Positions 1-64,000 of a stretch of DNA of 64,000 nucleotides are shown here, one piece after another (within the stretch, counting starts at the first letter, position 1; every line of letters begins with the position of its first letter). The position numbers and the translations under genes were made by a program. Origin of the DNA: an uncultured Oscillospiraceae bacterium. GTDB lineage: Bacteria; Bacillota; Clostridia; Oscillospirales; Oscillospiraceae. Below the pieces are notes generated by a model, which was given only the letters and a program-made list of their open reading frames with translations, had not been told where the DNA came from and did no database searches. The stretch lies in contig CALWOA010000057.1 in assembly GCA_944382965.1 (NCBI GenBank), forward strand, positions 26,249 through 90,248, written 5' to 3'.

Positions 1-383
1 AAGCAGTCAGTGAGGGCCGCTTCACCTGCATGTCCAAAGGGCGTGTGACCCAGGTCATGCCCCATGGCAATGGCTTCGGCTAAATCTTCATTCAGACCCA
101 ATGCACGGGTCATAGTACCGGCAATTCGAGAAACTTCCAAGGTGTGGGTCATACGAGTGCGGTAGTGATCCCCCTCCGGCTGTAAAAACACCTGGGTTTT
201 GTGCATCAGACGACGAAAGGCTTTGCTGTGCACAATGCGGTCAATATCCCGCTGATAGCAGGTCCGCACATCCTCCAGACGTGGTTCTTCGTGGCGGGGG
301 CGGCCTTTACTTCTGTCTGCAAAACATGCCAACGGATTCAGCCGTTTGTGTTCCTGACGTTCAATTTCTTCCCGCACTGTCAT
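1..383 (-). CDS. dgt: Deoxyguanosinetriphosphate triphosphohydrolase-like protein (HD domain), 3' end cut by window edge
   Basis: About 127 N-terminal residues are visible before the window edge. Reading the minus strand from the ATG at 383 gives a protein beginning [19 protein letters not shown]. It contains the [10 protein letters not shown] and [12 protein letters not shown] segments and the HD-type metal motif [14 protein letters not shown], all hallmarks of the dNTP triphosphohydrolase family. These enzymes cleave dGTP (and often other dNTPs) to the nucleoside and tripolyphosphate in the cytoplasm. The start is preceded by an AAGGGGGAA ribosome site. It lies 15 bp downstream of yigZ on the same strand, probably in the hflX-yigZ transcript. 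The C-terminal part is outside the window, so completeness cannot be judged. Confidence 0.9.
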
Positions 384-398
384 CGCAATTGTTCCCCC

Positions 399-1028
399 TT
401 AAGTATTCACAGGAAAGGCACGATACTCCTTTCCGGTTTCCATACCTTCTACGTTGCCGCTTGTGAGATCCGTCAGACGCTCCAAAAAAGGCTCCGCCTG
501 CTGCTCGGGAAAAAGCAGTTCCATCTCCACTTCTGAGCCAAAGTCAGTCTGCCGAATGATGCCGCCAAAAGCCATGACCTCCAGTTTCACCCGCTCATAA
601 AAGGAATAGGGACATGGCACATAAAGTACCGTCCACACGCGCTTCATAGATTTTCCTGCGGCATCAACGCTGATTTTGGCACCTTTCGTATAAGCCCGAA
701 CCAAGCCACCAGCGCCCAAGAGAATACCGCCGAAATACCGAGTTACTACGCACACAACATTGAACAGGCCCTCTCGCTGCAGGACCTGCAGGATAGGCAT
801 TCCGGCGGTTCCTCCAGGCTCTCCATCATCAGAAAAGCGAACAGCGCCGTTGTGGATAATATAAGCCCAGCAATTATGAGTAGCATCATAGTGCTGTTTC
901 TTCATCTGTTGAATTTTATCCAAGGCTTCTTCTTCGGTCTCAACAGGCCAAATCCGTCCGATAAACCGGGACTTTTTCTCTGTAAACTCCGCTTCTCCAA
1001 ATTGGGTAGGAATCAGGTATTCCTCCAA
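399..1028 (-). CDS. yigZ: YigZ/IMPACT family protein
   Basis: The 209-residue protein matches the YigZ (UPF0029/IMPACT) family in length and motifs. The N-terminal half carries KKSRFIGRIWPVETEEEAL, HNCWAYI, FSDDGEPGGTAGMPIL and VTRYFGGILLGAGGLVRAY, the conserved core of the ribosomal-S5-fold IMPACT domain. The C-terminal half (from about residue 140) is the ferredoxin-like EF-G-IV-type domain. The biochemical role is unsettled; eukaryotic IMPACT modulates translation stress signalling. Translation appears to begin at TTG 1028, using the AAGGAG inside the hflX stop region ten bases upstream. Only four bases separate it from hflX, so the two are probably co-transcribed. Confidence 0.88.
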   Translation of the reverse strand: MEEYLIPTQFGEAEFTEKKSRFIGRIWPVETEEEALDKIQQMKKQHYDATHNCWAYIIHNGAVRFSDDGEPGGTAGMPILQVLQREGLFNVVCVVTRYFGGILLGAGGLVRAYTKGAKISVDAAGKSMKRVWTVLYVPCPYSFYERVKLEVMAFGGIIRQTDFGSEVEMELLFPEQQAEPFLERLTDLTSGNVEGMETGKEYRAFPVNT

Positions 1029-1032
1029 AACT

Positions 1033-2301
1033 TCAGCACTCCTTCACAACATACTGCCGTAGGCGGCCGAATAAGATCTCGTCGAGAATGGTATCCACAA
1101 CAATTCCATCTGCGGTATATTCCACGCTTTTTACCTGTGCGTTGTCATGCAGCGTTTCCACCATACCGCCCATGGAATAGGGCAAACACACCTGTACGTG
1201 GTGGCGCCGACGATCCAGTGCCGTTTCAATTCCCCGTAGCAGATCATCCATGTGAAGACCTCGTTTTGCGGAAATCGCAACCACATCCGGTCCAACAGGA
1301 ATATCTTCGGAGTATACTAAATCAGCCTTGTTATAGCAGCGAAGCACAGGCGTTTCCGGTTTTGCCAGCTTGGCAATCAACTTGTCAACCACCGCAATAT
1401 GGGACTCCAGATAGGGATCGGAAGCATCAATCACATGCAGCAGGAGGTCTGCATATTCCAGTTCTTCCAAGGTTGCATGGAAAGCGTTGACCAAGTGGTG
1501 GGGCAATTTGGCGATAAAGCCAACGGTGTCCGACAAAATCACGTCCAGGTTGTCCGACACATGCAGCAGCCGTGAAGTGGTATCCAAGGTATCAAACAGC
1601 CGATTGTTTGCCGGAATACCGGCGCCTGTGAGCTGGTTGAGCAAGGTGGATTTTCCGGCGTTTGTGTAGCCTACAATGGCGACTACCGGGACGGAGTTTT
1701 TCATACGCCGTTCCCGCTGGATACTGCGTACTTTCCGAACCTGCTCCAGTTCCTCTTCCAGACGATTGATCCGTTCCCGAATATGGCGCCGGTCAGTCTC
1801 CAATTTCGTTTCACCGGGACCCCGTGTACCAATTCCGCCGCCTTGACGGCTCAGGCTGGCGCCCATGCCGGACAGCCGTGGTAACAAATATTTGTACTGG
1901 GCCAGCTCCACTTGGAGTCTGCCTTCCTTGGTTTTGGCGCGTTGGGCAAAAATATCCAGAATTAAGGCACTGCGGTCCAAAACCGTAACGCCAATTATCT
2001 CTTCCAATGCCCGAATATTGCCAGGAGAAAGCTCATTGTCAAAAACCACCATCGTAGAACCCGTAGCTTCTACCAGCATTTTCACTTCCAATGCCTTTCC
2101 TTCGCCGATAAAGCTGTGCGAATCCGGGGTATGCCGATTTTGCAGTACTTTTCCCGTGCAGAATCCCCCTGCCGTCTCCAGCAGCGCTTCCAGTTCCTTT
2201 AAGGTGGCTTCCGTAGCTGTTTGATCTTCGGGGAAACAGTCCGCATTAAGTCCCACCAATACAGCTCGCTCCTGTACGGATTGTTCAAAATTGGATTCCA
2301 T
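1033..2301 (-). CDS. hflX: GTPase HflX, ribosome-associated
   Basis: 422 residues. HflX is a GTP-binding protein that binds the 50S subunit and splits stalled or hibernating 70S ribosomes during stress. The N-terminal HflX domain (about 10-200) includes the glycine-rich SRQGGGIGTRGPGETKLE stretch and a coiled coil (about 170-200). The G domain has G1 GYTNAGKST at 211-219, G3 DTVGF at 258-262 and G4 NKAD at 324-327. The frame stays open a further 42 codons upstream, but the ATG at 2301 has an ideal GGAGG site and aligns with the family start. An extended -10 promoter lies at 2350-2379. Confidence 0.95.
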   Translation of the reverse strand: MESNFEQSVQERAVLVGLNADCFPEDQTATEATLKELEALLETAGGFCTGKVLQNRHTPDSHSFIGEGKALEVKMLVEATGSTMVVFDNELSPGNIRALEEIIGVTVLDRSALILDIFAQRAKTKEGRLQVELAQYKYLLPRLSGMGASLSRQGGGIGTRGPGETKLETDRRHIRERINRLEEELEQVRKVRSIQRERRMKNSVPVVAIVGYTNAGKSTLLNQLTGAGIPANNRLFDTLDTTSRLLHVSDNLDVILSDTVGFIAKLPHHLVNAFHATLEELEYADLLLHVIDASDPYLESHIAVVDKLIAKLAKPETPVLRCYNKADLVYSEDIPVGPDVVAISAKRGLHMDDLLRGIETALDRRRHHVQVCLPYSMGGMVETLHDNAQVKSVEYTADGIVVDTILDEILFGRLRQYVVKEC

Positions 2302-2349
2302 AATACCTCCGTGACACATCCCAATGGGGACAGCAAATCTGTTTTTCCT

Positions 2350-2379
2350 AGTATACCATACATTGCTCGGCAGACACAA
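2350..2379 (-). promoter_or_regulatory. Probable sigma-A promoter of hflX
   Basis: On the minus strand TTGTGT and TATACT are separated by 18 bp, and the -10 is preceded by TGG (extended -10). It lies about 50 bases upstream of the chosen hflX ATG and downstream of the rpmE terminator. Confidence 0.6.
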
Positions 2380-2410
2380 CTGCTTTCCCATGGAAAATTT
2401 GTAAATAAAA

Positions 2411-2445
2411 TAAAAAATCCGCACCACGTTTCCGTAGTGCGGATT
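2411..2445 (-). terminator. Rho-independent terminator of rpmE
   Basis: Minus strand: a 12-base stem, AATCCGCACTAC pairing with the GTGGTGCGGATT side, followed by a TTTTT tract. It begins about 10 bases after the rpmE stop codon. Confidence 0.85.
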
Positions 2446-2454
2446 GCAGATGTC

Positions 2455-2655
2455 TTACTTCAGGCCAAAACGCTTGTTGAAACGATCAACACGTCCACCG
2501 GTGTCAACCAGCTTCTGCTTGCCGGTATAGAAAGGGTGGCACTTGGAGCAGATCTCAACACGAATGTCCTTCTTGGTAGAACCGGTGGTAAAGACATTGC
2601 CGCATGCACAGCGAATGGTGGTCTGTTCGTACTTGGGATGGATACCTTCCTTCAT
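2455..2655 (-). CDS. rpmE: 50S ribosomal protein L31, zinc-binding form
   Basis: 66 residues, typical length for L31 of the large ribosomal subunit. Cys16, Cys18, Cys36 and Cys39 (CAC near the N-terminus and CSKC in the middle) form the zinc site that distinguishes the C+ form from the zinc-free paralogue. The C-terminal VDRFNKRFG signature is also present. It is monocistronic, with its own promoter at 2723-2751 and a terminator directly after the stop codon. Zinc-free copies are often induced in zinc limitation; this is the zinc-replete form. Confidence 0.97.
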
Positions 2656-2722
2656 CTTCGTTCACCTCTTTCTTATCAGTTAAAGGGCATAACTGCCCTA
2701 AGCAATCTTTAATCGCCCGGAT

Positions 2723-2751
2723 ATAATATCACATCATGTCAAAGATTGCAA
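2723..2751 (-). promoter_or_regulatory. Sigma-A promoter of rpmE
   Basis: Minus strand: TTGCAA (2746-2751), 17 bp spacer, TATTAT (2723-2728), about 65 bases upstream of the rpmE start. Confidence 0.75.
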
Positions 2752-2825
2752 GTGTTTTTTTCAGAATTTTTGAAAAAACAAAATCAGGTAGCAAAATGAA
2801 TGTCAAAAATCAAGAAATTCTGCTA

Positions 2826-3437
2826 TCACAGCAGATGTGAAGGCATTTTTCGATTTCGAAAATAGTACTCTCGATCCTGTTGCCCAATGCTGCGCATGAC
2901 TCGGCAGGGATTGCCTACTGCGACGACATTTGCAGGGATATCCCGGGTAACAATACTGCCAGCTCCAATAACGCTATTATCACCGATGTTTACACCAGGT
3001 AATACAATCACGCCAGCACCAAGCCAACAATTCTTGCCGATGTGCACCGGCATGTTAAATTGCAATCCTTGCTGGCGGAGCTGCGGAAAAATAGGATGGC
3101 CTGCCGTAGCGATGGTTACATTCGGACCAATCATGGTATAGTCACCAATGTAAATATGCGTATCATCTACCAGTGTCAGATTAAAATTCGCATAAACGCC
3201 CTTGCCCAAATGAACATGCCGTCCGCCAAAATTAGAGAAAAATGGGGATTCAATATAGCACCCATCCCCTGCTTCGGCCAGCATTTCTTTCAATTTCTGC
3301 TCTCGCTTTTCCAACTGTATATGAGGAATATTGTTGTAATCCTTCAGGCTATCTAAAAAGCCAAGTTGTTCTTTTAGGATCTCAGGATCCATGGGCAGAT
3401 AAATCTCCCCGCTATGCTGTTTCTCTTTAATATTCAT
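2826..3437 (-). CDS. Sugar O-acetyltransferase, maltose acetyltransferase (Maa/LacA) type
   Basis: 203 residues. The C-terminal two thirds is a left-handed beta-helix of hexapeptide repeats (e.g. VHIGKN, IGPNVTIAT, VNIGDNSVIGAG), the fold of acetyl-CoA-dependent acyltransferases. The active-site histidine is in the ATAGHPIF segment near residue 112. The ending VGNPCRV is characteristic of the maltose/galactoside acetyltransferase branch. The true acceptor cannot be inferred. The ATG at 3437 has a GGAG site. It starts 9 bp after the M29 aminopeptidase stop and is probably translated from the same transcript. Confidence 0.85.
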   Translation of the reverse strand: MNIKEKQHSGEIYLPMDPEILKEQLGFLDSLKDYNNIPHIQLEKREQKLKEMLAEAGDGCYIESPFFSNFGGRHVHLGKGVYANFNLTLVDDTHIYIGDYTMIGPNVTIATAGHPIFPQLRQQGLQFNMPVHIGKNCWLGAGVIVLPGVNIGDNSVIGAGSIVTRDIPANVVAVGNPCRVMRSIGQQDREYYFRNRKMPSHLL

Positions 3438-3446
3438 AGTACTCCA

Positions 3447-4670
3447 TTAAAAGGCCCAGTTGCCATTGCGGAAGATGGGAACAACTTTACCATCGGCACA
3501 GGTTGCGTCGATGTTCATGCTGTCACATCCAATCATAAAATCCTCGTGGATCATGGAATCATTCAAGCCCATCTCCCGGCACTGTTCCAAGGTCTTGTTC
3601 TGGTAGTCCTGGATCGTGTCAGCGTAACCCATGCCCAGAGCCAGATGGCAGGCTGCATTTTCATCAAACAAGGTGTTGTAGAACAGAATCCCGCTTTCAC
3701 AGATGGGGCTCTTTTGCGGCACCAGCGCACACTCTCCCAGATAAGCTGCGCCTTCGTCCATGGAAATCATGGCATTGAGCAGCTCCTCCCCTGCTTCCGC
3801 CTTGGCTTCCACGGCTTTTCCGTTTTCAAAGCGGATCGAGAAATTCTCAATCAGCTGTCCCCGATAGGAAAGAGGCTTTGTGGAATAGACGATACCTTCC
3901 GCCAGGCCCTTCTTAGGAGAAATGAAGCATTCTTCCGTGGGAATATTCGCATTGAACGGTATCCCCTGAAGGCTGGTGTCTCTTCCTCCCCGCCAGCAGC
4001 CTTCATCCATCATCCCCACCGTCAGGTCAGTACCGTTTTCGGCAGTATAGTGAAGAGAGCGGATATTCAGGCTGTTCAAGTAGTCGCAACGCTTTGCCAG
4101 GTCCGCATTGTGCTCTTCCCAGGCTTTCACCGGGTCTTCTGTCACACGCGCAGTATCCAGGATAGCCTCCCAGAGCTTTTCTACGGCAAGGCTTGTACGC
4201 ATGCCAGGGAATACTTTCTTTGCCCAAGCTTCTCCAGGGACGGCAGCAATGCACCACTGGTCACGGTTTTCCCGACGATCCCGATAGGGTTTCAGAATGG
4301 GATAAGACATCTGTCTAGCCTTGGTGACTTTCTCCATGTTGATGCCTTTTAGACCGTCAGGGTCAGACGACTCCAAGTGAATTCGGGCAGGCAATACCTG
4401 ACAGAAGTGTTCCTGGCGAGCTTCCTGCCAAGCTTCTACGGCACCCAGTGTTTTGACAGACTGGTAGCGAACATGCAGCTTCTGTAAGGGCTGATAGTTC
4501 CACTCGACAACAACCTTTTTCGCTTTCGCCTTATAAGCCTCTTCGACTACCATTTTTACAAATTCCGGCTGGTCCAGGTCGGCATAAATCATGACTTCCT
4601 GATCTTTTTGCACATTCACGCCACAGCGGACAATGAGACGTGCATATTCTCTGAGACGAGTTTTTTTCAT
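3447..4670 (-). CDS. Aminopeptidase, M29 family (AmpS/PepS type)
   Basis: 407 residues, the usual length for M29 metallo-aminopeptidases. These are cytoplasmic dimers with a two-metal centre that remove N-terminal residues from peptides. The metal-ligand motifs are visible in order: NIPTEECFISP (about residue 238), DEGAAYLGECAL (about 305), HLALGMGYADT (about 340) and SMIHEDFMIG (about 372). The N-terminal domain begins with RLREYARLIVRCG as in the family. The promoter at 4701-4729 is divergent from that of the methyltransferase gene, and the acetyltransferase follows 9 bp downstream. Confidence 0.93.
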   Translation of the reverse strand: MKKTRLREYARLIVRCGVNVQKDQEVMIYADLDQPEFVKMVVEEAYKAKAKKVVVEWNYQPLQKLHVRYQSVKTLGAVEAWQEARQEHFCQVLPARIHLESSDPDGLKGINMEKVTKARQMSYPILKPYRDRRENRDQWCIAAVPGEAWAKKVFPGMRTSLAVEKLWEAILDTARVTEDPVKAWEEHNADLAKRCDYLNSLNIRSLHYTAENGTDLTVGMMDEGCWRGGRDTSLQGIPFNANIPTEECFISPKKGLAEGIVYSTKPLSYRGQLIENFSIRFENGKAVEAKAEAGEELLNAMISMDEGAAYLGECALVPQKSPICESGILFYNTLFDENAACHLALGMGYADTIQDYQNKTLEQCREMGLNDSMIHEDFMIGCDSMNIDATCADGKVVPIFRNGNWAF

Positions 4671-4700
4671 AATTAGCGCTCCTTTGCTGTAACTTTTGCT

Positions 4701-4729
4701 ATCCTACCAGATTTTACCCAAAAGGTCAA
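4701..4729 (-). promoter_or_regulatory. Sigma-A promoter of the M29 aminopeptidase operon
   Basis: Minus strand: TTGACC (4724-4729), 17 bp, TAGGAT (4701-4706). Its -35 is only 6 bp from the -35 of the divergent + promoter, so the two may compete. Confidence 0.7.
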
Positions 4730-4735
4730 TCTTTC

Positions 4736-4764
4736 TTGCAATCAATTGACAATTCGTTTATAAT
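4736..4764 (+). promoter_or_regulatory. Sigma-A promoter of the homocysteine methyltransferase gene
   Basis: TTGCAA (4736-4741), 17 bp, TATAAT (4759-4764). The start codon is about 36 bases downstream. Confidence 0.75.
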
Positions 4765-4799
4765 TACAAAATCCATTTATAGATTTGAGGGATTGACTT

Positions 4800-5666
4800 A
4801 TGCTGACGAAAGAACAATTTCATCAGAAAATTGCAGAGGGTCTGCGAATTCTGGACGGCGCCACCGGTTCCAACCTGCGCAATGCCGGGATGCCGAAAGG
4901 CTGCTGCGCAGAACAATGGATTTTAGAGAATCCAGAGCCGTTGATTGCCCTGCAGCGCGCCTATGCCCAAGCTGGGAGTCAGATTATCTACGCTCCTACG
5001 TTTCAAGCGCAACCAATAGCATTGAAAGCTGTAGGATTGGATAATCAAACAGAAAGAATTAACGCTGATTTAGTCGCACTTAGCCGCACTGCGGCACCGG
5101 AATGCCTGATCGCAGGAGACTTGACAACGCTTGCGACATTTTGTGACAGCTGGGATCCGGATTGCTTTGAACTGCTGGTAGATAACTACCGCTGCCAGAT
5201 TCGCGGGCTAATCGATGGTGGTTGTGACCTGCTGGTGGGAGAAACCCTGCTGTATCCACAGGAAGCTGAGGCAATTCTTACGGCCGCAGAACTGGAAGGT
5301 TCAGGTGCTGTTATGTACAGCTTTACGATGCAAAGTGACGGTGCGCTTTTATCTGGCACTGATGCAGTTCCTGTCTTACAGGACTTAGAGCAAGCAGGCG
5401 CTGCGGCAGTAGGATTTAACTGTGTCGCAGCGGATGTTTTAACGCCGTCTTTGGTCAGCAGGCTTCGCAGATATATAAAAGGGCCGCTGATTTGCAAACC
5501 CAATGCCGGTATACCTACCATCGATTCCGACGGAATTGCTGTCTATTCCCAGACACCGGAGGAGTTCGCCGCAATTATGGCGCAGTGTACCGCCAACGGA
5601 GCGAACCTATTGGGCGGTTGCTGCGGTACTGAGCCAAAGCATATCAAAGCTTTCGCTTCATTGTGA
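4800..5666 (+). CDS. Stand-alone homocysteine S-methyltransferase domain protein
   Basis: 288 residues that form just the homocysteine-binding (beta/alpha)8 barrel of MetH or betaine-homocysteine methyltransferase. The N-terminal LDGATGSNL loop is present. So are the zinc cysteines: Cys208 in GFNC and Cys274/Cys275 in LGGCCGT. It likely transfers a methyl group to homocysteine to make methionine. There is no cobalamin or methyltetrahydrofolate domain, so the methyl donor must come from a separate protein or from a small molecule such as S-methylmethionine. A GAGGG site precedes the ATG. It is apparently monocistronic. Confidence 0.88.
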   Translation: MLTKEQFHQKIAEGLRILDGATGSNLRNAGMPKGCCAEQWILENPEPLIALQRAYAQAGSQIIYAPTFQAQPIALKAVGLDNQTERINADLVALSRTAAPECLIAGDLTTLATFCDSWDPDCFELLVDNYRCQIRGLIDGGCDLLVGETLLYPQEAEAILTAAELEGSGAVMYSFTMQSDGALLSGTDAVPVLQDLEQAGAAAVGFNCVAADVLTPSLVSRLRRYIKGPLICKPNAGIPTIDSDGIAVYSQTPEEFAAIMAQCTANGANLLGGCCGTEPKHIKAFASL

Positions 5667-5748
5667 TAACGCCGGTAAATTGTTGCGAATTAACAGAATT
5701 AAACCAGTAAAATTTCTTTAACAAAATAGGCAAATTTTTCTTTGGCTA

Positions 5749-5777
5749 TTGCCTATTTCGTCGAATTTTGTTATACT
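5749..5777 (+). promoter_or_regulatory. Sigma-A promoter placed immediately before a start codon
   Basis: TTGCCT (5749-5754), 17 bp, TATACT (5772-5777). The ATG of the next gene is at 5785, about where transcription should begin. A weak hairpin (AAATAGGCAA pairing with TTGCCTATTT, about 5725-5758) overlaps the -35 and may end the upstream transcript. Confidence 0.7.
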
Positions 5778-5784
5778 GTGTCAT

Positions 5785-7203
5785 ATGAAAAATAGAATTC
5801 ATCTTTATGTCAGCCGTAAAAATGTGCTGACCTGGCTGATGGCATTTTGCATGGTGGCGTCGGCAGTGACCCGCATTGCGTTTCCCGGTTTGAAAGGGTC
5901 CGAGGATTCGCTGTATGTGTGGAGTCAAATCGTTCTGCCTATTGTGACACCCCTGCTGTATGCTGCCATTGTCCTCACGAACGGTGATGAGCTGTTCTAT
6001 AAGACCGCTATTCCTGTGTGGATGATGATTCTGTATGCTGGAATCTGGATCAATCAGAATGTGGCAAATCGCATGATGGTTCTGCTATTCTGGATTGCGC
6101 TGGTATTCTTTGGCTGTGTCTATACAGATATCACCTCCGGACATCGAGGCGGTTCCGCCTTTCTCCTGTTCCCCTTGTTCTTGCTCCCCTTGGGATTTTT
6201 GCTGTATTTTCATCGAATCGGATTGATACACAGAGATATGGTAGTGATTCATCGCTGTTTACCGGATGCTCTGATGTTGTGTGGACTTTTGCTGCTGTCA
6301 CTTGCTATTCGTCTGCACCCGCTTGGGGAATATCATCCAACTTGGGGAGACCGTTCAGATGGTCGCCGGATTCGTTCCTTGCCTCCTATGAGCCAGATCT
6401 CTCCTTATATCATGGTTACCCGCAATACTTCTGCTAACTACTATGAGGATTCTCTGGAAATCAGTCATGTAGATCGCTACATCCGTCAGAAGCGTCGGGA
6501 AGGGCTGACGAATTTTGGTATTCTTCATGTTCTGCTTGCCAGTTATGTTCGGGCGCTGTGTAAATATCCTGCGCTGAATCGATTTGTTTCTGGTCAGCGT
6601 GTTTACTCCAGAGGAAATGATATCCAGTACTGTATGGTGGTCAAAAAAGAAATGACAACCGATTCCCCGGATACAGTTATCAAAGTGCACCTGTCTCCCA
6701 CAGACACCGCTGATGATGTATACAAAAAGCTTCAAAGCGCAATAGAAGGCGTAAAGCATACCGCCTTGGATTCCACTTTTGATAATACTGCAGGTATGTT
6801 TACGCTGATTCCTGGTATCTTCCTGAAGTTTACTTTCTGGGCGCTAAAAACCATGGATTATTTTGGTTTGCTGCCGAAATTCCTTTTAGAAGTAAGCCCG
6901 TTCCATGGTTCCCTGTTCTTTACTTCCATGGGAAGTCTGGGAATTCCGCCGGTTTTCCACCATTTGTATGACTTTGGCAATCTTCCAGTTTTTGGAGCAT
7001 TTGGCATGAAGCGCCGGGCTTATGAGTTGGGAGAAGATGGCACCGTTATTCAGAAAAAATATGTGGACGTGAAATTTACATTGGATGAACGAATTGCGGA
7101 TGGCTTCTACTATGCCGCTTTTCTCAAACACTATAAGCGCATTTTACAGCATCCTGAAATTCTGAACCACCCCCCAGAGGAAATACTGAATGACATCGAT
7201 TGA
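5785..7203 (+). CDS. Membrane protein with C-terminal 2-oxoacid dehydrogenase E2-like acyltransferase domain
   Basis: 472 residues. The first 180 contain about six hydrophobic segments (near 14-30, 47-65, 74-92, 97-113, 124-142, 160-177). Residues 210-460 resemble the catalytic domain of dihydrolipoyl acyltransferases (chloramphenicol-acetyltransferase fold), ending in DERIADGFYYAAFLKHYKRI. In true E2 enzymes this motif is DHRxxDG with a catalytic histidine; here Glu435 replaces that histidine, so classic catalysis is doubtful. No lipoyl domain is present. The only upstream in-frame ATG with promoter support is at 5785 and has no ribosome site. The 3' end overlaps birA by 14 bp. Function unknown; a membrane acyl-carrier or structural role is possible. 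Confidence 0.7.
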   Translation: MKNRIHLYVSRKNVLTWLMAFCMVASAVTRIAFPGLKGSEDSLYVWSQIVLPIVTPLLYAAIVLTNGDELFYKTAIPVWMMILYAGIWINQNVANRMMVLLFWIALVFFGCVYTDITSGHRGGSAFLLFPLFLLPLGFLLYFHRIGLIHRDMVVIHRCLPDALMLCGLLLLSLAIRLHPLGEYHPTWGDRSDGRRIRSLPPMSQISPYIMVTRNTSANYYEDSLEISHVDRYIRQKRREGLTNFGILHVLLASYVRALCKYPALNRFVSGQRVYSRGNDIQYCMVVKKEMTTDSPDTVIKVHLSPTDTADDVYKKLQSAIEGVKHTALDSTFDNTAGMFTLIPGIFLKFTFWALKTMDYFGLLPKFLLEVSPFHGSLFFTSMGSLGIPPVFHHLYDFGNLPVFGAFGMKRRAYELGEDGTVIQKKYVDVKFTLDERIADGFYYAAFLKHYKRILQHPEILNHPPEEILNDID

Positions 7204-8002
7204 AACAAAAATGGATATTCTGGCTCACCTGTCGGATTCGTACCGCTGGAAAACCATTTTTCATTATGCGGATCAGGTTGACTCCACCAATGACCAGCTG
7301 AAAATCATGGCACGGCAAGGAGCACCCCATGGTACTGTTCTGGCGGCAGGAGCGCAAACCGGCGGTCACGGAAGATTGGGGCGCAGCTTTCACTCCCCTC
7401 AGGATACTGGGATATACCTCAGCATTTTGCTGCGCCCTCAGTGTGTTCCGACAGAACTGATGCACCTTACTTGCGCCTCCGGTGTTGCCATGTGCCAGGC
7501 CGTTGAGCAGGCAGCGGGATTTCGCCCCAACATCAAATGGACAAACGATTTGGTGTATGATAAGCATAAATTGGGCGGAATCCTGACAGAAATGGGACTT
7601 ACACCCCAAGGTGCTGTGGATTACGCGATTGTTGGCATTGGAATTAACTGTTGCCAGAAAGCATCCGATTTCCCAGAGGAAATTCGATCTGTGGCAGCAT
7701 CCTTGGAAATGGCCGCAAAGCACCCGGTATCTCGGGAAGCTTTGGCAGCGGCAATGATGGAGTCCCTGCAGGAAATGTCCGATACCCTTTTTAATCGTAA
7801 AGAACAGATACTGGTGCAGTATCGTAAGGATTGTATCACCATTGGCAAGGAAATTTCCCTGATTCGCGGTGATGAAGTCCGTCGGGGTACTGCCTTGGAT
7901 GTGGACGATAACGGTGCGCTTGTGGTAGCATTTTCAGACGGTACGGTGGAATCGGTAAACTCCGGTGAAGTCAGTGTCCGTGGGATGTATGGCTATGTTT
8001 AG
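7190..8002 (+). CDS. birA: Biotin--[acetyl-CoA-carboxylase] ligase, catalytic form without the DNA-binding domain
   Basis: 270 residues. It activates biotin to biotinyl-AMP and attaches it to a lysine of biotin carboxyl carrier proteins. Visible motifs are VDSTNDQLK, the biotinyl-AMP loop GGHGRLGRSFHSP and the KWTNDLVYDKHKLGGIL segment (canonical KWPNDI). The C-terminal SH3-like domain spans about 220-270. The N-terminal helix-turn-helix of bifunctional BirA repressors is absent, so this copy should not repress biotin genes. The ATG at 7190 has an AGAGGAAA site inside the preceding gene, which it overlaps by 14 bp, suggesting translational coupling to the E2-like membrane protein. Confidence 0.93.
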   Translation: MTSIETKMDILAHLSDSYRWKTIFHYADQVDSTNDQLKIMARQGAPHGTVLAAGAQTGGHGRLGRSFHSPQDTGIYLSILLRPQCVPTELMHLTCASGVAMCQAVEQAAGFRPNIKWTNDLVYDKHKLGGILTEMGLTPQGAVDYAIVGIGINCCQKASDFPEEIRSVAASLEMAAKHPVSREALAAAMMESLQEMSDTLFNRKEQILVQYRKDCITIGKEISLIRGDEVRRGTALDVDDNGALVVAFSDGTVESVNSGEVSVRGMYGYV

Positions 8003-8031
8003 TGCTATTTTGTAAATAGTGCGAATTGTTA

Positions 8032-8060
8032 TTGCTTTTTCTAAGTATATTGGTTATACT
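8032..8060 (+). promoter_or_regulatory. Sigma-A promoter of the small membrane protein gene
   Basis: TTGCTT (8032-8037), 17 bp, TATACT (8055-8060), 40 bases before the start codon. Confidence 0.75.
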
Positions 8061-8099
8061 GAATAACAGGCATAAGAAATACTTTTGGAGGTCAATTTT

Positions 8100-8399
8100 A
8101 TGAAAGCTCTGAATTCGATTTTGAAAGTCCTCACTGCCCTGGCTGCCATTGCTGGTGTGATCTACATCGTTGCCACTTACGGTGAGCAGATTGTTGCATG
8201 GTCCAAGCGTATGCTGGCTGCCATGTCCAGATGTCCTGGCGTGGAATTTGAGGCGAAAGTTAATTTGGTGGATCAAGATGCTACTGATGCTGAGCAGGAA
8301 GGCACCGAAGAGGCTGTTACTGTTCCCGCGGAAGAAACTGCCGAGCCTGTGGTTTCTGAGCACGAGCCTGTGGCGGAGGAGAACGATTTCGCGGAGTAA
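8100..8399 (+). CDS. Small single-pass membrane protein with acidic tail
   Basis: 99 residues; family not recognised. Residues 8-28 (ILKVLTALAAIAGVIYIVAT) form one hydrophobic segment. It is followed by a short basic/amphipathic stretch (WSKRMLAAMSRC) and a tail of about 50 residues rich in Glu, Asp, Val and Ala, probably disordered. The start is chosen at the ATG with an ideal GGAGG site eight bases upstream. It is a single-gene unit with its own promoter and terminator. The layout suggests a membrane-anchored protein whose acidic tail extends into the cytoplasm or outside; the orientation cannot be decided. Confidence 0.7.
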   Translation: MKALNSILKVLTALAAIAGVIYIVATYGEQIVAWSKRMLAAMSRCPGVEFEAKVNLVDQDATDAEQEGTEEAVTVPAEETAEPVVSEHEPVAEENDFAE

Positions 8400-8414
8400 T
8401 TAAATAATTTTAAC

Positions 8415-8452
8415 CTTCCCGGAATGGTGCTACACTGTTTCGGGAATTTTAT
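8415..8452 (+). terminator. Rho-independent terminator
   Basis: CTTCCCG pairs with CGGGAA across a loop of about 20 bases, then TTTTATTT. It ends the transcript of the small membrane protein. Confidence 0.6.
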
Positions 8453-8475
8453 TTACAGTATAATGCAAAGCGTAC

Positions 8476-8504
8476 TTGACAAATATTGCAAAGCTTGCTA
8501 TACT
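8476..8504 (+). promoter_or_regulatory. Consensus sigma-A promoter of the XRE regulator pair
   Basis: TTGACA (8476-8481), 17 bp, TATACT (8499-8504). The spacer contains the near-palindrome GCAAAGCTTGC, a possible autoregulatory site. Confidence 0.8.
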
Positions 8505-8513
8505 AAATTTACA

Positions 8514-8523
8514 AAGTTAACTT
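8514..8523. promoter_or_regulatory. Candidate operator palindrome AAGTTAACTT
   Basis: A perfect 10-bp palindrome about 10 bases downstream of the -10 of the XRE promoter, where a bound repressor would block transcription. It fits self-regulation by the 67-residue HTH protein, but short palindromes also arise by chance. Confidence 0.35.
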
Positions 8524-8564
8524 AGCATTATAAATTAAGCACGAAATCAGGACGTGTTTGCCTT

Positions 8565-8768
8565 ATGAAAACAAAAATCCGGGAATTGCGAAAGGCACGT
8601 AAACTTTCTCAAGAGGAACTGGCAGGTGCTGTGGGTACCACACGGCAAACAATCACTTCAATTGAGGTTGGAAAATATACCGCTTCCCTTCCTCTTGCCT
8701 ATAAAATTTCGCATTATTTTGGGCTAACAATTGAAGAAGTATTTGATTTTTCCGACTTGGAGGACTAA
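8565..8768 (+). CDS. XRE (Cro/CI) family transcriptional regulator
   Basis: 67 residues comprising little more than one helix-turn-helix domain: LRKARKLSQEELAGAVGTTRQTITSIEVGKYTASLPLAYKIS covers the five helices of the XRE fold, with the recognition helix around TTRQTITSIE. It ends in FGLTIEEVFDF, typical of short clostridial regulators of the YozG/Xre type. It is a DNA-binding cytoplasmic protein. It is transcribed from a consensus promoter together with the membrane protein that starts 2 bases after its stop. Such XRE plus small-membrane-protein pairs are common in Firmicutes; their signals are generally unknown. Confidence 0.9.
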   Translation: MKTKIRELRKARKLSQEELAGAVGTTRQTITSIEVGKYTASLPLAYKISHYFGLTIEEVFDFSDLED

Positions 8769-8770
8769 TT

Positions 8771-9238
8771 ATGGAGGATTATAAAGAAAAGTTGAAGCTG
8801 CAGAACTGGATTCTCGGATGCTGCTGTACCATACTCGCCTGTTTCTGTGTTTTGGGATTTCTAGCAGAAATGGGAATTCTGGAACTGACACCTATTACCG
8901 GAGATAGTCACTGGAAATCTCAGTGGCGAGGAGGCATCAGCGGCGCGTCCTTTGGTATTTTGATATTGTTGCTTATCGGTTTGATTCGCAATTTGAAGGC
9001 GATGAAAGATGAGAAAGAATTGAAAAAATTATACATCAAAGAGCATGATGAACGTAAAATTCAAATACAAACCGCAGCTCAGGCTGCCGGTTGCCGCACC
9101 TTCTTGATTGTTGGCTTGGTCGCAGCTATCGTAGCCGGCTATTTTCATATGGTAATCAGCATCTCGATTCTTTGCAGTGTTTTTGCCCAGTCCATTCTGA
9201 CGCTGATCTTCAAATTATTTTATAGCAAAAAATACTGA
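8771..9238 (+). CDS. Membrane protein paired with XRE regulator
   Basis: 155 residues with four hydrophobic segments in two hairpins: about 13-36 and 57-75, then 110-128 and 130-150. A charged cytoplasmic linker with the motif KKLYIKEHDERKIQI lies between them (about 85-105). This motif occurs in a clostridial family usually found beside short HTH regulators. Function unknown; it could sense or modulate envelope state for the adjacent regulator. The GGAGG ribosome site overlaps the end of the regulator gene, indicating coupling. Confidence 0.75.
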   Translation: MEDYKEKLKLQNWILGCCCTILACFCVLGFLAEMGILELTPITGDSHWKSQWRGGISGASFGILILLLIGLIRNLKAMKDEKELKKLYIKEHDERKIQIQTAAQAAGCRTFLIVGLVAAIVAGYFHMVISISILCSVFAQSILTLIFKLFYSKKY

Positions 9239-9245
9239 TTTATAA

Positions 9246-9283
9246 AAACCCCTGTTACCGGATTTTTTCGGTAACAGGGGTTT
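9246..9283 (-). terminator. Strong terminator between converging genes
   Basis: A perfect 15-bp stem (AAACCCCTGTTACCG with its complement) around an 8-base loop. On the minus strand it is followed by TTTTTATA, so it terminates pepT; on + it could also stop the membrane-protein transcript. Confidence 0.85.
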
Positions 9284-9287
9284 GGCC

Positions 9288-10502
9288 TTAATCAAAATTA
9301 GTTAAAATTTCTACCAGCATCTTTACGCAAAGTTCCATGTCTTCTACAGGAATATACTCAAATCTACCATGGTAGTTCTCACCACCGGTGCATAGATTCG
9401 GACATGGCAGGCCTTCATAGCTTAACCGGGCGCCATCTGTCCCTCCGCGAATGGGTACTTCTTTTGCATCCATGCCAACTGCCTGCATGGCGGCTTTAGC
9501 TCGCTCCACAACAAAGAAGCAAGGTTCAATACATTTTTTCATATTGAAATAGCTATCTTGTATGGTAAGTTCCAACGTACCCTTCCCGTATTTGCTGTTA
9601 ATAAAATCAGCAGCAGCATGCATTGTCTCTTTCTTTTGCTGAAATTTATCCAGGTCATGATCCCGGATAATATAGTGCAGCTCAGACTGTTCTACCTGCC
9701 CTTTCATATCCGTCAGGTGGAAAAATCCTTCGTATCCTTCCGTATATTCTGGGCGCTGATAAACAGGAAGCAGACCAGCAAATTCCATCGCAATCAGCTG
9801 GGAATTGACCATCTTCCCTTTTGCAGAACCGGGATGGATATTCAGCCCATGGACAACCACCTTTGCCCCTGCCGCATTGAAATTCTCATACTCAATTTCG
9901 CCCAGAGTGCCGCCGTCTACTGTGTAGGCATACTCTGCACCAAAGCCTTTGACATCAAAATAGTCTGCTCCCTGACCAACTTCCTCATCCGGGGTAAAAC
10001 CGATCTTCAACGTAGCATGCCGTCTGCCGCTGGTCAGCAGTGCCTCTGCAGCCGCCATGATTTCTGCAATACCCGCTTTGTCATCTGCGCCGAGCAGCGT
10101 GGTCCCATCCGTAACAATCAAGTGTTTTCCGTGGTGGTTCTTCAGAGAGGGATAGTCAGATTCTCTCAGGTAGATCCCCTTCTCCGGATTCAAGCAAACG
10201 TCCTCGCCTGAATAAGAAACAATTTTTGCTTGAACATTCGCACCACTGGCATCCGGGGAGGTGTCCATATGGGCAATCAATCCAATAGTCGGAAGATTCG
10301 GATCGCCCGGCACGGTTCCATAGACATAACCATGTTCATCCATATGAGCGTCCGTAATTCCCAGCTGCTGCATTTCATCCACAAGGGAAGCTCCGAGCAG
10401 CTTTTGCTTTTCTGTCGAAGGACAGGTAGTAGAATTCTCGTCAGATTGGGTGTCAAAGGATACATAACGCAAAAAACGCTGAGCTACATTTTCCATCGCC
10501 AT
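9288..10502 (-). CDS. pepT: Peptidase T (tripeptide aminopeptidase, M20B)
   Basis: 404 residues, the family's standard length. It is a cytoplasmic dinuclear zinc aminopeptidase that removes the N-terminal residue of tripeptides. Metal and catalytic motifs are visible: GLIAHMDTSPDASG (His, Asp), LLGADDKAGIAEI (bridging Asp), GFTPDEEVGQGADYF (catalytic Glu pair) and NIHPGSAKGKMVN in the dimerisation domain. Near the end IRGGTDGARLS and LCTGGENYHGRFE supply the last ligand. The ATG at 10502 has a GGAGTG site. It lies 11 bp after mtnN as the last gene of the luxS operon. Confidence 0.97.
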   Translation of the reverse strand: MAMENVAQRFLRYVSFDTQSDENSTTCPSTEKQKLLGASLVDEMQQLGITDAHMDEHGYVYGTVPGDPNLPTIGLIAHMDTSPDASGANVQAKIVSYSGEDVCLNPEKGIYLRESDYPSLKNHHGKHLIVTDGTTLLGADDKAGIAEIMAAAEALLTSGRRHATLKIGFTPDEEVGQGADYFDVKGFGAEYAYTVDGGTLGEIEYENFNAAGAKVVVHGLNIHPGSAKGKMVNSQLIAMEFAGLLPVYQRPEYTEGYEGFFHLTDMKGQVEQSELHYIIRDHDLDKFQQKKETMHAAADFINSKYGKGTLELTIQDSYFNMKKCIEPCFFVVERAKAAMQAVGMDAKEVPIRGGTDGARLSYEGLPCPNLCTGGENYHGRFEYIPVEDMELCVKMLVEILTNFD

Positions 10503-10513
10503 TCACTCCATTT

Positions 10514-11236
10514 TCAATTTACGTCCAGTGCTTCTTTCAACTGCCGCGCCAAACTGCTGGTGACTTTTGCGCACCGATGCGCGGCAATTGTTTCAAACGT
10601 AGGATAATCCATTTCCGCGCTGTCATCCGCCTTGTCGGAAATAGCGCGAATAATTACATAAGGTACGTTGTTTCGGTATGCCGTTTGTGCAATACCGGCA
10701 CCTTCCATCTCGGTACACAGTGCCCCAGTTATGCGCACAATCTGCTCCTTCTGGGATTTCTGGCACACAAACTGATCCCCGCTGGCAACTCTGCCAATCT
10801 TCGTATGTCCAGGGTTTTCAAGCTCTCCGGCAGCAAAAGCGTAGCCGACCAAAGCATCATCTGCCGGAAAAGCCACTACGTCCATGCCAGGAACCTGACC
10901 GACGGAATAATTCTCGTTGATGACATGGCAGTCAAAATCATGGTACATTGCATCCTGGCTGACCACCAGGTCACCAATATCCAAATCGGCACACAATGAT
11001 CCTGCAACACCGGTATTGACAATGTGAGTCACCTCAAAACAATCGCACAAAATCTGTACGCACAGGGCCGCATTTACTTTACCAACACCACACTGGACCA
11101 CAACAACAGGCAAGCCCACCAAAGTTCCTTCGTAAAAGCTACTTCCCGCTTTCTGGCTTACAGTTTTATTCTCCAATTGGCTTACCAGCGTTTCCACTTC
11201 CACCTGCATAGCGCCGATGATTCCAAGTTTTGTCAT
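10514..11236 (-). CDS. mtnN: 5'-methylthioadenosine/S-adenosylhomocysteine nucleosidase
   Basis: 240 residues. It hydrolyses MTA and SAH to adenine plus the thioribose product, relieving product inhibition of methyltransferases. Family marks are the MxxLGIIGAM-type N-terminus, the NTGVAGSL loop, the ASGDQF-type VASGDQFVC segment, the TEMEGAGIAQ substrate-binding Glu motif, and the IRAISDKAD motif with the catalytic Asp. The S-ribosylhomocysteine it makes is the LuxS substrate, and luxS lies immediately upstream in the same operon (34 bp gap). A perfect AAGGAGG site precedes the ATG. Confidence 0.97.
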   Translation of the reverse strand: MTKLGIIGAMQVEVETLVSQLENKTVSQKAGSSFYEGTLVGLPVVVVQCGVGKVNAALCVQILCDCFEVTHIVNTGVAGSLCADLDIGDLVVSQDAMYHDFDCHVINENYSVGQVPGMDVVAFPADDALVGYAFAAGELENPGHTKIGRVASGDQFVCQKSQKEQIVRITGALCTEMEGAGIAQTAYRNNVPYVIIRAISDKADDSAEMDYPTFETIAAHRCAKVTSSLARQLKEALDVN

Positions 11237-11270
11237 AATTCCTCCTTGTTATTTCCTGGGGAAGGTTCGA

Positions 11271-11747
11271 TCATTCAGGGTATATTAATCTTTCCGGGGA
11301 GATAGCTTCCAATACAGATACGTATTTTGCCCCCCAGTAATTGGCCATGCCCAGATTCATGTCCAGGTAATTTCCGCAGTCTCTGGCACTTGCCCCAGGA
11401 ACATCGCCCCGATAGTCCCGAATGAAGCAGAAACAATCGCGAACCAATGGGAGTATTTCCCGGGAAGTAAAGGATCCAGCAAGCAAAAGATAAAAGCCTG
11501 TCCGGCATCCCATAGGTCCAAAATACAGAACCTTGTCCTTCCAAACCGGTTCATTGCGCAAATAGGTTGCTGCAAGATGCTCAATGGTATGAACTTCGGC
11601 AGTGTTCATTACAGGCTCTGCATTAGGCTGGGTTAAACGCAGATCGAAAGTGGTTACAGTATGATCGCCTACTTGATCTTTGCGAGAGACATAGAGTCCC
11701 GGAAGAAGCCGCAGATGGTCAATGGTAAAACTTGTGATTTTCTCCAT
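11271..11747 (-). CDS. luxS: S-ribosylhomocysteine lyase LuxS (AI-2 synthase)
   Basis: 158 residues. It cleaves S-ribosylhomocysteine to homocysteine and DPD, the precursor of AI-2. The metal motif HTIEH gives His53 and His57, with Cys124 in RDCGNYLDMN as third ligand. Cys81 in GPMGCRTGFYL is the catalytic cysteine. All key residues are present. The ATG at 11747 is chosen over an ATG six codons upstream because AGGAGA sits correctly before it. It lies between the LURP-like gene and mtnN, so both steps from SAH to homocysteine are in one operon. Confidence 0.97.
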   Translation of the reverse strand: MEKITSFTIDHLRLLPGLYVSRKDQVGDHTVTTFDLRLTQPNAEPVMNTAEVHTIEHLAATYLRNEPVWKDKVLYFGPMGCRTGFYLLLAGSFTSREILPLVRDCFCFIRDYRGDVPGASARDCGNYLDMNLGMANYWGAKYVSVLEAISPERLIYPE

Positions 11748-11768
11748 ATAATTTCTCCTAACCATGTT

Positions 11769-12245
11769 TCAGGAATTGTCACTGCAGTTGGCAGCATCAA
11801 TAGCCAGTACCAAAAGCAAGCCCGGCATCTCATTGGCTGGATTCGTATAGTGCAGGACGTAGGTATCGCTCCAGTTGAAGATTTCCTTGGAAATAGACAT
11901 GATCTCCTGGTCTGTGCTTGTAACTTGGTAATCCCAGCCCATGAAGTCCCCTTCCACATCCCACCCTCGGTAATCGATGCAGTAGTGTGGTTTGAAAAAA
12001 CTGAATTCTTTCCGGATTGTTCCGCAGGTCTGGCCGTCTATTACGATTTCAAACTGCGGCAGAAATGTCAGCAGCTTCTGATGGATAGAGCCGACTTCCC
12101 TGCCGCTTCTCTTATCAAAAACATGAATCTGGTGGCCAAAAGAAAAGAATTCTGCCCGCACCTCATACCGAGGTTCTCCTGTTTCGTCATAGACATCATA
12201 GCTATCCGTCCAGGAAAAGACACGCTGCTTTATGTATAGCTGCAT
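11769..12245 (-). CDS. LURP-one-related (YxjI-like) family protein
   Basis: 158 residues from the ATG at 12245 (ideal GGAGG site). The pattern MQLYIKQRVFSWTDSYDVYDE, then YEVRAEFFSFGHQIHVFD and IHQKLLTFLPQFEIVIDG, and the later WDVEGDFMGWDYQVTS and IFNWSDTYVLHY, matches the LURP-one/tubby-like beta-barrel family (B. subtilis YxjI). The family is structurally related to phospholipid scramblases and has no settled bacterial function. It is the first gene of the luxS-mtnN-pepT transcript, 21 bp before luxS. Confidence 0.8.
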   Translation of the reverse strand: MQLYIKQRVFSWTDSYDVYDETGEPRYEVRAEFFSFGHQIHVFDKRSGREVGSIHQKLLTFLPQFEIVIDGQTCGTIRKEFSFFKPHYCIDYRGWDVEGDFMGWDYQVTSTDQEIMSISKEIFNWSDTYVLHYTNPANEMPGLLLVLAIDAANCSDNS

Positions 12246-12264
12246 CCAATCGCCTCCTTTTCTC

Positions 12265-12293
12265 ATAATATCACACTGCATCTACCTTTGCAA
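12265..12293 (-). promoter_or_regulatory. Sigma-A promoter of the LURP-luxS-mtnN-pepT operon
   Basis: Minus strand: TTGCAA (12288-12293), 17 bp, TATTAT (12265-12270). The leader to the ATG at 12245 is only about 12 bases, containing the GGAGG. Confidence 0.75.
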
Positions 12294-12426
12294 GGAAAAT
12301 CCAGTACCCAACATTGTTGTATGATATAACTCAGACTTACAATTATGGTCAACTATTTCGTGCGGACAGTATAGCGTAAAATAACAGTCGGCATTGCTTA
12401 AATTTTTGCAAATGTGCCAAATGTCC

Positions 12427-12455
12427 TTGCATTTTTTCATTAGGAATGATAGAAT
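12427..12455 (+). promoter_or_regulatory. Sigma-A promoter of the deacetylase-like gene
   Basis: TTGCAT (12427-12432), 17 bp, TAGAAT (12450-12455). Just downstream, 12466-12482 is an inverted repeat (ATACCA and TGGTAT, 5-base gap) that could be an operator or a leader hairpin. Confidence 0.65.
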
Positions 12456-12503
12456 ATGTTTGACTATACCATATGCTGGTATCAAAAAGGTAGGGATGCA
12501 TAA

Positions 12504-14468
12504 ATGGGTAAGAACGATTTTGATATCGATTTTGATTTTGAAAAAGAATACGGCTTGGATCCCAAGGAATTCCTTGATTCCGATGGGCACGATGATGATA
12601 TTGACTTGTCTGAATTCTCGGACGAGGATTTGGGGCTGACTTCTTCCGGTGACGGCGTAGATGCGGACATCTATGGTCAAGACTTTATGGACGAGGAAGT
12701 CTCTGACGATTCCTACAGCGAAGAAGATGATCTCGACGCTTTCTTGAATATGCGCAAAGAAAGAGTAGAGGAAACCCCACAGGAAGATGACTACTCCGAA
12801 GAGGATTTTTCTCAGGAAGATTCGGAGTATCCCGAAGACGAGGAGCTTCACGGCGATGCTTTTGGCCCGGAGGATTATTCTGAGGATTATCCGGAAGATG
12901 GTGAGGAAGAAGAAGGCACACACCGGAAACAACGCCCTAGGAAGGAACGCAAAGTTCCCAAGATCTCACTCCCCAAAATCCCAATGCCGAATATTTTTGG
13001 CAAATTTGTGGATGTGTATTTTGCTCCTATGCTGAACAAGGAAATGCGGGAAGGCCCGGTAGATCCGGATAATCCCCGCCGCAGGCGCAGAAAGAGTCCG
13101 GCTCAGATTTTCAAAGAAGTGTACCTTCCCCCACTCATTGCCTGTATATGCTTGATTTTGGTAATGTCTTTCGCTATTGGTTCCCTGTCTGAATTCATTC
13201 AAAGCAAGAAAGACGAAGCAGATCGGCAGCAGAGCCAGTTAAGTTCTTCCATTAGCGCAGCAGAACAGGAAGAGCAGCGCATTCAGCAAATCATGGACGA
13301 GGCAGAGGCTTTGGCAACGGGATATGATTATGATGGTGCCATTGCCAAGTTGAAGACTGTTGGCAGTGACCTAACAGCTTATCCAGACATTGCTGCAAAG
13401 AGCTCGGAGTATGTACAAGCCCAGCTGCAGCTGGTGCAGCACAATGATCCATCCTTGATTCCCAACCTCAGCTTCCATGTGTTGATTGAAGATATGACGC
13501 GTGCTCTTGCGGATGATGAGCTGGGAGGCAGCTATAACCGGAACTTCGTTACGACCTCAGAATTTAAAAAGATTTTGGAGCAGCTGTACAACAATGGATA
13601 TGTACTGGTTGACTATGACAGCTTTGTAGGAGCCAGTGTAGATACAGCCGGAAACGATGTGTTTGAAAAAGTTCCCATCGCACTGCCCGCTGACAAGAAG
13701 CCCATTATGATTACCGAAACCATGGTGAACTATTTCGCCTATATGATTGACGGCGACGGTGACGCACAAAAGTTGCCAGATGCTAAGGGTGATGGCTTTG
13801 CCAGCCGCCTGGTGGTCAAAAATGGAGAAATCAAGGCAGAATATGTAGACGCTTCCGGTCAGACACTGGTCGGTGATTACGATTTGGTTCCGATTCTGGA
13901 AACCTTCATCAAGGAGCATCCGGATTTCTCCTATCGCGGCGCCCGGGCAGTCTTGGCAGTTACCGGTTATGAAGGTATTTTTGGCTATCGCTGCAACACT
14001 AGTTATATATCCGCAGTCAGCCAAGAATACTACGACCAGGAAGTTGCTGGTGCCAAGGAAATCGTGCAGGCTTTGCGGGACAAGGGCTATACTCTCGCTT
14101 GTTACACCTATAACAATGCTACCTATGGCAGTTATAGTGTTCAGCAGATCACTGCCGACCTGCAGTCTTGGAAGCAGCAGATTGTGCCCATCATTGGCGA
14201 TGTAGATGTTTTCGTATTCGCTAAGACAAGCAATATTTCGGACTATACGGGCCAGGCTTTCCAGACAATGTACAATGAGGGCTTCCGCTATTTTGTTGCT
14301 CACGGCAACGAACCTTGGGCCGAGATTAATAAGACCTATGTCCGCCAGAACCGTTTGATGGTAACAGGTGAATATATGGCATGGTATGCTCAGAACTTTA
14401 ACGGCATCTTCGATCCGGCCGCGGTATTGGATCTAACCACTCGCGGCAATATTCCTAAGGGAGCCTAA
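12504..14468 (+). CDS. Membrane-anchored polysaccharide-deacetylase-like protein with degenerate active site
   Basis: 654 residues. Residues 1-140 are extremely acidic (runs of Asp, Glu, Ser) and probably disordered in the cytoplasm. They are followed by basic RKQRPRKERK, a second basic patch RRRRRK (about 192-197), one membrane segment (208-228), a coiled coil (233-270), and an extracellular domain related to clostridial NodB-like deacetylases. The family metal motif, normally DD-containing before VNYY, is replaced by ITETMVNYF (403-411). The SHxxGH-type histidines are replaced in ACYTYNNATYG (532-542). The RGARAVLAVTGYEGIFGYR core is intact. It is likely a pseudoenzyme, perhaps glycan-binding. 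Strong promoter and terminator, single gene. Confidence 0.75.
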   Translation: MGKNDFDIDFDFEKEYGLDPKEFLDSDGHDDDIDLSEFSDEDLGLTSSGDGVDADIYGQDFMDEEVSDDSYSEEDDLDAFLNMRKERVEETPQEDDYSEEDFSQEDSEYPEDEELHGDAFGPEDYSEDYPEDGEEEEGTHRKQRPRKERKVPKISLPKIPMPNIFGKFVDVYFAPMLNKEMREGPVDPDNPRRRRRKSPAQIFKEVYLPPLIACICLILVMSFAIGSLSEFIQSKKDEADRQQSQLSSSISAAEQEEQRIQQIMDEAEALATGYDYDGAIAKLKTVGSDLTAYPDIAAKSSEYVQAQLQLVQHNDPSLIPNLSFHVLIEDMTRALADDELGGSYNRNFVTTSEFKKILEQLYNNGYVLVDYDSFVGASVDTAGNDVFEKVPIALPADKKPIMITETMVNYFAYMIDGDGDAQKLPDAKGDGFASRLVVKNGEIKAEYVDASGQTLVGDYDLVPILETFIKEHPDFSYRGARAVLAVTGYEGIFGYRCNTSYISAVSQEYYDQEVAGAKEIVQALRDKGYTLACYTYNNATYGSYSVQQITADLQSWKQQIVPIIGDVDVFVFAKTSNISDYTGQAFQTMYNEGFRYFVAHGNEPWAEINKTYVRQNRLMVTGEYMAWYAQNFNGIFDPAAVLDLTTRGNIPKGA

Positions 14469-14478
14469 ATATACTGTT

Positions 14479-14510
14479 ATGCGCCGGGATAATTTCCTGG
14501 CGCATTTTTT
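14479..14510 (+). terminator. Rho-independent terminator of the deacetylase-like gene
   Basis: TGCGCCGGGA pairs with TCCTGGCGCA, followed by TTTTTT. Confidence 0.85.
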
Positions 14511-14517
14511 CGCAAAG

Positions 14518-14548
14518 AAAGACCACCAGTAATTCCCTACTGGTGGTT
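14518..14548 (-). terminator. Rho-independent terminator of the following minus-strand gene
   Basis: Minus strand: a perfect 10-bp stem ACCACCAGTA (14522-14531 with 14538-14547), then CTTTCTTT. It lies about 22 bases after the stop of the gene ending at 14570. Confidence 0.75.
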
Positions 14549-14569
14549 CCCTTTTTAACAAGCTCCGCA

Positions 14570-15877
14570 CTATTGTGTTATAGTTTCGAATGAGATACCT
14601 AGTACAGATCCAATGCCGCTGATCAGGGTCAGCAGGTCCTGAAATGACCAAGTATTGAGATTTTTGTATTCTGGCTGAGAGATTTGGCTTCCCTTCGAAA
14701 TATGCATGGTACAGTCATAAGATTTTTGACTATTAAAACCCAATAGTGGAGCAAAATCCTTGGTCTGCACGCAAAAACCATCGTCATCCTCTTTCAAAAT
14801 TAAATCAATTTGCTCTTTCCCCGGAAGAAACAGTTCTGTATATCCGTTTGTATTATCCCATATATAGGTAAAAGACGTATTCTGAATGCAGATTGCTTCC
14901 TGAATGTTTCTATCGGCAAATTGGCGAGCGCTGACAGAGGCAGAAAACTGTTTGGAAATCTTCCCTTGTTTTTGCATCACCGTAAGAGAAAGCGCGTCCG
15001 TATTTGGATCTTTTCCCAATATGAGTACACAATTCATTTGATTCTCGCCAGAAACTCCGTTAAGCTCCACCTTTACCAGGGATTCATCAAGTAGATAAAA
15101 AGTAGCGGAAATTGACCCATTGTCTGAAGGGGGCGCATTCAGAACTTGGCTTAGAATGTCTGAAACCTGTTCTCCGCTCGCCGCATACGTTAACCGATGG
15201 CAGTGCAAAGATTCATCTTCAAGCATAACCTCAGCTTCCGAAATATCGCATTTCAAAGCCAAAATGCCCAGCGTGATCATCTGGAGTTGCTGCTGACTAA
15301 TCTGAGGTATTTCAGGAAATGTCACTGAGCGATTCATCCATGCTTCCAGTTTATTCACGGATGATTCCCAGGATTGCAGCGTTTCTTCCGGCAAAAAGAA
15401 CGTCAGCAATGGAATGCTGCGCAGGTCTTCAGAAAACGTGTCAAACGTAATTCCATAGTATCCCCCTTCCAGAAGTTCCTCTGAAGTCAATGCAGCAAAG
15501 TTCTTGTCAAGATATGCAGAAAGATTTAGGGACTGGCTTGCAGTTGCGACTGTTCCTTGGGCGGTAATTTGGTTCTTATTCCAATCTGTTTGGAGCAGCA
15601 TGTCGTAGGAAACGTCTCCCAGTAGATTGTCAGATGTGTGCAAGTCCAATTGCACCGTGTTTTGTCCTTGCGCATCATACCCTTTCATTAGCGTTTGCAT
15701 TGGGCTATTTTGAAAACGATATTCTAAATCTGCCAAGGAATCCCGCAACGCAGATGTCAGTACCGCTTTCGGAGTAAGGTACATAGTTACTGAGTTCCAT
15801 AGAAGTATTGCAGCAATTGCACCGATCAGCAGAAGTAAAACTATCAGAATTTGCTTTTTCTTAAGTTTGTTTCCCAA
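14570..15877 (-). CDS. Membrane-anchored extracytoplasmic protein of unknown function
   Basis: 435 residues from a TTG at 15877 preceded by a GGAGAGGGG site. A basic N-terminus (KLKKKQ) and one hydrophobic segment (about 10-30) anchor a large extracytoplasmic domain rich in Ser, Gln, Leu and Thr. The domain looks like beta-strand repeats of the LolA/YdgA-like lipoprotein type (e.g. QNTVQLDLHTSDNLLGDVSYDMLLQTDW). No lipobox cysteine and no catalytic motif are seen. I do not recognise a defined family. It ends with its own terminator and lies upstream of no obvious partner. Confidence 0.6.
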   Translation of the reverse strand: MGNKLKKKQILIVLLLLIGAIAAILLWNSVTMYLTPKAVLTSALRDSLADLEYRFQNSPMQTLMKGYDAQGQNTVQLDLHTSDNLLGDVSYDMLLQTDWNKNQITAQGTVATASQSLNLSAYLDKNFAALTSEELLEGGYYGITFDTFSEDLRSIPLLTFFLPEETLQSWESSVNKLEAWMNRSVTFPEIPQISQQQLQMITLGILALKCDISEAEVMLEDESLHCHRLTYAASGEQVSDILSQVLNAPPSDNGSISATFYLLDESLVKVELNGVSGENQMNCVLILGKDPNTDALSLTVMQKQGKISKQFSASVSARQFADRNIQEAICIQNTSFTYIWDNTNGYTELFLPGKEQIDLILKEDDDGFCVQTKDFAPLLGFNSQKSYDCTMHISKGSQISQPEYKNLNTWSFQDLLTLISGIGSVLGISFETITQ

Positions 15878-15947
15878 TAAAACCGCCCCTCTCCTGAATA
15901 TGGGTTAGTTTACCACAAAAATATGAAAATATTGTTAAAGTGAAGAA

Positions 15948-15976
15948 AAAGGTCTGCCAACATGCGGCAGACCTTT
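15948..15976 (-). terminator. Rho-independent terminator of xerD
   Basis: Minus strand: the 10-bp stem AAGGTCTGCC/GGCAGACCTT begins at the xerD stop codon and is followed by TTTC. Confidence 0.8.
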
Positions 15977-16862
15977 ATGCTTTTGGATGGCACTTATCAT
16001 ATACGGATTTCAGCTTCTGGTTAATCATGTGGGTGTAGACCTGTGTGGAAGAGATATCGCTGTGTCCCATCAACTCCTGCAAAGATCCTAGGTCTGCACC
16101 GTTCTCAAGCAAATGCACTGCGAAACTATGCCGCAGCGTATGCGGTGTTATTTCCTTTTCAATTCCAGCGGTTGCTTGATAGTGCTTCAAAATTTTCCAA
16201 AATCCTTGCCGGCTCATTCGGGCTCCACCCACATTGACGAAGAGCGCCCGTTCTGCCGGATCGGAAACCATCAGCATCCGAACTTCCTTTATGTACACTG
16301 TCAGCGCACGCAGCGCGGCTGGGTACAGCGGAATCGTACGAGATTTCTTCGCGCTATTGCATTTCAGAATACCAAGCTCCAGATTAACATCCTCGACATT
16401 CAGATCAATCAGCTCGGTAACGCGAATGCCCGTGGCGTACATCACTTCCAACATCGCTTTATCCCGAAAGCCCTTTGCGTCATTACAAGAGGGTTGAGAC
16501 AAAAGCAGTTCCACTTCCTTACCACTCAAGATTTGCGGAAGTTTCTTTTCTCCACGATCTACATGAAGTTCTGCGGTAACAGGGGAACACTCCAGAAATC
16601 CACTGGAGATTGCGTAGGCATAGAAGTTTTTTAAACTGGCTAATACACGGGAGACCGTAGAGCCAGACCTCCCCTGCTCCTGCAAATAGTCAAGGTAAGC
16701 ACGAATATTCTGTTGGGTTGCGCTCAGCAAATCAACCGCACCATGCTGCTGCAGCCAGTTTGAAAACTGCCGAATGTCCCGCAAATACGAGGAAATTGTA
16801 TTGCTTGAAGCTTGTTTAACCTTGGCCAAATAATTTTCATAGGCACGAATCAAATCCAACAT
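15975..16862 (-). CDS. xerD: Site-specific tyrosine recombinase XerD
   Basis: 295 residues, typical XerC/D length. The N-terminal SAM-like core-binding domain (1-85) precedes the catalytic domain. Catalytic residues are visible: Arg in ATGIRVTELIDL, Lys in the following beta-hairpin, HxxR in HTLRHSFAVH, His in LMGHSDISST, and the Tyr nucleophile in TQVYTHM. XerD acts at dif to resolve chromosome dimers. The short second membrane gene lies 25 bp upstream on the same strand. XerC and XerD cannot be fully separated by eye; the C-terminal pattern and single copy here favour XerD. Confidence 0.9.
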   Translation of the reverse strand: MLDLIRAYENYLAKVKQASSNTISSYLRDIRQFSNWLQQHGAVDLLSATQQNIRAYLDYLQEQGRSGSTVSRVLASLKNFYAYAISSGFLECSPVTAELHVDRGEKKLPQILSGKEVELLLSQPSCNDAKGFRDKAMLEVMYATGIRVTELIDLNVEDVNLELGILKCNSAKKSRTIPLYPAALRALTVYIKEVRMLMVSDPAERALFVNVGGARMSRQGFWKILKHYQATAGIEKEITPHTLRHSFAVHLLENGADLGSLQELMGHSDISSTQVYTHMINQKLKSVYDKCHPKA

Positions 16863-16887
16863 GAAACTGTTTACCCACTTACCCTTT

Positions 16888-17448
16888 CTAAGGAAATATC
16901 AAACGCGCCAAAAAAGGCGAGATGATGCAATAATCTATACATCCCAAAACCAGAAAAAGAACCAGAAACAGTACATTTTCTGAAAGGCTTGGCTTCTGAA
17001 AACCAGGCAAATGACGAAGCCAAAAACAGTAAAGCAACGGCACTCCCACAGTATCACTAAACAAAAGCAACCAGCGAATCAGCCATCCAGCCCCTGCATA
17101 GGAATGAAGGACGCCGAAGGATACGAAAGAAAATAAAAAAGCCTTACAAAAACAAATGGGATACAAAAGTAATGGGAATGAAATAGAAACTGCGAACGCA
17201 GAAAAAAGAAAAGGTAAAATGGATACACCCAGCAAGCTGACGATCGACATAGTTCCGTAAGGGGAATTACGCATCAATAGATACAATGAATTTCCTGCTG
17301 CCGCATATCCCACAATCCCGCAAATGATCCCGAGCCACCAACTGAATGCAAGAAGAGTATTACCAAACTTGCGCTGCAGCAGCAAAGAAGCAGCTTCTCT
17401 TTGCTCGGTCAGAACAATCCCCCCTTTCCAGGAAAACCGGTGTTTCAC
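16888..17448 (-). CDS. Polytopic membrane protein upstream of xerD (possibly SpoIIM-like)
   Basis: 186 residues with about five hydrophobic segments (roughly 33-52, 65-85, 90-110, 120-140, 158-180). The family is not securely recognised. Size, topology and position directly before xerD resemble the spoIIM-xerD neighbourhood of other spore formers; SpoIIM belongs to the engulfment complex. The clear sequence motifs of SpoIIM were not confirmed. The start is uncertain: GTG at 17448 has only a weak ribosome site, while a strong GGGGGG lies 25 bases inside the gene before a CTG codon. Confidence 0.5.
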   Translation of the reverse strand: MKHRFSWKGGIVLTEQREAASLLLQRKFGNTLLAFSWWLGIICGIVGYAAAGNSLYLLMRNSPYGTMSIVSLLGVSILPFLFSAFAVSISFPLLLYPICFCKAFLFSFVSFGVLHSYAGAGWLIRWLLLFSDTVGVPLLYCFWLRHLPGFQKPSLSENVLFLVLFLVLGCIDYCIISPFLARLIFP

Positions 17449-17774
17449 ATGCCTAAAGAATGTAAAAGGGGGTGTGTGAGAAAAGTGGTAAAGACATCAA
17501 AATTTGATACATCCATACTATACTCCATTTTTTACAAAAATTCAAGCTTTTTTAGCCAAAATAGCGTTTTTTGTGGATTATGACAAGAATTATGTTAACA
17601 TTTTTATGTCAACTTTGTAAATCAGCCCTTTTCGATTGTTTATCATTTTCGATTATTTGACAACATCTAGCGTTTCCAAGTGGGAAAACATACCAAATAT
17701 AGTTTTTGCAACTTATCATGCAAATTCAACGTAAAGGGTAAATTTTATTTACCTTATACTAATCTTTGTATAGT
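17449..17774. other. AT-rich intergenic region with promoter and short repeats
   Basis: 326 bases without a gene. A minus-strand promoter for the xerD unit is annotated separately. Other structure: the near-perfect direct repeat TTTTCGATTGTT/TTTTCGATTATT at 17629-17640 and 17646-17657, the palindrome ATGTTAACAT (17592-17601), and the inverted repeat GGTAAAT/ATTTACC (17737-17753). The last could be a weak terminator for the gene above. No small coding frame with a ribosome site was found. Confidence 0.5.
17517..17545 (-). promoter_or_regulatory. Sigma-A promoter of the membrane protein-xerD unit
   Basis: Minus strand: TTGAAT (17540-17545), 17 bp, TATAGT (17517-17522), about 65 bases upstream of the GTG start. 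Confidence 0.65.
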
Positions 17775-18200
17775 TTAACGAGAACGCTTGCGTATTTTAG
17801 GATGTTTTCTTCTCTCAGCAGGTTTCATTCCCAGAATCCCTGCGCTCCCACTCCCGGCCAGAATCAGTGCAGCCGTTACGCCCACAGCTTCATACTGTCC
17901 GCCAAAAAACAAAGCGGTTAATGACAGTAATATTCCGAAATAGACGAAGCCTGAAAGTAAGCACACCAATAGCCTCTGACGTTTTGTTTTTTGGAATGAT
18001 AACATTGCGCCAAGAAAAGATGACAACAAAAGAACGACCATTATTCCATATCCGATTTTTTCCCACGGAAGCTTTTCCGTATCCACCATCCACGCCAGGA
18101 TTGTGCAGGACAGCATTGTTACGATCATGCTCAAAGTTACCCCCTGCGCAATTCCGCCTGGAATTGTTAATGCTCTTCCTGTTGGTTTTTTGTTATACAC
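17775..18200 (-). CDS. TIGR04086 (YrzE) family membrane protein
   Basis: 141 residues with four membrane segments: about 19-37, 50-66, 80-98 and 104-122. A strongly basic tail (RRKHPKIRKRSR) is probably cytoplasmic. The N-terminal RALTIPGGIAQGVTLSMIVTM and the four-helix layout match the TIGR04086/YrzE family, which is widespread in spore-forming Firmicutes and uncharacterised. Translation starts at GTG 18200, seven bases after GGGGAG. Its orientation and isolation suggest a single-gene unit. Confidence 0.65.
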   Translation of the reverse strand: MYNKKPTGRALTIPGGIAQGVTLSMIVTMLSCTILAWMVDTEKLPWEKIGYGIMVVLLLSSFLGAMLSFQKTKRQRLLVCLLSGFVYFGILLSLTALFFGGQYEAVGVTAALILAGSGSAGILGMKPAERRKHPKIRKRSR

Positions 18201-18241
18201 TTTCCATCTCCCCTTTCGCTACAGACTATTCCCACTAAAAT

Positions 18242-18278
18242 AAAAAAAGAACCCGGACAAGCAAATTGCTCGTCCGGG
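18242..18278 (-). terminator. Rho-independent terminator of the coaD operon
   Basis: Minus strand: a 13-bp stem (CCCGGAC...GCAA with one mismatch, 18252-18278) followed by TTCTTTTTTT. It ends the rsmD-coaD-coiled-coil transcript. Confidence 0.9.
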
Positions 18279-18289
18279 CAGAAATATTT

Positions 18290-18793
18290 TCAAACCTCAA
18301 TATCTACGTTAGCAGTTTTGCGCTGTTCCTGTGCTTCGGTTACGCTGCGAAATTTCATGCGCGTATCTCGCACTTCCGCCAGTGCTTTGGAAATAGCCTC
18401 TTCCGTTTCACGCAGAGATTCATCCATATAGTCATTACCTGCTTTACGCAGCTGGTTGATCCGGTTCTGGGTTTGTCCAACCAGTTCCTCACTGCGCTTT
18501 TTGGCTTCTGCATAGATCGCCTCTTTTGTGAGCATTTGGTTGGCTTTTTCCTGAGCTTCCCGCAAGATTCCCTCAGCTTCCCGGCGGGCTTGGCTGATCA
18601 ACTCATTTCTGGATTCTACGATGGTACGGGACTGCTTCAGTTCACTGGGCAGCTGCGCAATGATCTCATCCAGCATATCCAGAACCCGGTCCCGCTCCAG
18701 AATGCATTTATCAGAAGCCAGCGGCATGGAACGGGCATCCTGCACCATATCGTACAATGCGCCAATAATGTCTTCCGTATTACGCTCACTCAT
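18290..18793 (-). CDS. Coiled-coil protein encoded with coaD (DivIVA/ATP-synthase-b-like helix)
   Basis: 167 residues from the second ATG (18793), which is 9 bases from AGGAGG; an ATG two codons upstream is too close. The protein is almost entirely helical. Residues 50-140 are a charged heptad-type coiled coil (SRNELISQARREAEGILREA...) reminiscent of F0 subunit b or DivIVA-like proteins. There is no membrane segment and no catalytic motif. Homologues with this layout commonly follow coaD in Clostridia; the function is unknown, and a scaffold role at the division or sporulation septum is only a guess. Confidence 0.65.
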   Translation of the reverse strand: MSERNTEDIIGALYDMVQDARSMPLASDKCILERDRVLDMLDEIIAQLPSELKQSRTIVESRNELISQARREAEGILREAQEKANQMLTKEAIYAEAKKRSEELVGQTQNRINQLRKAGNDYMDESLRETEEAISKALAEVRDTRMKFRSVTEAQEQRKTANVDIEV

Positions 18794-18795
18794 GT

Positions 18796-19302
18796 TCATT
18801 TTCCTCCTTGAATGGTATGTTTCCTCTGTTCTATTCTTTCCTGAAAATCCGGAATAATTTCACTGGGCAAAAAGTCTGACAAATCTACACCGTAGGAACC
18901 AAGCTCTTTGACGGTACTGGAACTGAGATACATATACCGGCTTTCAGCAGTCAAAAACATGGTGTCCAAATCCGGATTGATTTTATGATTAATCAGCGCC
19001 ATCTGAAACTCATTTTCAAAATCAGATCCTGCACGCAGGCCTTTCACAATGACGCAGCTTCCTCGGCGCTTCGCATATTCCGCCAGCAATTCATTGGAAC
19101 CATCTACTTCCACGTTGGGAAGATCCTGTGTGACTCTGCGTATCAGGTTTACCCGTTCATCCAGCGTAAACATCGGGTTCTTTCCTGCATTCACCATGAC
19201 GCACACGATCAGCTTGTCAAATATATTTGCAGAACGCCGGATAATATTCAGGTGTCCGCTGGTAACCGGATCAAAGCTACCCGGATAAATTGCAATTTTC
19301 AT
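18796..19302 (-). CDS. coaD: Phosphopantetheine adenylyltransferase
   Basis: 168 residues. It transfers AMP from ATP to 4'-phosphopantetheine, the penultimate step of coenzyme A synthesis. The nucleotidyltransferase motifs are intact: AIYPGSFDPVTSGHLNII (the TxGH motif with catalytic His), KGLRAGSDFENEFQMALIN, and the STVKELGSYG motif with the ATP-binding Ser/Thr. The product length is standard. It lies 15 bp downstream of rsmD, the common rsmD-coaD arrangement in Firmicutes. Confidence 0.97.
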   Translation of the reverse strand: MKIAIYPGSFDPVTSGHLNIIRRSANIFDKLIVCVMVNAGKNPMFTLDERVNLIRRVTQDLPNVEVDGSNELLAEYAKRRGSCVIVKGLRAGSDFENEFQMALINHKINPDLDTMFLTAESRYMYLSSSTVKELGSYGVDLSDFLPSEIIPDFQERIEQRKHTIQGGK

Positions 19303-19317
19303 AGTTTCTCACACTTT

Positions 19318-19860
19318 TTACATCTTGCGATAAAGCGCAAGCAGTGTCTTTCCGTATTTATAGTCCCTGGAACGGGTATAACCGTCAAACTCCATAGGAA
19401 GCTCTTTACCCAGGGGACGCTCTGTGACTATTATACCATCGGATTGCAAAATGTCAATTTCGGTTATGCGTTTTAATGCGGTTTCCAAAAAATCTTCTCC
19501 ATAAGGCGGGTCCAGGAAGATAATGTTATATTGATCAGGGCAGCGGTTCAAATAGTCAAGGTAATCGCTGCGGACTACTCTCCCCTCCCCTTCCAGCTTT
19601 GTTCTGCGCAAGTTCTCCCGAATTAGCTTGCAGGCATCTTCTCTGGCATCCACAAATACGGCGTGTCTGGCACCTCTGCTCAGAGCCTCAATTCCCAGCT
19701 GTCCAGTTCCGCCAAATAGATCCAGCACATCGGCACCCGGAATGTCAAAGTTCAGAATACTAAACAAAGCTTCCTTAACCCGATCCGCGGTTGGGCGCGT
19801 TAGCATTCCATCTGGGGTTTTGAGCGCAACGCCTCTGGCTTTTCCTGTAATTACACGCAT
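19318..19860 (-). CDS. rsmD: 16S rRNA (guanine(966)-N(2))-methyltransferase RsmD
   Basis: 180 residues, class I SAM-dependent methyltransferase. The N-terminus MRVITGKARGVAL and RPTADRVKEALFSIL are RsmD signatures. SAM motif I is VLDLFGGTGQLGIEALSRGA and the catalytic motif is IIFLDPPYGEDF (DPPY, used for methylating exocyclic amines). It modifies G966 of 16S rRNA before or during 30S assembly. It starts 3 bp after uvrC, so it is translated from the uvrC-rsmD-coaD transcript. Confidence 0.95.
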   Translation of the reverse strand: MRVITGKARGVALKTPDGMLTRPTADRVKEALFSILNFDIPGADVLDLFGGTGQLGIEALSRGARHAVFVDAREDACKLIRENLRRTKLEGEGRVVRSDYLDYLNRCPDQYNIIFLDPPYGEDFLETALKRITEIDILQSDGIIVTERPLGKELPMEFDGYTRSRDYKYGKTLLALYRKM

Positions 19861-19862
19861 AG

Positions 19863-21683
19863 CTATACTTCCTTTGTTTCGTGAAAATGATGGTACACAG
19901 CAGCCGCTGCATCTTTGGGAAGAATGCGTTCCAATTCCGGAAGTGTGGCCTGCCCAATAGCAGTCAAGGACTTAAACTGCCGCAGAAGCTCCTGTTTCCG
20001 TTTTGGCCCAATTCCCGCAATTTCATCCAACTCCGAATAACGCAGCCGTTTACTGCGTAACTGTCGATGATAGGTGATGGCAAAGCGGTGTGTTTCTTCC
20101 TGAATGTTGCCAATGAGCGAAAAAATGGCTTGATTATTGTCAATCCGGATTTCCTTTCCTTCTGGCGTCACCAGTGCTCTTGTACGGTGTCGATCGTCCT
20201 TTACCATTCCATATACCGGAAACTGCAAATCCAACTCCTGTAATGCCGCGACAGCGGTTTTTGCGTGATTCACACCACCATCAATCAGCAGCAGATCGGG
20301 CGCTTCACTGAATCCTTTGTCTCCGGCTTTCAGATGTGCAAAACGGCGTTTTACAACCTGATGCATAGACGCGTAGTCATCTTGATTGGATAGCCCTTCC
20401 AACTTAAATCGTTTATAATCACTTTTTCTCGGTCTGCCATCCGTAAAAACTACCATACTCGCTACAATATCTGTCCCGGAAATATTGGATATATCGAAGG
20501 ACTCGATACGGCCCGGTGGCTCCATAGCCAGCATTTTTCCCAGCAATGCCAATGTCGCGTTTACTCGTTCTTCCTTACCTGTAACCCGCTGGGCTTCTTC
20601 AAACGCATTCTTGCAGGCCAGTTCTATCAGACGCATGTTGTCCCCACGCTGAGGAACGTGCAGTTTTGGACGCCGTCCAAACTGTTGTTCCAACAACTGT
20701 GCAAATAACTCCCCGTCTTCTATCTCAAACGGCAATAAGATACGCTTGGGGGCCAGTCCCCTGCTTAAGTAGAACTGCTTCAGCAAGCTGGAAACAGCCT
20801 CCGTTTTCTCGTCCGGTCTTGGAAAAACTTCGTATTCCTTATCCAACAGATTTCCACCCGAGAAATGGAGAACGGCAAAACATGCTTTTGCCTCTGTTTC
20901 ACCATAGCCAATCACATCCGTATCCGCCAAAGTACCAGCCGTCACCAGTTGCTTTTGTCCAAGATTCTCAACGGCATTGAGCCGGTCACGAAGATTGGCA
21001 GCCAGTTCAAATTCCAAATTGTCTGCCGCAGACAACATTTGCTGGCGGATCTGTTCCGCTACCGTTTTATAGTTTCCTTGCAGAAGCTGCTTTGCCTGCA
21101 GCATGGCCTCTCGGTATTCCGCACAGCTTTTATTTGATTGACACCAGCCGGCGCATTGATTCATGTGGTAATTCAAGCATGGGCGATCTTTTCCAATGTC
21201 TCTGGGGAATTGCTTGCTGCATCCTGGAAGCTTTAAGGTCAATCGAATGGCTTCCATAACACCGTGCGTTACGCTCCGGCCGCCGAATGGTCCATAATAG
21301 TCAGCTCCATCGTCCGCAAGCTTACTGACAATGCTGATTGTGGGATAAATATCTTTCATATTAAGTCTCAGATAGGGGTAGCCTTTGTCATCTTTCAACA
21401 GAATATTATACTTGGGCATATATCGCTTGATCAAAGAGCATTCCAAAACCAGAGCTTCAAACTCGCTGGCAGCCACAATTACATCAAAATGGTGAATCTT
21501 ACTCACCATAATTCTGGTTTTGGGACTGTGGGAGGCTGTATCCTGAAAATACTGACTCACCCGGTTTTTCAATTTTTTTGCTTTGCCCACATAGATAACA
21601 GTATCCGTCTTATCCCGCATGATATACACACCTGGTGCATAGGGCAAAGAAAGGGCTTTTTCCTTCAGTTCATCAAATGTCAT
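19863..21683 (-). CDS. uvrC: UvrABC system protein C
   Basis: 606 residues. It makes the two incisions flanking a lesion in nucleotide excision repair. Order of domains: GIY-YIG nuclease (PGVYIMRDKTDTVIYVGKAKKL, about 14-36), Cys-rich region, UVR motif for UvrB (about 200-235), RNase-H-like nuclease (ESFDISNISGTDIVASMVVF, about 385-410; LLLIDGG, about 460) and C-terminal tandem helix-hairpin-helix (LDEIAGIGPKRKQELLRQF). The start at 21683 is set by AGGGGGTGCCAA. It is the first gene of the uvrC-rsmD-coaD unit. Confidence 0.97.
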   Translation of the reverse strand: MTFDELKEKALSLPYAPGVYIMRDKTDTVIYVGKAKKLKNRVSQYFQDTASHSPKTRIMVSKIHHFDVIVAASEFEALVLECSLIKRYMPKYNILLKDDKGYPYLRLNMKDIYPTISIVSKLADDGADYYGPFGGRSVTHGVMEAIRLTLKLPGCSKQFPRDIGKDRPCLNYHMNQCAGWCQSNKSCAEYREAMLQAKQLLQGNYKTVAEQIRQQMLSAADNLEFELAANLRDRLNAVENLGQKQLVTAGTLADTDVIGYGETEAKACFAVLHFSGGNLLDKEYEVFPRPDEKTEAVSSLLKQFYLSRGLAPKRILLPFEIEDGELFAQLLEQQFGRRPKLHVPQRGDNMRLIELACKNAFEEAQRVTGKEERVNATLALLGKMLAMEPPGRIESFDISNISGTDIVASMVVFTDGRPRKSDYKRFKLEGLSNQDDYASMHQVVKRRFAHLKAGDKGFSEAPDLLLIDGGVNHAKTAVAALQELDLQFPVYGMVKDDRHRTRALVTPEGKEIRIDNNQAIFSLIGNIQEETHRFAITYHRQLRSKRLRYSELDEIAGIGPKRKQELLRQFKSLTAIGQATLPELERILPKDAAAAVYHHFHETKEV

Positions 21684-21694
21684 TTGGCACCCCC

Positions 21695-21737
21695 TAAAAA
21701 GCACCGCCTCAATGCGGATAGTCAGCATTGAGGCGGT
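21695..21737 (-). terminator. Rho-independent terminator of the HPr-like gene
   Basis: Minus strand: a perfect 13-bp stem ACCGCCTCAATGC (21703-21737 overall), then GCTTTTTAG. It sits 20 bases before uvrC, so uvrC may depend on read-through. Confidence 0.85.
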
Positions 21738-21753
21738 TAAGTAAAGCAGGTTT

Positions 21754-22014
21754 TTAATAAACGTCCCGCTGGAGCAGAGTGTCCAGTGCGTTCACAGCAG
21801 CCTCAGCGTCAGGGCCAATAGCGCTCAGCGTCACCGTGGAACCGGTCACAATTCCCAGAGACATGATGCCCAGCAGACTCTTTGCATTCATCTTACGGCT
21901 GGCAGATTCCAGCCAGATGCTGCTCTCGAATTCGTTGGCTTTCTGCACGAAATAGGTTGCCTGTTTGTTGTGCAGGCCGGACTCGCAACGAACAACGACT
22001 TCTTTGTTGAACAT
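21754..22014 (-). CDS. HPr-family phosphocarrier protein with altered active-site loop
   Basis: 86 residues from the ATG at 22014 (AGGAG site at eight bases). HPr relays phosphate from enzyme I to sugar permeases through His15 and acts in carbon catabolite repression through Ser46. Here His15 (GLHNKQA) and Ser46 (MNAKSLLGIMSLGI) are both present. The canonical Arg17-Pro18 of GLHARPA, which steer His15 phosphorylation, are Lys17-Gln18. No enzyme I gene is nearby and the gene is a single unit. A regulatory, Crh-like role is as likely as PTS transport. Confidence 0.85.
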   Translation of the reverse strand: MFNKEVVVRCESGLHNKQATYFVQKANEFESSIWLESASRKMNAKSLLGIMSLGIVTGSTVTLSAIGPDAEAAVNALDTLLQRDVY

Positions 22015-22065
22015 AGTACACACTCCTTCTCGTTACTCCTGAGTAGGAGCAACGCATCTACGTAT

Positions 22066-22093
22066 ATGATAGCATTTTTACTGAAAAAGTCAA
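22066..22093 (-). promoter_or_regulatory. Sigma-A promoter of the HPr-like gene
   Basis: Minus strand: TTGACT (22088-22093), 16 bp, TATCAT (22066-22071). A small leader hairpin (GTTGCTCCT pairing with AGGAGTAAC, 22032-22053) lies between promoter and ribosome site. Confidence 0.7.
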
Positions 22094-22183
22094 CTCATTT
22101 TCGTCCTGTTTTCACAACGAGTCCTTTCGGATCTTGTCCTTTCTTGTCGAAAACTCCATTGCGTTTCTATTCCTGGACTGGAT

Positions 22184-24562
22184 CTACGCAAATTCCGCAA
22201 TGGTGACACCGTCTTCACCTTCGCCGTACATACCCAGACGGAACTTCTTTACAAATTTGTTTCGCTTCAAGGCCTGATGCACCGCCGCACGTAAGGTACC
22301 GGTGCCTTTCCCGTGAATGATCCGAACCTGAGGCAAATTGCTACGCATTGCTTCATCCAGATATCGTTCCAATACACAGATAGCCTCAACAGCATCCATG
22401 CCTCGCAAATCCACTTCTGTAGGCATGGCGTTCATCTTCATCTCTCGTCCGGAATGTTTCGGGTGTCCACCCTTTGCCTGATAAGGATCTTCATGCTCCA
22501 GCAAGTAAATTTCATCAGCTTTGGCGGATAACTTTAAAATGCCAGCCTGGAGCTGATAGGTTCCATCTTTATTAATGGCAATGACACTAGCCTTTGTCCC
22601 AAGCTTCAGAAGTTCAACCGTATCGCCCACCAAAATACCTCTGCTGGGTTTCGGGCGCTCTTTCTGCGGCTGCGACCCACGAAGCTTTTCTTCTGCCTCA
22701 TTGAGGTTTCTACGCAATTGGGCTTGCCGCTGATTCATTCCGGTGGTGTCAGCACTGTCAGCAAGCTGCTTACGCAAGGCTTTTAGTTCTTCCGAAGCCT
22801 GATTAGCGGCTGTTCTGGCATCATCAATGATAGACTGCGCTTCCCGGCGAGCAGCTTCCATAGCCTTTTCCCGCTCTTTTCGAAGTTCTGCATGATACCG
22901 TTCACTTTGCTGCTTGATTTCTTCAGTTTCCTGACGAAGGCGTTCTGCTTCCTGACGCGCAGATTCCATCTGCTGACGCTGCTGCTCCAGCTGGGACAGC
23001 ACATCTTCAAAATCCTTGTCGCTTTTATCTACCAGATCGTCGGCTTCTTTTAAAATATCCTCTGACAGACCCAGTTTCCGGGAAATCGCAAAAGCGTTGG
23101 ATTTTCCAGGAATACCGATGAGCAGGCGGTACGTCGGACGCAGTGTCTCCACATCAAATTCGCAGGATGCGTTAATGACTCCTTTAGTACGCATAGCGTA
23201 AAGCTTCAGTTCGGCATAGTGGGTGGTTGCTACTACCCGGCTTCCCATCTTCCGGCAGAACTCAATGATTGCCGTTGCCAGTGCAGCACCTTCAGCCGGG
23301 TCCGTACCGGCACCCAATTCATCAAACAATACCAAAGTACGGTCATCGCACTGATCCACTACATCCACGATGGTGCGCATGTGGCTGGAAAAGGTTGATA
23401 AGCTCTGGGCAATGGACTGTTCGTCACCAATGTCCGCAAGGATAGCATCAAATGTAGAAAGTTCGCTGCCATCCCCTGCCGGCACATGCAGGCCGCATTC
23501 TGCCATCAGGGTCAGCAAACCAATGGTTTTTAGCGTAACTGTCTTGCCGCCGGTATTGGGGCCAGTGATAATCATGCTGTCAAAGTCTTTGCCCAGTCTG
23601 ACCGAAATGGGAACCACTGTCTTAGCATCGATCAGAGGGTGTCTGGCTTTTCGCAGTTCTACCCTCCCCTTGTCATTCATCAGGGGTGCCCAGGCGTTCA
23701 TCCGGTAGGCCAGCTTTGCTTTGGCGAAGATTACATCCAACTGTACCAGCATTTGATAGTTTAATGTAATGGATTCCCGATATCCGGCAACCTCAGCTGA
23801 CAGCTCAGAAAGAATTCTCTCAATTTCTTTCTTTTCTTTCAGTTCCAGTTCCCGCAACGCATTGTTGGCATTTACTGCAGACATCGGCTCTACAAAGTAG
23901 GTTGAACCTGTCGCAGAGACGTCGTGGACTAATCCAGGTACATCATTTTTGCACTCGCTCTTTACTGGAACCACATATCGCCCCTGGCGGATCGTGATAA
24001 TGGGTTCCCGCAGGAATTTAGAATATGCGGGCGAAGAGATCACCTTTTGAAGACTGTCCCGAATTTTGGCGGATTGAATTCGCATGTGACGGCGGATATC
24101 TGCAAGTGCCGGAGAGGCATTGTCCGCAATTTCCTCTTCCGACAGTATCGCACCAAAGATTTTATCTTCCAGATATTTATTTGGACTCAAACTGCGGAAC
24201 AGGCTGTCCAAAACTGTTGCAGGATCGTCTTCAGAAACGTATCCTTTTACGGTTCTGGTACAGCGCAGAATACCAGCAATGCGCAGCAGTTCCTTCGGAT
24301 GTAAACTGCCGCCCCGTTCTGCCCGCTCCAAAGAAGCGGACATATCTGTCACATCACCAAAGACGGGATTTCCCTTTTGGGTGCAGAGGTTAGATGCGGC
24401 GGTGGTTTGCTGAAGCAGAAGCTCCACCTCTTCTAAGTCGGAAGTGGGATACAGCCGAAGGCAGGCTTCTTTACCGCCAATACTCCCGGCACACTCCGCA
24501 AGAAGCTGCAAAACCTGGTCCAGCTCCAGCTTTGCGAGGGATTTATTATATAATTCTGACAT
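22184..24562 (-). CDS. mutS2: Endonuclease MutS2
   Basis: 792 residues. Unlike mismatch-repair MutS, it lacks the N-terminal mismatch-recognition domains and starts with the core/lever region. The ATPase has Walker A GPNTGGKTVTLKT (about 330) and DELGAGTDPAEG (Walker B). A long coiled coil covers about 510-640 (Gln/Glu/Arg-rich). The C-terminal Smr nuclease domain carries VDLRGMDAVEA and IHGKGTGTLR. MutS2 suppresses recombination and, in B. subtilis, rescues collided ribosomes. It is the last gene of the yqfC-to-mutS2 operon, 25 bp after recO. Confidence 0.96.
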   Translation of the reverse strand: MSELYNKSLAKLELDQVLQLLAECAGSIGGKEACLRLYPTSDLEEVELLLQQTTAASNLCTQKGNPVFGDVTDMSASLERAERGGSLHPKELLRIAGILRCTRTVKGYVSEDDPATVLDSLFRSLSPNKYLEDKIFGAILSEEEIADNASPALADIRRHMRIQSAKIRDSLQKVISSPAYSKFLREPIITIRQGRYVVPVKSECKNDVPGLVHDVSATGSTYFVEPMSAVNANNALRELELKEKKEIERILSELSAEVAGYRESITLNYQMLVQLDVIFAKAKLAYRMNAWAPLMNDKGRVELRKARHPLIDAKTVVPISVRLGKDFDSMIITGPNTGGKTVTLKTIGLLTLMAECGLHVPAGDGSELSTFDAILADIGDEQSIAQSLSTFSSHMRTIVDVVDQCDDRTLVLFDELGAGTDPAEGAALATAIIEFCRKMGSRVVATTHYAELKLYAMRTKGVINASCEFDVETLRPTYRLLIGIPGKSNAFAISRKLGLSEDILKEADDLVDKSDKDFEDVLSQLEQQRQQMESARQEAERLRQETEEIKQQSERYHAELRKEREKAMEAARREAQSIIDDARTAANQASEELKALRKQLADSADTTGMNQRQAQLRRNLNEAEEKLRGSQPQKERPKPSRGILVGDTVELLKLGTKASVIAINKDGTYQLQAGILKLSAKADEIYLLEHEDPYQAKGGHPKHSGREMKMNAMPTEVDLRGMDAVEAICVLERYLDEAMRSNLPQVRIIHGKGTGTLRAAVHQALKRNKFVKKFRLGMYGEGEDGVTIAEFA

Positions 24563-24586
24563 GTAATTCTCCTATTGCATTTGAAA

Positions 24587-25333
24587 CTAGCGAATATGTA
24601 GCGATTTATAGAACTCCAGAGCCGAAAAACCACGCTCCAGCTGTGTGCAAAGGTAGGCTTCTGTTAATGCAGAAAGCGACTTCAGCGCCTCCTTCCCCAA
24701 TCGAAACGAAAACAGTCGTTTTGGATCACACAGACAGATATAACGCATAGATTCTAGTATGGTCGGCGACACAGGCATCCGGATTCCCGCTGACCCTGGA
24801 CTGCGGCAATTCTCACACTCCAGGTGTCCTGCAGACAGATCAAAGCGCTCCGGATTCTGGCTTCCACAGACGTGGCAGCCAAACAAATCCGGTGTATATC
24901 CCGACAAGCAGGCACAGCGAAGTTCAAACACCGCTTTGACTTGATACTCCGGTAAATCCATGTTGGATAGTGCGTACAGACAGTTGAGCAGCAATGACTG
25001 TAACTCCGGATTGGGCAAATCTTCCTGAGACAATACCTCTGTCACCTGAGCAAAGTATGTTCCCAGAGACAATTTATTCAGGTCACGGCGAAGCGGCAGA
25101 AAGAGTTCCAGGCTTTGTGCTTCATTAATCGTATACTGTCCCCGATACTCAAACAGCGTAAATTCCCCATAGGCCAGCAGCTGACAGGGAGCGATCAAAG
25201 GACTGTTTTTACGCCGCAATCCCCGGGCTTTCACCGTCAACTTGCCATGACCGCAGGTAAGCAATGTCAGCAAGGCATCCCGCTCATTGTAATCCGTCAC
25301 CCGCAAGACGATGCCTTGAGTCGTCAGATACAT
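24587..25333 (-). CDS. recO: DNA repair protein RecO
   Basis: 248 residues. It mediates RecA loading on SSB-coated DNA in the RecFOR pathway. The N-terminal OB fold (TQGIVLRVTDYNERDALLTLLT, RGLRRKNSPLI) is followed by a helical domain and a zinc finger with CxxC pairs (GCHVCGSQ and CENC). The ATG at 25333 has GGAGG correctly spaced. Its first 50 bases are overlapped by the small yqzL frame. It belongs to the era-yqzL-recO order seen across Firmicutes. Confidence 0.95.
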   Translation of the reverse strand: MYLTTQGIVLRVTDYNERDALLTLLTCGHGKLTVKARGLRRKNSPLIAPCQLLAYGEFTLFEYRGQYTINEAQSLELFLPLRRDLNKLSLGTYFAQVTEVLSQEDLPNPELQSLLLNCLYALSNMDLPEYQVKAVFELRCACLSGYTPDLFGCHVCGSQNPERFDLSAGHLECENCRSPGSAGIRMPVSPTILESMRYICLCDPKRLFSFRLGKEALKSLSALTEAYLCTQLERGFSALEFYKSLHIR

Positions 25334-25427
25334 GGTTTTCCTCCGATTTCAGCTGTTTGCTGTACATCAGATACGCTTCCGGCGCACCTGTTTCCAGAAA
25401 TAATTGCCAATACTCGCAAGCGTTCAT
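25284..25427 (-). CDS. yqzL: YqzL-family small protein overlapping recO
   Basis: 47 codons from the ATG at 25427, preceded by an excellent GAGGAGGAATTGGT site. The peptide begins MNACEYWQLFLETGAPEAYL and continues MYSKQLKSEE. The pattern of an aromatic, then TGxxxAYLxY is what the YqzL-like family shows, and the position between era and recO is the same as in B. subtilis, where yqzL is also about 47 residues. It shares 50 bases with recO in a different frame. Function unknown. The strong ribosome site and synteny argue that it is a real gene. Confidence 0.75.
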   Translation of the reverse strand: MNACEYWQLFLETGAPEAYLMYSKQLKSEENHVSDDSRHRLAGDGLQ

Positions 25428-25528
25428 ACCAATTCCTCCTCATATCCTATACAGTGACGATACACATACCGCAACCGTACCCATGATATGGATAGTATGG
25501 ACAAAAACAGGCGTGATATCGTTGGTAA

Positions 25529-26416
25529 TTATTCTCTATACCCAAAGTTACGTACAAGGAAATCACTGTCACGCCAGTTTTCCTTTACCTTCACCCAAGT
25601 TGTCAAATACACCTTGGTACCCATAAACTTTTCACAGTCTGCACGGGCCATGGAAGAGATTTTTTTCAGCATAGCGCCCTGCTTTCCAATGATAATTCCT
25701 TTGTGGCTTGCCTTCTCGCAGTAAATGGTGGCATCGATATCGATAATTCCATTGTCTCGTTCGGAAAAGGTGGTAATTTCTACTGCTGTGCCGTGAGGAA
25801 CTTCCCGTTCCAGGCACCACAGAAGCTTTTCCCGAATAATTTCTGCCATAACCTGCCGCTCCGGCTGATCGGTGGTAACATCATCCGGGAACAGGAATGG
25901 ACTTTCCACAGTGTATTTTTCACATTCCTTTAGGAGATCATCTACACCATCTCCATTTTTTGCGCAAATGGGGATGATGGCATCAAACACTCCAGTCTGG
26001 GAGTACACGGCAATTACTTCCAGAAGCTTGTCTTTTTCCACTGTATCAATCTTGTTGATGGCCAGAATTGCCGGGCACTGAATATTCCGGAGCTTTTCAA
26101 TCAGCGCTTCTTCCTGAACGCCAATAGACGCAATGGGTTCTACTACCAAAATGGTAGCATCCACGTCAGAAATAGACTCCCGGACGGTGTTCACCATATA
26201 ATCTCCCAGTTTGGTACGGGCTTTATGGTAGCCAGGGGTATCTACAAAGACAAATTGCAAATTATCACGGGTTACAATTCCGCAAATCCGATTACGGGTG
26301 GTTTGTGGCTTATTGGATACGATTGCAATTTTTTCTCCTACCAAATAATTGGTCAACGTAGATTTTCCCACATTGGGACGACCTGCGATGGTAATAATAG
26401 CAGTTTTGGTATTCAT
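25529..26416 (-). CDS. era: GTPase Era
   Basis: 295 residues. It binds the 3' end of 16S rRNA and couples 30S maturation to growth. The G domain shows G1 GRPNVGKSTL, G3 DTPGYHKARTKLG and G4 NKID. The C-terminal KH domain carries IIGKQGAMLKKISSMARADCEKF (GxxG loop GKQG). Length and motif order are canonical. It starts 15 bases after ybeY with AGGAGA as ribosome site. Confidence 0.97.
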   Translation of the reverse strand: MNTKTAIITIAGRPNVGKSTLTNYLVGEKIAIVSNKPQTTRNRICGIVTRDNLQFVFVDTPGYHKARTKLGDYMVNTVRESISDVDATILVVEPIASIGVQEEALIEKLRNIQCPAILAINKIDTVEKDKLLEVIAVYSQTGVFDAIIPICAKNGDGVDDLLKECEKYTVESPFLFPDDVTTDQPERQVMAEIIREKLLWCLEREVPHGTAVEITTFSERDNGIIDIDATIYCEKASHKGIIIGKQGAMLKKISSMARADCEKFMGTKVYLTTWVKVKENWRDSDFLVRNFGYRE

Positions 26417-26431
26417 ATTTGTCTCCTATGT

Positions 26432-26944
26432 TTATTGTGTGGATTCATCCCGGCACATACCAGGGATGGATGCGGCAATGGCCTCTTCTCTGGCGCGCAT
26501 CTGCTTTTTCTGTTCTCCCTCGTCCAGATGATCATATCCAAGCAAATGCAGCATGGAATGAATGGTCAGGTACCCCACTTCCCGGCGGGTAGAGTGGCCA
26601 AATTCCGCTGCCTGGGCAATGGCACGCTCTAGGCTGATACACATATCTCCCAAAGGAACCAGGCCGGTTTCCGGGTCCTGATACGCAGTCCAATCTGTTG
26701 GCGGATTGCCTGCGGTAAGTTGAAACATAGGAAAGCTCAGAACGTCCGTAGGCTTGTCAATATTGCGGCTTTCCCGGTTAATTACCTGGATTCCTGCATC
26801 ATCTGTTACCAAAACATTAATTTCGCACGGAACGGTAATTCCCTCTGCCTTTAGTGTCTGCTGAATGCATTTGCGAATATTGGCTCGAATCGCAAATCTC
26901 TGCAGGCTCAACTGCTCAAACACCAAATTGATTCTATGTCTCAT
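26432..26944 (-). CDS. ybeY: Endoribonuclease YbeY
   Basis: 170 residues. It is a zinc-dependent single-strand endoribonuclease for 16S rRNA 3' maturation and ribosome quality control. The metal motif H-x3-H-x5-H is visible in TIHSMLHLLGYDHLDEGE, and NIDKPTDVLSFPM plus LGDMCIS are the other conserved strands. It ends with a short Cys/Asp tail. It lies directly after phoH, the usual Firmicute order phoH-ybeY-era. Confidence 0.96.
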   Translation of the reverse strand: MRHRINLVFEQLSLQRFAIRANIRKCIQQTLKAEGITVPCEINVLVTDDAGIQVINRESRNIDKPTDVLSFPMFQLTAGNPPTDWTAYQDPETGLVPLGDMCISLERAIAQAAEFGHSTRREVGYLTIHSMLHLLGYDHLDEGEQKKQMRAREEAIAASIPGMCRDESTQ

Positions 26945-26945
26945 A

Positions 26946-27962
26946 TCAAATCTTCCTTCTATATCGGCCTTTGAACTGTGTTGCCGGTTTTTTTACTTCG
27001 GTCTTTTGTGCTGCCTTTTCATAGGCATTGATGATCTCCTGTACCAGAGCATGGCGCACTACGTCTGCCGCAGTCAAACGACAGATTGCAATATCTTTGA
27101 CCCCTTCCAGAACCCGGATGGCATCTTTCAGACCCGAAACCTTGTCATCCGGCAAGTCAATCTGGGTAACGTCTCCCGTAATGACGATTTTGGAACCAAA
27201 ACCCAAACGGGTAAGGAACATTTTCATCTGCTCCCGTGTCGTATTCTGGGCTTCATCCAGAATGATAAAACTATCATCCAGTGTACGGCCACGCATATAC
27301 GCCAGCGGCGCAACTTCAATGGAGCCCCGCTCCTGATACTTCTGGAATGTTTCAGCTCCCAGCATGTCATACAGCGCATCGTACAAAGGCCTCAGATATG
27401 GGTCAACCTTATTTTGCAAATCACCAGGAAGAAAGCCCAAACGCTCACCAGCCTCAACCGCAGGCCGAGTGAGAATGATGCGATTCACTGTCCGCTCCCG
27501 AAATGCTGCCACTGCCGCAGCCACTGCCAGATAGGTTTTTCCCGTACCGGCAGGTCCAACGCCAATGGTGATTGTGTTTTTTCCGATGGCCCGCATGTAA
27601 TTCTGCTGGCCCACTGTTTTTGCTTTGATCGGCTTTCCCTTGGCAGTAATGCATACAACATCTTTTGCCATCTGGGCCACCTGGTGATCGTTGCCTTCAC
27701 TGACCAGTGTAATCAGATAGCGCACTCGCTGCTCGTCAATTGTCTCTCCTTTGGATGCCAGCATCAAAAGCCCTTCCAAGGTACGAACAGCTTTGTCAGC
27801 CATTTCTTCGTCCCCGGTAATCCGCAGATCCGTACCCCGGTTAACTACCTGAACATTTAAAGCCTCTTCTATGCGTTTGATATTTTCGTCAAAGGAGCCG
27901 AACACGGCAATCAGATCTTCTACCCGTTCCGCATTGACGATTCTCTCAATTTGTTTTCCCAT
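26946..27962 (-). CDS. phoH: PhoH family ATPase
   Basis: 338 residues. The N-terminal KH-like domain (1-115) is followed by the PhoH ATPase: Walker A GPAGTGKTYLAVA (about 139), LTRPAVEAGERLGFLPGD, and Walker B FIILDEAQNTT. It is thought to be an RNA helicase or nuclease partner acting with YbeY in rRNA maturation. The ATG at 27962 overlaps the yqfD stop region by 17 bases, with GGGAG as ribosome site. Confidence 0.95.
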   Translation of the reverse strand: MGKQIERIVNAERVEDLIAVFGSFDENIKRIEEALNVQVVNRGTDLRITGDEEMADKAVRTLEGLLMLASKGETIDEQRVRYLITLVSEGNDHQVAQMAKDVVCITAKGKPIKAKTVGQQNYMRAIGKNTITIGVGPAGTGKTYLAVAAAVAAFRERTVNRIILTRPAVEAGERLGFLPGDLQNKVDPYLRPLYDALYDMLGAETFQKYQERGSIEVAPLAYMRGRTLDDSFIILDEAQNTTREQMKMFLTRLGFGSKIVITGDVTQIDLPDDKVSGLKDAIRVLEGVKDIAICRLTAADVVRHALVQEIINAYEKAAQKTEVKKPATQFKGRYRRKI

Positions 27963-29142
27963 TGGTTTCTCCCATCTGTTCCAGTTGTTCCCTACCGATC
28001 ATTTCTTCGCACACATAGACGCCATCCAAACGATAGCTGCCATCCTGCTCAGTTACAGCCTGAGATTGATTTTGTATTTTGCCTGCAACCATATGATCGA
28101 TCAGATACGCTTGTGCAAAGTTATTGAGCGACTCTGCTGCCTGACTATTCGGTACGCCAACCGTTTCCGTTTCGTAGTACAGATCCGTCTGCACACAAAT
28201 CGTAAGTGGCAGTGAAAATCCTCCCGGCAAGGAAAGATTATACTCTTCGTACATTCTACCACAACTGGTGTCGGAAATTCCACTACCTTTCCATAAATTT
28301 ATTCGTTTTTTTCCCAGAAGAATACTGTAGGAATGTTTCTCGCCCACAAGTTTCTGCCGCTGGGTGCAAGATGCGGGAGTAATGGCTGTAAGTTGGTGGA
28401 TCGTCTGGGCATAAATTTCTCCCTCTGCCCGGGTAGCGCGGATGCAAATTCCGCAGTCAGTATACCCAGATACCAATACTTGCCCCTTTTGCACGGTTTG
28501 CCCAGCTTGTACCATACTGTTTCCGTTGGTTACCGTAGCTGAGAGAATATAGCCGTCTCTGGCAGCCACAATATTGCTGACCATATTTTCACTTTGCGCC
28601 GGTTCGTTCTGCGCCCGTTCCCGAACGGAAATGATTGCCACACACCCTGTGGTGTTTACACCTGCCCACTGTAGCTGCGGCACTGAGGATAGCAATGCGT
28701 TTTTTACTTTTTCGCTGCGCACTTCTCTGCGGGATGCTCCAAAACGGATGCCGCAGTCCTCCGCCGCAGCCAGAATTTGCCGATCAGATATCTGGGAATT
28801 ACCCTCTACGCGAACAAAAAAGACTCTGCTGGGGAGATACATTGCAAGCAACAAAAAGATTGCCAGTCCCGCCAGCAAAACCGGGCGGAAAAGCATGGCC
28901 TTTCCGGTCCAGTACAGCCCAGATTTCCCTAGAATTTTTAATTTATCTCCTCTTTTTTTCGACATTTTATAGAGTTTTCTATAGTCTTTTCTGCGAATTT
29001 GGAAACGGCATGTCAAATCATTTATCTGCTGTATTTCAAAAAAATCAATTCCCATGTCATTGGCAAGGGTAAGAAACTGCTCCGGCTCCGAGCTGGTCAA
29101 TTCTGCTGCCACAACACCGGACATAGATGTCCAAAGATCCAT
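27946..29142 (-). CDS. yqfD: Sporulation protein YqfD
   Basis: 398 residues from the second ATG (29142), eight bases from GGAGG. An N-terminal cytoplasmic domain (1-85) with a basic stretch before the membrane is followed by one membrane segment (about 90-110). The extracytoplasmic domain opens with a POTRA-like unit (VFFVRVEGNSQISDRQILAAAEDCGI). This architecture and the yqfC-yqfD-phoH order identify it. In B. subtilis the gene is sigma-E controlled and expressed in the mother cell; YqfD is required for efficient sporulation with unknown mechanism. Confidence 0.92.
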   Translation of the reverse strand: MDLWTSMSGVVAAELTSSEPEQFLTLANDMGIDFFEIQQINDLTCRFQIRRKDYRKLYKMSKKRGDKLKILGKSGLYWTGKAMLFRPVLLAGLAIFLLLAMYLPSRVFFVRVEGNSQISDRQILAAAEDCGIRFGASRREVRSEKVKNALLSSVPQLQWAGVNTTGCVAIISVRERAQNEPAQSENMVSNIVAARDGYILSATVTNGNSMVQAGQTVQKGQVLVSGYTDCGICIRATRAEGEIYAQTIHQLTAITPASCTQRQKLVGEKHSYSILLGKKRINLWKGSGISDTSCGRMYEEYNLSLPGGFSLPLTICVQTDLYYETETVGVPNSQAAESLNNFAQAYLIDHMVAGKIQNQSQAVTEQDGSYRLDGVYVCEEMIGREQLEQMGETNGKTN

Positions 29143-29144
29143 GC

Positions 29145-29426
29145 TCATTCCCTCCTCTGCAGCGTCACTCCATCAATTCTTCCCCGAATTACCAGTTGTG
29201 CCTTTGTCATACGCATCACTTCCAGGCCGCATCCGCACACGCACACACAGCCGAAAGACACCTTTACCAAGATTTTATCCCGGTTATATGCCTTGACGCC
29301 AAAGTGATTCTCAATCAGCACCCGGTGGTCACCCGCAATTTCCACAATGGACTGGCCAGGCAGCGGTTCTGTACCAAGATCCGCTTCTTCTGCCAGACGC
29401 TCCAGCAAAGTATGTCCTTTTCCCAC
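29145..29426 (-). CDS. yqfC: Sporulation protein YqfC
   Basis: 93 residues from GTG 29426, seven bases from GGGAGG; upstream in-frame ATGs lack a ribosome site. The sequence runs VxKGHTLLERLAEEADL, then IVEIAGDHRVLIENHFGVKAYNRDKILVKVSFG and MTKAQLVIRGRIDGVTL. This is the expected YqfC pattern of a beta-strand-rich small domain. Its stop overlaps the start of yqfD, its invariable partner. First gene of the operon reaching to mutS2. The Cys-Val-Cys-Val-Cys run near residue 60 is unusual for the family. Confidence 0.82.
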   Translation of the reverse strand: MGKGHTLLERLAEEADLGTEPLPGQSIVEIAGDHRVLIENHFGVKAYNRDKILVKVSFGCVCVCGCGLEVMRMTKAQLVIRGRIDGVTLQRRE

Positions 29427-29455
29427 TCCGGCACCTCCCTTTTTGTTCAGCATAT

Positions 29456-29485
29456 GAATCTGTCTGCAGCTTCTTGCATAGATTC
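29456..29485. promoter_or_regulatory. Divergent sporulation promoter region with dyad symmetry
   Basis: Between yqfC (-) and the ylbJ-like gene (+) lies the dyad GAATCT (29456-29461) and AGATTC (29480-29485). On + TGAATC, 16 bp, CATAGAT resembles a sigma-G/sigma-E type element. The minus strand also has CATATGCT. Assignment to a sporulation sigma factor is inference. Confidence 0.35.
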
Positions 29486-29501
29486 TTTCGAGGTGAGTGT
29501 T

Positions 29502-30485
29502 GTGAAACAAAAAACACTTTGGACGGGTATCGGCGCTTGTATGGGAATGCTTGTCTTAATTTTGGATGGAAAAACTGCTCTTGCAGGGGCGCAAGACGGA
29601 GTGCAGCTGTGCCTGATTACCATAATTCCATCCTTATTTCCATTTTTTGTATTATCTATATTGCTAAACAGCACATTGTCCGGCTTTCGTTTGCCCTTTT
29701 TAAGGAAAATCGGTCAATTATGCGGGATACCCAGCGGAGCGGAACCGCTGCTGATATCGGGGTTTCTAGGAGGATATCCTGTGGGGGCGCAAGGGATATC
29801 CGAAGCGTATAAAGCTGGACAACTCTCCATGCAAGCAGCACAGCGTATGCTTGCGTTCTGTAATAATGCCGGCCCGGCTTTCCTGTTTGGTATGGTAGCC
29901 TCTTTCTTTCCTGAAGGCTGGATGGTTTGGGTGCTGTGGGCAATACATATATCCGGAGCGCTGTTCACGGCGATTATTCTTCCCAGCTCCTTGGCAGATT
30001 CTTGTACCCTATCACCACAAAAAGTGTTGTCGCCAAATCAGATCATGGGAAGGGCAATTTCTGCAATCGGGACTGTCTGTGGGTGGGTTATCGTATTTCG
30101 GATAGTGGTAGAATTCTTGCAGCGATGGGTTCTATTCTTGCTTCCGGTTACTCTTCAGGTTGCCATTACCGGCATGCTGGAACTATCCAACGGCTGCTGC
30201 CAGCTCTCTCTCATCGAAAACATGAATATGCGTTTTGTCCTATGCTCGGGTATGCTGGCATTAGGCGGCCTGTGCGTGACCATGCAGACGATGTCCGTGT
30301 CGAAAGGTATTTCCATGCGATATTATCTTCTGGGGAAATTTATCCAGACGGGTTTCAGCTTGCTTGCAGCATTGGCCATGTTTACGGATACTTCGGTCAT
30401 CTTTGTTGCTGCAGTTTTGCTTGTTGTTCTGATTTTGCGAAAAGATAGAAAAAGAAGTAGCATTCCCCGCACAGCTGATGTATAA
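29502..30485 (+). CDS. YlbJ-like sporulation integral membrane protein (nucleoside-recognition/Gate domain)
   Basis: 327 residues from GTG 29502, preceded by GAGGTG. It has about eight hydrophobic segments. The twin motifs ISGFLGGYPVGAQ (about 95-107) and AFCNNAGPAFLFGM (about 125-138) are the conserved glycine-rich loops of the Gate/nucleoside-recognition family in YlbJ, a mother-cell protein needed for spore cortex formation in B. subtilis. It is shorter than typical YlbJ (about 400), so it may be a paralogue. It is divergent from yqfC and followed at 30 bp by a small Cys-rich gene. Confidence 0.78.
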   Translation: MKQKTLWTGIGACMGMLVLILDGKTALAGAQDGVQLCLITIIPSLFPFFVLSILLNSTLSGFRLPFLRKIGQLCGIPSGAEPLLISGFLGGYPVGAQGISEAYKAGQLSMQAAQRMLAFCNNAGPAFLFGMVASFFPEGWMVWVLWAIHISGALFTAIILPSSLADSCTLSPQKVLSPNQIMGRAISAIGTVCGWVIVFRIVVEFLQRWVLFLLPVTLQVAITGMLELSNGCCQLSLIENMNMRFVLCSGMLALGGLCVTMQTMSVSKGISMRYYLLGKFIQTGFSLLAALAMFTDTSVIFVAAVLLVVLILRKDRKRSSIPRTADV

Positions 30486-30514
30486 TAAAAGCATCAATTA
30501 CCGGAGGCCAAGCC

Positions 30515-30724
30515 ATGCTGTTTCGTAAAAAAATAGAGCGTTCCTGCGCCTACTGTCAATATGGCACCATGCTGGAAGATCACCAGATTCTCTGCAGCAA
30601 AAAAGGGGTGCGCGGCTGTGAAGATCAGTGCCGCAAATTTCGGTATGACCCCTGCAAGCGCATACCATCCAAGGCGAAAGCGCTGGATTTTTCCAAATAT
30701 GATGGAGAAGATTATTCCCTGTAA
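30515..30724 (+). CDS. Small Cys-rich conserved protein
   Basis: 69 residues with five cysteines: CxxC (CAYC), then single Cys in ILCSKKGV, GCEDQC and YDPCKR. The spacing suggests a small metal-binding fold. The ending RKFRYDPCKRIPSKAKALDFSKYD is recognisable in other Clostridia, where the protein is uncharacterised. A CGGAGG site precedes the ATG. It is in the same direction as, and just after, the YlbJ-like gene, and ends at a strong terminator. Confidence 0.7.
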   Translation: MLFRKKIERSCAYCQYGTMLEDHQILCSKKGVRGCEDQCRKFRYDPCKRIPSKAKALDFSKYDGEDYSL

Positions 30725-30727
30725 GCA

Positions 30728-30768
30728 ATACCCGCTGCGAAGGCGTCTACTTCGCAGCGGGTATTTTA
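30728..30768 (+). terminator. Strong terminator between converging genes
   Basis: A perfect 14-bp stem (30728-30741 with 30751-30764), then TTTTACG on +. It lies between the Cys-rich gene and the 3' end of ligA and can act on both. Confidence 0.8.
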
Positions 30769-30770
30769 CG

Positions 30771-33369
<2,599 letters not shown>

Positions 33370-33413
33370 TGCCATCCCTCCCGGAAAAGTCTATGCCGGG
33401 AAAGATATAGAAA

Positions 33414-35807
33414 TTACAGCTTTTTCATGTGAGCAGATGCGGTTTTTGCCATGAGTTTTTTGGTACCAATATCGTCAAAAGCAATCTCCAGAAGCGCATC
33501 GCCACCCATTTTCATGACAGACAAAACCATACCCTTACCAAATGCAGCATGCTGAACCATATCGCCCTGGTTCAGCTCCAGCGTCGGAGCGCTGGGTGTA
33601 GAGGCCAGAGAACTAAGAACAGACTTATGCTGTGGTTTTTTTACAGGTGTGCAGTAAGAACGGTTTTCGTAGGAACGGACTGTTTCTTGGGGCTTATAAT
33701 ACCCACCTTTTTTCACCATGCAGTCTTCCGGGATTTCTTTTAAAAATCTGGAAGGCAAGGACGCAGAAGTCCTTCCGTAGATCATTCGCTGCCTTGCGTA
33801 TGAAATGGTCAAAGTTTCCTTGGCTCGAGTGATGGCAACGTAGCACAGACGCCGCTCCTCTTCCATCTCTTCCGTATCTCCAATGGCACGCATCCCCGGG
33901 AACAGGCCATCTTCAAAACCTACGAGGAACACATGCGGAAATTCCAATCCCTTTGCAGAGTGCATGGTCATCATGACCACAGCATCGTCTCCCTCATTAT
34001 ACTGCTCCAAATCAGTGTATAAGGCAATTTCTTCCAGAAAACCTGATAACGTAGGGATATCCGCATTTTCTATGTAAGAATTGATACTGGATTTTAACTC
34101 CCGTACGTTTTCCAGTCGGGTTTTATTCTCTTCCGTGTCCTTGCTTTTCAGCATATCCACATAACCGCTGCGAATCAAGAGTTCCTCGTAAAAATCCGGA
34201 AGGCTCATCCCGTCATCCAAAAGCTGAGCAAGCTCCTCCATCAATCCCGAGAATTGGAGAAGCTTTGTTGCAGACTTTTCCAGCGGGCCATAATTGTAGG
34301 GATCTGATATGACACTGTAAAGCGGTTTATGTTCTGCTTCGGCCAATCGCGTCGCGGTTTCAATGGTCTTTGCGCCGATTCCCCGGGGCGGATTGTTGAT
34401 AATCCGCTTCAGACGCAGGTCATCGTTGCGATTGTTGATGACGCACAGATACGATAGCATATCCTTAACTTCTGCACGGTCAAAGAATCGGGTTCCGCCG
34501 ATAACCCGGTACGGAATTCCATTTCGCTTCAACGCATATTCCAAAGCATTGGATTGGGCATTGGTACGATACAAAATAGCATAATCTTTGAACTGCTTTC
34601 CGCGGGAACCAGCCAGGATCTTTCCGGAGACAAAATTACCTTCTGTTCCTTCATCGCTTGCTTCATAAACCGTGATCGGCTGTCCTTGGCCGTTCGCTGT
34701 CCAAAGCTTCTTTCCTTTTCGGCCCAGGTTGTGAGAAATTACCGCATTTGCTGCATTGAGGATAGACTGACTGGAGCGGTAATTTTGCTCAAGCCGGATC
34801 GTACGGCTTCCACGATATTGCTTTTCAAAATTCAGGATATTTTCAATGGTAGCCCCCCGGAACCGATAAATGCTTTGATCGTCATCACCGACGACACAGA
34901 CATTTTCATACCCACCTGCCAGCAGTGAGGTCAGCAAGTACTGAGTGTGGTTGGTATCCTGATACTCGTCCACCAACACATAACGGAATTTCCTTTGGTA
35001 GTAGCTTCTGACATCCTCATGCTCCTGCAAAAGTTTGACTGTCACGTAAATTAAATCGTCAAAGTCCAGAGCGTTGTTGTCCTTCAAGCGAGTCTGGTAT
35101 TGCAAATAGGCTTTGGCAATGTGTTTCGCCCGAATATCCCCATTCTGCTCTGCTCGATCCAGCATGTCCTGGGGAGATACCATCTTATCCTTTTTCTTGC
35201 TGATTGCCCCTAGAACATACTTTGGTGGAAAAGTTTTATCATCCAGCCCCATATCCCGAACAATTTCCTTCATGATTCGTTCGGAGTCTGCCGTGTCATA
35301 AATGGTGAAGCTTTTGGTGTATCCCATCCGCTCAATATCCCGCCGAAGGATGCGGCAGCAGGCAGAGTGAAAGGTCATAGCCCAGATATCCTGAGCACTT
35401 TCTCCCAGCAGTGCGGAGAGACGTTCTTTCAGTTCATTTGCGGCTTTATTCGTAAAAGTAATAGCAATGATGCTCCAAGGCACAGCCGGTTCCACTCCGC
35501 ACAGAATGTCAGCCCGGCGGCTATCGAATTCCGAAGGTTCTTCACCCAAAGTTTCCAGGAACCTTACATCTTCTTCCGTTACGGTATCCGGAATTTCTTG
35601 GCAGTCGCTGCCCCGACCAAAGCGCATAAGATTGGCAATACGGTTGATCAACACAGTGGTCTTTCCGCTGCCGGCGCCTGCCAAAAGAAGCAGCGGTCCT
35701 TCTGTCGTCAGAACCGCTTCCTGCTGCATCGGATTTAGCAAACGAAATTGCCGGGCAATATAAGCCCGTCGGGCAGCAATAAAGCGGAATTGAAATTGTT
35801 CTGTCAT
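33414..35807 (-). CDS. pcrA: ATP-dependent DNA helicase PcrA (UvrD/Rep family)
   Basis: 797 residues. It is a superfamily 1A 3'-5' helicase for repair and displacement of RNA polymerase and RecA. Visible motifs: Q-motif LLNPMQQEAV, Walker A GAGSGKTTVLINRI (about 45), Walker B VDEYQDTN, motif III GDDDQSIYRFRGA, motif IV RLEQNYRSSQSIL and motif V MTMHSAKGLEFPHVFL. The C-terminus (HAAFGKGMVLSV) is the tudor-like module that binds RNA polymerase. The ATG at 35807 has AGGTG. It probably leads the pcrA-yunB-ligA unit. Confidence 0.96.
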   Translation of the reverse strand: MTEQFQFRFIAARRAYIARQFRLLNPMQQEAVLTTEGPLLLLAGAGSGKTTVLINRIANLMRFGRGSDCQEIPDTVTEEDVRFLETLGEEPSEFDSRRADILCGVEPAVPWSIIAITFTNKAANELKERLSALLGESAQDIWAMTFHSACCRILRRDIERMGYTKSFTIYDTADSERIMKEIVRDMGLDDKTFPPKYVLGAISKKKDKMVSPQDMLDRAEQNGDIRAKHIAKAYLQYQTRLKDNNALDFDDLIYVTVKLLQEHEDVRSYYQRKFRYVLVDEYQDTNHTQYLLTSLLAGGYENVCVVGDDDQSIYRFRGATIENILNFEKQYRGSRTIRLEQNYRSSQSILNAANAVISHNLGRKGKKLWTANGQGQPITVYEASDEGTEGNFVSGKILAGSRGKQFKDYAILYRTNAQSNALEYALKRNGIPYRVIGGTRFFDRAEVKDMLSYLCVINNRNDDLRLKRIINNPPRGIGAKTIETATRLAEAEHKPLYSVISDPYNYGPLEKSATKLLQFSGLMEELAQLLDDGMSLPDFYEELLIRSGYVDMLKSKDTEENKTRLENVRELKSSINSYIENADIPTLSGFLEEIALYTDLEQYNEGDDAVVMMTMHSAKGLEFPHVFLVGFEDGLFPGMRAIGDTEEMEEERRLCYVAITRAKETLTISYARQRMIYGRTSASLPSRFLKEIPEDCMVKKGGYYKPQETVRSYENRSYCTPVKKPQHKSVLSSLASTPSAPTLELNQGDMVQHAAFGKGMVLSVMKMGGDALLEIAFDDIGTKKLMAKTASAHMKKL

Positions 35808-35876
35808 AGTTGCACCTGTCCATATTCCATGATGCGACTATTTTACTCCATTTTCCGCAAAAGGTAAAGAGATAAT

Positions 35877-36581
35877 TTACGCCATAAGCTCACGCAGCAG
35901 TCCCAACGCTTTCTTTTCTATTCTGGATACTTGTACTTGGCTGACATCCATTACCTTGGCCACCCGTTGCTGCGTTAAGCAGTGGAAGTAGCGAAGTTTT
36001 ATTACTGTTTTTTCCCGCTCTGGCAGAGCTTCAATTGCCTGACGCAAAGCAATCTTTTCTACAAGTCCTTCTTCCGACTCAGTATCCGTCAGGATGTTTT
36101 CCAGTGAAAACCCCTCTTCGCCTGTTTGCCTCTGAATAGACTCAGTGGCCGCGGTAGCAGTTTCTGCTAGTGCAATTTCTTCTGGGGAAAATCCGGTTTG
36201 CCGGGAAATCTCTTGGATGGTTGGCTCCCTGCCCAATGCGGAGGTCAGTCGATTTCTTGTGGCTTTGATGGTTGCTGACTGTTCTTTCAGGCTTCGGGAA
36301 ACCTTTACAGCACCGTCATCCCGAAGGAACCGTCGAATTTCCCCCGCAATTTTGGGAACAGCATAGGTAGAAAACTGAGTGCCATATTCCAAATCAAAGC
36401 CTTCTACAGCTTTTAAAAAACCCAAGCATCCCAGCTGATACAGATCGTCAGCCTCTGTCCCTCGTCCCATGAATCGTCTGGCAACGGACCAGATTAAGCC
36501 AGAGTTCTCCTCCACTAGCTGCTGTGTTGCGTCCCGATTTCCTCCTTGGGATTGACGGATCAGTTCTTCCAGGCCAGTCAT
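35877..36581 (-). CDS. sigF: RNA polymerase sporulation sigma factor SigF
   Basis: 234 residues. It is the first forespore-specific sigma factor. Region 2 (GLIWSVARRFMGRGTEADDLYQLGCLGFLKAVEGFD and FSTYAVPKIAGEIRRFLRDDG), region 3 (TIQEISRQTGFSPEEI) and region 4 (LPEREKTVIKLRYFHCLTQQRVAKVMDVSQVQVSRIEK) are all in place. Its start overlaps the spoIIAB stop as ATGA and has almost no ribosome site, consistent with translational coupling that keeps sigma and anti-sigma amounts balanced. Confidence 0.97.
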   Translation of the reverse strand: MTGLEELIRQSQGGNRDATQQLVEENSGLIWSVARRFMGRGTEADDLYQLGCLGFLKAVEGFDLEYGTQFSTYAVPKIAGEIRRFLRDDGAVKVSRSLKEQSATIKATRNRLTSALGREPTIQEISRQTGFSPEEIALAETATAATESIQRQTGEEGFSLENILTDTESEEGLVEKIALRQAIEALPEREKTVIKLRYFHCLTQQRVAKVMDVSQVQVSRIEKKALGLLRELMA

Positions 36582-37009
36582 TGCCGTCTAAGCAGCTTTC
36601 GCCGCATATGTACTGTAGTGCCCTTTCCCGGTTTGGAGATAATCTCCAAATTGGTCATAAAGCTTTCCATAATGGTAAAACCCATACCGCTGCGTTCATT
36701 CCCACCGGTGGTATATGCCGGACGACGCGCCTGTTCTACATCTGCGATTCCAACGCCCTTATCTTTGACTACGATGTCCAGCACATTGTCCTTTAAAATC
36801 CGGCAGCGAAGGGTAATATTTCCTAACTTTTCCGGGTAAGCATGAACAATGCAGTTGGTAACAGCTTCCGATACTGCGGTCCGGATATCTCCCAATTCTT
36901 CCAGTGTGGGATCCATTTGTGCTGCGAAGCAAGCTACAGCAGACCGCGCAAATGCTTCATTGCTGGATTTGCTGGGGAAATCCAAAATCATATAATTATC
37001 AAATTTCAT
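36578..37009 (-). CDS. spoIIAB: Anti-sigma F factor / serine kinase SpoIIAB
   Basis: 143 residues. It holds SigF inactive in an ATP-bound complex and phosphorylates SpoIIAA. The GHKL ATPase boxes are clear: AVSEAVTNCIVHAYPE (N box), VKDKGVGIADVEQARRPAYT (G1 box) and ERSGMGFTIMESFM (G2 box). Length is typical. GGAGG precedes the ATG at 37009, and its first four bases overlap the spoIIAA stop. Confidence 0.97.
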   Translation of the reverse strand: MKFDNYMILDFPSKSSNEAFARSAVACFAAQMDPTLEELGDIRTAVSEAVTNCIVHAYPEKLGNITLRCRILKDNVLDIVVKDKGVGIADVEQARRPAYTTGGNERSGMGFTIMESFMTNLEIISKPGKGTTVHMRRKLLRRQ

Positions 37010-37323
37010 GATACGGCCTCCTTGATTTCCACCAATTTATCGATGCCAGAAGCTTGGAACACCCGCATGGGCTGGGGTGCAATACCGGTAAGCAGAAGCT
37101 GCCCTTCGATTTGGGTCATATTGCGCAGAGCGTTAATGACCACGGCAATTCCTGAGGAATCCACAAAGGAAACCTCCTGAAAATCCAGTACACATACCTT
37201 TGGTGTGTAAGCTTCAATTTTAGCAGCAATTGCTTGGATATAGGATTTTGCACAGTGGTGGTCAATTTCGCCAGTCAAAGCCACTGTCAGCCGTCCTTCT
37301 TCCAAAAAACTGGTAAAGTGCAT
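37006..37323 (-). CDS. spoIIAA: Anti-anti-sigma factor SpoIIAA
   Basis: 105 residues (STAS domain). When dephosphorylated by SpoIIE it captures SpoIIAB and frees SigF. The phosphorylatable serine is in EVSFVDSSGIAVV (DSSG motif, near residue 57). The ATG at 37323 has a perfect AAAGGAGG site; the frame is open further upstream through the regulatory region, but that is not coding. First gene of the spoIIAA-spoIIAB-sigF operon. Confidence 0.96.
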   Translation of the reverse strand: MHFTSFLEEGRLTVALTGEIDHHCAKSYIQAIAAKIEAYTPKVCVLDFQEVSFVDSSGIAVVINALRNMTQIEGQLLLTGIAPQPMRVFQASGIDKLVEIKEAVS

Positions 37324-37354
37324 ATTCTTCCTCCTTTGTTCGATTTCTGTACAT

Positions 37355-37397
37355 AGTATAAAATCCCATTTCCGAAATTGCAGTCGGAAATGGGATT
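37355..37397 (-). promoter_or_regulatory. Candidate spoIIA operon promoter embedded in a large inverted repeat
   Basis: Minus strand: TATACT (37355-37360) with CTGCAA 17 bp upstream. The spacer and -35 coincide with a perfect 14-bp inverted repeat (37362-37375 with 37384-37397, 8-base loop). No clear sigma-H element (AGGA...GAAT) could be located, although sigma-H control would be expected. Confidence 0.4.
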
Positions 37398-37401
37398 GGT
37401 G

Positions 37402-37442
37402 GAAAAAATGACTGCGGCGCAAACGTGTAGTTTGCGCCGCAG
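37402..37442 (-). terminator. Rho-independent terminator of valS
   Basis: Minus strand: a perfect 13-bp stem (37412-37424 with 37430-37442) seven bases after the valS stop, followed by CATTTTTTCC. Confidence 0.9.
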
Positions 37443-37448
37443 AATTGG

Positions 37449-40091
37449 TTATTTCAGTTTACTCATAGCTTCCTGGCTTTGCTCCAGGCTGGCAATCAAA
37501 TCGCGTGCCTTCTGTGCCTTTTCGCGCTCTGCATTTACCACCGCTTCCGGAGCCCGGGAGACGAAGTTTTCATTCTTCAGCTTACCCTCCAAAGAGGCCA
37601 GGTTCTTTCTTGCTTTCTCCAGTTCCTTCGCAATCCGTTCCAGTTCTTTTGCAACGTCAACCAGCTGTCCCATAGGGATATACAGCTTGGCATCCGCAGT
37701 TGCGCAGGTTACCATACCGTCCAAATTCTCCGGCTCCTGATCCAGCAGTGTCACCTGGTCAGCATAAGCCAAACGCTGGATAAAGCCTTCGCCTTCCGTA
37801 AATACTTCCCGCTTGGCTGTCAGGACGTAAAGCGCAGCTTTCTTGCTGGGAGGAACATTCATTTCCGCACGGCGGTTACGGATCGCACGAATGGCATTCA
37901 TGACAGACTCCATATGGCTTTCCTCAGTCTTAAATGCCAGATCTTCCCGGTATTCCGGCCATTTGGCAACAATTAGTGCTTCCCCATCATGGGGCAGGCT
38001 CTGCCAGATTTCCTCGGTGATAAAGGGCATGAACGGATGCAGCAGGCGCAGCACCTGATCCAGCACATAAACCAGAACTGCCATGGCAGTCTCCTTGCGC
38101 TCAGCATCCTCGGAATACAGACGGGCTTTGGTCAGCTCAATATACCAGTCGCAGTAGGTATCCCAGATAAAGTCATACACTTTCTGGACGGCAACACCCA
38201 GTTCGTATTTTTCCAGGTTTTCGGTGACTTCGGAAATCAGCGTATTCAGCTTGCTGAGTACCCACTTGTCCGCAATTTCCAGCTTCTGCGTTTCCGGAAG
38301 ACCGGTGGATGCGTTTTCTCCCAGGTTCATCATGACATAGCGAGAAGCATTCCAAAGCTTGTTGGCAAAATTACGCATAGCTTCACACCGCTCCACATAG
38401 AAGCGCATATCGTTTCCGGGAGAATTGCCGGTAACCATATTCATCCGCAAAGCATCACAGCCGTATTTGTCAATCATTTCCAGCGGATCAATGCCATTGC
38501 CCAAGGACTTGGACATTTTCCGTCCTTGATTGTCCCGCACCAGGCCATGAATCAGCACAGTGTGGAACGGTGTTTTCCCGGTATGGGCGCATCCGGAGAA
38601 GATCATTCTGGCAACCCAGAAGAAGATAATATCATAGCCGGTGACCAAAACATCGGTGGGATAGAAATAGTTCAGGTCTTCTGTCTGATCCGGCCAGCCA
38701 AGAGTCTCAAAAGGCCACAGCGCAGAGCTGAACCAGGTATCCAGCACGTCGGGATCCCGCTCAATTCGGGTGCTGCCGCACTTTTCGCATTTGCAGGCAT
38801 CTTCCCGGGATACGGTAATGTGACCGCAATCGGCACAAGTCCAGGCAGGAATCTGGTGTCCCCACCACAGCTGACGGGAGATACACCAGTCACGGACATT
38901 TTCCATCCAGTTCAGGTAGGTCTTGCTGAATCGCTCCGGGACAAACTTCGTCTCGTTTTCTTTAACTACCCGGATGGCCTCTTCTGCCAGAGGCTTCATC
39001 TTTACAAACCACTGAGCGGAAATGATCGGCTCCACGTCCTTGTGGCAACGATAGCAGGTGCCAACGTTATGACTGTAGTCTTCCACCTTGACCAGGTAGC
39101 CGCCGGCCTCCAGGTCGGCAACAATGGCTTTTCGGGCATCGTAGCGGTCCATTCCTTCGTACTTTCCGCCCAGATCATTAACTTTACCATTGTCATCCAG
39201 CACCCGGATCACTTCCAGATTGTGCCGCAGGCCAACCTCAAAGTCGTTGGGGTCGTGGGCAGGTGTCATCTTAACGCAGCCGGTGCCGAATTCCATCTCT
39301 GCATAGTCATCGGCAACCACAGGGATTTCTTTATTCACCAGAGGCAGGATGACTTTCTTTCCTACGATCGAGCGATAGCGCTCGTCGTTGGGATTGACAC
39401 AGACACCGGTATCGCCCAGCATCGTTTCTGGACGAGTGGTAGCGACTACCACTTGCCCGCTGCCATCGGCCAAGGGATAGCGAATATGCCACAGATGGCC
39501 GGGCTTGTCCACATACTCCACTTCCGCATCAGACAGTGCCGTGACGCAGTTGGGGCACCAGTTGATAATCCGGCTTCCTTTGTAAATCAAGCCTTTTTCG
39601 TACAGGGAGACAAACACTTCCCGGACAGCTTTGGAACATCCCTCATCCATAGTAAAGCGGGCACGATCCCAATCGCAGGAAGCACCCAGCTTCTTCTGCT
39701 GCTCTACAATCCGATTGCCATATTTATATTTCCAATCCCATACCCGTTCCAGGAACTTTTCCCGCCCCAAATCATAGCGGGTTAGACCTTCCTTACGCAG
39801 CTCCTCTTCCACCTTGATCTGGGTAGCAATACCGGCATGGTCTACACCAGGCACCCACAAAGCATTATAGCCCTGCATCCGCTTAAACCGGATTAACGTA
39901 TCCTGAAGTGTTGCATCCATGGCATGACCCATGTGCAGCTGACCGGTTACATTGGGTGGGGGCATGACAATGGTGAAAGGCTTTTTCCCTTCCTCGCGCT
40001 TGGCATGGAAGTAGCCGCCTTGCTGCCACATTTCGTAGATCTGGGATTCTACCTGCTGCGGCTCATAGACTTTTGGTAATTCTCTGGCCAT
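37449..40091 (-). CDS. valS: Valyl-tRNA synthetase
   Basis: 880 residues, class I synthetase charging tRNA-Val. The HIGH-type motif is [16 protein letters not shown] (about residue 45) and the KMSKS motif is [15 protein letters not shown] (about 525). The CP1 editing domain ([23 protein letters not shown]) and an inserted CxxC zinc knuckle (CADCGH, CEKCGS) lie between. The C-terminal coiled-coil arm (about 810-880, Lys/Glu-rich) contacts the tRNA. It is preceded by a T-box leader and ends at its own terminator. Confidence 0.98.
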
Positions 40092-40345
40092 GTTTTCTAC
40101 TCCTTTTCAAAAAGAAATGCCCTGAACGCCAAAGCGTTCAGGGCGAAAATTACACTTTCCGCGGTACCACCTGAATTCCCTTCCGGGCACTTGACAGCTA
40201 TAACGGGCAGACCCGTACCGTCTTAATCCATTCAGACGATCCGCTCCGGGGCGACCATCCGCTTCCTACCGTATGCCCTCTCACCAACCGGGCACTCTCT
40301 GAACGACACGGATAGCGAAACCTCCCCATCTACGCATTTACCAGG
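40092..40345 (-). ncRNA. T-box leader of valS with terminator/antiterminator
   Basis: Minus strand. The diagnostic T-box AGGTGGTACCGCGG is at 40159-40172. The intrinsic terminator stem GCCCTGAACGC/GCGTTCAGGGC (40119-40144) follows, then TTTCTTTTT. Upstream, Stem I shows the conserved CAGAGAGTG and GGTTGGTG elements (about 40280-40312). In the 3' side of Stem I the sequence ATGGTCGCCCC offers GTC as a valine specifier codon, agreeing with valS. Uncharged tRNA-Val should bind and favour antitermination. The region up to the glycosyltransferase promoter contains no coding frame. Confidence 0.92.
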
Positions 40346-40348
40346 ATA

Positions 40349-40380
40349 GGTTATCATATATTTTCCTATCTGTCAATCAA
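40349..40380 (-). promoter_or_regulatory. Promoter of the valS T-box transcript
   Basis: Minus strand: TATGAT (40353-40358) with TTGATT 16 bp upstream; TTGACA also overlaps, giving an alternative with 17 bp to TAACCT. Confidence 0.55.
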
Positions 40381-40428
40381 AGATGTGGAAATGGCAGAAT
40401 AATTCAAAAACTGTTTTCACACTTCCCC

Positions 40429-40457
40429 TTGACGCATAGAGGATTCTTTCCTATAAT
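40429..40457 (+). promoter_or_regulatory. Sigma-A promoter of the GT2 gene
   Basis: TTGACG (40429-40434), 17 bp, perfect TATAAT (40452-40457), 30 bases before the start codon. Confidence 0.85.
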
Positions 40458-40487
40458 GAGACAAACGGCGGATTGTGAGATGATCGT

Positions 40488-41426
40488 ATGAAATTATCTT
40501 TGGTAGTTCCTTGTTACAATGAAGCGGAAAATGTGGCTCCCTTCCAGGACGCAGTAATCAGCGCTTTTGACGGCTGCGGATATGACTTTGAAATTATCTT
40601 TGTCAATGATGGAAGTCGAGATGCCACGTTACATAACTTAAAGAAGCTGCACGCCCAACAGAAATGTCCTGTAAAGGTGATTTCCTTTTCCCGAAACTTC
40701 GGAAAGGAAGCCGGCTTATATGCCGGCCTGCAGCACGCCAGCGGAGAATATATATCCTTAATTGATGCGGATTTGCAGCAGCGACCGGAGATTGTGCGGG
40801 ACATGGTGAAAATCTTAGACGAACAGCCCCAATATGATGTGGTAGCGGCTTATCAGGATCGTCGCGGAGAAGGAAAAGTCCTTTCTTTTTTCAAAAAGAG
40901 TTTTTATGCGATTATCAACAAGCTCTCTGATGTAACATTGCAGCCAGATGCCAGCGATTTCCGTACCTTCCGCCGCAGTGTCCGCGACAGCATTCTGGAA
41001 CTGGCTGAATATCATCGTTTTTCTAAGGGAATATTTGCCTGGGTTGGTTACGATACCTGCTTTATTCCCTATACCGCTTGTGAACGTGCCGCGGGTACAA
41101 CAAAGTGGAGTTTCTGGAAGCTGGTGGAATACGCTATTGAGGGCATTATCGGTTACTCCACGGCTCCGCTGCGATTGGCGACCGTACTAGGATGCGTTTC
41201 CGGAATTGGTGCGGTTTTTTACCTGATTTGGGTACTGCTGGAGAAATTGATTTGCGGAATCGACGTACCTGGCTTTGCCACCATCATCGTTCTGATCCTG
41301 TTTTTTGGATCCATGCAGCTATTTTGCATTGGAATCATTGGAGAGTATGTGGGCAGAACCTTTGAGCAAAGCAAGAATCGTCCGATTTATATTGCCAAAG
41401 AAATTTTGGATTATGAAAAATCCTGA
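40488..41426 (+). CDS. Family 2 glycosyltransferase, polyprenyl-phosphate sugar transferase type
   Basis: 312 residues. The N-terminal GT-A domain (SLVVPCYNEAENV, FVNDGSRDAT, LIDADLQQRPE with the DxD metal motif) is followed by two membrane helices (about 235-258 and 270-292). This is the architecture of GtrB/DPM1-like enzymes that move a sugar from a nucleotide donor to undecaprenyl phosphate on the cytoplasmic face. The C-terminal IGEYVGRTFEQSKNRPIYI is typical. Such lipid-linked sugars decorate teichoic acid or surface glycans; no flippase or acceptor transferase is adjacent. Single-gene unit. Confidence 0.9.
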   Translation: MKLSLVVPCYNEAENVAPFQDAVISAFDGCGYDFEIIFVNDGSRDATLHNLKKLHAQQKCPVKVISFSRNFGKEAGLYAGLQHASGEYISLIDADLQQRPEIVRDMVKILDEQPQYDVVAAYQDRRGEGKVLSFFKKSFYAIINKLSDVTLQPDASDFRTFRRSVRDSILELAEYHRFSKGIFAWVGYDTCFIPYTACERAAGTTKWSFWKLVEYAIEGIIGYSTAPLRLATVLGCVSGIGAVFYLIWVLLEKLICGIDVPGFATIIVLILFFGSMQLFCIGIIGEYVGRTFEQSKNRPIYIAKEILDYEKS

Positions 41427-41430
41427 CAAA

Positions 41431-41465
41431 ACAGGGGCTGTTTCTGCAAACAGCCCCTGTTGCTT
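41431..41465 (+). terminator. Bidirectional terminator between GT2 gene and recQ
   Basis: A perfect 13-bp stem (41431-41443 with 41448-41460), followed on + by TGCTTTATT and on - by TTTTG. Confidence 0.85.
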
Positions 41466-43288
41466 TATTCCGTTTCCCCCTCAAGAAAACGGTTGATTTG
41501 TTCCAGAAATGCTTGGCTGTACCACGAAGCCTTCAGTTCGCCTACGCCGGATACTTGCTTAAACTCCCACCGGGTTCTCGGACATTTTTTCGCCATATCG
41601 GTCAAGGTAGCATTGGAAAATACCACATAAGCCGGAACTCCAGCTTCTTTTGCCAATTTTCCTCGCAGTTCCTTCAAGACATCAAACAGCTCCGCTTCCT
41701 GTCCAGCCAGAGAAATGGCAGATGTATCCTCCGTCTCGGATTCTATCTTCATTGCTACTTTCTTCCCCCGATATAGCACTTCAGAAGCCAGGGCTGTCAG
41801 CTGCATTGTCTGATGTTCCCGATCTGCTTGCAGATATCCTTCCGCTTCCAAATGGTCTATCATGGCATGTAAATCACTTCTGGTACGGTTCTTCAGCAGG
41901 CCATAGGTGCTTAGATCGTCTAGATGCAGATCAAGAACCCGTTTATCCCGACTTCCCCGTAAGATTTTGGCTATCAAATCGATGCCAACCCAGTGTCCCA
42001 ACTTATCATATATGCGTTTAACGCAGGACAAAATCATTTGCGACTGCTGTGTTATATCCACCTCTTGGAAGTTACCATTACAGTTCCCGCAATTTCCGCA
42101 CATCTGTGGATGTTTCTGCCCAAAATACTCCAGAATATATCCCCTCAGGCAAGTCTTAGTTTTGCAATACCCAACCATAGCGTCCAGCCTTGCCAGATCC
42201 TGCTTGCGAATGATTTCTTGCTGAACCGGGTCTAAGTCCTCATTTTCTCCGCTGTTTTGAATGAGAAAATGAGCGGTACTCACATCCGTTCCACTGAAAA
42301 GTAAAATGCAGTCTGCCTGCGAGCCGTCCCGGCCTGCTCTTCCTGCTTCTTGATAATATGCCTCCAGGCTTTTGGGCATATTATAGTGAATGACAAAGCT
42401 AACGTTGGATTTGTCAATTCCCATACCGAAAGCGTTCGTAGCTACCATGATGGTTTTTCGGTCGAAAAGGAAGTCCTCCTGATTGGATGTGCGCTCCTGT
42501 TCTTCCAAACCCGCATGGTATCGTGTAGCAGGATATCCCAGTTCATTGAGCATTTGGCAGACGCTTTCCACTTTTTTTCGTGTGGAGCAATAAATGATCC
42601 CACTTTTTCCGTTTCTAGCACTGAGCAGCTGTTTTAGCTCTCGGTCTTTTAATTCCGGATGAAGAACAGAAAAGCACAGATTGGGACGGTCAAATCCAGT
42701 GACGGTCTGTACAGGATTACGCAGATCCAAAATTCGTTTGATATCCTCCTGAACTTGCTTTGTGGCAGTTGCAGTAAAAGCAGCAACAATCGGCCGTCGG
42801 CGTAATCCCGCAATAAACTGAACAATACGCAGATAGCTCGGGCGAAAGTCCTGCCCCCATTGGGAAATGCAGTGGGCTTCATCTACAGCAACAAAGGAAA
42901 TCGGCAGCCGTTCCGCCAGTGTGCCAAAGCCATCCGTATCCAACCGCTCCGGCGCAACGTAAACAATTTTGTATTTTCCTGCTAACATATTGCGGTACAC
43001 AGCTTGGATTTGCGCATAGGACAGGCTGCTGTTGATATAGGCCGCTGGGACTCCGGCTGCCTTCAATGCCATTACCTGGTCACGCATCAGCGAGATCAGC
43101 GGGGACACTACCAGAGAAATCCCAGGCAGCAGTAACGCCGGAATTTGATAACACATACTCTTTCCACCGCCGGTAGGCATGATTCCAAAAGCATCTTTAC
43201 CGGCAAGAATGCCGTCAATCAACATTTCCTGCCCAGGCCGAAACTGGGAATACCCAAAGATCCGTTGAAGCAGTTGTATCTTATCCAT
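41465..43288 (-). CDS. recQ: ATP-dependent DNA helicase RecQ
   Basis: 607 residues from ATG 43288; an ATG four codons upstream is also possible and neither has a strong ribosome site. RecQ helicase motifs: motif 0 FGYSQFRPGQEMLIDGIL, Walker A MPTGGGKSMCYQ, DEAH (VDEAHCISQWGQDFRPSY), ATATK and QEAGRAGRDG. The zinc-binding RQC part has CxxC pairs (MCGNCGNC), and a C-terminal HRDC domain (about 525-600) completes it. It unwinds recombination and repair intermediates 3'-5'. Confidence 0.95.
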   Translation of the reverse strand: MDKIQLLQRIFGYSQFRPGQEMLIDGILAGKDAFGIMPTGGGKSMCYQIPALLLPGISLVVSPLISLMRDQVMALKAAGVPAAYINSSLSYAQIQAVYRNMLAGKYKIVYVAPERLDTDGFGTLAERLPISFVAVDEAHCISQWGQDFRPSYLRIVQFIAGLRRRPIVAAFTATATKQVQEDIKRILDLRNPVQTVTGFDRPNLCFSVLHPELKDRELKQLLSARNGKSGIIYCSTRKKVESVCQMLNELGYPATRYHAGLEEQERTSNQEDFLFDRKTIMVATNAFGMGIDKSNVSFVIHYNMPKSLEAYYQEAGRAGRDGSQADCILLFSGTDVSTAHFLIQNSGENEDLDPVQQEIIRKQDLARLDAMVGYCKTKTCLRGYILEYFGQKHPQMCGNCGNCNGNFQEVDITQQSQMILSCVKRIYDKLGHWVGIDLIAKILRGSRDKRVLDLHLDDLSTYGLLKNRTRSDLHAMIDHLEAEGYLQADREHQTMQLTALASEVLYRGKKVAMKIESETEDTSAISLAGQEAELFDVLKELRGKLAKEAGVPAYVVFSNATLTDMAKKCPRTRWEFKQVSGVGELKASWYSQAFLEQINRFLEGETE

Positions 43289-43320
43289 GTTTTTCACCAT
43301 TTCATTTTATGCTACCGGCT

Positions 43321-43349
43321 ATTTTCGCACATATCACAGATAAATGCAA
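43321..43349 (-). promoter_or_regulatory. Possible promoter of recQ
   Basis: Minus strand: TTGCAT (43344-43349), 17 bp, GAAAAT (43321-43326). The -10 is weak. Confidence 0.4.
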
Positions 43350-43375
43350 GACAAAACTGCACAAATACAGATTGA

Positions 43376-43403
43376 TTGACTTTTATTAAGCATGGCGTAT
43401 AAT
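43376..43403 (+). promoter_or_regulatory. Sigma-A promoter of the GT4 gene
   Basis: TTGACT (43376-43381), 16 bp, perfect TATAAT (43398-43403), about 19 bases before the GTG start. Confidence 0.8.
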
Positions 43404-43421
43404 ATGCGTAGGTGATGCAAT

Positions 43422-44711
43422 GTGAAAATGAGCAAAACGATATGTCTTTTAAACGATTCTTTTCCACCGCTGATCGATGGCGTAGCCAATGCGGTTGTAA
43501 ATTACGCAAAGCACATCAGCCGAAACGGTGGAAGAGCAATTGTAGTTACACCCAACCATCCTGATGCCGACGACGCCCAGTTTCCTTACCCGGTTGTACG
43601 CTACCCAAGTATTGATATTCGGCAAAAGGTTGGATATTTAGCGGGGGTTCCTTTTTCACCGGAAGTTGCCAATTGTGTTGCCAAGGAAAATGTTGCCATA
43701 CTTCACAGTCATTGCCCTATTGTATCAACACTGATGGCCCGTCAGCTGCGGCAAATCACAGATGCGCCTCTGGTAATGACCTATCACACCAAATTTGATA
43801 TTGAAATATCCAACATCCTTCATAGCAAACTATTACAGTCTGGCAGTAAAAAGGCACTGGTTCACAACATTAATGCCTGTGATGAAATATGGGTAGTCAG
43901 TAAAGGCGCGGGAGAAAACTTATCCGCACTGGGATATGAAGGAGACTACGTGGTTATGCCAAATGGTGTAGATTTTCCACACGGGCGTGTTTCTCCGGAA
44001 TCTGTGTATGAAGCAACGAAAGCTTATAATCTGCCGGATGGTGTCCCGGTTTTCCTGTTCGTAGGACGGATGCGCTGGTATAAGGGCCAGCGTATTATTC
44101 TGGATGCCCTATCCAGAATTTTCACTGAAGGCCATGATTTCCGTATGGTCTTCGTTGGTTCTGGCAGCGATGAGGAGCAGATGAAAGCTTATGCGCAGGA
44201 ATGCGGCATTGGAGAGAAGTGCATTTTTACCGGTTCGATTTCCGAGCGTGAGACGCTGCGAGCCTGGTATTGCCGTGCGGATCTTTTTTTGTTTCCCTCT
44301 ACCTTTGACACCAACGGTTTGGTTGTCCGGGAAGCTGCTGCCTGCTGTGTTGCCTCCGTTTTGATACGCGGAAGCTGTGCGGCGGAAGGTATCACCCACG
44401 GCAGAAACGGCTATTTGATTGAAGAAAATGCAGAGAGTTTAGCTGCATGCCTTCGCGCACTTTGGAACAGGCGAGATCTTATGCGTCAAGCCGGAGAATT
44501 GGCTAACCAGGAAGTCTATATTTCATGGGAAACCGCAGTCCATACTGCAATGGAGCGCTATGAAGTTGTGATTGACCGGTATAAAAGCGGGCTATATCCG
44601 TCGCATCGGCAGCCGATGGAAGTGCTTTTAAAAGCCAACGGTGAACTCATGGAAGATCTGGGACACCTGATGGCGTTGCGAAAAGAAATGCACCATCATT
44701 TTGAGATTTGA
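43422..44711 (+). CDS. Family 4 glycosyltransferase (diglucosyl-diacylglycerol/MgtA-like)
   Basis: 429 residues, GT-B fold. The N-terminal domain has the SFPPLIDGVANAVVNYAKHI loop and HSHCPIVSTLMAR. The C-terminal donor domain shows MPNGVDF, LFVGRMRWYKGQRII and FPSTFDTNGLVVREAAAC with the EX7E-like acidic pair. Close relatives transfer glucose or mannose to membrane lipids; the real acceptor is not determined. The last 50 residues (MEVLLKANGELMEDLGHLMALRKEMHHHFE) form an amphipathic helix that may bind membrane. GTG start with AGGTGATG. Confidence 0.85.
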   Translation: MKMSKTICLLNDSFPPLIDGVANAVVNYAKHISRNGGRAIVVTPNHPDADDAQFPYPVVRYPSIDIRQKVGYLAGVPFSPEVANCVAKENVAILHSHCPIVSTLMARQLRQITDAPLVMTYHTKFDIEISNILHSKLLQSGSKKALVHNINACDEIWVVSKGAGENLSALGYEGDYVVMPNGVDFPHGRVSPESVYEATKAYNLPDGVPVFLFVGRMRWYKGQRIILDALSRIFTEGHDFRMVFVGSGSDEEQMKAYAQECGIGEKCIFTGSISERETLRAWYCRADLFLFPSTFDTNGLVVREAAACCVASVLIRGSCAAEGITHGRNGYLIEENAESLAACLRALWNRRDLMRQAGELANQEVYISWETAVHTAMERYEVVIDRYKSGLYPSHRQPMEVLLKANGELMEDLGHLMALRKEMHHHFEI

Positions 44712-44735
44712 ATATCCAAAAACCATTCATTGCAG

Positions 44736-44818
44736 CTGCTGGGATATCGTGCAGGATATCCCAGCAGTACAAGCTCAAAAATCAGGGGATCAGGAAAAGC
44801 CTGATCCCCTGATTTTAC
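44736..44818 (+). terminator. Two tandem strong hairpins between converging genes
   Basis: First hairpin: 13-bp perfect stem (44736-44748 with 44755-44767). Second: 17-bp perfect stem (44778-44794 with 44800-44816) starting with AAAATC and ending GATTTT, usable on both strands. They end the GT4 transcript and the opposing small gene. Confidence 0.8.
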
Positions 44819-44842
44819 TTTGAAGACACTACAGATTGCTCT

Positions 44843-45067
44843 TCATTTCCTCTTAATCCGGCGAAGCGTGTTGTCTTTGGGCTTTGGATTTAAAATGCGA
44901 TAGAATAGCAAGCTAATTCCCAGCAGCACCAAACCCGCCACAATCAGTGCCAAAAGTTCTACCAAAGGAGTAGTGGTAGTTGCAGACAGCACGTCCTCAT
45001 ATGTCACTGGCGCAGTTGTGCTCGTAAGAAACACTGTTTTCAGACAACAAAACAAATTCATCCGCAT
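44843..45067 (-). CDS. Small single-pass membrane protein
   Basis: 74 residues (an ATG two codons in is an equally good start; GGAGG lies just upstream). A short hydrophobic N-terminus, perhaps signal-like (LFCCLKTVFLTS), leads to a Thr/Val-rich stretch, one membrane helix (about 36-57, LLALIVAGLVLLGISLLFY) and a basic tail (KPKDNTLRRIKRK). The family is not recognised. It lies downstream of cwlD on the same strand, about 80 bp away, so a sporulation link is possible but unproven. Confidence 0.5.
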   Translation of the reverse strand: MRMNLFCCLKTVFLTSTTAPVTYEDVLSATTTTPLVELLALIVAGLVLLGISLLFYRILNPKPKDNTLRRIKRK

Positions 45068-45148
45068 GCATCCTCCGTAAAATAATTCTGTTTCATCTGA
45101 CTATAGCACAATCGGGGAACAAATGCAACATTATAGCGAAGTATAATT

Positions 45149-45844
45149 TCACCGCAAATATTGACTGACTGTTGCAGCGATTACGCAGCACATTTTCTTT
45201 TGATAGGTACTATCCCGAAGTTTGGCTTCTTCCTCCGGATTGGACAGAAATCCGCATTCTATCAAGACACCCGGACAGCGGATGTGCTCCATGAGATAAA
45301 CGCCGCTGCTCTTCCGGGCATCACGGTTCGTCTTTGGGTGCAGATTTGCCATCAAGGAGGATTGCAGCTGCTTAGCCAAAGCCTCACTTCCTTCTGTCGG
45401 GGCGTAGAATACTTGAACGCCACTGTAGCGGCTATCCGGATAGTTATTCTGATGGATGCTGAGAAGCAGTGTATTTTCCGTCTCATTGGCGATGCGAACC
45501 CGTTCCTTCAAATCTGAGACCTTTTTCTGCGCAATGGTTTCTCCTTTTGTATAAACGGAAATATCCGTTGTCCGGATGATCTTGGTTTCGTATCCAAGTA
45601 GGTGGAACAAATCATTCAGGCGCAGCGAAATATCCAGATTATACACACTTTCTACGATACCAGTGCAGGATGTAGCGCCTCCATCTTCCCCACCATGCCC
45701 CGGATCAATGATAATACAGTGTTCCCGTGGAATCGGTGCGCTGTCCGCAATTGCAGTAACCGTTCTGCTTCCCAACTCTGAAGCCACTAAAACAGCGACA
45801 ATAGTAGCGCAATAAAATACAAGCCATCGCTTACTTTTCTTCAT
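45149..45844 (-). CDS. cwlD: N-acetylmuramoyl-L-alanine amidase CwlD
   Basis: 231 residues from ATG 45844 (GGAGGTG site). An N-terminal membrane anchor or signal (about 8-28) precedes an Amidase_3 zinc domain: IIIDPGHGGEDGG (His and first ligand), the Glu of GIVESVYNLD, LLLSIHQNNYPDSRYSG (His), and VLIECGFLSNPEEE (catalytic Glu). The length and ending SNPEEEAKLRDSTYQKK match CwlD, which trims peptide side chains to make muramic lactam in the spore cortex. It is divergent from the cotJ locus. Confidence 0.9.
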   Translation of the reverse strand: MKKSKRWLVFYCATIVAVLVASELGSRTVTAIADSAPIPREHCIIIDPGHGGEDGGATSCTGIVESVYNLDISLRLNDLFHLLGYETKIIRTTDISVYTKGETIAQKKVSDLKERVRIANETENTLLLSIHQNNYPDSRYSGVQVFYAPTEGSEALAKQLQSSLMANLHPKTNRDARKSSGVYLMEHIRCPGVLIECGFLSNPEEEAKLRDSTYQKKMCCVIAATVSQYLR

Positions 45845-45888
45845 GTGCAACACCTCCGTATACTGTATGCGGTAATCATACCCAGCTG

Positions 45889-45916
45889 AACATTCCTTCA
45901 AAAAAATGCATAGTAT
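45889..45916 (+). promoter_or_regulatory. Candidate sigma-E promoter of the cotJ locus
   Basis: AACATT (45889-45894), 14 bp, CATAGTAT (45909-45916), about 45 bases before the cotJAB start. It resembles the ATA/CATACAAT pattern of mother-cell sigma-E; cotJ is sigma-E dependent in B. subtilis. Confidence 0.35.
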
Positions 45917-45961
45917 GACACGGAATGACAGTTTCCAAAACAGAATAAGGAGGAATGACAT

Positions 45962-46408
45962 TTGGAGAGCAAAAAACCTGATGATCAATTTTGGGAAGGC
46001 CGGCTCCCTTCTATGGCACCGCTGGCCAATCCTTACGTTCCATTTCAGCTAGAAAATTCTCCAAAATACGAAGCAAGAAAAGGAATGGTCCGGGGAACCC
46101 TTTTCCCAGGACTGGATCTTCCGTTTATGGGGAAGGTAAATACCGAAATGAAAGCAGAAACGCCAATGACGGAACTGCAGGCCCTGGCTTTTGCAGTTCA
46201 GGAACTGGCGCTGTATTTGGATACCCACCGGGACGATCGAGAAGCGCTTCAGCTATACCGCGATTATCAGAAATTATATGAACGAGGTCGGGCAGAATTT
46301 AGCAAAAAATACGGTCCTTTGACCCATACGCAAGTATCCGACTCAACCGACTACAACTGGCTGGATGACCCATGGCCATGGGAATATCATGGAAATAAGG
46401 AGGATTGA
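45962..46408 (+). CDS. Fused spore coat protein CotJA-CotJB
   Basis: 148 residues from TTG 45962, eight bases after AGGAGG. Residues 17-57 (MAPLANPYVPFQ through GTLFPGLDLPF) match CotJA. Residues 70-141 (LQALAFAVQELALYLDTH, DYQKLYERGRAEFSKKYGPLTH, WLDDPWPWE) match CotJB. In B. subtilis these are two genes, cotJA (82 aa) and cotJB (100 aa). Here they are one frame, joined by about 12 residues with no internal stop. The CotJ proteins are inner coat components assembled in the mother cell. The CotJC gene follows 2 bp after the stop. Confidence 0.85.
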   Translation: MESKKPDDQFWEGRLPSMAPLANPYVPFQLENSPKYEARKGMVRGTLFPGLDLPFMGKVNTEMKAETPMTELQALAFAVQELALYLDTHRDDREALQLYRDYQKLYERGRAEFSKKYGPLTHTQVSDSTDYNWLDDPWPWEYHGNKED

Positions 46409-46410
46409 GC

Positions 46411-46614
46411 ATGTTTTATTATGATAAAAAATTACAGTACCCAGTCAAAATTGCAAAGCCCAATCCTCGGTTAGCATCAATTATCCTTTCCCAGTATGGT
46501 GGGCCGGATGGAGAGTTAGGCGCATCCTTACGCTATTTATCCCAGCGCTACGCTATGCCCTTTGATGAACTGAAAGGTTTGCTTACCGATATCGGTACAG
46601 AGGGGGCATCATGA
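46411..46614 (+). pseudogene. Truncated CotJC (manganese-catalase-like spore coat protein)
   Basis: 67 residues from ATG 46411 (GGAGG site in the end of cotJAB). The N-terminus FYYDKKLQYPVKIAKPNPRLA and ILSQYGGPDGELGASLRYLSQRYAMP, then LLTDIGTE, matches the start of CotJC. CotJC is about 190 residues and normally continues EFAHLEM with the metal ligands. Here the frame ends GTE-Gly-Ala-Ser-stop, so two thirds of the protein, including most ligands of the di-manganese site, are missing. Downstream sequence shows no recognisable remainder. It is probably inactive as a catalase, but the peptide could still be made. Confidence 0.75.
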
Positions 46615-46639
46615 CACCCGCCAGGTTGGCGGATGCTGG

Positions 46640-46800
46640 TCATGGAACCACTTCCATGCTCAAAATGGCTTTGAGCGCATTGAGGCACTCCTGAGCAGCA
46701 TCGATACGCGCATGCTGACAAATTAAACTCTTCAGGTCTGCCCCATGTAAGAGAAACAGGTTCTTTCCTTTTCCCGAAAAAAAGTTATGATACAAAGTGA
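46640..46800 (-). pseudogene. Remnant of an unidentified minus-strand gene
   Basis: Minus-strand frame ending at 46640 with about 50 residues of protein-like sequence: GKNLFLLHGADLKSLICQH followed by RIDAAQECLNALKAIL. The composition and amphipathic helix pattern look like the C-terminus of a real protein, but there is no start codon with a ribosome site. The frame runs into the sigma factor regulatory region. It fills the 248-base gap between truncated cotJC and the first ECF operon and probably marks a rearrangement. Confidence 0.3.
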
Positions 46801-46818
46801 GATTGTCGAAATGGATTC

Positions 46819-46825
46819 CGTCTAT
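46819..46825 (+). promoter_or_regulatory. ECF-type -10 element CGTCTAT before the first sigma factor
   Basis: CGTCTAT followed by CAGGGTGA. The same CGyyTAT...AG.GTGA pattern precedes the other two sigma genes. The CATGCAA upstream half seen in those is not evident here. Confidence 0.45.
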
Positions 46826-46862
46826 CAGGGTGAGGAATGAAATACAAGTGAGGTGAATCCAA

Positions 46863-47417
46863 ATGGATGACAGCAAAATCATAGAACTGTTCTTCCTTAG
46901 AAACGAAGACGCTATTCGCCATACCCACGATATCTACGGAAGGCGGCTCTTTATCTTGGCAGATAACATCGTGAAAGACGATCAGGACGCAGAAGAGAGC
47001 GTCAACGATACCTACATGAAGGCCTGGGATACGATTCCTCCCCAGAAGCCCACACATTTTTTTGCGTATCTGGCGAAAATTTGTCGGAATTTCGCTCTGG
47101 ATAAGCTGGATTGGAAGCATGCCGCCAAGCGAAATGCAGAGGTTGTCAGTTTGACTCAGGAAATGGAATTGTGTATTCCGGATGCGACTCAAACCCGAAA
47201 CATGGAAGCAAAAGAATTGGGACGGATTCTAGATGCTTTCTTGAGAACGCTGTCCGATGAAAATCAGCTGGTTTTTCTTCGGCGGTACTGGTTTGTTGAT
47301 ACCATTGCCGAAATTGCGGCCCGATACAACATCAGCGAAAGTGCCGTGAATATGCGTCTGAACCGGACGCGATCCAAACTTCGAGAATATCTTGCAAAGG
47401 AGGGAATTCGCGTATGA
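46863..47417 (+). CDS. ECF-type RNA polymerase sigma factor (operon 1)
   Basis: 184 residues with only sigma regions 2 and 4, the ECF architecture. Region 2: LADNIVKDDQDAEESVNDTYMKAWDTIPP. Region 4: LRRYWFVDTIAEIAARYNISESAVNMRLNRTRSKLREYL, with the recognition helix around ISESAVNMRLNRT. GAGGTG precedes the ATG. The stop overlaps the start of the membrane sensor gene (ATGA), so sigma and presumptive anti-sigma are translationally coupled. It is paralogous to the sigma factors at 49887 and 55503, but more divergent in the middle. Confidence 0.92.
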   Translation: MDDSKIIELFFLRNEDAIRHTHDIYGRRLFILADNIVKDDQDAEESVNDTYMKAWDTIPPQKPTHFFAYLAKICRNFALDKLDWKHAAKRNAEVVSLTQEMELCIPDATQTRNMEAKELGRILDAFLRTLSDENQLVFLRRYWFVDTIAEIAARYNISESAVNMRLNRTRSKLREYLAKEGIRV

Positions 47418-49606
47418 ACGGAAAAGACATCCTTTTGGGCCTGAAATATATTGGAGATGACCTGGTTGAAAAAGCAGAATACAGCCAATTTCCAGAAACA
47501 GCAAAAAAACGGCTCAGCATCCGCAAACCCATGTTGATTGCTGCCATTGTTGCACTAACGCTTCTGCTAGTAGGCTGTGCTGTGGTTTACCTGCTGAGTA
47601 TACAGGGAATCAAACTGGGAGATCGGCTGATTACCTATGATGTGTTACACTATGACCCTCTGACAGGAAAGGATATTGCCCCTGCGGAAATAAAAACCGA
47701 AACACAGCAGATCCTGACTCTGGCAGGGCTGAGTGGTAGCCCAGCATCTCAGGCCGCCCGGGAATGGTATGCATTCCTGGAAAGTTATGACCCCGACAAG
47801 GAAATTAAAAAATCTGTATGGGGCAGCGAACCGGAATTCCCGGAAGAATATAATGGCTATGGGTTGTACACCCAGGAAATGAAGGACAAGCTGGATGAGA
47901 TTCTGACAAAATATGATCTGAAACTCCGCGGAAAACAGGTGGAATTCCAAAACAGCAAATTACTGTTACAGGCACTGGGGATGGAAACGGTGCTGAACCC
48001 TGGCAGTAAGGCCAAGATGCGGGTTGGCTACGGAGTTTACTACGAAAGCGGGAATCTGGACCTGGATTTTGAAATCACACTTCCCGGTGAGAATGGTAGT
48101 GAACCAGAAAAGACGACTGGCGTTCTGTACTACCGCCCAAAAGACTGCTTTATCCCAGATACCGCTGTCCTCACAGATGCCCAGTGGGAAGAGTGGAACT
48201 ATACCACTGCTTCCGGTGACAAGGTACTGATCATTCGCTCTGATGATGCAGGTTCTGCCTGGATTTTCAGCGACACGGTAAACTATACTGCCTCTTTACG
48301 TCTGGATATCATTCGCGGGATCTATGAGGAAACAGAAAACGGTACACCGGTAGCCAAATTTGACTTGATGGGCAAGGAACAGATGGAACAAGTAGCCGAT
48401 GCCATTGATTTCTCCCTGGAGCCGAAACTGGTGGAAGGGTGGGAAACGCTGTCAGACGATGCCGTTCCTGCTGGAAAGGCGATCAATGGGTATCGCATCG
48501 AACCGGTATCTGCTTTTACCGATGGCTATGCTTATCGGATTATCCTGCGCGTCACCGCACCGAAAGGCGTGGCGCTGACAGACCCGGAAGATCATACAGC
48601 CGGAATCGCCCCCGGTAACGGAGTATGGGGAAGCTGTGTCGAAGACGGCGACGGCAAGCTAAATACCTGCCACTTTATCCTGTCTGACTACATAGACCCC
48701 CAGCGTCTTTCCCCAGAGGAAGGGATGCCTTTTTACGAAGGCATGATCATTCCGATCTACTGGGAAGACATGTATTACAGTTACATTGACCTTGAGAAAA
48801 GCGAAGAGGTTGAAACCCTGCTCACCGAGGGAACCTGGAAATTCGATGTCCCGCTGAACGACGCCGATACCCGGCAGATCGAACTGCTGACCCATCCCAT
48901 CACCGCCCAGGCCAGTATCGGCTGGGGGATGGATGGAACGGATGCGCTGGAAGAATTGGAGCTCACCTCCCTGAAAATTCGCTCTATGGGAATTTCTGAA
49001 ACCAGTGGGGAACAAAATGGTGACTTCTTCTATTTCAACGGACAGTGCTCCTATGTGGTGATGAAAGATGGCACCAAGGTGGAATTTCTCTACGGGCTCT
49101 TTAATCAGCCCATTGACCTGGATCAGGTGGCCTATGTGCAGCTGGCGGATCAGACCATCATCCCCATGCCGGGCGTGGATGAAGCGGAGGTCAAGCGGAT
49201 TTCCGAAGCCATGCCCACGGAACCCCCAGAACCGGAGATCCCGGTATTTGAAGACGGGATAGAACTGGTGACGGAACCGGTAACCCTGCAAAGCCTGGCT
49301 GGCTATGCCAACGATCCCTCCGGAGACATGGTGCCGCTGTATGAATACTTCACCCTGACTTCCTTTGTTCTGCACCCGGAGGGAGCCGTTGCGTTGGATA
49401 GTCGAGCTTTGGAAAGACCAGAGACGGAAATTCAGGTGGTAATGCAAGATGGCAGCCAGATCCTGCTGACCAACAGCGGCTGCGGACGCAACAATGGTGT
49501 TAATTTCAGCACTTTCACGTCAGAAGCAACAATTGACCTATCGAAGCTAAATTATCTCTTGCTTCCTGATGGCACAAAGCTGACCGTTCCAGCTTCTTCC
49601 AAATAG
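47414..49606 (+). CDS. Membrane sensor / putative anti-sigma protein (operon 1)
   Basis: 730 residues. A 38-residue cytoplasmic N-terminus, short for an anti-sigma domain, precedes one membrane helix (39-61, LIAAIVALTLLLVGCAVVYLL) and a 670-residue extracytoplasmic region. The ESYDPDK and YGLYTQEMKDKLDEILTKYDLKL segments are shared with the sensor of operon 3. The second half contains two beta-rich DUF4179-like stretches and a Pro/Glu linker (EAMPTEPPEPEIPVFEDG). It presumably holds the ECF sigma factor at the membrane until an unknown outside signal arrives. It ends at a terminator. Confidence 0.8.
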   Translation: MNGKDILLGLKYIGDDLVEKAEYSQFPETAKKRLSIRKPMLIAAIVALTLLLVGCAVVYLLSIQGIKLGDRLITYDVLHYDPLTGKDIAPAEIKTETQQILTLAGLSGSPASQAAREWYAFLESYDPDKEIKKSVWGSEPEFPEEYNGYGLYTQEMKDKLDEILTKYDLKLRGKQVEFQNSKLLLQALGMETVLNPGSKAKMRVGYGVYYESGNLDLDFEITLPGENGSEPEKTTGVLYYRPKDCFIPDTAVLTDAQWEEWNYTTASGDKVLIIRSDDAGSAWIFSDTVNYTASLRLDIIRGIYEETENGTPVAKFDLMGKEQMEQVADAIDFSLEPKLVEGWETLSDDAVPAGKAINGYRIEPVSAFTDGYAYRIILRVTAPKGVALTDPEDHTAGIAPGNGVWGSCVEDGDGKLNTCHFILSDYIDPQRLSPEEGMPFYEGMIIPIYWEDMYYSYIDLEKSEEVETLLTEGTWKFDVPLNDADTRQIELLTHPITAQASIGWGMDGTDALEELELTSLKIRSMGISETSGEQNGDFFYFNGQCSYVVMKDGTKVEFLYGLFNQPIDLDQVAYVQLADQTIIPMPGVDEAEVKRISEAMPTEPPEPEIPVFEDGIELVTEPVTLQSLAGYANDPSGDMVPLYEYFTLTSFVLHPEGAVALDSRALERPETEIQVVMQDGSQILLTNSGCGRNNGVNFSTFTSEATIDLSKLNYLLLPDGTKLTVPASSK

Positions 49607-49669
49607 AAAAAACAGAATCAGCTACAATGTTCCTGAGTTTCATGACAAAGTTGTGCTGACAATTCAGAT

Positions 49670-49710
49670 GAAAACGGTATGGAGATGTTCATGCCGTTTT
49701 CTTTCTTTTC
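49670..49710 (+). terminator. Rho-independent terminator of ECF operon 1
   Basis: AAAACGGTAT (49671-49680) pairs with ATGCCGTTTT (49691-49700) with one imperfect pair, then CTTTCTTTT. Confidence 0.75.
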
Positions 49711-49813
49711 ACCGCATGCTTATCTGCATCGTCAGATCGTTTGTTGTCTATTCCCGCTCCATCTTTCATGCATGATTTCTTTTTCTGAAAAAATATGATA
49801 AAATTTGAAATAT

Positions 49814-49844
49814 CATGCAACCGATTTTGATGTACTCCGTTTAT
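49814..49844 (+). promoter_or_regulatory. ECF-type promoter of operon 2
   Basis: CATGCAAC (49814-49821), 16 bp, CGTTTAT (49838-49844), then AAGAGTGA. The same arrangement occurs on the minus strand before the sigma gene of operon 3. It probably directs autoregulated transcription by the encoded sigma factor. Confidence 0.6.
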
Positions 49845-49886
49845 AAGAGTGAAAGGCCCGAAGTGAAAAAGGAGGATTCCCTACAT

Positions 49887-50444
49887 ATGGAAGATACTCA
49901 GATCATTGATTTATACTTTGCCCGGTCGGAACAGGCCATTCAGGAGACAGATACCAAGTACGGCGGCTATTGCTACAGCATTGCGTATAACATTCTGACC
50001 AATCAGGAGGACGCGGAAGAAAGCGTCAGCGATACGTACCTTTCTGCCTGGAACGCCATACCGCCCCGGCGGCCTTCCCTACTGGCGGCGTTTTTAGGAA
50101 AGATTACCCGGAATATTTCCTTGGATCGCTGGCGGAAATACCGAGCCTTCAAACGTGGCGGGGGGCAGGTAGAGATTGCCCTGGAGGAACTCAGGGACTG
50201 CGTCAGCGGAGAAGAAAGTGCCGAAGAAAAGGCCATTCGCCGGGAAATCCTGGCCAGTCTGAACAATTTCTTGGAAACGCTGAATGACTTGGAACGCAAT
50301 ATCTTTCTGTGCCGGTACTGGTATTTGGATTCGATAGCAGAAATTGCGGAAAAGTCCGGCTTCTCTGACAGCAAGGTAAAATCCATGCTCCATCGCATCC
50401 GCAAACGGCTCAACGCCCACTTGGAAAAGGAGGGCCTGCGATGA
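49887..50444 (+). CDS. ECF-type RNA polymerase sigma factor (operon 2)
   Basis: 185 residues from ATG 49887, 11 bases after AAAGGAGG; this start aligns with the third sigma factor. Region 2: YSIAYNILTNQEDAEESVSDTYLSAWNAIPPRRP. Region 4: IFLCRYWYLDSIAEIAEKSGFSDSKVKSMLHRIRKRL. A basic KYRAFKRGGGQ linker joins them. Strong identity to the sigma at 55503-56054 over the whole length shows recent duplication. It is coupled to the sensor gene by an ATGA overlap. Confidence 0.93.
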   Translation: MEDTQIIDLYFARSEQAIQETDTKYGGYCYSIAYNILTNQEDAEESVSDTYLSAWNAIPPRRPSLLAAFLGKITRNISLDRWRKYRAFKRGGGQVEIALEELRDCVSGEESAEEKAIRREILASLNNFLETLNDLERNIFLCRYWYLDSIAEIAEKSGFSDSKVKSMLHRIRKRLNAHLEKEGLR

Positions 50445-51853
50445 CAAGTCAGGAACTACTGTTTATTTTAAGCGGCGTAAAAAATCAGTATATTCTGGAA
50501 GCCAAAGATTTTTGGCAAAAGAAAGAAAAGAAAAAACCGGGTTCTTCTGGCAGCCATCCACCAGCCGAGTCTCTTCCCTTCTCCCCCAGAAAAGAACCGC
50601 ACCATTACCAATCCAGAGAAAACGGGAAAAGAAAAAAGAAAAAATGGGGAAAATTCTTCATTCTGTCCGCAGCAGTAGGGCTGCTGCTGGCTACCTTAGC
50701 TGGACACGGTTTCTTTACCCAGTGGACCGATTACTTTGCCACATTCCTGGTAAAAACACGGGAGCAGAACCAATATACCCAGCCGATTGATGAAGCAAAG
50801 CGATTGCAGACGCAGACAGAACCAACACTGAGTGCGACAATTGATTCTCCGAGAGATATGGATCGAATTTTGGCCTACACCACATACTTTCATGAGTGGA
50901 TGCCTGGTTCTTTTGGATCTGATGCCTATAGTCCGTACTATGAAATGAAATTTCTGGACCTCAATGCGGATGGGCGGGATGAGATGGTCATCTGGGAATC
51001 CACCACCGGCGTGGTCTATGAAGTTGTGACCATCGATAATGGTCAGACCGTACCGTTATACAGCGATTCCGTTTTTAAGATGGATGAGCACGAAGAAGAA
51101 ATGTACCTTTGCCAGGATAACACTCTGGAGAAGTTCTATTCCAATCCTCTGCAGGGGCAGCAGCTACAGGAATATTACCAGGTGGAAGATCAAACGTTGG
51201 TCATGGTAGAGTGTATTATGCAGAGCCAAGATAATCAGTGGTATAGGAGCAAAGCCGGCGGAGCATCCGATGGGATGTGGACAGAAATCAGTGAATCTGA
51301 GGCACAGGCGGTACAAAACAACCATGTTCGCATCGAGGTCAAGCAGGTATCCCCTATCTCCGAGGAAACAAAAGCACGCGACAAGGCTGAGGCAGAGCAA
51401 CGGCTGCAACTTGTGCTGAAGGATCAATACCCCATTCACTTTTATGAAGAAATTGAAGACAATACCCTGAGCGGGTTTTGTGCAAAAGAATCGGAACAAC
51501 TGGGATTTTCTGTAGAAATTACCCAGTACGCATTACTGGATATGGATGGAGACAGTATTCCTGAGTGCGTTGTGGATTTCCGGTTTGGTGAAAATGAGCA
51601 GGTGATGTGTCTGGTTCTCAAACATCTGCAAAACGATGAAGTGCTGGCAACGGGATTTTACTACCGTCAGATGTATCGGCTGAAATCTGACGGCACCTTC
51701 CGCGCTTCTGGAAGCGAGGATACCGACGGCTGGTACAGACTGGTATGGGAAAATATGTCCTGGGTCATGGAGCGAGTTCCTGAGGAAGAAAACTGTGAAA
51801 GCAAGCCCGATGCTCCCTGGCAGATCTATGAATCAGCACAGGTTCAAGAATAA
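50441..51853 (+). CDS. Membrane sensor / putative anti-sigma protein with EF-hand-like loops (operon 2)
   Basis: 470 residues. The cytoplasmic N-terminus (1-70) is unusually basic (two Lys-rich runs). One membrane helix lies at 71-90. The extracytoplasmic region carries two calcium-loop-like motifs, DLNADGRDEM (173-182) and DMDGDSIPEC (367-376), of the type DxDxDG found in FG-GAP or dockerin-like repeats. The WTEISESEAQAVQNNHVRIEVK segment has a counterpart in the operon 3 sensor. It likely regulates the co-encoded sigma factor in response to an extracellular ligand, possibly Ca2+; this is inference. Confidence 0.78.
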   Translation: MTSQELLFILSGVKNQYILEAKDFWQKKEKKKPGSSGSHPPAESLPFSPRKEPHHYQSRENGKRKKKKWGKFFILSAAVGLLLATLAGHGFFTQWTDYFATFLVKTREQNQYTQPIDEAKRLQTQTEPTLSATIDSPRDMDRILAYTTYFHEWMPGSFGSDAYSPYYEMKFLDLNADGRDEMVIWESTTGVVYEVVTIDNGQTVPLYSDSVFKMDEHEEEMYLCQDNTLEKFYSNPLQGQQLQEYYQVEDQTLVMVECIMQSQDNQWYRSKAGGASDGMWTEISESEAQAVQNNHVRIEVKQVSPISEETKARDKAEAEQRLQLVLKDQYPIHFYEEIEDNTLSGFCAKESEQLGFSVEITQYALLDMDGDSIPECVVDFRFGENEQVMCLVLKHLQNDEVLATGFYYRQMYRLKSDGTFRASGSEDTDGWYRLVWENMSWVMERVPEEENCESKPDAPWQIYESAQVQE

Positions 51854-52203
51854 ACGCTGTATCATTGTGTTTTCGTAGTAAACAGCAGGAGTCAGCCCTT
51901 TGAACAGCACCCCACCTGTTAGACAGCATGCTAACAGGTGGGGTGATTTATGATGACGAAGGAAAATCAGCACATTTTCCGTTTTCTTTTGAAAGGATGC
52001 CACATTTGCCCCTCCATTGTTCAGATTTCGCCCAATATATCAGGGAGCATCTGCTTTTGCAAGTTAGGAGCAGGTATTTTCAAATGTACTCAGGTGCACA
52101 ATTCCAACTATTCATTCCCATATGTTTGCTGTTTCTGGCATATTTCTCTTTTCAGCTGTCACAAAAAAGGCCTTGAAAATATAATGGATGTAGGAGGTGC
52201 AAC
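51854..52203. other. Intergenic stretch holding direct repeat copy A
   Basis: 350 bases between sensor 2 and the ZIP gene. It holds repeat copy A (annotated separately). An 80-90-codon open frame through it is not credible as a gene, being Cys/Phe-rich with no ribosome site. The last 60 bases lead to the ZIP gene's GGAGGTG site. Confidence 0.5.
51908..52033 (+). repeat. Direct repeat copy A with terminal hairpin
   Basis: It begins with a perfect 15-bp hairpin (CACCCCACCTGTTAG, 51908-51922 with 51931-51945). Then comes about 85 bases closely matching 53258-53346, e.g. TCAGCACAT-TTCCGTTTTC and TTTTGAAA, ending in TTCAGATTTC. The two copies flank the ZIP transporter in the same orientation. No gene product is recognised. 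Confidence 0.7.
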
Positions 52204-53007
52204 ATGGATAATTATCTTATAATGGCATTTGTGGCGACACTGGGGACCTGGTTCGTAACAGCACTGGGCGCAGCTACCGTCATCTTTTTCACATCCCCCG
52301 ATCCAAAAGGGTTGAACATCATGCTTGGATTTGCTTCCGGCGTTATGATCGCAGCCAGCTTCTGGTCTTTGCTTCAGCCAGCAATCGAACGTGCAGAGGC
52401 CTCATCGAACCTGCCCGCATATCTGGTAACAACGGTAGGCTTTTTGTTCGGTGCATTGTTTATGTGGGCATCCGATAAAGTGGTTTCCTTTGCAAGAAGA
52501 GAAGCAGCCAGCACACTGGGCAAACCAAATGAACGCCTGCACCGCATTATCATGCTGATTCTTTCCATCACCCTTCATAACATCCCGGAAGGTCTGGCAG
52601 TGGGCGTTGCATTTGGTGCATTGCAGGGCAGCAACTATACCGCAGAAAACTTGATGGGGGCAATTTCCGTAGCGGTTGGCATCGGTTTGCAGAATTTCCC
52701 CGAAGGTGCAGCAGTTTCTGTTCCGCTCCGGAGAGAAGGATATTCCAGAAAGAAAAGCTTTCTAATCGGTCAAGCTTCCGGCATTGTAGAACCAATTTCC
52801 GGTGTCGTAGGGGCATTACTGGTTGTTTACGTAGAAGCGATTCTGCCTTATGCTTTGTCCTTTGCGGCCGGAGCAATGATCTTGGTTGCCGTGCATGAGT
52901 TGATTCCGGAATGCCAGAGGAATCAGCAGACGCAGCCATATTTCGCCACAATGGGAATCGTCCTTGGATTTGCCGTTATGATGTTGCTGGATGTTATGCT
53001 GGGTTAA
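52204..53007 (+). CDS. ZIP family divalent metal transporter
   Basis: 267 residues with eight membrane segments. The two metal-binding helices are canonical: TLHNIPEGLAVGVAFGALQG (TM4, about 120-140) and GLQNFPEGAAVSVPLRREG (TM5, about 160-178). A short His-poor loop with basic residues (ASDKVVSFARREAAS) lies between TM3 and TM4. It is a ZupT/GufA-type importer of zinc, iron or manganese; selectivity cannot be read from sequence. GGAGGTG precedes the ATG. It lies between two direct repeats inside the ECF cluster, suggesting acquisition with them. Confidence 0.92.
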   Translation: MDNYLIMAFVATLGTWFVTALGAATVIFFTSPDPKGLNIMLGFASGVMIAASFWSLLQPAIERAEASSNLPAYLVTTVGFLFGALFMWASDKVVSFARREAASTLGKPNERLHRIIMLILSITLHNIPEGLAVGVAFGALQGSNYTAENLMGAISVAVGIGLQNFPEGAAVSVPLRREGYSRKKSFLIGQASGIVEPISGVVGALLVVYVEAILPYALSFAAGAMILVAVHELIPECQRNQQTQPYFATMGIVLGFAVMMLLDVMLG

Positions 53008-53030
53008 TTCGGGAAAAAGTTGAATAATAG

Positions 53031-53174
53031 GTCAATTTCTACTCCTATACGAACGAGGATGGCACAGTAACTTCCTATGCTCTTTGGGAGAATGACGGTT
53101 TTACTTACAGCCTGGCAAGCGCAAACACGACATTTGAACAGTTGTACGCTGATATTCAGACTTTAATGAAGTAA
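53031..53174 (+). pseudogene. C-terminal remnant of an extracytoplasmic (DUF4367-like) protein
   Basis: 48 codons, open to a stop at 53172-53174 and closed by a stop just upstream at 53028. The translation contains VNFYSYTNEDGTVTSYALW, then ENDGFTYSLAS and TTFEQLYADIQTLMK. A Trp-x-x-(D)GF/YxY-(S)LS pattern followed by an amphipathic C-terminal helix is what the ends of DUF4367/anti-sigma-associated proteins look like. There is no start codon or ribosome site, so it is a decayed 3' end, 24 bases after the ZIP gene. Confidence 0.55.
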
Positions 53175-53210
53175 TTTCTCTCATCAAAAAGAATGGTTTA
53201 ATTTAAACTG

Positions 53211-53346
53211 CACCCCATCTGCTAGACAGTACGATATGCTATCTAACAGATGGGGTGGTTTATTATGCTGAAAGAATATCAGCACATATTCCGTTTTCTT
53301 TTGAAAAGATTCTACACTTTCCCATTCTTAGTTCAGATTTCTCCCC
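53211..53346 (+). repeat. Direct repeat copy B with terminal hairpin
   Basis: It begins with an imperfect hairpin CACCCCATCTG...CAGATGGGGTG (53211-53257), followed by the stretch homologous to copy A, including TCAGCACATATTCCG and GTTCAGATTTCTCCCC. Conserved spacing and same orientation as copy A. It lies 135 bases beyond the 3' end of the operon 3 sensor, on which strand the hairpin could also terminate transcription. Confidence 0.7.
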
Positions 53347-53481
53347 AGGAAAATTGGTCAGGGGTGTCCGGTTCTGTACTATTAGAACTGCTCTTTCTCC
53401 AGTTCTGTGCCTCCGGTTCATATCGCAAACAGGTAATCTCCTTCCAGAAATTGAGGCTGGGAATCTACTCAAACCGTCCCT

Positions 53482-55503
53482 CTATCGCAATGGATATTCC
53501 GTAAAGGGTTTCATATTCAAACTCAAGTGCTGGTACGAAGCAATCACCGCCATGGCGTCCTCTTCCCGGACGGTTTTTCCATTCTGACCAGCCTTTGCAT
53601 ATCCCCAGTATAGTGTGATCGGATCACGAACTACTTTTTCAATAAACTCCGGGCCATTTTCGCTGCATCGATAGAAACCGTAATACCGCCCATCATCCGA
53701 CTCATTGTCGCACATCTCCAGAATTCCGCCTTCGCAAATAAAGGATACGCCGTATGTATACTGCTGCAATTCTCCATCCCGAATGGTAAAAATATCCAGG
53801 TCTTCGGTACTATCGCTGAATCGGGGCTGGCGGGTAATCAGTTCCTCGACGCCGTCCCCATTTAAGTCCATCCGCGTATAGGTAAAGTTTTTGGCATTGT
53901 CATAACGCACCAGTGCTTCTGCAACATACTGGGCATAAGGATCGGAATACTCGATATTAGCGGGAGGTTCTCCGAAGCGTTTCAGGGGAAGCCAGCGAAT
54001 TTCGATCCGGGTGTAGGAATTCAGAATGTCCTGGGCTTCTTCCTCCGTTATCAGCTTTGGATTGGTACCATCTTTGGCATGTAAATACCATGCGTCATCT
54101 GAAGAATCGTAGGAAACGCCTGTGATAAAGGAGGCAGATTCCGGTTTTGCCTGGTAGAAGTAATGTTGATACATTCCAATATCTTCACAATAGACTTCAA
54201 ATACATTTCCTTCGCATGGCTGGAAATGTCCGATAAAGACCCCGGTATTGGTAAGATCAAAATACTTGTAAGACTGACCATCCTTGATTGACAGAATATC
54301 CAGAGCGCCGATAATCAATTCCTCAACACCGTCGCCATTAACATCATATAGCACATAGGATAGACCTTCCGGGTTTCGGTCGGTTTCCAAACGGTAATTC
54401 ACAAATTCCTCGTAACCGGCAGTATACATGCTTTCATGTTCTTCACGAGCCGAAGCGATTTCCGCTAAGTATCGGGAACGTGCTTCTGCCTGATAGTTTC
54501 CCACCTGATCCATGGTGGTGGGCTGAGGTTTGACAGACAGATCAAACAGCTCCGCAAATTGCTGCAAAGCAGTCTCGGTCATGGGAACCTGTTTGCCGTC
54601 CACCCAGATCACCGGGTCTAGGTAAATGGAAATAAACGCATCCGGCAAGTCAGCATAAATCCGGGCAGTTACCTCGTTCAGAACCAGAAGTACTTTTTTA
54701 CCGTCTTTGCGGGTATAGTCCCACTGGGTATAGTCGAGGGATTCCAGCATGCCGCTGGTGGCGGGATCGAAATAATCCTTCCGAGAATATCGGTAACTGG
54801 CAAATCCCTGCTCCCATTTCCAGCTTCCCATGTCCATGCTGATTTGCATATTCAGATCAAAGGTTCCCTCTAAATGGAAACCTCCATCCCAATACTCTAC
54901 CTGAACTCCAGGGGTATCATAGACCAATCCATTCAGTCCGAGAGAATTCAGCAGGACACTGTTTTCATAGTAATTGAGCGGGATATAGCTTGACAGCAGC
55001 TTCAGGTTATATTTCTCCACAATCTCATTGAGCTTGTCCACCATTTCCTGACTATAGCAGCCGTATGTAAAATTATAGTTTTCTGGGATATCCCAAGGCG
55101 AGCCGGATTTGGCAGCTAAGTCTGATTCCCCTGCGATTGACTTATCCGGATCGTATGAATTTGTAAAGTCTACCCATTCCGAAAGCGCCTCCATGTTGGT
55201 ACCTTGCACGGAAAGTAGTGTAATAGGCTCCTGGGTTTGCACCGGAATCACATTCCCATGATCGTCATACTCCGTGGGAATATAGAAGCTGTATTCCCCC
55301 ACCTTCATATCCTGCATTCTCAGCACATACACCACCGCGCAGCCCACCAGCATCAGCAACAGCGCAATGAGAGCAGCAATCAGCCATGCCCGACGAAGGG
55401 CGAGCCGTCGAGGTTGGTCTCGGTTTTCCCGGAAATCTCCGGCACTGACCACATAGGTATCCTGTACCCGACCCAGAGCGTTCAGCAAATCCATTCCCTT
55501 CAT
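53482..55503 (-). CDS. Mosaic membrane sensor / putative anti-sigma protein (operon 3)
   Basis: 673 residues from ATG 55503 (GGAGG, TGATG overlap with the sigma stop). The N-terminal 38 residues, membrane helix (39-60, LIAALIALLLMLVGCAVVYVL) and first 330 residues match sensor 1 (NSYDPDKSI, YGCYSQEMVDKLNEIVEKYNLKL). From about residue 340 onward it matches sensor 2: EF-hand-like loops DVNGDGVEEL (387-396) and DLNGDGVEEL (546-555), and the WYLHAKDG...EEEAQDILNSYTRIEI segment. It therefore combines both ectodomain types. Its role is presumed to be signal-dependent control of the co-encoded sigma factor. Confidence 0.8.
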   Translation of the reverse strand: MKGMDLLNALGRVQDTYVVSAGDFRENRDQPRRLALRRAWLIAALIALLLMLVGCAVVYVLRMQDMKVGEYSFYIPTEYDDHGNVIPVQTQEPITLLSVQGTNMEALSEWVDFTNSYDPDKSIAGESDLAAKSGSPWDIPENYNFTYGCYSQEMVDKLNEIVEKYNLKLLSSYIPLNYYENSVLLNSLGLNGLVYDTPGVQVEYWDGGFHLEGTFDLNMQISMDMGSWKWEQGFASYRYSRKDYFDPATSGMLESLDYTQWDYTRKDGKKVLLVLNEVTARIYADLPDAFISIYLDPVIWVDGKQVPMTETALQQFAELFDLSVKPQPTTMDQVGNYQAEARSRYLAEIASAREEHESMYTAGYEEFVNYRLETDRNPEGLSYVLYDVNGDGVEELIIGALDILSIKDGQSYKYFDLTNTGVFIGHFQPCEGNVFEVYCEDIGMYQHYFYQAKPESASFITGVSYDSSDDAWYLHAKDGTNPKLITEEEAQDILNSYTRIEIRWLPLKRFGEPPANIEYSDPYAQYVAEALVRYDNAKNFTYTRMDLNGDGVEELITRQPRFSDSTEDLDIFTIRDGELQQYTYGVSFICEGGILEMCDNESDDGRYYGFYRCSENGPEFIEKVVRDPITLYWGYAKAGQNGKTVREEDAMAVIASYQHLSLNMKPFTEYPLR

Positions 55504-56054
55504 CAATATCCCTCCTGACTGAGCATTTTGCGAAGCTTCCCTCGGGTTCGGTGGAGCATGGATGTTACTTTACTTTCGGTAAAACCGGTGAATTGAGATA
55601 TGGTCTGAATCGAATCTAAGTACCAATACCTGCACAGAAAAACGTTTCGCTCGACTTCCGGCAGATCTTGCAAGAAACGGTTGAGCATCTGCACCAGTTC
55701 TTTGGACTGCAAAGTCGTCTCTGGATCCCCTGTTTCCGCACAAGCGTCCAGTTCTTCCAGAGCCAGAATCATCTCTCCCCCGCCCCGCTTCTGGGCGCTG
55801 AGTTTGCGCCAGCGGTCAATGGAAATATGTCGGGTCAGTTTGGCCAGAAAAGCACGGAGAATATTGGGACGCCGGGGTGGAATGGTGTTCCATGCCTGCA
55901 AATAGGCATCGGATACGCTTTCTTCCGAATCCTCCCGATTGGATAGGATGTTGTAGGCCACGCTGTAGCAGTAGCCGCCGTATTTCCGGTCTGTTTCCAC
56001 AATGGCCTGTTCCGATCTTTGGAAGTATAAGTCCAAAATGTTCTGATCCTCCAA
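55503..56054 (-). CDS. ECF-type RNA polymerase sigma factor (operon 3)
   Basis: 183 residues from TTG 56054. The TTG is six bases after GGAGGTG and gives an N-terminus (LEDQNILDLYFQRSEQA) that aligns exactly with the operon 2 sigma factor; codons further upstream are not needed. Region 2: YSVAYNILSNREDSEESVSDAYLQAWNTIPPRRP. Region 4: LCRYWYLDSIQTISQFTGFTESKVTSMLHRTRGKL. It also shares the basic KLSAQKRGGGE linker with the operon 2 sigma. The stop overlaps the sensor start. Confidence 0.93.
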   Translation of the reverse strand: MEDQNILDLYFQRSEQAIVETDRKYGGYCYSVAYNILSNREDSEESVSDAYLQAWNTIPPRRPNILRAFLAKLTRHISIDRWRKLSAQKRGGGEMILALEELDACAETGDPETTLQSKELVQMLNRFLQDLPEVERNVFLCRYWYLDSIQTISQFTGFTESKVTSMLHRTRGKLRKMLSQEGY

Positions 56055-56103
56055 AAGTACCACCTCCAAGTGTTTTTATTCTATCGCATTGGTTTTCACT
56101 TGT

Positions 56104-56134
56104 ATAGGCGTAAAACAAATGAGAATCTTGCATG
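56104..56134 (-). promoter_or_regulatory. ECF-type promoter of operon 3
   Basis: Minus strand: CATGCAAG (56127-56134), 16 bp, CGCCTAT (56104-56110), then ACAAGTGA. Spacing and both halves match the element at 49814-49844 before operon 2. Confidence 0.6.
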
Positions 56135-56186
56135 TCAGAAAAAACTTTTTTATTTTCCACCTGCTCTTTCCTCACAGAAAAGCAAA

Positions 56187-56222
56187 AGAACGTACTGCCG
56201 AACTGATTTGGCAGTACGTTCT
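56187..56222 (-). terminator. Hairpin facing the ECF operon 3 upstream region
   Basis: A perfect 13-bp stem (AGAACGTACTGCC, 56187-56199 with 56210-56222). On the minus strand it is followed by TTTTGCTTTTC, so it would stop transcripts arriving from the oxidoreductase operon before they enter sigma operon 3. Confidence 0.6.
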
Positions 56223-56279
56223 GTGTTCCATACGAATGACTCGTTCCCGATGTGGGATACTAACCCAGAGGTGATTATT

Positions 56280-56534
56280 GTGGCAAAACAAGGAATGAGC
56301 CGTCCGGATGTAATCCGTGGTCCGAGAAAAGATGTCTCCCCTGTTCCTCAGATTCAGGGCAAAGCCAAAAGTGGAAAGGAAAAAGCAAAGCCTATCATCG
56401 CAGGAACATCTGGCGCAAGCCAAAAGGTGTGGCATGAAAAACCCATATCCAGCGCACATGGAATCATTGATACAGATTTGGCACGGGATAATCTGGAGAA
56501 TGATATTCCGTTTGCAGATTTGCAGGACCTTTAA
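56280..56534 (+). CDS. Small conserved hypothetical protein
   Basis: 84 residues from GTG 56280, preceded by AGAGGTG. It is a Lys/Pro/Gly-rich, probably disordered protein: VAKQGMSRPDVIRG, then PVPQIQGKAKSGKEKAKPI and a C-terminus with alternating acidic residues (LARDNLENDIPFADLQDL). I recall similar uncharacterised clostridial proteins starting MAKQGMxRPD, which supports a real gene, but no function is known. It is flanked by the hairpin at 56187-56222 and the terminator at 56540. Confidence 0.55.
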   Translation: MAKQGMSRPDVIRGPRKDVSPVPQIQGKAKSGKEKAKPIIAGTSGASQKVWHEKPISSAHGIIDTDLARDNLENDIPFADLQDL

Positions 56535-56539
56535 TTGTC

Positions 56540-56573
56540 AAAGCAGAGCACAAAAAATGTGCCCTGCTTTTTC
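56540..56573 (+). terminator. Rho-independent terminator of the small hypothetical gene
   Basis: AAAGCAGAGCACA pairs with TGTGCCCTGCTTT (one mismatch, 56540-56570), then TTCTC. It starts six bases after the stop codon. Confidence 0.75.
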
Positions 56574-56607
56574 TCTATACTATGTGGTACGCAGTTTTCT
56601 TCTGGGC

Positions 56608-57768
56608 TTACTCCGAAGGAGGAACATCGATTTCCATATCACTCATTGGATAGGTGACACAGGGATGAATACAGCCAAATTTCCGGTCTGCTTCCCGGCG
56701 GCCATCTCGCTTTTCTGCCACCTGGTAGTCTCCGGAAATCCACTTGCTGTGACAGTAGCCGCAGCCGCCAGCCCGACATTTGTTGGGGGCCGGGATTCCG
56801 GCACGCTCCATTGCAGTAAGCAAGGTTTCGTTTTCCTTGGCGTCAATGGTACTGACCTGATCCCGAATCCGTACCGTCAGGCGGAATGTCCGGGGATTCT
56901 CAATGGGCAAATCCAGGCAGCAGGTGGCATCTTTGCGGACAGCCTTCACCGGCAGGTTCAGAGGTGCCAGCTCCTTCTCCAGGAAGGCGTACATCGCCGC
57001 CGGTCCGCAGAGGAAGAACGTTACCTGTTTCAAATCCACATACTTGGCCATCAGTTCTGCCGAGATGAACCCCTGTTCATATCCGGGTTTCTGCTCATCG
57101 CTGAGGACATAGACAACCTTCAATCCCTTCTGGGCAAGTGCATCCAATTCTGCTTTATAGGCGATGTGTGCTTCATCTCTTGCGCCATAGAAGAGAATCA
57201 TGTCATAGGTTTCATCCTGATCCACCATACTTTTCGCCATGGACAGGAACGGCGTAATGCCGGAGCCACCGGCCACGCAGACAATCTGATTTGCGTCCCG
57301 GAGAGTTTCATAGTGGAATTCTCCGCTGGGCTCGCTCATTGTGAAGCGGTCGCCTACTTTGGCCTGGGTATTCAGATAGTGGGAGAAGAATCCAGCATCT
57401 TCCACACCCAGGGTCAGCTTGTTTTCCAGGGCTTCCCGGGGACTGGAAGAAATGGAGTAAGGACGGCTGACCAGACTTTCTCCAACTGCAGTGCGCAAAG
57501 AGACATACTGACCCGCACGGAAGAAAGGAAATGCATCCGCATCCACCCGGCGGAAGGTAAACTCCTTCATCCGGTCTGTCAAATCCCGGATGGCAACCAG
57601 CTCTACTTCCATGGAACCCGGGTGAAGTTTCTTTGCCAGTACATTGGTCCGGTATTCCTGCGGAATTGGCGTGTTGGCACCGTTTGCCAAGGCTTCCCGC
57701 CGCTTGGGCACAATTTTCTTGAACCGGAGCATATCCATAAATCCAAAGATCTGTCTTTTGAATTTCAT
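56608..57768 (-). CDS. FAD/NAD(P)-dependent reductase with plant-type 2Fe-2S domain
   Basis: 386 residues. After a basic N-terminal extension (1-50), the ferredoxin-reductase module has the FAD motif SRPYSISS (101-108) and the NAD(P) motif GGSGITPF (167-174), then CGPAAMY. The C-terminal 2Fe-2S ferredoxin domain has Cys331, Cys336 and Cys339 (C-x4-C-x2-C) with Cys366 as fourth ligand. It is an electron-transfer chain from NAD(P)H through FAD to 2Fe-2S, like oxygenase reductases. The partner is probably the flavoprotein one base upstream. The first 50 residues have no counterpart in standard reductases. Confidence 0.88.
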   Translation of the reverse strand: MKFKRQIFGFMDMLRFKKIVPKRREALANGANTPIPQEYRTNVLAKKLHPGSMEVELVAIRDLTDRMKEFTFRRVDADAFPFFRAGQYVSLRTAVGESLVSRPYSISSSPREALENKLTLGVEDAGFFSHYLNTQAKVGDRFTMSEPSGEFHYETLRDANQIVCVAGGSGITPFLSMAKSMVDQDETYDMILFYGARDEAHIAYKAELDALAQKGLKVVYVLSDEQKPGYEQGFISAELMAKYVDLKQVTFFLCGPAAMYAFLEKELAPLNLPVKAVRKDATCCLDLPIENPRTFRLTVRIRDQVSTIDAKENETLLTAMERAGIPAPNKCRAGGCGYCHSKWISGDYQVAEKRDGRREADRKFGCIHPCVTYPMSDMEIDVPPSE

Positions 57769-57769
57769 A

Positions 57770-59320
57770 TTACTTCACCTCCGCTTTCAGGTCGCCAACC
57801 GTCTGTCGTCCGGAAATATCGCCGGAGACATAGGCGCTGGAATATCCGCTGGAACGCATGGCGTAGCCTCCCGCAAACCGCAGGCCTGGAAAGAGCTTTG
57901 CGTCCTCTTTCATCATCATCAGACGGGGCATCAGGCTGTCCCAGTCTGCGGTAAGGTAGCCGTAAATGCTGCCCTCCGGATGTCCGCAGTAGCGGGCATA
58001 GGTTGTGGGGCTGGCCACACAAATTTCCTCAATGTGGTCGTGGAGATTGCAGCCGGTTTCCCGCTCAAATACCTGGATCATATCTGCTGCAACCCGGTCT
58101 TTTTCTTTGAAATAGTCTGTTTCGGTTACATTGCCCCAGTCATCAGACATGAACATGGTGGTAAAGTACATCATGCAGGTCCCCTTGGGAGAACATTCCG
58201 GGAACGCATTGTTCAGGCACACAGTAGCCTGGACATGGTTGGTGTCCACTTTCCGCATCAGATCAAACTGCTTGGCAGAATCAGCAGTATCATAGATGAA
58301 GTAGTTGTGGCTCTTGATGCCCAGCTCTTCGGCAGACTTATTCAGGCCAAGGAACATGGAGAATCCACGCCCAGCAAACTCACGGGCATTGGTTGCCCGA
58401 ACGGCCTGTTCGCTGACAGCAGACGCAGGCAACATTTTTCCAAAGACCAAATGGGGAGAACAGTTGGCAATCACATGATGGGTTGCAATGACCGTACCGT
58501 CTTTCAATTCCACGCCGGTGATTTTCCCTGCTGCGTCGGTGTGAATTTTGGATGCTTCGGAATGATACCACACATCGCCGCCCAGTTCCCGAATCCGGCT
58601 CTCCAGAGCCAAACTGATTTCATGGGAGCGCATTCTGGGCATCCAGGCATCCCGGGTAATATAGCGGATGACCATGGAACCGTAGTGCAGGAAGCTGAGA
58701 CGGTCACAGTCCACGCCCAGATAACACCAGTAGGCATTCAGAATATCTCGCGCAGCCTGGGGCATCTTCAGAGAATCCAGAACTTCATTGACGCTGTAGC
58801 TGCCAGCCTTTACGAAGTTGGGGAAATGGGATTTCATGTAGGAGGAATCCGTATTTCCGTTAACGGAGTTGGAATAGGTCTGAGCGTCCCGAACTTCATT
58901 GCACAGCTCAAAGAACTCCGTCATGGACTTCCGGGAGCCAGGGACATAGTGCTCCATCTTGTCGATAAAGGCTTCCACGCCAAAGGGCATTTCACAATCA
59001 TACTTCTTGTCCGTGGTAATCAAATGATAGGCTTCGGGGATGCGGATCCAGTCCACCTTATCCTCCACCCCTAGGTCCCGGAACAGGGTCCGTATATCCC
59101 CCGGAGCTTCCGCAGAGCCAAAGTCATTCAGTTCATGCAGGCTGGCTTCAAACTCAAACCGTCCCCGTTTGAAGCTGGTGGCAAATCCGCCGGGTAGGTT
59201 GTGCTTTTCCAGGAGCAGGCAGGAATAGCCTCCCTGAAGCACGCGAATTGCGGCTGTCAATCCACCGTTACCGGCACCAATGACAACCACGTCGTACTGT
59301 CTTGTACCTTTGTTTTCCAT
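57770..59320 (-). CDS. FAD-dependent oxidoreductase of the phytoene desaturase/CrtI-like superfamily
   Basis: 516 residues. The Rossmann dinucleotide motif VVVIGAGNGGLTAAI (12-26) is followed by LLLEKHNLPGGFATSFKRGRFEFEASLH, the signature of the CrtI/RetSat/carotenoid-isomerase-like family. The second FAD contact is near the end: FPGLRFAGGYAMRSSGYSSAYVSG. Substrates of these enzymes are lipophilic polyenes or unsaturated lipids; no carotenoid genes are nearby, so the substrate is unknown. It is encoded between the TetR regulator and the 2Fe-2S reductase, which may supply electrons. Confidence 0.85.
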   Translation of the reverse strand: MENKGTRQYDVVVIGAGNGGLTAAIRVLQGGYSCLLLEKHNLPGGFATSFKRGRFEFEASLHELNDFGSAEAPGDIRTLFRDLGVEDKVDWIRIPEAYHLITTDKKYDCEMPFGVEAFIDKMEHYVPGSRKSMTEFFELCNEVRDAQTYSNSVNGNTDSSYMKSHFPNFVKAGSYSVNEVLDSLKMPQAARDILNAYWCYLGVDCDRLSFLHYGSMVIRYITRDAWMPRMRSHEISLALESRIRELGGDVWYHSEASKIHTDAAGKITGVELKDGTVIATHHVIANCSPHLVFGKMLPASAVSEQAVRATNAREFAGRGFSMFLGLNKSAEELGIKSHNYFIYDTADSAKQFDLMRKVDTNHVQATVCLNNAFPECSPKGTCMMYFTTMFMSDDWGNVTETDYFKEKDRVAADMIQVFERETGCNLHDHIEEICVASPTTYARYCGHPEGSIYGYLTADWDSLMPRLMMMKEDAKLFPGLRFAGGYAMRSSGYSSAYVSGDISGRQTVGDLKAEVK

Positions 59321-59337
59321 GGTAACCTCCTTGTGGT

Positions 59338-59928
59338 TTAATAGATGAGATTTCGGGAGCGCTGGAGCCAGTACTCCAGCTCTTCTTCGCTGGTAATACC
59401 CTTGTAGTGGCGCAAGATGATGCGGAAAAAGTCCGTTAGCTCTTGGTCAATCTGTTCCTGGTTCATGCTTTGATAGCCAATCGCCAGCATTACGCCCAAG
59501 CCGTAGCATCGAAACTGCATCTGCCGGTGCATTTCCCGGGCCGTTTCCAGAGGCATTTCCAGATTTTTCGCCAGCAGGGAGATCAGCATTTCCCAGTTCA
59601 GGTCATTCAGAAGGTCCTGCCCGGGCTGCCGCTGCTGCAAGTACAGGAACCGGAACAGTTCCTTCTCCTTCATGGAAAAGGACAGGAAACTTTGTCCGAA
59701 TGCCTTGTAGCTGTCATTATGAAATTTCAAGAAATTCTCCCGAATATGGTCGTGAAGCGCATCCTTCAAATGCTGAATGTTCTCAAATTCATAATACAGC
59801 GGCTGGGTAGAGCAGCCTAATGTTTTAGCAATGTTTCGGACGGTGAGTGACTCAGCTCCCCCACTTTGGATCGTCTGGGTTGCGGCCTGCAGGATGCTTT
59901 CCCTGGTAATTCTCTTTTCAGAAGCCAT
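59338..59928 (-). CDS. TetR/AcrR family transcriptional regulator
   Basis: 196 residues. The N-terminal helix-turn-helix (SILQAATQTIQSGGAESLTVRNIAKTLGCSTQPLYYEF) is typical TetR. The C-terminal helical domain (about 70-190) is a WHG/TetR-C type ligand pocket, with aromatic residues (FLSFSMKEKELFRFLYLQ). It probably represses its own operon, which includes the two oxidoreductases; a perfect 6-2-6 palindrome overlaps the promoter -10. The inducing ligand is unknown, likely a hydrophobic compound. AGGGGGAA precedes the ATG. Confidence 0.92.
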   Translation of the reverse strand: MASEKRITRESILQAATQTIQSGGAESLTVRNIAKTLGCSTQPLYYEFENIQHLKDALHDHIRENFLKFHNDSYKAFGQSFLSFSMKEKELFRFLYLQQRQPGQDLLNDLNWEMLISLLAKNLEMPLETAREMHRQMQFRCYGLGVMLAIGYQSMNQEQIDQELTDFFRIILRHYKGITSEEELEYWLQRSRNLIY

Positions 59929-59963
59929 AGCCTTCCCCCTGTGTATTCTATATCTTTTAAGTT

Positions 59964-59992
59964 ATTATAACACCTGTTATTTTGAAAAGCAA
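59964..59992 (-). promoter_or_regulatory. Sigma-A promoter of the tetR-oxidoreductase operon
   Basis: Minus strand: TTGCTT (59987-59992), 17 bp, perfect TATAAT (59964-59969), 36 bases before the tetR start. Confidence 0.8.
59967..59980. promoter_or_regulatory. Candidate TetR operator ATAACA-CC-TGTTAT
   Basis: A perfect inverted repeat with 6-bp arms and a 2-bp centre, directly overlapping the -10 and spacer of the tetR promoter; binding there would exclude RNA polymerase. Confidence 0.6.
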
Positions 59993-60048
59993 CCATGCAT
60001 TCCTCTTTATTGTGCAGATTGTCAATATGTTCAGAGAAAGAGGCAGTA

Positions 60049-61572
60049 TCATTCCGCAAACCGGAAGACCATCGGCAGATCGTTTAGGCGCAGCTCCATA
60101 TGCTTATCCTGAAATACAGTAAGGCTATTCAGCAGAGTTTTGCTCAACACTTCGCTTTCCACCTGAAAGTTCAGCAGGTCTGTCACTTCCGCTTGAATGG
60201 CCTGTTTCAGCTGTGCGGTATCGCTGCCTTGCTGCTGCTTGACTTCTGCTTTTTCCAGTCTCTCCCGGAAGGATCGTTCTTGATCTTCATACCGCTTTTT
60301 CATGGCCAGCATATCTTCTTTGGAGATATCCCCGGAAAAGTAATGATCTATAACAGCTTCCTTCTTATGCTGGAGCCGATCCAGTTCAAACCGCAGCTGC
60401 TCCGGTGCATCTGTGACGCCGCTCTCCCCTGCCTGAATCGCATCCAAGGCCAATGCCGTTATGTTGACAATGATGGGCTTAACATCCAGTGACAGGCTCC
60501 TGACGGCGAGTTTCAGCATGTTCATAGCGTCATCATCCCGAACCAATTTGCCAATATCACAGCCGTCTGTGCCCTCATTCACCGCCGTACCGCAGCTCCA
60601 CCGGCGTACCTTGGTGCCATCTTTCAGCTTTTTTATTCGGCCTACAAAACTAGCTCCGCACAGGGCGCATTTTATCTTACCAGAGAAAACATAGCGATTG
60701 GAATGACCGCAATCCCCTGCTCCGTGTTTGTTGTTCTGCGCCATTCGTTTCTGTGCCATATTCCAGATTTCCCGGCTGATGATGGGTTCGTGGTGATTCT
60801 CTATGCGGATCTGAGGCACCTGCCCCTTATTGGTACATTTCTCGTGAGTCAGGTAATCGGGAGTGTAGGTCTTTTTTTGCACCAGATCTCCAACATATTT
60901 CTCATTTTTCAGGATTTTGATAATAGCACCGGATTTCCATTTGCTGCCGTGGTATGTACGATGCCCCTCTCGGTTGAGAAAGCAAGCAATCTCAGCAGTT
61001 CCCACTTGTTCCACTGCGTATTTCTGAAAAATCTGACGAACGATCTTTGCCCCTTCCGGCTCGATGGACAACTTGCCGTTCTTCACATCGTAGCCAAGCA
61101 GGGATCGTCCGAATACAACACCCTTTTCCATCTGGCGGGTCTGCCCCCAGACCACACGGTTGGATGTCTTGCGGCTCTCATCCTGGGCAATGGTGGCCAT
61201 GATAGACAACCGCAGTTCCCCATCACTGTCCATGGTGTTGATGTGGTCGGTTACAAACTCCACTGCTACACCGATTCGCTTTAACTCACGGGTATAACTC
61301 AGAGTGTCTACAATGTTTCTGGAAAAACGGCTGACTTCCTTGGTCAGAATCAATTGGAATTTCCCTTCCCGGGCATCCTGGATCATCCGGTTAAACTGAA
61401 CCCGCTTCCGAGTGCTGGTACCAGAGGTACCTTCATCAGCGTAGATTTCATACAGCTCCCAGTTAGGATTCTGTGCAATGTACTCCTGAAAATAGCGTTG
61501 CTGAGACGCAAAGGAATTGGCCTGGTCCTCCTTATCGGTAGATACCCGGCAATAGCCTGCTACTTTGATCAT
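60049..61572 (-). CDS. Large serine recombinase
   Basis: 507 residues from ATG 61572 (AGGAG site). The N-terminal resolvase domain has the catalytic serine at position 10 (YCRVSTDKEDQ) and LTKEVSRFSRNIVDTL with catalytic arginines. The recombinase domain (about 165-275) is followed by a zinc ribbon (CALCGASF, then a CG and DGCD pair) and a long coiled coil (about 385-460). This is the full architecture of phage/transposon integrases such as TnpX. It overlaps the small gene upstream (ATGA). No cargo genes typical of an integrated element were seen nearby, and it points toward the tetR operon, ending 57 bp from its promoter. Confidence 0.93.
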   Translation of the reverse strand: MIKVAGYCRVSTDKEDQANSFASQQRYFQEYIAQNPNWELYEIYADEGTSGTSTRKRVQFNRMIQDAREGKFQLILTKEVSRFSRNIVDTLSYTRELKRIGVAVEFVTDHINTMDSDGELRLSIMATIAQDESRKTSNRVVWGQTRQMEKGVVFGRSLLGYDVKNGKLSIEPEGAKIVRQIFQKYAVEQVGTAEIACFLNREGHRTYHGSKWKSGAIIKILKNEKYVGDLVQKKTYTPDYLTHEKCTNKGQVPQIRIENHHEPIISREIWNMAQKRMAQNNKHGAGDCGHSNRYVFSGKIKCALCGASFVGRIKKLKDGTKVRRWSCGTAVNEGTDGCDIGKLVRDDDAMNMLKLAVRSLSLDVKPIIVNITALALDAIQAGESGVTDAPEQLRFELDRLQHKKEAVIDHYFSGDISKEDMLAMKKRYEDQERSFRERLEKAEVKQQQGSDTAQLKQAIQAEVTDLLNFQVESEVLSKTLLNSLTVFQDKHMELRLNDLPMVFRFAE

Positions 61573-61790
61573 GGACACGCTCCTTTCTGTTTGTGTTTCT
61601 GAATCCATTCCCGGTGCTGCCGATCCAACCGGTCCTGGGCGTGACGGTACTGAATTTCATTCAGCCGCCCTTTCTCTTTGAGGGCCAGCAGCAAACCGCT
61701 TTGCAGGCGATACAAAAATAGTTCATCGATTTCTCTGGTGATCTTCCGATTGTTTTCTATTTTCTCAAGAGTAGCAAACCGTTTTGCCAT
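61569..61790 (-). CDS. Small recombinase-associated protein (SHOCT-like motif)
   Basis: 73 residues, highly charged and helical. The C-terminal half, LKEKGRLNEIQYRHAQDRLDRQHREW, fits the SHOCT pattern (helix, G-x-hydrophobic turn, E/Y helix). AAAGGAGGG lies upstream of the ATG at 61790. Its stop overlaps the recombinase start by four bases, so the two are produced together. Similar small partners accompany large serine recombinases in clostridial mobile elements; they may act as directionality or assembly factors, but that is inference. Confidence 0.65.
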   Translation of the reverse strand: MAKRFATLEKIENNRKITREIDELFLYRLQSGLLLALKEKGRLNEIQYRHAQDRLDRQHREWIQKHKQKGACP

Positions 61791-61892
61791 ACTGCCAGCC
61801 CTCCTTTCCTCTCAAATTGTATGCCAGTATGTGAGGCAATTGACTCGAAGTTCGCAGTGATGCCTACACTATAAGCGCAGTCAAAGGGAAAT

Positions 61893-61925
61893 AGAAAAAC
61901 AGGTGAAGAAAGAATCCTTCACCTG
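61893..61925 (-). terminator. Rho-independent terminator of the bcp-yaaA-nnrE operon
   Basis: Minus strand: a perfect 9-bp stem CAGGTGAAG (61900-61925), then TTTTTCTATTT, about 30 bases after nnrE. Confidence 0.85.
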
Positions 61926-61955
61926 CTTGCTCTGGAGAGATTGGTTCTCACCTAT

Positions 61956-62672
61956 TCAGTTTTCACCAGTTGAGATTGTTTCAATTGGGTGCAGATCCAG
62001 CCACTGTGGGCATGGGAAGTGAGTTTCGTCCGGAATGTCGTGCTCTTCGCAAATCTTCCATTCTTCCTTTACCAGTTCAATGCCAATATCAGCGCAAACA
62101 AGGCGTTTCATGTACCGTCCAGCATTTTCGGAAATCAGCCCGCGTTTGACATAGCCGATGGTAGCAGTCAAGTCGGAACAGACAACCAGTTCTCCCTCGC
62201 CGCTATCGCCATTCATGCCGCTGTTAATATCCACGCTGATCACATATGCGCCAGATGCGTTAATGGCCTCAATGGCGGTACGGTAAGTATCTCGCAGCTG
62301 CCCATGAAAACCAGTGCCCAGCAAGCAGTCCACTACGACCTGGTAACCTGTAAGACATTCAGCTTCGAAGGGCTGCACCGGAACTCCTGCGGAAGATGAT
62401 TTCTCAGCGTAAAACGCACTATCTTCCGACAGCCGCTGACTGACGGTAAACACTGTGCAGTCATAGTGATGCTCTTTCAGGATGCAAGCAAGGGCAAAGC
62501 CGTCACCTCCGTTATTGCCGGAGCCAACCACGATTGCGATAGTTCCTTTCCAGTTTGCTGCCAGGAAAACGCCATAAGCCGCCCGATGCATCAATTCCAA
62601 GCTGGGTACCAGATTGGCGATGGTGTAGGCATCGCTTCTTCGCATATTCTCCACCGAAATACAATCAATCAT
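61956..62672 (-). CDS. nnrE: NAD(P)H-hydrate epimerase
   Basis: 238 residues from ATG 62672, which overlaps the yaaA stop by eight bases. It is the YjeF N-terminal domain alone: MRRSDAYTIANLVPSLELMHRAA, IVVGSGNNGGDGFALA, VDCLLGTGFHGQLRDTY (catalytic Asp), ISVDINSGMNGDSGE, and TIGYVKRGL. It interconverts the R and S forms of damaged NAD(P)H hydrate so the S-specific dehydratase can repair it. The dehydratase (NnrD) domain, often fused C-terminally, is missing and must be elsewhere. Neighbours bcp and yaaA suggest a stress-repair operon. Confidence 0.9.
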   Translation of the reverse strand: MIDCISVENMRRSDAYTIANLVPSLELMHRAAYGVFLAANWKGTIAIVVGSGNNGGDGFALACILKEHHYDCTVFTVSQRLSEDSAFYAEKSSSAGVPVQPFEAECLTGYQVVVDCLLGTGFHGQLRDTYRTAIEAINASGAYVISVDINSGMNGDSGEGELVVCSDLTATIGYVKRGLISENAGRYMKRLVCADIGIELVKEEWKICEEHDIPDETHFPCPQWLDLHPIETISTGEN

Positions 62673-63429
62673 CGTCTTCCTTCTCCTCACCACGCAGGAA
62701 AATGTAGGTATTCTCATCCGAGCGCGTTTCATCGAACCGATAGTTCAGGCGGTCAAACAGTCGGATTTGCTTCGGCGTGTTGATTTGATTCTGTGCCATG
62801 AAGCGCACCATTTCTCCACGGGCCATTTTGCACATGGTGCCCTTTTCGATGATCTTTCCGTTCTTCTCCTCACCAAATACGCAGGTAATAAATCGGGCGG
62901 AGTCCGGAAGATACTTTGACACGCAGATACTGTATTCTTTGGATGCCAGGTTGATAATGCAGCTTGTTTCTGCAAACAGAGTTTCGGCTAGGCGATTGCC
63001 CCAGTAGGCATAGAGGTCTTTGTACTCCCCTATTTTGAGCTTTGCCTGCATTTCCAGCCGATAAGGTGTCACCCCATCAAAAGGGCGCAGGATACCGTAA
63101 AAGCCAGACAGAATCCGCAGATGGTCCTGGACATAGGAATATTCCTGCTCTGTGAACACGCCGGGAGCCATGTACTGATACTGAATCCCCTCGTAAGCCA
63201 GTACTGCTGGAGTCAAACCCCTGCGCAGATCCATATCCAGCAGCCGCCGAACATTCAACTCCGCAATCTGGTCGTTGCACTTCCAGAGTTTTTTCAGTTC
63301 CTCGTAGGACATACTTTGGAGCTTCCGGCAGAGTTCCTCGGTATTGGTCAGGAATACTGGAAGATCCCGATATGGGAAACTGTCCATATCCACATTCATT
63401 TTCTTGGCCGGGGAAATGATGATCCGCAT
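62665..63429 (-). CDS. yaaA: Peroxide stress protein YaaA (DUF328)
   Basis: 254 residues. The N-terminus MRIIISPAKKMN is the family signature. Further conserved blocks are AVLAYEGIQYQYM, LRILSGFYGILRPFDGVTPYRLEMQ, YAYWGNRL, NLASKEYS and KMARGEMVRFMAQNQI. In E. coli YaaA lowers free intracellular iron during H2O2 stress and can bind DNA. It is the middle gene of bcp-yaaA-nnrE: bcp ends four bases upstream, and nnrE begins inside its last codons. GGGGAG is the ribosome site. Confidence 0.95.
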   Translation of the reverse strand: MRIIISPAKKMNVDMDSFPYRDLPVFLTNTEELCRKLQSMSYEELKKLWKCNDQIAELNVRRLLDMDLRRGLTPAVLAYEGIQYQYMAPGVFTEQEYSYVQDHLRILSGFYGILRPFDGVTPYRLEMQAKLKIGEYKDLYAYWGNRLAETLFAETSCIINLASKEYSICVSKYLPDSARFITCVFGEEKNGKIIEKGTMCKMARGEMVRFMAQNQINTPKQIRLFDRLNYRFDETRSDENTYIFLRGEEKEDDD

Positions 63430-63432
63430 GGC

Positions 63433-63897
63433 TTACTGCTCCCCTGCCAGGTAGACAAGAATTTCGGCGGCATTGGTGTCCGGTTTAACCTTAGTCATAA
63501 CCTTTTCAATGATGCCCTGCTCGTTGATGAGATAGGTTGTCCGAACCACACCCATGCTCACCTTGCCGTAGAGCTTTTTTTCCTGCCAGACTCCATAAGC
63601 CTGAATGGCCTGCAGTTCTGGGTCAGACAGGAGAACGAAGGGCAAATTATACTTCTGGGCAAATTTCAGATGGGATGCCACCGAATCTTTGCTGATTCCA
63701 ATGACCACAACATCCTGTGCCTGGAACTGTTCGTAGTTTGCTGCAAAAGCGCAGGCCTGCCGGGTGCATCCAGGGGTGTTGTCCTTGGGATAGAAATACA
63801 GGACAACCTTCTTGCCTGCAAAATCTGACAGCCCAACAGAGTTTCCATTCTTATCCATCAGGCAAAAATCCGGTGCCTTCATTCCAACTTCCAGCAT
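63433..63897 (-). CDS. bcp: Thioredoxin-dependent peroxiredoxin, BCP/PrxQ type
   Basis: 154 residues. It reduces peroxides using Cys44 (peroxidatic, in DNTPGCTRQAC) with Cys49 five residues later as resolving cysteine, the arrangement of atypical 2-Cys BCP enzymes. The N-terminal GMKAPDFCLMDKNGNSVGLSDFAGKKVVLYFYPKD and the PFVLLSDPELQAIQAYGVW stretch are standard. AAGGAGAA precedes the ATG. First gene of the operon with yaaA and nnrE. Confidence 0.97.
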   Translation of the reverse strand: MLEVGMKAPDFCLMDKNGNSVGLSDFAGKKVVLYFYPKDNTPGCTRQACAFAANYEQFQAQDVVVIGISKDSVASHLKFAQKYNLPFVLLSDPELQAIQAYGVWQEKKLYGKVSMGVVRTTYLINEQGIIEKVMTKVKPDTNAAEILVYLAGEQ

Positions 63898-63952
63898 AGT
63901 GCATTCTCCTTTGCAAAACTATTATTATCCTGAATTATTCGCGGAGGCTCAG

Positions 63953-63981
63953 CTTATAGTCCAATAACTGTACAGTAGCAA
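63953..63981 (-). promoter_or_regulatory. Probable promoter of the bcp operon
   Basis: Minus strand: TTGCTA (63976-63981), 17 bp, TATAAG (63953-63958), about 55 bases before bcp. No clear PerR box was found in the leader. Confidence 0.6.
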
Positions 63982-64000
63982 CAAAATACAGCTATTTTCT

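Follow-up and report, generated by a model that had tools for sequence, protein, structure and literature searches.

The two CATGCAA-containing elements upstream of two ECF sigma genes are each likely to be the autoregulatory promoter of their own ECF operon. As judged from sequence comparison, the two operons would form separately wired circuits, and the start-region element that follows each -10 would probably not be read by the sigma factor. Both elements reported in the initial annotation are present exactly in the window (the whole 64,000-nt stretch of DNA that was analysed): CATGCAAC-N16-CGTTTAT at 49814-49844 on the plus strand and CATGCAAG-N16-CGCCTAT at 56134-56104 on the minus strand.

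Promoter elements and their operons

The pattern CATGCAA-N16..18-CGYYTAT matched twice in the window against 0.01 expected, and 0 of 100 dinucleotide shuffles reached two matches. In the genome-wide pattern search suggested earlier, run with the window pattern minus one base, the two sites were the sole matches in 2.63 Mb, but the backwards control also gave two, so the genome-wide count is by itself unremarkable. The remarkable feature of the two matches is their placement upstream of two sigma genes, not their number.

The sigma1 promoter consists of the -35 block CATGCAAC (49814-49821, +), in which base 8 tracks residue 165 and base 5 residue 166 of the sigma factor, the -10 block CGTTTAT (49838-49844, +), whose bases track residues 80, 76 and 68, and the start-region element GTGAAAGG (49849-49856, +) at a fixed distance from the -10. 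An A/T tract upstream of the -35 (49797-49806, +) may function like an UP element; A-then-T enrichment was found 17-8 nt upstream of the -35 block among the 161 accepted promoters of the family. The sigma2 promoter has the -35 block CATGCAAG (56127-56134, -), assigned by the pattern match and the family promoter model, the -10 block CGCCTAT (56104-56110, -), assigned by the same two and by clade comparison, and the start-region element GTGAA (56095-56099, -), assigned by the family model. The GTGA stretch described after both elements was located as GTGAA at 49849-49853 and 56099-56095. The distance to the sigma gene, described as about 40 bases, measures 42 nt between the -10 block and the start codon for sigma1 (ATG 49887) and 49 nt for sigma2 (TTG 56054).

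The sigma1 gene (185 aa; 49887-50444, +), with its start assigned from a ribosome site and paralogue alignment, overlaps by ATGA with the gene for its partner (470 aa; 50441-51853, +). The partner is a putative anti-sigma factor or sensor with a hydrophobic stretch near residue 72 and an FG-GAP_3 match below the Pfam cut-off. Sigma2 (183 aa; 55503-56054, -), identified by Pfam and TIGR02937 matches and paralogue alignment, has a 674-aa partner (53482-55506, -) with a hydrophobic stretch near residue 41 and an FG-GAP repeat above cut-off. A partner alignment of two sequences showed 65% identity. A third family member in the window, sigma3 (46863-47417, +), is 41% identical to sigma1, and its 730-aa partner (47414-49606, +) carries a hydrophobic stretch near residue 40 and no Pfam domain. 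The 4-nt overlap of the sigma gene by a partner gene with an N-terminal hydrophobic stretch was found in all 19 full-length members of the family in this genome.

Sigma70_r2 and Sigma70_r4_2 (Pfam) and TIGR02937 (NCBIfam) scored above cut-off in all three sigmas, sigma2 passing Sigma70_r4_2 by just 0.1 bit. No NCBIfam equivalog was above cut-off among the 25 best matches listed per sigma. ECF systems are described in PMC8103513 by a two-domain sigma, an AAC-type -35 with a CGT-type -10, positive autoregulation and a downstream anti-sigma gene. The proteins here contain regions 2 and 4 only, joined by a short linker (183-185 aa), as in ECF (group IV) sigma factors. The sigma1 promoter has the AAC-type -35 and CGT-type -10 (TGCAAC-N16-CGTT), sigma2 carries the variant TGCAAG-N16-CGCC, and the family profile agrees with the earlier designation of both as ECF-type promoters.

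The family promoter (TGyAAC, 16-17 nt, CGnnTAtA, then the start element rGTGAArGG) was placed at near-fixed spacing in 161 of 179 related sigma upstream regions; no accepted promoter was placed in the other 18. The iterative fit reached 0.95 on real, 0.73 on reversed and 0.36 on shuffled sequence, and thus partly fits the controls. CATGCAA is present in 19 of the 161 accepted promoters, three of them from this genome. A matrix from whose training this genome was excluded ranked 8 of the 13 sigma promoters in a 375-kb sample above all other sites and the remaining five among non-sigma sites. The sigma3 promoter (AAAGTGAGA, 15 nt, CCGTCTATCAGGGTGAG; 46794-46834, +) is a weaker match (posterior 0.99, score 6.2), resembling the pair but with a different -35 (AAAGTGAGA ... 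CGTCTAT ... GTGAG). It scored 8.6 bits in the same sample and was outscored by several non-sigma sites.

In the proposed mechanism, each operon encodes a sigma factor and, in an overlapping gene, a membrane-anchored partner that most likely keeps the sigma at the membrane until an outside signal frees it. Once free, the sigma would use the recognition helix of region 4.2 to read the -35 of its own promoter, and region 2.4 together with loop L3 to read the -10; it would then transcribe its own operon, a step supported by covariation. The weakest step concerns rGTGAArGG, which is probably not read by sigma; its reader would be the core of RNA polymerase, or its role would lie in start-site choice and promoter escape.

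Residue-base covariation and the wiring of sigma1 and sigma2

The strongest of 4810 residue-base couplings were D80 with base 2 of the -10 block, K165 with -35 base 8, S166 with -35 base 5 and N76 with -10 base 4. C accompanied K165 in 78 of 80 cases, D80 in 84 of 86 and S166 in 77 of 86, and A accompanied R76 in 28 of 29. Among 80 phylogenetically independent pairs, taken from a tree built without the DNA-reading windows, the p values were 2e-11 (residue 80), 1.5e-7 (165), 9.5e-7 (166) and 5e-6 (68). N76/base 4 (p 0.0019) and R83/base 1 (p 0.0008) failed the correction for 4810 tests; residue 7, outside the reading regions, passed it with two bases (1e-6 and 2e-6). The DNA-reading regions described for ECF structures agree with the covarying residues found here (PMC8103513, section 5; PMC6372665).

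A held-out code was trained on data from which this genome and its close relatives had been left out. The 16 pairings of a sigma with its own promoter beat all 20000 permutations, and the cognate promoter ranked first in 8 of the 16 rows. Autoregulation, which had been put forward as typical of ECF sigma factors, is supported indirectly by the covariation of each sigma with the promoter of its own gene. We regard this covariation as strong, though indirect, evidence for the reading of each promoter by the sigma of its own operon.

The initial annotation also proposed that the two sigma factors, as close paralogues, may each activate the other's promoter, giving a single regulon with two inputs. 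Sigma1 and sigma2 are indeed 62% identical, which would favour cross-activation, but sigma1 is nearer to three other members in this genome (67, 66 and 65%), so the two are no special pair. Cross-activation is unlikely in our estimate. CATGCAA and the -10 frame are common to both promoters, and both sigmas contain S166 and D80, which track shared bases. The promoters differ, however, at -35 bases 8 and 9 and at -10 base 4, and the tracking residues 165 and 76 differ too (K165 and N76 in sigma1, T165 and H76 in sigma2). None of the 80 K165 cases has G, and none of the 97 N76 cases has C. In the ortholog clades, all 8 sigma2-clade promoters have C at -10 base 4 and all 5 sigma1-clade promoters have T. 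The held-out code gave +7.0 for sigma2 and -1.0 for sigma1 on their cognate promoters, compared with -8.1 for sigma1 on the sigma2 promoter and -7.0 for sigma2 on the sigma1 promoter. In a genome-wide search allowing at most one mismatch, the sigma1 -35/-10 matched its own promoter only.

Some observations fit less well or leave room for limited cross-reading. The sigma1 promoter ranks 5th of 16 for its own sigma. A68 seldom occurs with T at -10 base 5, which explains the low score; with so poor a fit the code may misjudge this promoter. In the family, T165 and H76 go with several bases, so sigma2 could read the sigma1 promoter weakly, in that direction only. Within its own clade, T165 is paired with G, T or C at -35 base 8, and sigma2 may be tolerant at this position. 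At -10 bases 1 and 5 the two promoters are unlike, though the main tracked residues, 83 and 68, are the same, a difference only partly explained; loop residues 64, 65 and 67 differ between the two sigmas. Since promoters and reading residues appear to have diverged together, we favour separate wiring of the two operons, and sigma1 and sigma2 probably do not switch each other on. Separate wiring seems to hold also for many, not all, of the 19 members.

It is very improbable that the promoters are alike by descent only, with duplicates retaining their upstream DNA and the covariation reflecting phylogeny. The paralogues and promoters do have a common ancestry, the -10 columns and the residues both follow clades, and coupling is seen at residue 7 as well. 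Against this, the strongest couplings survive in the independent pairs, they are located where ECF structures predict (PMC8103513; PMC6372665), and conservation extends over the promoter elements but not over most columns of the upstream flank. Least credible of all is an operator of a common regulator or a housekeeping promoter part: the GTGAA part has no significant link to sigma residues, but coupling of the -35/-10 to residues of the adjacent sigma would be unexpected for an unrelated regulator, and scanning 46600-56400 for sigma70-type sites found 10, compared with a mean of 13.6 in shuffles. None of the 10 is at 49.8 kb, and a single 9-of-12 minus-strand site (56106-56078) overlaps the region of the sigma2 promoter.

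Start-region element and non-sigma targets

The start element showed no convincing tracking of any sigma residue, and it is also found upstream of some non-sigma genes in relatives. We tentatively propose rGTGAArGG as a third shared element of these clostridial ECF promoters, placed a constant number of nucleotides from the -10 and over the transcript start, which may be core-read or may set the start site and promoter escape. About 19 separately wired circuits would then have a single initiation module in common, one that stays constant as their -35 and -10 elements diverge.

Other roles for the element were considered. A leaderless mini-gene beginning at the GTG was rejected: the GTG frame is no longer than frame 2 (median 17 vs 32.5 codons, 102 GTG promoters), and the distance to the sigma start has no period of 3 (53, 50 and 58 of 161). 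A leader RNA hairpin hiding the ribosome site was discarded as well, with a mean folding z of 0.18 in 135 of the 161 leaders (those of 35-90 nt). Nor does GTGAA appear to be a general start signal of the genome. The in-register pattern gave 20 matches compared with 17 in the backwards control, nine of the 20 being at ECF sigma genes or fragments; shifted by one base, it gave 13 compared with 34 in the control. A core recognition element has been described in which T+1 and G+2 are read by the beta subunit (PMC6372665, section 9; PMC10911233, section 15). The T and G here are 9 and 10 nt past the flipped -10 base, compared with 11 and 12 in our reading of the structure numbering, and are off by two. 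GTGAA is offered as a candidate core recognition element purely as a hypothesis.

Every one of the 16 model matches in this genome with E < 0.4 lies before an ECF sigma gene, in one case a fragment, but scoring covered only 150 of the 485 first-look candidates, and six of the 16 matches had served in training. The model scan also missed a DUF4349 lipoprotein gene in this genome whose promoter looks ECF-like by eye, so a family sigma may act in trans. In 16 other genomes, 13 of 64 model matches precede non-sigma genes. The statement that family promoters are found solely before sigma genes was withdrawn on these grounds.

Comparison with known ECF systems

Bacillus subtilis SigW is the best solved-structure match. 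That alignment, read by eye, gives K, N and D as the SigW counterparts of residues 165, 76 and 80. The SigW -10 is CGTA and has the predicted C and T. Its -35, given in section 5 of PMC8103513 as ATTGAAACCTTT, carries the C predicted from K165. SigW also has T at the 166 equivalent, which in this family is paired with T at -35 base 5, whereas the SigW -35 has A. By the criteria given in PMC8103513, the operons here resemble autoregulated ECF/membrane anti-sigma operons such as that of SigW in the two-domain sigma, the -35/-10 type and the downstream partner gene. The present family differs in having about 19 close paralogues in one 2.6 Mb genome and the rGTGAArGG start element, and no recognisable anti-sigma domain was found in the three partners searched (Pfam, NCBIfam).

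The SigI/RsgI systems of cellulolytic clostridia, as described in PMC6056542, also have many paralogues per cell, a sigma gene adjoining that of a membrane partner, and promoters with a constant and a specificity part and limited cross-talk. SigI possesses an additional C-terminal domain, and what determines its specificity is located in the -35, upstream of an A-tract (PMC6056542); the sigmas here, unlike SigI, match ECF region 2 and 4 models only. The three partners gave no match to any RsgI model (Pfam, NCBIfam), which places these operons outside SigI/RsgI.

According to a 2020 paper, the consensus sequences of the three ECF sigma factors of C. difficile were still to be identified (PMC7438776), which would give a clostridial code practical value. 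With the shared start element, ECF promoter anatomy gains a testable component. The family also provides a natural set of about 19 related sigmas with matched promoters in one cell, in which avoidance of cross-talk between paralogues can be tested by exchanging residues and bases one at a time. By pairing sigmas with putative promoters, Todor et al. 2020 (PNAS) found that a few amino-acid/nucleotide pairs set ECF specificity, as summarised in PMC11588781. Compared with that code, the one described here is seen within one family, including paralogues in one cell.

Promoter elements and the sigma family

The two promoter elements described in the initial annotation were found exactly, in both sequence and position. 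Each has a CATGCAA-type -35, a 16-nt spacer and a -10. The element at 49814-49844 (+), before the ECF sigma gene at 49887-50444 (+) (sigma1), ends in the -10 CGTTTAT, and that at 56104-56134 (-), before the sigma gene at 55503-56054 (-) (sigma2), in CGCCTAT. The combined pattern occurs twice in the window against 0.01 expected. Without its last base it has only two matches in the whole assembly (2,629,646 bases, 60 contigs, 90.8% complete), both being these elements; the backwards control also gave two. When one mismatch is allowed, the sigma1 pattern TGCAAC-N16-CGTTTAT has a single genomic match, before sigma1 itself (control 0), and the sigma2 -35/-10 pattern matches before sigma2 and at three further sites with one mismatch each (control 2).

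A sigma1 search of the same genome gave 24 matching places at E <= 0.1, of which 19, sigma1 and sigma2 among them, are full-length family members at E <= 1e-20. The other 18 members are 35 to 67% identical to sigma1; sigma2, at 62%, is not the closest. The search covered 61 genomes of the genus, taken from a larger group and counting this one; the number of members ranges from 0 to 19, the highest being in this genome. Among the matches listed, the nearest named relative of sigma1 is from an Oscillospiraceae MAG (96% identity), with Pseudoflavonifractor sp. MSJ-30 and a Eubacteriales MAG at 82% each and Candidatus Faecousia faecavium sigmas at 56-66%. One further locus (L043, G000:C7:91660-91767) matches the N-terminal part of the family over 36 residues, lies downstream of a good promoter (TTGTATATAGGTGAAGG) and is probably a truncated sigma gene that kept its promoter.

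The longest frame around the stop codon of the sigma gene begins, in all 19 copies, in a 4-nt ATGA overlap. All 19 of these putative membrane-anchored partners carry a strongly hydrophobic stretch beginning at residue 35-72 (the scan covered the first 140 residues). By eye, most have an N-terminal segment resembling LLxxIGxxxxxYIxxA, and their lengths vary widely. Of the three partners in the window searched against Pfam, that of sigma2 matched FG-GAP, that of sigma1 matched FG-GAP_3 below the cut-off, and no domain was found in that of sigma3 (sigma gene at 46863-47417, +).

A gene for a 267-aa membrane protein that resembles a ZIP-type metal transporter (52204-53007, +) lies between the sigma1 and sigma2 operons. 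On either side of it, at about 51908-52010 and 53212-53330, are two stretches similar by eye, each with an inverted repeat (CACCCCA-CTG-TAGACAG ... AACAG-TGGGGTG) and, after it, similar sequence (ATCAGCACAT-TTCCGTTTTCTTTTGAAA), as if bracketing the gene like a repeat or small mobile unit. The first stretch was also picked up as terminator-like. An open stretch lacking a start at 53040-53174 (+) (YSYTNEDGTVTSYALWENDGFTYSLASANTTFEQLYADIQTLMK, by eye) resembles the remnant of the C terminus of some larger protein, perhaps from a membrane-partner gene in decay. A T-box leader (104.8 bits) is located at 40136-40341 (-).

Promoter placement, start element and other targets

We collected 188 sigma genes: the 19 from this genome, 80 named loci (best 80 of 566 confirmed), 29 genus loci and 60 more among the genus matches listed. 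Five divergent or partial matches in this genome (L042-L046) were left out, and 179 genes remained after duplicate removal. L068 and L181, on contigs of equal length and with their upstream sequence in common, seem to be one gene counted twice; dropping L181 shifts the tables by one count. In a two-block fit, 96% of the weight falls on a distance of 14 or 15 nt between the -35 block and the -10/start block, which places TGyAAC 16 or 17 nt from CG, and 161 of 179 promoters were accepted (posterior > 0.9, score > 3). The fit is permissive on its own (real 0.95 vs reversed control 0.73 and shuffled 0.36), so three stricter checks were carried out. First, a matrix from 145 promoters of other genomes was scanned over a 374,802-base sample of this genome, in which 13 of its 19 family members lie. 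The top eight sites were all sigma promoters (17.9-31.4 bits); the best non-sigma site, which lacks GTGAA, scored 16.8 bits and the next 14.0, and the other five sigma promoters (14.2, 13.7, 12.6, 11.7 and 8.6 bits) were mixed with non-sigma sites. Second, for 426 regions preceding ATG-initiated open frames of the same sample (real, spurious and sigma frames pooled) the 99th percentile was 10.9 bits; 14 of the 19 sigma upstreams of this genome reached 11.0 bits or more, the lower ones being L036, L039 (sigma3), L035, L040 and L037. Third, anchoring by -35 and -10 alone gave confident placement in 174 of 179, and in 116 of these 174 TGA falls at the same column, no other examined column having it in more than 6. 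The -35 block is preceded, at a distance of 17-8 nt, by an A-then-T tract.

Of the 161 accepted promoters, 87 have exact GTGAA within the start element rGTGAArGG downstream of the -10, as do 11 of the 16 in this genome. By analogy with E. coli RpoE numbering (flipped base at -10), its T would be -1 and the next G +1, and the plainest reading would be a pyrimidine-purine start with a purine-rich transcript beginning. The beta subunit may read the element, with the register off by two bases. Tests for leader RNA structure and for a leaderless mini-gene supported neither as its role. Residue 41 varies with one GTGAA column at p 2e-5, not significant after correction.

A sequence model built from 35 promoters gave 18 matches in this genome (150 of 485 candidates scored, the search not being exhaustive). 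The 16 with E < 0.4, six of them training sequences, all precede ECF sigma genes, one a sigma fragment; the two with E 1.5 do not. The sole DUF4349-type gene found in this genome (L341, G000:C13:74021-74935) has one in-frame TAA in the match. Upstream of it is CGCAACC ... TCGAGTA ... GTAGAAGG, resembling by eye the L033 sigma promoter. In 20 other genus genomes the model gave 64 matches at E <= 0.05, spread over 16 of them. Fourteen adjoin family sigma genes already found; an ECF sigma frame lies within 1.1 kb downstream of 37 of the remaining 50 (HMM E <= 1.2e-5) and of none of the other 13. Those 13 precede three DUF4349 lipoproteins (Pfam run on two) and, by eye, two small membrane proteins, a 47-aa peptide, two membrane proteins, a hydrolase, a permease-like protein, a partner-like gene without sigma, one gene resembling another ECF sigma and one of unclear type. 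Exact GTGAA occurs at five of them (L295, L307, L312, L321 and L337), and the start element is thus not tied to sigma mRNAs. At L319 (G038:C22), an ECF-type promoter is followed by a short partner-like peptide (LLELMAEAEDAYVLSA) without a sigma gene and then a membrane protein.

Residue-base covariation and promoter specificity

Coupling was measured as corrected mutual information over 161 sigma-promoter pairs (effective number 126). The top couplings were D80 with -10 block base 2, K165 with -35 base 8, S166 with -35 base 5, N76 with -10 base 4 and R83 with base 1; A68 with base 5 ranked slightly below. At base 2, D80 goes with C (84/86), N80 with T (39/46) and K80 or H80 with G (10/10). K165 goes with C at base 8 (78/80), S166 with C (77/86) and M166 or V166 with T (46/48) at -35 base 5, N76 with T (85/97) and R76 with A (28/29) at base 4, and T68 with G at base 5 (47/53). 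As a phylogeny control, 80 independent pairs were taken from a tree that excludes residues 60-95 and 151-176. D80/base 2 (p 2e-11), S166/base 6 (4e-8), K165/base 8 (1.5e-7), S166/base 5 (9.5e-7) and A68/base 5 (5e-6) all pass correction for 4810 tests (about 1e-5); R83/base 1 (0.0008) and N76/base 4 (0.0019) fail. Residue 7 with two bases (1e-6, 2e-6) and residue 178/base 2 (8e-6) also pass though outside the reading regions, for which we have no explanation.

The initial annotation proposed that sigma1 and sigma2 may activate each other's promoter, forming one regulon with two inputs. Both have D80, S166, A68, R83 and H169, and they differ at tracked residues 165 (K/T) and 76 (N/H). In the promoters, the differing bases are 8 and 9 of the -35 and 1, 4 and 5 of the -10 core. 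Bases 8, 9 and 4 are those tracked by residues 165 and 76. The five-member sigma1 clade has CGT(T/A)TAT with N76 and K165, and the eight-member sigma2 clade has CGCCTAT with H76 and T165 (-35 base 8 being G in three, T in four and C in one); L141, the next relative of sigma2 (68%), has H76 and T165 but CGTCTAT. A specificity code trained on 131 promoters, with this genome and relatives of 80% or more left out, scored the cognate pairs at +7.0 (sigma2) and -1.0 (sigma1), sigma1 on the sigma2 promoter at -8.1 and sigma2 on the sigma1 promoter at -7.0. For the 16 sigma-promoter pairs of this genome, the trace exceeded all 20000 permutations and the cognate ranked first in 8 of 16 rows. The worst rows were L034 (cognate 9th), whose promoter was apparently misplaced by the fit (by eye), and L038 (10th).

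Given the code scores and the clade-specific promoters, cross-activation is not predicted, least of all sigma1 acting on the sigma2 promoter. It is likely that the promoters are autoregulatory and the two operons separately wired, with no mutual activation expected; mutual recognition within one regulon is improbable. For bases 1 and 5, which differ between the promoters, the main tracking residues are 83 and 68, identical in both sigmas; this makes separate wiring slightly less and cross-activation slightly more likely. Loop residues 64, 65 and 67 differ between the two proteins.

Among the papers listed by searches of the open-licence PMC literature, not aimed at the letters GTGAA, none concerned this sigma family or a GTGAA start element; novelty is provisional with respect to the two most relevant papers, Todor 2020 and the ECF re-classification. 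The best relative of the family with a solved structure is B. subtilis SigW. The coupled sigma regions agree with ECF structures, where the flipped -10 base sits in loop L3 and region 4 is the part that reads the -35 (PMC8103513; PMC6372665).
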